Source: Streptomyces sp. NRRL S-244 (GTDB lineage: Bacteria; Actinomycetota; Actinomycetes; Streptomycetales; Streptomycetaceae). From it: 10,615 nucleotides of DNA. Position 1 is the stretch's first letter, and every line of letters begins with the position of its first letter. The DNA lies in NCBI RefSeq assembly GCF_000717915.1, contig NZ_JOCX01000053.1, forward strand, positions 1 to 10,615, read 5' to 3'. Shown here in pieces: positions 1-10,615 of this stretch. The position numbers and the translations under genes are program-made. Below the pieces are notes generated by a model. The model had not been told where the DNA came from. It saw only the letters and a program-made list of their open reading frames with translations, and made no database searches.

Positions 1-16
1 CCCCTGACCGTTCCTT

Positions 17-165
17 CGGGGGCTTCCCGACAGTCTTATGGCATTCCGGGGCGGGCCGGGCAGTCAAGGGTGGCCGAAGGCCATCGCGAAGCGACGCGAA
101 CGAAGTGAGCGCCCTTGACGGACCGGACCGCACCGGAAGGACAGTGGACTGTCGGGAAACCCCCG
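17..165. repeat. Long imperfect inverted repeat, MITE-like or terminator-like palindrome
   Basis: Positions 17-70 are an imperfect inverted copy of 112-165. By hand count 44 of 54 positions pair without any gap. The outer 19 bp (17-35 against 147-165) have one mismatch and the innermost block (GTCAAGGG against CCCTTGAC) is perfect. The 41-nt centre holds its own small hairpin, TGGCC-GAA-GGCCA at 71-83. There is no ORF that looks like a transposase, so if mobile it would be non-autonomous. It lies 56 bp downstream of the stop of the minus-strand gene at 222-746, so as RNA it could also end that transcript, although there is no T-tract. I see no gene in 1-221. Confidence 0.7.
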
Positions 166-221
166 GACTCCCTCTGATGCCGAGTCGGCGGACACCGACC
201 CCCCACACCCCGCCCCGCGGC

Positions 222-746
222 TCACACGGGCGTCGACCCCGACGCCTCGTTCTCGCTGAACAGCTCCTCGCAGGCGGCATCGTTGTGGAGGGCCTGGAGG
301 GAGAGGCCGGACTTGGCGTTGACGAGTACCAGCTCCCAGGATCCGTTGGTCATCATCAGACCGTACGGGCGGTCCCGGTGGGCGGTGGTCGTCCAGCCGC
401 GGGCGCCCAGGCCCACGACCACGTTCCGCAGCACCTCCGGATCGATCCAGTTGCGGCTGTACCAGCCCACCGCGCAGCCGGCCGCGCGGCCGAACTCCGC
501 CTCGCGGTCGGCCTGCGGCACGCCCAGCGCGCCGGCGCCCGAGGCGGTGAGGACGGCCTCGAACTGCGAGTCCACCATCTCCCGTGACGGGTCCGCGCCC
601 GCGACCACGGCCACGGCCGCGGCCGGCTGCGCCTCCTTGACCCAGCCGTTGCCCGCATCCTTGCCGACGTCCGGATCGCTCAGGCCCGCGGCCACCAGTA
701 CTCCGGTCACCGCGACCAGCCCGACCGCCCACTTGGTCCTGCTCAT
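222..746 (-). CDS. Small exported protein of unknown function
   Basis: 174 aa; I do not recognise the family. Residues 1-23 look like a signal peptide or N-terminal anchor: MSRTKW followed by a hydrophobic stretch [16 protein letters not shown]. There is no lipobox cysteine. After an Ala/Val-rich segment (41-50) comes a compact region, about 53-165, with two cysteines (C91 and C159) that could form a disulfide outside the cell, and a Trp/Tyr-rich core (GWYSRNW 94-100, [10 protein letters not shown] 116-125, [14 protein letters not shown] 134-147). The start at 746 is preferred over upstream in-frame starts because AGGGGGA lies just before it and the signal sequence follows at once. It is 158 bp from the ferredoxin gene and may have its own promoter. 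Product type is moderately certain; function is unknown. Confidence 0.75.
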
Positions 747-837
747 GTCGTTCCCCCTGCGATCCCCCGCGAGGACCCCGAACAGGATCGCCCGGTGGCC
801 CGGCAGAAGTGTCGCACTCCGCCACGCACGGACCCGA

Positions 838-904
838 GCAGGGAAGACCAGGGAAGACCAGAGAAGGGAAGGGAAGGGAAGGGCACGGAAGGGCAGGGCA
901 GGGG
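838..904 (+). repeat. G-rich short tandem repeats with a G-quadruplex motif
   Basis: The gap between the ferredoxin stop and the small exported gene carries two copies of a GGGAAGACCA unit (841-860), then four GGG runs separated by AA (866-868, 871-873, 876-878, 881-883), then further GGG runs to 904. Four G-triplets with 2-nt loops meet the standard intramolecular G-quadruplex pattern. The neighbouring genes run on the minus strand, so their RNA would be C-rich here and the G-rich strand is the template. A pausing or attenuating role between the two genes is possible but unproven. No convincing -10/-35 pair was found in 747-904. Confidence 0.6.
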
Positions 905-1138
905 CTATTCCTCCGGCGGGAACACCGCCTCCCCGGTTCCCGCCAGCGTGATCAGGATCGCCTCCACCGGGCAGCCCTCCGCCGCCGTCAGGATCGGCTC
1001 GTTCGCGTCCGTCTCCGGGTCCCGCGGATGCGACTGGCGCGCCGAGTCGAGCGCGAAGCCCTCCGGCGCGTGGTTCACGCACATCCCCGAGCCGATGCAG
1101 ACCCCCCGGTCCACTTCCACCACCCAGCGGTCACCCAT
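905..1138 (-). CDS. [3Fe-4S]-type ferredoxin
   Basis: 77 aa, the usual size of actinobacterial single-cluster ferredoxins that carry electrons to cytochromes P450 and related oxidoreductases. Cluster cysteines are C14 and C20 (CIGSGMC) plus C56 followed by Pro (GCPVEAI). The position that would be the second cysteine of a [4Fe-4S] site is Ser17, so a [3Fe-4S] cluster is expected. The protein is acidic and cytosolic with no signal peptide. It starts 5 nt after the aldehyde dehydrogenase stop, with only a weak GGCGGG-like ribosome site inside the end of that gene, which suggests translational coupling. No P450 or ferredoxin reductase lies in the window, so its partner is elsewhere or is not a P450. 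The family call is firm; the partner is unknown. Confidence 0.92.
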
Positions 1139-1143
1139 GGCGC

Positions 1144-2607
1144 TCACGCACCCGCCGCGTAGCCCGCCGGCAGGTGGATCATCTTGTGCTCCAGGTACTC
1201 GCTCAGTCCCTCGGGTCCGAACTCCCTGCCCACACCGCTGTTCTTGTAGCCGCCGAACGGCCCCAGCATGTCCAGGCTGAAGGTGTTCACGTTGAAGGTG
1301 CCCGTCCGCACCTGCCGGGCGAAGTCGATGCCATGCTCGACGTCCCCCGTCCAGACGCTGCCGCTCAGCCCGAACTCCGAGTCGTTGGCGACCCGTACCG
1401 CCTCCGCCTCGTCCCCGTACGGGATCAGGCAGACGACCGGTCCGAAGATCTCCTCGCGGGCGATCCGCATCGAGTTGTCCACGTCCCCGAAGAGCGTCGG
1501 CTCCACGTACCAGCCCCGCTCCAGCCCCGCCGGGCGGCCGCCGCCCGCCAGCACCTTCGCGCCCTCCTCCTGCCCGATCCGGATGTAGTCCAGCGACCGC
1601 TGCTGCTGCCGCCGGGCCACCAGCGGCCCCAGCTGCGTCGCCGGGTCCAGCGGGTCGCCGACCACCAGCGCGCCGGCCGCGGCCGCGAGCGCCTCGGCGA
1701 CCTCCTCGTACCGGCTGCGCGGCGCGAGCACCCGGGTCTGGGCCACACAGGCCTGCCCGTTGTTCATCCAGGCCGCCGGGACGATCCCGGCGATGGTCGA
1801 TTCGAGGTCGGCGTCCGGCAGGATCACGGCGGCGGACTTGCCGCCGAGTTCGAGCGTGACCCGGGTCAGGTTGCGGGCGGCGACCTCCATCACGCGCTTG
1901 CCGGCCGCGACCGAGCCGGTGAAGGCCACCTTGTCGACGCCGGGGTGGCCGACCAGGTACTCGCTGACCTCCCGGTCGGCGGGCAGGATCGACAGGACGC
2001 CCTCCGGCAGCCCGGCCTCGCGGGCGATGTCGGCGAGGATGTACGAGTCCAGCGGCGACTCGGGAGACGGCTTCAGGATCACCGTCGACCCCGTCAGCAG
2101 CGCGGGCGCGAGCTTCGCGGCGGCCACGAACTGCGGCACGTTCCACGGGATGACGGCCGCGACCACGCCCACCGGCTCCCGGCGCACCAGGATCGGCCCG
2201 AGCGCCCCCTGGCGGTGCTCCTCGTACGGGTAGGCGCGCGCGACCTGGATCGCGGCGTCGTAGACCATCATCGGACCGAGCGCCTGCGCGAGGACGCTCC
2301 AGGAGTACGGGGACCCGTTCTGCGAGCTGATCGACCGGGCGATCTCCTCGTGCCGGACGGCGATCGCGTCCTTGATCCGGGTGACGACGGCGATCCGCTC
2401 GTCCAGGGACATACGGGGCCAGGGCCCCTCGTCGAAGGCCTTGCGCGCGACCGCGACGGCGCGGTCCACGTCCGCGCGGGAGGCGTGCGGGACGCTGCCG
2501 ATGACCTGCTCGGTGTGGGGGGAGACGATCTCGATCGTGTCGGTGCCCAGCGGATCCGTCCACTCCCCGCCGATGAACAGGTGTCCGTGTTCCACGAGCT
2601 CGGTCAT
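1144..2607 (-). CDS. NAD(P)-dependent aldehyde dehydrogenase
   Basis: 487 aa, full length for the ALDH superfamily, oxidising an aldehyde to a carboxylic acid in the cytosol. Visible motifs: PWN (N156, oxyanion/transition-state Asn), cofactor-binding STVILKPSPESP (K179), the FTGS turn at 229-232, the general base in LELGGKS (E253), the catalytic cysteine in NNGQACVAQ (C287), EEIFGPV (E386, F388) and GGYKNSG near the C-terminus. All key residues are present. The ATG at 2607 has an ideal AGGAGG site (2616-2621) with 8-nt spacing. It is the first gene of a minus-strand pair with the ferredoxin. A KstR-like operator lies 35-48 nt upstream of the start, pointing to lipid, steroid or hydrophobic aldehyde catabolism, but the substrate cannot be read from the sequence. 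Confidence 0.95.
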   Translation of the reverse strand: MTELVEHGHLFIGGEWTDPLGTDTIEIVSPHTEQVIGSVPHASRADVDRAVAVARKAFDEGPWPRMSLDERIAVVTRIKDAIAVRHEEIARSISSQNGSPYSWSVLAQALGPMMVYDAAIQVARAYPYEEHRQGALGPILVRREPVGVVAAVIPWNVPQFVAAAKLAPALLTGSTVILKPSPESPLDSYILADIAREAGLPEGVLSILPADREVSEYLVGHPGVDKVAFTGSVAAGKRVMEVAARNLTRVTLELGGKSAAVILPDADLESTIAGIVPAAWMNNGQACVAQTRVLAPRSRYEEVAEALAAAAGALVVGDPLDPATQLGPLVARRQQQRSLDYIRIGQEEGAKVLAGGGRPAGLERGWYVEPTLFGDVDNSMRIAREEIFGPVVCLIPYGDEAEAVRVANDSEFGLSGSVWTGDVEHGIDFARQVRTGTFNVNTFSLDMLGPFGGYKNSGVGREFGPEGLSEYLEHKMIHLPAGYAAGA

Positions 2608-2637
2608 GGCTGCTGCCTCCTGCGGCTTGGCGTTCCC

Positions 2638-2659
2638 GAACTGATACCAGTTCTAGTTC
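2638..2659. promoter_or_regulatory. Candidate repressor operator near the ALDH start, KstR-like
   Basis: A 16-bp palindrome has arms GAACTG (2638-2643) and CAGTTC (2648-2653) around ATAC, followed by a third half-site AGTTC at 2655-2659. Read on the minus strand, 2655 to 2642 is TAGAACTGGTATCA. That matches the mycobacterial KstR consensus TNNAACNNGTTNNA at 7 of 8 fixed positions. It sits 35-52 nt upstream of the aldehyde dehydrogenase ATG, where a TetR-family repressor would block transcription. The palindrome is seen directly; the regulator is inference, and no regulator gene lies in the window. Confidence 0.5.
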
Positions 2660-2754
2660 CAGGAGTCCACGGCCAGGACGGAACAGCCCGGAAGATCCAA
2701 CAAGGGGTTGCGACTAGTCAGAACCGGCTACAGATGGTCGACTTGGGCGACTAC

Positions 2755-2768
2755 TGCAACACGTTCTC
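2755..2768. promoter_or_regulatory. Second KstR-like operator, upstream of the MBL gene
   Basis: TGCAACACGTTCTC has the perfect core AAC-AC-GTT and matches the KstR consensus TNNAACNNGTTNNA at 7 of 8 fixed positions; only the last A is missing. It lies about 60 nt upstream of the MBL hydrolase ATG. With the site near the ALDH start, it suggests one TetR-type regulator controlling both divergent units. Confidence 0.45.
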
Positions 2769-2826
2769 GTGAGAGTGAGCCGGGCGGCGCAGACGCGGCC
2801 GGGCGCAGCGCAGACAGGGAGCCCTC

Positions 2827-3966
2827 ATGCCACAGGCCACGCCGCCGCAGGACACGCCACCACAGGCCACGCCGCCACAGTCCGCACCGCCCACCGACCC
2901 CGGGGCCACGCCCTCCCCGTCCCCGCACGTCACCGACCACGGCGGCGGTGTCCGCGGCATCAAGGTCCCGATCCCCGACAACCCCCTCGGCCACACCCTC
3001 GTCCACGTCCTCGACACCGACCGCGGCCCCGTCCTCGTCGACACCGGCTGGGACGACCCGGCGTCCTGGGACACCCTCGTCTCCGGGCTCGGCGCCCTCG
3101 GCATCGCCGTCGCCGACGTCCACGGCGTGGTCATCACCCACCACCACCCCGACCACCACGGCCTGTCCGGCCGGGTCCGCGAGGCCTCCGGGGCCTGGAT
3201 CGCCATGCACGCCGCCGACACCGAGGTCGTCGTACGGACCCGCTCCGCCGAGCCCGGCGTCTGGTTCGACTACATGAGCGGGAAGCTGGCCGCCGCCGGA
3301 GCCCCCGAGGAGCACATCGCCCCCCTGCGCGCCGCCCGCACGAGCGGCCGCCTGCGCACCCTGCCCGGGCTGCGGGCCGCCGTCCCCGACCGGGAGATCG
3401 TCCCCGGCGAGCTGCTCCCCCTCGCCGGGCGCCGCCTGCGCGCCATCTGGACCCCCGGGCACACCCCCGGCCACGTCTGCCTGCACCTGGAGGAGCGGCA
3501 CCCGGCGAACCTCCCCGGCAACGGCCGCCTCTTCTCCGGGGACCACCTGCTGCCCGGGATCTCCCCGCACATCGGCCTCTACGAGCCCCCGGACGAAAGC
3601 GGGGTCACCCGGGTCACCGACCCCCTCGGCGACTACCTCGACTCCCTCGAACGCATCGGCCGCCTCGACCCGGCCGAGGTGCTCCCGGCCCACCAGTACG
3701 CCTTCACCGACGCCCCGGCCCGCGTACGCGAACTGCTGCGCCACCACGAGGAGCGGCTGACCGGCCTGTGGGAGCTGCTGGCCGAGCCGCTGACCCCGTG
3801 GGCGCTGGCGGAGCGCATGGAGTGGAACCGGCCCTGGGAGCAGATCCCGTACGGCTCCCGCAACATCGCCGTCTCGGAAGCGGAAGCCCATCTGCGGCGG
3901 CTGGTGAAGCAGGGCCGGGCGGAGGCGGTCCCGGGGACCGACCCGGTCACGTACCGCGCACTGTGA
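2827..3966 (+). CDS. MBL-fold metallo-hydrolase with C-terminal helical domain
   Basis: 379 aa cytosolic hydrolase of the metallo-beta-lactamase superfamily, with the glyoxalase II/LACTB2-like layout. Metal ligands: HxHxDH in ITHHHPDHHG (H105, H107, D109, H110), H216 in TPGHTPGH, D239 in FSGDH and H289 in PAHQ. All are present, so it should bind two metal ions. Residues 300-379 (RELLRHHEERLTGLWELL...WALAERM...AEAHLRRLVKQGRAE) resemble the winged-helix tail of LACTB2-like enzymes. Residues 1-40 are a low-complexity Pro/Gln/Thr extension. ATG 2827 is chosen because AGGGAG lies 5 nt upstream. It is divergent from the aldehyde dehydrogenase and shares its regulatory region; a thioester or lactone substrate in the same pathway is plausible but unproven. 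It ends just before the riboswitch, whose promoter may lie in its 3' end. Confidence 0.9.
   Translation: MPQATPPQDTPPQATPPQSAPPTDPGATPSPSPHVTDHGGGVRGIKVPIPDNPLGHTLVHVLDTDRGPVLVDTGWDDPASWDTLVSGLGALGIAVADVHGVVITHHHPDHHGLSGRVREASGAWIAMHAADTEVVVRTRSAEPGVWFDYMSGKLAAAGAPEEHIAPLRAARTSGRLRTLPGLRAAVPDREIVPGELLPLAGRRLRAIWTPGHTPGHVCLHLEERHPANLPGNGRLFSGDHLLPGISPHIGLYEPPDESGVTRVTDPLGDYLDSLERIGRLDPAEVLPAHQYAFTDAPARVRELLRHHEERLTGLWELLAEPLTPWALAERMEWNRPWEQIPYGSRNIAVSEAEAHLRRLVKQGRAEAVPGTDPVTYRAL
2830..2889 (+). repeat. 15-bp tandem repeat coding for PQ(A/D/S)(T/A)P
   Basis: Four consecutive 15-bp units directly after the MBL start codon (from 2830, 2845, 2860 and 2875) encode PQATP, PQDTP, PQATP and PQSAP. 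The unit length keeps the frame, so copy number could vary between strains without breaking the gene. It forms a disordered N-terminal extension outside the catalytic fold. Confidence 0.75.
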
Positions 3967-4029
3967 AGGCGACGGGCCCTGCGGTAAGGGGCGCTCCCCA
4001 CCGACGCCACCCGTCCGGGCTGCTACGGG

Positions 4030-4155
4030 CCGGTACAGTGAACCCGTCGTCCACCCTTCCGTACGGGGGAAGCCGGTGCGATTCCGGCGCTGACCCGCAA
4101 CCGTGACCCGCCCCGGCCCCTGCCGGGCGGGGAGCCGGACCGCCCCGTACGCGAG
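4030..4155 (+). promoter_or_regulatory. Cobalamin riboswitch aptamer
   Basis: The conserved core of the adenosylcobalamin riboswitch class is clear at 4069-4106: GAAGCCGGTGCGATTCCGGC followed by GCTGACCCGCAACCGTGA. Next is a variable GC-rich hairpin (4107-4117 pairing with 4122-4132) and the B12-box segment GGAGCCGGACCGCC at 4131-4144. The short GTAC at 4033-4036 can pair with GTAC at 4147-4150 to close the aptamer, so the outer limits are approximate. In this family, cobalamin binding normally represses downstream genes, here the surface-protein/ECF-importer operon. The promoter must lie within the 3' end of the MBL gene or in the roughly 60 nt after it; 3967-4029 shows nothing stronger than a GGGG-CGCT-CCCC hairpin at 3988-3999. 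Confidence 0.93.
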
Positions 4156-4190
4156 GTGCGCGGCTCGCGCCGCCGGAGCCCCCGGCGGCC

Positions 4191-4265
4191 GGCACCGTCG
4201 AGGTAAACGGAGCCGGAGCCCGGTGCCCTGCGCGGGCCTGCTCTCCTGCTCCCCAGCACGAGAGG
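4191..4265 (+). promoter_or_regulatory. Putative riboswitch expression platform that hides the ribosome-binding site
   Basis: Between the aptamer and the first ATG (4277), three pairings compete. (1) 4191-4197 GGCACCG pairs perfectly with 4221-4227 CGGTGCC. (2) CTCTC-c-TGCT (4241-4250) pairs with AGCA-c-GAGAG (4255-4264) across a CCCC loop: nine pairs and one C-C mismatch. This traps AGAGG (4261-4265), the only Shine-Dalgarno-like sequence, 11 nt before the ATG. (3) GGAGCCGGAG (4209-4218) can instead pair with CTCCTGCTCC (4243-4252) at 9 of 10 positions, freeing the ribosome site. There is no U-tract, so translational control is favoured over termination. The pairings are read from sequence; the switching is inferred. 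Confidence 0.55.
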
Positions 4266-4276
4266 CACCCGCCCCC

Positions 4277-5530
4277 ATGAACGTCCGACGCAGCGCCGCC
4301 GCGCTCGCCGCCTCCGCCGTGCTCTGCGTGGGCGCCGCCCCCGCAGCCCTCGCCGCACCCTCCCCCTCCGCCCCGCCGGCCCCGGTGATCCCGTCCGGCC
4401 TGTACGGCAAGAAGGACCCGACGTACGACGGCGTGTGGCGCCAGTCCTTCGCGCTGCTGGCCCAGCAGACGGTCGGCGTGAAGCCGGCCGAGGAGGCCGT
4501 CGACTGGCTCGCCGGCCAGCAGTGCGCGAACGGCGGCTTCGCCTCCTTCCGCGCGGACGCGGCCGCGGCCTGCGACGACAAGACGATGTTCGACACGAAC
4601 GCCACCGCGGTGGCCGTGCAGGCGCTGAAGGCGCTGGGCGGCCGGGACGCGGCGGTGAAGAAGGGCGTGGACTGGCTGAAGTCCGTCCAGAACGAGGACG
4701 GCGGCTGGGCCTTCGTCCCCGGCACCCCGAGCGAGGGCAACTCCACGTCCATCGTCATCAGCGCGCTGGCGGTCGCGGGCGAGAAGCCGGCCGAGGTGAA
4801 GTCCAAGGCGGGCAAGTCCGCCTACGAGGGCCTGCTCGCCTTCCAGCTGGGCTGCGCCGCCGAGCCTGCCGCCGACCGGGGCGCCTTCGGGTACCAGCCG
4901 GGGCCGGACGGCAAGCTCCCGGCCAACGCCGACGCCACGGCCGCCGCCGTCCTGGCCGGCCTGGGCCGGGGCGCGGTCGTGCCCCCGTCCGCCACGGACA
5001 CCCCCGCGGCCGCACTGGCCTGCCCGGCCGGCGCCGCCGACCCGGCGGCGGCGGCGCAGGGCGCGGCCGGCTACCTGGCCGAGGCGCTGAAGAAGGACGG
5101 CCACCTCACGGCCGTCACCCCGGGCGCGGACCAGCCGACCGCGGACACCGGCAACACCGCCGACGCGGTGATCGCCCTGGCCGCGGCCGGGCACAAGCAG
5201 TCGGCGGCGGCCGCGCTGGAGTGGCTGAAGTCGAACTCGGCGGAGTGGGCCAAGGGCAGCCCGGCGGCGCTCGGCACCCTGGTCCTGGCCGCGCACGCGA
5301 CCGGCACGGATCCGAAGTCGTTCGGCGGCACGGACCTGGTGACGGCCCTGAACGCGACGGGCCCGGCCCCGCAGACGTCCGAGGCGGCGGAGCCCAAGAC
5401 GAACACGTCGGACTCGAAGGACGACTCCGAGGACGACTCGAACGTCTGGTGGATCGTGGGCGCGGGTCTGGCCGCCGGCATGGGCATCGGCGTCCTGCTG
5501 AGCGGCCGCCGGAAGAAGAACCAGCTCTGA
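4277..5530 (+). CDS. Secreted membrane-anchored alpha/alpha-barrel protein (prenyltransferase/terpene-cyclase repeats), predicted corrinoid capture
   Basis: 417 aa. Residues 1-27 are a Sec signal peptide (MNVRRS, hydrophobic core, ALAA). The extracellular part has helical-pair repeats of the prenyltransferase/squalene-cyclase type: DWLAGQQCANGGFASF (76-91), VDWLKSVQNEDGGWAFVPG (131-149), LLAFQLGC...GAFGYQPG (186-209), AAGYLAEALKKDGHLTAV (263-280) and EWLKSNSAEW (315-324), each followed by an Ala-rich helix. Four mature cysteines (C83, C99, C193, C249) could form two disulfides. An acidic Ser/Asp linker (370-389) precedes a transmembrane helix (390-409) and RRKK tail. No DxDD cyclase motif is seen, so it is probably a binding protein rather than an enzyme. 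This repeat fold is also that of the cobalamin-binding domain of intrinsic factor and transcobalamin. It is first behind the B12 riboswitch and overlaps the next gene by 1 nt (TGATG). Start chosen by signal peptide; its ribosome site is weak. Confidence 0.85.
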   Translation: MNVRRSAAALAASAVLCVGAAPAALAAPSPSAPPAPVIPSGLYGKKDPTYDGVWRQSFALLAQQTVGVKPAEEAVDWLAGQQCANGGFASFRADAAAACDDKTMFDTNATAVAVQALKALGGRDAAVKKGVDWLKSVQNEDGGWAFVPGTPSEGNSTSIVISALAVAGEKPAEVKSKAGKSAYEGLLAFQLGCAAEPAADRGAFGYQPGPDGKLPANADATAAAVLAGLGRGAVVPPSATDTPAAALACPAGAADPAAAAQGAAGYLAEALKKDGHLTAVTPGADQPTADTGNTADAVIALAAAGHKQSAAAALEWLKSNSAEWAKGSPAALGTLVLAAHATGTDPKSFGGTDLVTALNATGPAPQTSEAAEPKTNTSDSKDDSEDDSNVWWIVGAGLAAGMGIGVLLSGRRKKNQL

Positions 5531-6204
5531 TGCGCCGCCGCGGCCTGACCCCGCTGGTCCTCGCGTTCGGCATCCTCCTCACCCTCCTGGCGTCCTCCCC
5601 GGCCCTGGCGGCGGGCTACCGCTACTGGTCGTTCTGGGAGGGCGCGGGGGGCCAGTGGCAGTACGCCACGCAGGGCCCCTCGACGGCCCGCCCGGCGGAC
5701 GGCTCGGCCCTGGGCTTCCGCTTCGCGGTCAGCCAGGACGCGGCGGCCGAGGCGGCGAAGCCGCGCGCGGCGGCCGATTTCGCGGCGGTCTGCGCGTCCA
5801 CTCCGGCCGTGGAGGGCCGCAAGCGGATCGCCGTGGTCGTCGACTTCGGCGTCCCGGCGGACGCCCCGGCGGGTGACGCCCCGCCGCAGGACACTCCGCG
5901 CACGGCCTGCGCACAGGTCGCCCCGGACGCCACGGCGGCCGAGGCCCTGGCGCAGGCCGCCAAGCCGCTCCGTTACAACAGCGCGGCGCTGCTGTGCGCG
6001 GTGTCGGGCTATCCGAAGCAGGGCTGCGGCGAACCGATCGCGGACGCCGAAGACAAGCCGAATCCGAAGGCGGAGCCCAAGCCGAAGCCGTCGGCGCAGT
6101 CGGAGTCCGAGGACGGCGGCCCGTCCACGGGCCTGCTGGCCGGCCTGGCGGCGGTGGCCGCCCTGGCGGCGGCCGCGGTCTGGCAATCCCGCCGCCGCCG
6201 ATGA
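5530..6204 (+). CDS. Small secreted membrane-anchored protein (SCO2322-like), possible permuted DUF4430/beta-domain
   Basis: 224 aa. Signal peptide 1-28 (MRRRGLTPLVLAF...SPALAA); ectodomain 29-168; Lys/Pro/Glu/Ser-rich linker 175-196; transmembrane helix about 201-217 and RRRR end. I recall close relatives being annotated as SCO2322 family, from memory only. The ectodomain starts with YRYWSFWEGAGGQWQYATQG and DGSALGFRF, resembling the second half of DUF4430 (YW-Y-NG ... DGD-V-W). It continues with RIAVVVDFG (99-107), ATAAEALAQAA (134-144) and CAVSGYPKQGCG (156-167), resembling the first half. Four mature cysteines: C88, C127, C156, C166. The start is fixed by TGATG overlap with the barrel gene, and its stop overlaps ecfT by 4 nt. 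GGPSTG (196-201) before the membrane helix only vaguely recalls a sortase signal. Export and anchoring are sure; the fold is speculative. Confidence 0.8.
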   Translation: MRRRGLTPLVLAFGILLTLLASSPALAAGYRYWSFWEGAGGQWQYATQGPSTARPADGSALGFRFAVSQDAAAEAAKPRAAADFAAVCASTPAVEGRKRIAVVVDFGVPADAPAGDAPPQDTPRTACAQVAPDATAAEALAQAAKPLRYNSAALLCAVSGYPKQGCGEPIADAEDKPNPKAEPKPKPSAQSESEDGGPSTGLLAGLAAVAALAAAAVWQSRRRR

Positions 6205-7601
6205 CACCCCCCACCACCCCCGACGACCCTGCCCGCCCCGACGCGGCCGGCTCCCGCCGCCCGGCGGAGCCGGCGGACGCCGGGGTGGCCGGGGCGACCG
6301 GTGTGACCGGGGTCGTGAGCGCGACCGCGGCAGGCGGGGACGGTGACGGTCAGCACGCCACCGGGGGTGGCGCGGGTACGGCCAGGACCCGCCGGCCCGC
6401 GGACGGAGACGTGACGCCGGGCGGGCCCGGGAGGGCCGGGGCGGGTGGTCCCGGGTCGGGGCCGACGTACAAGACGAGCAGGGTGCACCGGCTGGCGGCT
6501 CCGCAGGCCCGTCGGGGCAACGCCCTCCATGCGGGGGCGTGGTGGCTCTGGGCCCTCGGGCTCGCCACCGCGGCCTCGCGCACCACCAATCCGCTGCTCC
6601 TCGGCCTGATCATCGGCGTGGCCGGCTACGTCGTGGCCGCCCGCCGGACCGCCGCCCCCTGGGCCCGCTCCTACGGCGCGTTCCTCAAGCTCGGCCTCTT
6701 CGTCATCGGGCTGCGGCTCCTGTTCTCGGTGCTGCTCGGCTCCCCGATCCCCGGCGCGCACGTCCTGTTCACCCTCCCCCAGGTGCCGCTGCCCGCCTGG
6801 GCGGCCCAGGGGATCCGCCTCGGCGGCCGCGTCACCGCCGAGCAGCTCGTCTTCGCCTTCTACGACGGCGCCAAGCTGGCCGCCCTCCTCGTCTGCGTCG
6901 GCGCTGCGAACGCCCTCGCCAACCCGGCCCGGCTGCTGAAGTCCCTCCCGGCCGCCCTCTACGAGGCCGGCGTCGCCGTCGTCGTCGCCATGACCTTCGC
7001 GCCGAACATGGTCGCCGACGTCGCCCGCCTGCGGACCGCCCGCCGCCTGCGCGGCCGCCCCACCGGCGGCATCAAGGCCATCCTCCAGATCGGCCTGCCC
7101 GTCCTGGAGGGCGCGCTGGAGCGCTCGGTCGCCGTCGCCGCCTCGATGGACGCGCGCGGCTACGGCCGCACGGCGCAGGTCCCGCCCGCCGTCCGGCACA
7201 CCACCAACGCCCTCACCCTCGGCGGCCTGCTCGGCATGTGCGCCGGCACGTACGGACTGCTCGCCGCCGAGGGCGCCGCGTACGGGCTGCCGGTCCTCGT
7301 GATCGGCCTCGGCCTGGCGCTCGGGGGCCTGCGTCTGGGCGGGCGGCGCAGCATCCGGACCCGCTACCGGCCCGACCGCTGGGGGTGGCGGGCGTGGCTG
7401 GTGGCCGGATCGGGCGCGGCCGTCGCCGCCGTCCTGATCCGTGCCGGGTCCGTCGACCCGGGCGCGCTGCAGCCCGGCGTCGTCCCCCTGGTCGCCCCGA
7501 CGCTCCCGCTGTGGCCGGCGGCCGGGATCCTGATCGGCCTGCTCCCGGCGTTCGTGGCGCCCGTACCGTCCACCACACTTCCGGAGGAAACACCCCAGTG
7601 A
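6201..7601 (+). CDS. ecfT: ECF transporter transmembrane coupling protein EcfT (CbiQ-like)
   Basis: 466 aa. EcfT is the membrane scaffold of an energy-coupling factor importer and transmits ATPase movement to the S component. Helices appear at about 113-126, 131-147, 160-180, 222-242, 254-270, 340-376, 398-414 and 430-452. The two cytoplasmic coupling motifs are present: ARRLRG (280-285) and DARGYG (317-322), which insert into grooves on the ATPases. Residues 1-105 form a Gly/Ala/Pro-rich, probably disordered N-terminal extension not needed for the fold. A later start (for example GTG at 6483) cannot be excluded, but the ATGA overlap with the previous stop favours 6201. It ends with a GTGA overlap with the ATPase gene, whose GGAGG site (7583-7587) lies inside this gene. 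Confidence 0.9.
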   Translation: MTPPTTPDDPARPDAAGSRRPAEPADAGVAGATGVTGVVSATAAGGDGDGQHATGGGAGTARTRRPADGDVTPGGPGRAGAGGPGSGPTYKTSRVHRLAAPQARRGNALHAGAWWLWALGLATAASRTTNPLLLGLIIGVAGYVVAARRTAAPWARSYGAFLKLGLFVIGLRLLFSVLLGSPIPGAHVLFTLPQVPLPAWAAQGIRLGGRVTAEQLVFAFYDGAKLAALLVCVGAANALANPARLLKSLPAALYEAGVAVVVAMTFAPNMVADVARLRTARRLRGRPTGGIKAILQIGLPVLEGALERSVAVAASMDARGYGRTAQVPPAVRHTTNALTLGGLLGMCAGTYGLLAAEGAAYGLPVLVIGLGLALGGLRLGGRRSIRTRYRPDRWGWRAWLVAGSGAAVAAVLIRAGSVDPGALQPGVVPLVAPTLPLWPAAGILIGLLPAFVAPVPSTTLPEETPQ

Positions 7602-9565
7602 TCCGCTTCGAGCAGGTGTCGGTCACGTACGACGGCGCCGCGCAGCCCACCCTCCGCGATGCCGATCTGGTGATCCCGGAGGGCGAGCTCACGCTCCTGG
7701 TCGGCCCGTCGGGCGTCGGCAAGTCCACGCTCCTCGGTGCCGTCTCCGGCCTGGTCCCGCATTTCACCGGGGGCACGCTGCGGGGCCGCGTCACCGTCGC
7801 CGGCCGCGACACCCGCACGCACAAGCCGCGCGAGCTCGCCGATGTGGTGGGCACGGTCGGCCAGGACCCGCTCGCCCACTTCGTGACGGACGTGGTCGAG
7901 GACGAGCTCGCGTACGGCATGGAGTCCCTGGGGCTGGCGCCGGCCGTCATGCGCCGCCGGGTCGAGGAGACCCTGGACCTGCTCGGCCTGAACGAACTGC
8001 GCGACCGCCCCATCGCCACCCTCTCCGGTGGCCAGCAGCAGCGGGTCGCGATCGGCTCGGTCCTGACCCCGCACCCGAAGGTCCTGGTCCTGGACGAGCC
8101 CACCTCGGCGCTGGACCCGGCCGCCGCCGAGGAGGTGCTCGCGGTCCTCCAGCGCCTCGTGCACGACCTGGGCACGACGGTCCTGCTGGCGGAACACCGC
8201 CTGGAGCGGGTGGTCCAGTACGCGGACCGGGTCCTCCTCCTCCCGTCCCCGGGCGCGGCGCCGGTCCTCGGCAGCCCGTCCTCGATCATGGCCGTCTCCC
8301 CGGTCCACCCGCCGGTGGTGGCCCTGGGCCGCCTGGCGGGCTGGTCGCCCCTGCCCCTCTCGATCCGAGATGCCCGCCGCCAGTCGGCTCCGCTCCTGTC
8401 CCGCCTGTCGCACCAGCCCCTGCCCCTGCCCCTCGCGCCGTCCGGCGCCGCGCCGGTGTTCGACGAGGCGCGGGGGGCAGGCGGCAACACCCCCGCCGCC
8501 GCCTCCCACCGGCCCGCCCCGGCCCCGCCGGCGCTTGAGGCGCGGGGTCCGGGGCGGAGCCCCAGGATCGGGAAGGGGCGGGGTGGGGAGGAAGCCCCGC
8601 GCAGCGGCCCCGGCCCCGGCCGCCTGGCCCGCCTGCTCCGCCGGAGCGGGCCGACCCCCGGCCCCGCCGTCGCGAGCGGCACCGGGACCGGGACCGGAAC
8701 CGGCACGCGCGGCGGCGGTGGCGACGCGGAGCCCGTGGCGCGGGTCACTGGCCTCTCGCTGCGCCGCGGCCGCGCCGAAGTCCTCCACGGCATCGACCTC
8801 TCCGTCGCGCCCGGCGAGACCATCGCCCTCATGGGCCGCAACGGCGCCGGCAAGTCCACCCTCCTCGCCACGCTCATCGGCACGCTCGCCCCCACCACCG
8901 GCACCGTGACCGTCCGCGGCCGCACCCCCCACCGCACCGCCCCGCAGGAGATGGTCCGCCGCGTCGGCCTCGTCCCGCAGGAGCCCCGCGACCTCCTCTA
9001 CGCCGAGACCGTGGCCGCCGAGTGCTCCGCCGCCGACTCCGACGCCGGCGCGGCCCCCGGCACCTGCCGGGATCTCGTCTCCGCCCTGCTCCCCGACGTC
9101 CCCGACGACACCCACCCCCGGGACCTCTCCGAGGGTCAGCGCCTGGCCCTGGCCCTGGCGCTCGTACTCACCGGCCGGCCCGCCCTGCTCCTGCTCGACG
9201 AGCCGACCCGCGGTCTGGACTACGCGGCCAAGGCCCGTCTGATCGAGATCCTGCGGGCGCTGGCCGCCGACGGACACGCCATCGTCCTGGCCACCCACGA
9301 CGTGGAACTCGCCGCCGAGCTGGCCCACCGGGTCGTGATCCTGGCCGGCGGCGAGATCGTCGCGGACGGCCCGACCGCCGAGGTCGTCGTCTCGTCCCCG
9401 GCCTTCGCACCGCAGGTGGCCAAGATCCTGGCCCCGGCCCCCTGGCTCACGGTGACCCAGGTGGCAAAAGCCCTGGCCGGGCCCCCGGCCGACGACGAGT
9501 CCCCAGCCCAAGGCGGACCGCAGGCCGGAGCCGAACCGCAGGCCGAGGGCGAGGCCACACCATGA
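7598..9565 (+). CDS. ecfA: Fused double ABC ATPase of an ECF importer (EcfA-EcfA')
   Basis: 655 aa, two complete nucleotide-binding domains in one chain; they power import by binding EcfT. Domain 1 (about 1-225): Walker A GPSGVGKST (36-44), Q-loop Q89, signature LSGGQ (142-146), Walker B VLVLDEP (162-168) and switch H200. Domain 2 (about 378-615): Walker A GRNGAGKST (413-421), Q461, signature LSEGQ (510-514, with Glu replacing the usual first Gly), Walker B LLLLDEP (530-536) and H567. Both sites look functional. An unusual Pro/Gly/Arg-rich linker of about 150 residues (226-377) joins them and contains a dispersed repeat and a (GT)5 run. GTG start 7598 follows GGAGG and overlaps the ecfT stop as GTGA. 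The acidic tail ends in an ATGA overlap with the S-component gene. Confidence 0.95.
   Translation: MIRFEQVSVTYDGAAQPTLRDADLVIPEGELTLLVGPSGVGKSTLLGAVSGLVPHFTGGTLRGRVTVAGRDTRTHKPRELADVVGTVGQDPLAHFVTDVVEDELAYGMESLGLAPAVMRRRVEETLDLLGLNELRDRPIATLSGGQQQRVAIGSVLTPHPKVLVLDEPTSALDPAAAEEVLAVLQRLVHDLGTTVLLAEHRLERVVQYADRVLLLPSPGAAPVLGSPSSIMAVSPVHPPVVALGRLAGWSPLPLSIRDARRQSAPLLSRLSHQPLPLPLAPSGAAPVFDEARGAGGNTPAAASHRPAPAPPALEARGPGRSPRIGKGRGGEEAPRSGPGPGRLARLLRRSGPTPGPAVASGTGTGTGTGTRGGGGDAEPVARVTGLSLRRGRAEVLHGIDLSVAPGETIALMGRNGAGKSTLLATLIGTLAPTTGTVTVRGRTPHRTAPQEMVRRVGLVPQEPRDLLYAETVAAECSAADSDAGAAPGTCRDLVSALLPDVPDDTHPRDLSEGQRLALALALVLTGRPALLLLDEPTRGLDYAAKARLIEILRALAADGHAIVLATHDVELAAELAHRVVILAGGEIVADGPTAEVVVSSPAFAPQVAKILAPAPWLTVTQVAKALAGPPADDESPAQGGPQAGAEPQAEGEATP
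8522..8608 (+). repeat. Dispersed streptomycete GC-rich repeat inside the EcfA linker
   Basis: The block beginning GCCCCGCCGGCGCTTGAGG and running through GGGGTCCGGGGCGGAGCCCC to GCCCCGCGCAGCGGC matches, from memory, a short palindromic repeat common between genes in Streptomyces. It contains a perfect GGGGC-GGA-GCCCC hairpin (8551-8563) and a run of G-quartets. Here it is translated in frame as PPALEARGPGRSPRIGKGRG and onward, with no stop codon, in the spacer between the two ATPase domains. The chosen limits give 87 bp, a multiple of three, but the exact ends are uncertain. Confidence 0.6.
8678..8707 (+). repeat. 6-bp microsatellite coding for (Gly-Thr)5
   Basis: Five near-identical GGNACC hexamers encode GTGTGTGTGT at residues 361-370, just before the second ATPase domain. 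Unit changes would alter linker length without shifting the frame. Confidence 0.65.
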
Positions 9566-10539
9566 CCCCGACCCGACCCGCCCGACCCGCCCGCCCCGTC
9601 CGCATCGGCCCCCGCGCCGCCGTCGCACTGCTCCTCGTCACCCTCATCGGCATCGCGGCCTTCGGCTGGCCCCTCCTCGCCGACCGCCAGTCCGGGCTCG
9701 CCCACTCCCAGGACGCCCCCTGGCTCTTCGCGGGGCTGCTCCCCCTCCTCGTCGCCGTGGTCGTCGCGACCATCGCCGACCAGGGCATGGACGCCAAGGC
9801 GGTGGCGATGCTCGGCGTGCTCGCCGCGGTCGGGGCGGCCCTGCGGCCCCTGGGCGCGGGCACGGCCGGCTTGGAGCCGATGTTCTTCCTGATGGTGCTC
9901 AGCGGCCGCGTCCTCGGCCCCGGCTTCGGCTTCGTCCTCGGCTCGGTCACGATGTTCGCCTCCGCCCTGCTCACGGGCGGGGTCGGGCCGTGGATGCCGT
10001 TCCAGATGCTGGCGATGGGCTGGTTCTCGCTGGGCGCCGGGCTGCTGCCCGGCGCGATGGGGGTCCCCCCTGCTCGAGCGAAGCCGAGAGCTTGGGAGAA
10101 GCTCCGGGGCCGGGCGGAGCTGCTGATGCTGGCGGCGTACGGGTTCGTCGGCTCGTTCGCGTACGGCACGATCATGAACCTGCAGGGCTGGGTGCTCCTG
10201 CAGGGCATGGGCCAGGGCATCTCGTTCCACCCGGGCGATCCGGTCCCCGCGAACCTGGCGCGCTTCGCCGCGTACTGCGTGGCGACCTCGCTGGGCTGGG
10301 ACCTGGGGCGGGCCGTGCTGACCGTCGTACTGACCCTCACGATCGGCGGCACGCTGCTGAGGGCGTTGCGGCGGGCGGTGCGGAAAGCGGCGTTCGAGGT
10401 GCCCGTTTCCTTCGGTTCGCGTGGAAAGTGGCCCGGCACACACACCATTTCGTGTAGCGAACCCCCACACACCGTGACATCCGGGGCCCCGCCCGGTGAC
10501 CCGCCCCACAGGACCCACATCACATACGACACGGACTAG
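9562..10539 (+). CDS. ECF transporter substrate-binding S component, predicted corrinoid-specific
   Basis: 325 aa integral membrane protein that binds the vitamin and docks on EcfT. Helices at about 18-40, 54-72, 78-95, 104-117, 122-138, 145-163, 186-205 and 250-266. GFGFVLGSVTMFASALL (121-137) and GPWMPFQM (142-149) are typical of an S-component group found with dedicated EcfA-EcfT genes. The start is set by ATGA overlap with the ATPase stop. Two oddities: residues 166-180 (MGVPPARAKPRAWEK) are encoded by a dispersed repeat, and the C-terminal 44 residues (282-325) have far more A/T-ending codons (12 of 44) than the near all-GC3 body and look like translated non-coding DNA. Cobalamin or a precursor as substrate is inferred from the riboswitch. 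Confidence 0.88.
   Translation: MTPTRPARPARPVRIGPRAAVALLLVTLIGIAAFGWPLLADRQSGLAHSQDAPWLFAGLLPLLVAVVVATIADQGMDAKAVAMLGVLAAVGAALRPLGAGTAGLEPMFFLMVLSGRVLGPGFGFVLGSVTMFASALLTGGVGPWMPFQMLAMGWFSLGAGLLPGAMGVPPARAKPRAWEKLRGRAELLMLAAYGFVGSFAYGTIMNLQGWVLLQGMGQGISFHPGDPVPANLARFAAYCVATSLGWDLGRAVLTVVLTLTIGGTLLRALRRAVRKAAFEVPVSFGSRGKWPGTHTISCSEPPHTVTSGAPPGDPPHRTHITYDTD
10057..10101 (+). repeat. Dispersed streptomycete palindromic repeat inside the S-component gene
   Basis: ATGGGGGTCCCCCC then TGCTCGAGCGAAGCCGAGAG and CTTGGGAGAAG match, from memory, a short intergenic repeat common in Streptomyces. It can fold through GCTCG with CGAGAGC and CCCC with GGGA. It occupies exactly 45 bp (15 codons) in frame between LLPGA and LRGRAELL, in a predicted loop. 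Removing it would rejoin two membrane segments by a short natural-looking loop. Confidence 0.65.
10414..10463 (+). repeat. Inverted repeat in the 3' end of the S-component ORF
   Basis: GGTTCGC (10414-10420) is a perfect inverted copy of GCGAACC (10457-10463), separated by 36 nt. It falls in the compositionally odd tail of the reading frame. It could be the remains of a former 3' terminator region or an upstream element of a gene beyond the window. Confidence 0.35.
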
Positions 10540-10615
10540 TAGCCCCCACCACCCCCCACCCCCACCCCAAAACCCCGCCCCCACCTGCACGGACACCACC
10601 CCGACCCACCCCGGC
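10540..10615. other. C-rich low-complexity intergenic DNA
   Basis: The last 76 bases after the S-component stop are almost only C with A (runs of CCCCCACC type). I see no coding region, promoter or hairpin terminator; a C-rich, G-poor RNA is of the kind Rho factor loads on, which would be one way to end the operon. Confidence 0.4.

Follow-up and report, generated by a model that had tools for sequence, protein, structure and literature searches.

A probable corrinoid capture-and-import operon in Streptomyces with SCO2321 and SCO2322 family surface proteins and an ECF importer

The animal B12 carriers transcobalamin, intrinsic factor and haptocorrin are built of an alpha/alpha toroid and a beta domain, a plan which they appear to have in common with the bacterial system described here. 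ECF importers, for their part, are usually thought to need no extracellular binding protein. The ECF-CbrT importer of Lactobacillus delbrueckii, composed of an ECF module and an S component that appears to be a wider-family relative of the one at our locus, works without surface binding proteins and transports cobinamide as well as B12, according to the available part of the source (PMC5997447), while the operon presented below encodes two surface proteins. The likeness to BtuG of Bacteroides, which the available parts of two reports characterize as a surface B12-capture lipoprotein serving a B12 importer (PMC6143338; PMC6977713), concerns the proposed role; BtuG is a beta-propeller that serves BtuB in Gram-negatives, thus both fold and transporter differ.

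The locus belongs to Streptomyces sp. NRRL S-244 and lies in a stretch of 10,615 nucleotides, the whole of which is designated here as the window. Its features are the following:

4068-4136, forward strand: cobalamin (B12) riboswitch aptamer core (RF00174, 30.3 bits; place kept in relatives)
4277-5530, forward strand: alpha protein of 417 aa, predicted exported alpha/alpha toroid with C-terminal anchor (NF053823, Pfam toroid families, signal-like and anchor segments)
4391-4972, forward strand: alpha domain segment aligned with unpermuted-profile positions 115-301 (hmmsearch)
5018-5362, forward strand: alpha domain segment aligned with unpermuted-profile positions 1-113, shifted to the C-terminal side (hmmsearch)
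5530-6204, forward strand: beta protein of 224 aa, predicted exported, with GPS-CTERM tail (NF040672; NF040681, 34 bits; PF28005 as precomputed domain)
5605-5745, forward strand: beta domain, profile positions 75-122 (C-terminal half), placed first (hmmsearch)
5800-6033, forward strand: beta domain, profile positions 2-75 (N-terminal half), placed second (hmmsearch)
6201-7601, forward strand: EcfT transmembrane component, CbiQ-like (PF02361, 22.2 bits, below the cut-off of 25; ATGA overlap with the beta gene)
7598-9565, forward strand: double EcfA (EcfA-EcfA) with both ABC ATPase domains on a single chain, starting with GTG (PF00005 in two stretches, 188.9 bits; GTGA overlap)
9562-10539, forward strand: EcfS substrate-specific component (PF12822, E 1.3e-5, below the cut-off; profile chain to CbrT; ATGA overlap)

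The riboswitch core is thus followed by the alpha toroid, the second surface protein, EcfT, the double EcfA and EcfS, and the five genes overlap, neighbours sharing 1 or 4 bases. The ECF set is complete within the window, with Pfam scores below cut-off for T and S, as the initial annotation had claimed in describing a full importer in one coupled operon. Its further claim of two exported, membrane-anchored proteins agrees with the N-terminal signal-like segment and the C-terminal hydrophobic anchor predicted in both. The riboswitch named there was found as well, just upstream of position 4277, from which that description started. The core has an E value of 5.6e-6 in a 501-base stretch and 1.8e-5 genome-wide, and its score is 1.2 bits short of the curated gathering cut-off of 31.5, so that a default Rfam scan misses it; core and position are conserved in relatives, several of which exceed the RF00174 cut-off. 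Folding of the leader RNA gave nothing unusual (z -1.53).

We propose, with a probability of about 0.8, that this operon serves to capture and import corrinoids (B12); the ligand, the clamp action and the hand-over are inferred. At low B12 the riboswitch would permit expression, and both the alpha toroid and its beta partner, once exported, would stay anchored at the cell surface through their C-terminal tails. There the two probably grip a corrinoid from both sides, much as transcobalamin does with two domains of a single chain, and may hand it over to the CbrT-like S component, through which the EcfT/EcfA motor would bring it into the cell. The window proteins are members of the SCO2321 and SCO2322 families of NCBIfam and, for the beta protein, of PF28005; both NCBIfam entries are locus-tag names without stated function. 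In the literature searched, which largely excluded subscription papers, no description of a system of riboswitch, surface pair and ECF importer was found, and nothing relevant appeared under the names SCO2321-2325 or under DUF4430 combined with cobalamin and ECF. What is put forward here as new is a function for SCO2321 and SCO2322, together with their circular permutation. This would provide both families with a testable function, add another type of ECF importer for B12 to the one known and offer a likely uptake route for B12-using Actinomycetota without cbiC.

The conservation of this arrangement across Actinomycetota was computed for 41 loci in 38 genomes, including the window genome; the 37 relatives were picked by hand before the riboswitch search in them. 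The window genome and 34 relatives represent 35 of the 39 genomes with a SCO2322 match (G016, G036, G200 and G225 were left out), and G033, G070 and G214 were added from the 84 genomes with a SCO2321 match; G166 is represented by its alpha locus only. Eight of the 38 genomes are less than 90% complete or more than 5% contaminated, and many gene starts are too early because the longest open reading frames served as gene calls. In 34/41 loci, the window included, the first alpha or beta domain has a riboswitch no more than 600 nt upstream, against 0.008 expected by chance under uniform placement. Some riboswitch matches located elsewhere in these genomes were left out of the tally, with no effect on the loci counted. 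Exactly one RF00174 match is present in 20 of the 38 genomes, and in 17 of these it sits at the system (elsewhere in G002, G033 and G242). Where the alpha and the beta-ECF loci lie apart (G134 and G102), each has its own riboswitch, and the linkage is retained even at the alpha-only loci L070, L074 and L075. The ecfT and ecfA genes adjoin the alpha or beta gene in 35/41 loci; of the other six, three are the alpha-only loci and three run into a contig end. Consequently, the suggested co-occurrence with B12 riboswitches holds in these actinobacterial genomes, and homologues, far from being found mostly away from B12-regulated transporters, are found mostly beside them. B12-binding domains are present in all 38 system genomes, while the B12-synthesis gene cbiC is missing from 26 of them; the window genome has cbiC and so may make its own B12.

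The window alpha protein belongs to the SCO2321 family (NF053823, 574.1 bits; curated cut-off 300) and exceeds the Pfam cut-offs for SQHop_cyclase_C and Prenyltrans, in line with the alpha/alpha repeat type noticed initially; a toroid is also seen in the AlphaFold2 model of the fused relative P0257. By its profile matches the alpha domain of SCO2321 is circularly permuted, and the alpha permutation arose twice. The DxDD motif is the defining catalytic motif of squalene/terpene cyclases; its absence, already noted from the window, extends to all 120 SCO2321 proteins within their first 370 residues, the window protein among them, and in wider alpha domains it occurs in 5/38, in a different context each time. 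Cobalamin_bind (PF01122, cut-off 25) was not found by Pfam in the window proteins; among six relatives it scored 19.9 bits in P0328 and 15 bits in P0265, both below cut-off, and of 28 alpha domains one matched (E 6e-4). Against PDB sequences the alpha profile retrieved cyclases and complement TED, with transcobalamin absent among the best 60 of 87 matches.

The second surface protein is a SCO2322 member (NF040672, 210.5 bits; curated cut-off 85) and ends with the GPS-CTERM domain. With the profile halves in reversed order, the beta domain of SCO2322 is likewise read as circularly permuted; seven domains without permutation gave the initial profile, which was remade from all matches. The beta-domain-like pattern claimed for this protein is suggested by way of relatives: Pfam gave no direct DUF4430 match (PF14478) in the window beta protein, but unpermuted beta relatives match DUF4430 at E 7.1e-5 with a probability of 63%, and one of 30 at E 0.089. 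The kinship of the window beta protein to DUF4430 is modest and indirect. No match of the beta-domain profile was obtained among PDB sequences, and AlphaFold2 with 77 close relatives produced a poor model of the window beta protein (pLDDT 63).

The link between the two surface proteins comes from their relatives, since alpha and beta are joined in one chain in 30/90 proteins retrieved with a fused query, a set biased toward fusions. The AlphaFold2 model of one such alpha-beta fusion, P0257, is confident (pLDDT 89.5, pTM 0.85), and transcobalamin is its best structural match, occupying all of Foldseek ranks 1-12 (E 3e-11 to 8.5e-9) in alignments of 406-471 columns with gaps counted and without rigid superposition. 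VIA-align of the whole fusion covered mainly residues 40-328, i.e., the alpha part, and so says little about the beta domain. The domain order of P0257 is that of transcobalamin. Computationally, therefore, the parallel with transcobalamin drawn at the outset is supported, by way of this fused relative and the B12 linkage of the loci. Against it stand the poor model of the window beta protein, its modest and indirect DUF4430 kinship, and the failure of the fusion to superpose rigidly on transcobalamin. In transcobalamin both domains form one chain, whereas the window system encodes them in two genes, and it further differs from the animal carriers in being bacterial, membrane-tethered and circularly permuted in both domains. 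Its proteins match neither Cobalamin_bind nor DUF4430, the Pfam families of the animal carriers; the available part of PMC4350170 places DUF4430 in the C-terminal part of TCN proteins from vertebrates, and a weak match (E 0.013) links the DUF4430 profile to the C-terminal domain of haptocorrin.

The S component was related to known importers stepwise. The profile of window-type S proteins (A7) matches that of S proteins from DUF4430-type loci (A8) at E 9.6e-26 over 214 columns, and A8 matches CbrT (6FNP) at E 5e-23, while direct searches with P0003 or A7 gave no CbrT match. Other S components match weakly (5d0y, 0.0066; 4hzu, 0.015; folate S, 0.28). The window EcfS accordingly appears as kin to CbrT by way of the DUF4430-type S, a transitive relationship.

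Among other explanations, the one considered closest, though rather unlikely, is that the importer does handle corrinoids and the surface pair scavenges bound corrinoid or precursors (cobinamide, other cobamides) instead of free B12, possibly stripping them from other binders. The uptake of cobinamide besides B12 by CbrT, the nearest characterised S component (PMC5997447, as available), and the cbiC gene of the window genome would suit such scavenging; against it, with cbiC missing in 26/38 system genomes, uptake of a nearly complete corrinoid seems needed for many of them. A terpene cyclase or prenyltransferase-type enzyme, present in the operon by chance or acting on the cell envelope, would account for squalene-hopene and drimenyl cyclases being the best matches of the alpha protein in sequence and alpha-domain searches. 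This is very improbable for a protein predicted to be exported and anchored, of a family in which DxDD is lacking from the first 370 residues, whose riboswitch is kept at alpha-only loci and whose relatives are fused to beta or S domains.

Hardly more weight can be given to a transporter for cobalt or another vitamin that the riboswitch merely links to B12 status. EcfT resembles CbiQ, and B12 riboswitches can control cobalt transporters (PMC3766115, as far as available); against this, Pfam relates the S protein to ECF_trnsprt and to none of the CbiM families, the DUF4430-type S proteins connect its wider family with CbrT, other S components matching weakly, and genomes without cbiC would have little use for cobalt in B12 synthesis. 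Corrinoid capture and import is hence the preferred reading.

More tentatively, and with somewhat less than even chances, the pairing of alpha and beta domains in animal B12 carriers may have originated long ago in bacteria, as a clamp at the cell surface made of separable modules which Actinomycetota have split, fused (alpha-beta, beta-alpha, S-alpha) and circularly permuted, and which acts as a dedicated extracellular binding protein for an ECF importer, with animal transcobalamin, intrinsic factor and haptocorrin descending from the clamp or sharing an ancestor with it. If the capture-and-import reading is right, bacteria would trap B12 in the same kind of clamp of two domains as animals, and the small, separable and permuted bacterial versions would give a handle on the clamp mechanism.

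In other lineages DUF4430 takes the slot ahead of EcfT. The set comprises 20 loci, of which L139 and L140, separate small DUF4430 genes, stand outside the 18 fetched loci; the order DUF4430, ECF ATPase, toroid is constant in 13 of these 18 (L141-L153), L154-L158 being without it. Near the separate DUF4430 gene of the window genome itself no cobalamin family match was found at E 0.1, and at E 0.1 or better Pfam found Cobalamin_bind in 0/10 toroids of DUF4430-type loci. A riboswitch lies within 7 kb upstream of the DUF4430 position in 24/30 genomes, with one position counted in each; these 30 were taken from the 43 that carry DUF4430. In contrast to ECF-CbrT, the S component is fused to the toroid in four of these relatives (L149-L152), as was confirmed by Pfam on L149 and L150.

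The elements of the operon, with the two genes upstream of it, are as follows:

1144-2607 (-), aldehyde dehydrogenase
2827-3966 (+), Strvi_7410-family MBL-fold hydrolase
4068-4136, cobalamin riboswitch core (RF00174, 30.3 bits, E 5.6e-6; gathering threshold 31.5)
4277-5530, SCO2321-family toroid (alpha protein)
5530-6204, SCO2322-family surface protein (beta protein)
6201-7601, EcfT
7598-9565, double EcfA
9562-10539, EcfS

The initial annotation proposed a B12 riboswitch ahead of two exported, membrane-anchored proteins and an ECF importer in one coupled operon, and this arrangement was confirmed: the core is present, scoring slightly under the gathering threshold, the five genes downstream overlap their neighbours by 1 or 4 bases, and both surface proteins possess a signal-like N-terminus and a hydrophobic C-terminus with a positive end. 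Most likely the alpha toroid and the beta protein together clamp corrinoids at the cell surface and would pass them on to the S component; the system would work like transcobalamin joined to an ECF-CbrT importer. The analysis shows the regulatory site, the signals for export, the gene linkage, and the fusions, while the ligand, the clamp action, and the hand-over are inferred from these. The window proteins gave no match to Pfam Cobalamin_bind or DUF4430, and therefore the system is not classed in these families; no published account of it was found in the literature searched. The source genome comprises 7.1 Mb in 73 contigs, with the window on contig C53, and the organism-named close protein relatives among the matches listed were Streptomyces. 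Between aptamer and start codon (about 4191-4217) a CCGTCGAGG.A.ACGG.GCC-like block was seen by eye, as it was at the same place in L089 and L092-L096, leaders of the window's genus; it may be part of the riboswitch expression platform.

Of 246 Actinomycetota genomes, 84 were matched by the SCO2321 model, many of the matches being other toroids, and 39 by the SCO2322 model (E 0.001). Forty loci from 37 of the matching genomes, picked before riboswitch searches there, were taken together with the window (41 loci). Thirty-five of them have EcfT and EcfA next to alpha or beta; the other six are alpha alone (L070, L074, L075) or lie at a contig edge (L073, L079, L104). Beta and ECF genes occur without alpha in L069, L076, and L091, and alpha and ECF genes without beta in L077. 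The suggested co-occurrence with B12 riboswitches was borne out, since 34 of the 41 loci have a same-strand RF00174 match no more than 600 nt upstream of whichever alpha or beta domain comes first, versus 0.008 expected under uniform placement. Two genomes, G134 and G102, carry alpha and beta-ECF genes on separate contigs, each with its own riboswitch. In G166 a riboswitch accompanies the alpha locus on C78 and likewise a weak match for beta on C31. No such match was found in L077, L085, L092, L093, L097, L101 (contig end), and L107 (contig start). For L085 an AdoCbl match seen in L062 scored 29 bits (E 0.071), and for L092 one seen in L041 scored 17.6 bits (E 0.78). By eye, a worn aptamer core is still present upstream of the alpha gene in three loci of the window's genus (L092, L093, and L097), as if the operon were kept while B12 control is being lost. 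L084 (G204) carries a tandem alpha-beta-alpha-beta array with several riboswitches near.

All 38 genomes with the system encode B12-binding domains, while only 12 (12 of 30 good-quality ones) have the B12 synthesis gene cbiC. A single RF00174 match was found in 20 of the 38, located at the system in 17. Since cbiC is present in the window genome, the system would serve salvage in that strain.

DUF4430, which is reported from the C-terminal region of transcobalamin-type (TCN) proteins (PMC4350170), occurs in 43 of the 246 genomes. The order DUF4430, ECF ATPase, toroid occurs in 13 of 18 DUF4430 loci (L141-L153), in many of which EcfT and EcfS matches lie between these genes, and a B12 riboswitch was located up to 7 kb upstream in 24 of 30 genomes, often at about 3 kb. 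Over 74 columns, the unpermuted beta profile could be aligned to that of DUF4430 (E 7.1e-5, probability 63%), and the latter reached 3u7z (E 0.0018) and the haptocorrin C-terminal domain (E 0.013) among PDB sequences. According to locus order and profile alignment, the two beta kinds share one position ahead of EcfT and are probably related. The S component and toroid of L149-L152 are encoded as a single ORF, in which an additional hydrophobic segment separates the two and would place the toroid outside. L086 (G040) has a DUF4430 match between riboswitch and alpha gene, and an SCO2322-type beta gene as well. Separately, the window genome encodes a small secreted-looking protein with DUF4430 at its end (L139, 4266-4778 (-), contig C7 near 66,300), at which no B12 riboswitch match was found; a similar ORF in relative G107 overlaps a weak one.

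The S component of DUF4430 loci matched CbrT of 6FNP, the ECF-CbrT structure (PMC5997447), over the whole domain (E 5e-23), and the window-type S component matched the DUF4430-type one (E 9.6e-26, 214 columns). Searched alone, the window-type S component did not reach CbrT, so this link is transitive. Cobalamin and cobinamide are named as substrates of ECF-CbrT (PMC5997447).

The beta profile, seeded with unpermuted domains, matched 30 domains end to end, but those of L091, the window, and seven congeneric loci only as two pieces of swapped order, as in 119/119 close SCO2322 relatives. By the alpha profile, 28 domains are unpermuted and ten (those of L071, L073, the window, and seven congeneric loci) permuted near position 114, as are 119/119 close SCO2321 relatives. 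The tree of these 38 alpha domains, with permuted ones restored to profile order, needs two permutation changes, a number also imposed by the well-supported branches taken alone; thus, the alpha permutation arose twice. In L071 and L073 beta is still unpermuted despite the permuted alpha, and therefore joint permutation is not invariable. L090 (G171, window's genus) is a second, unpermuted system whose ECF genes are flanked by beta on one side and alpha on the other, like those of DUF4430 loci.
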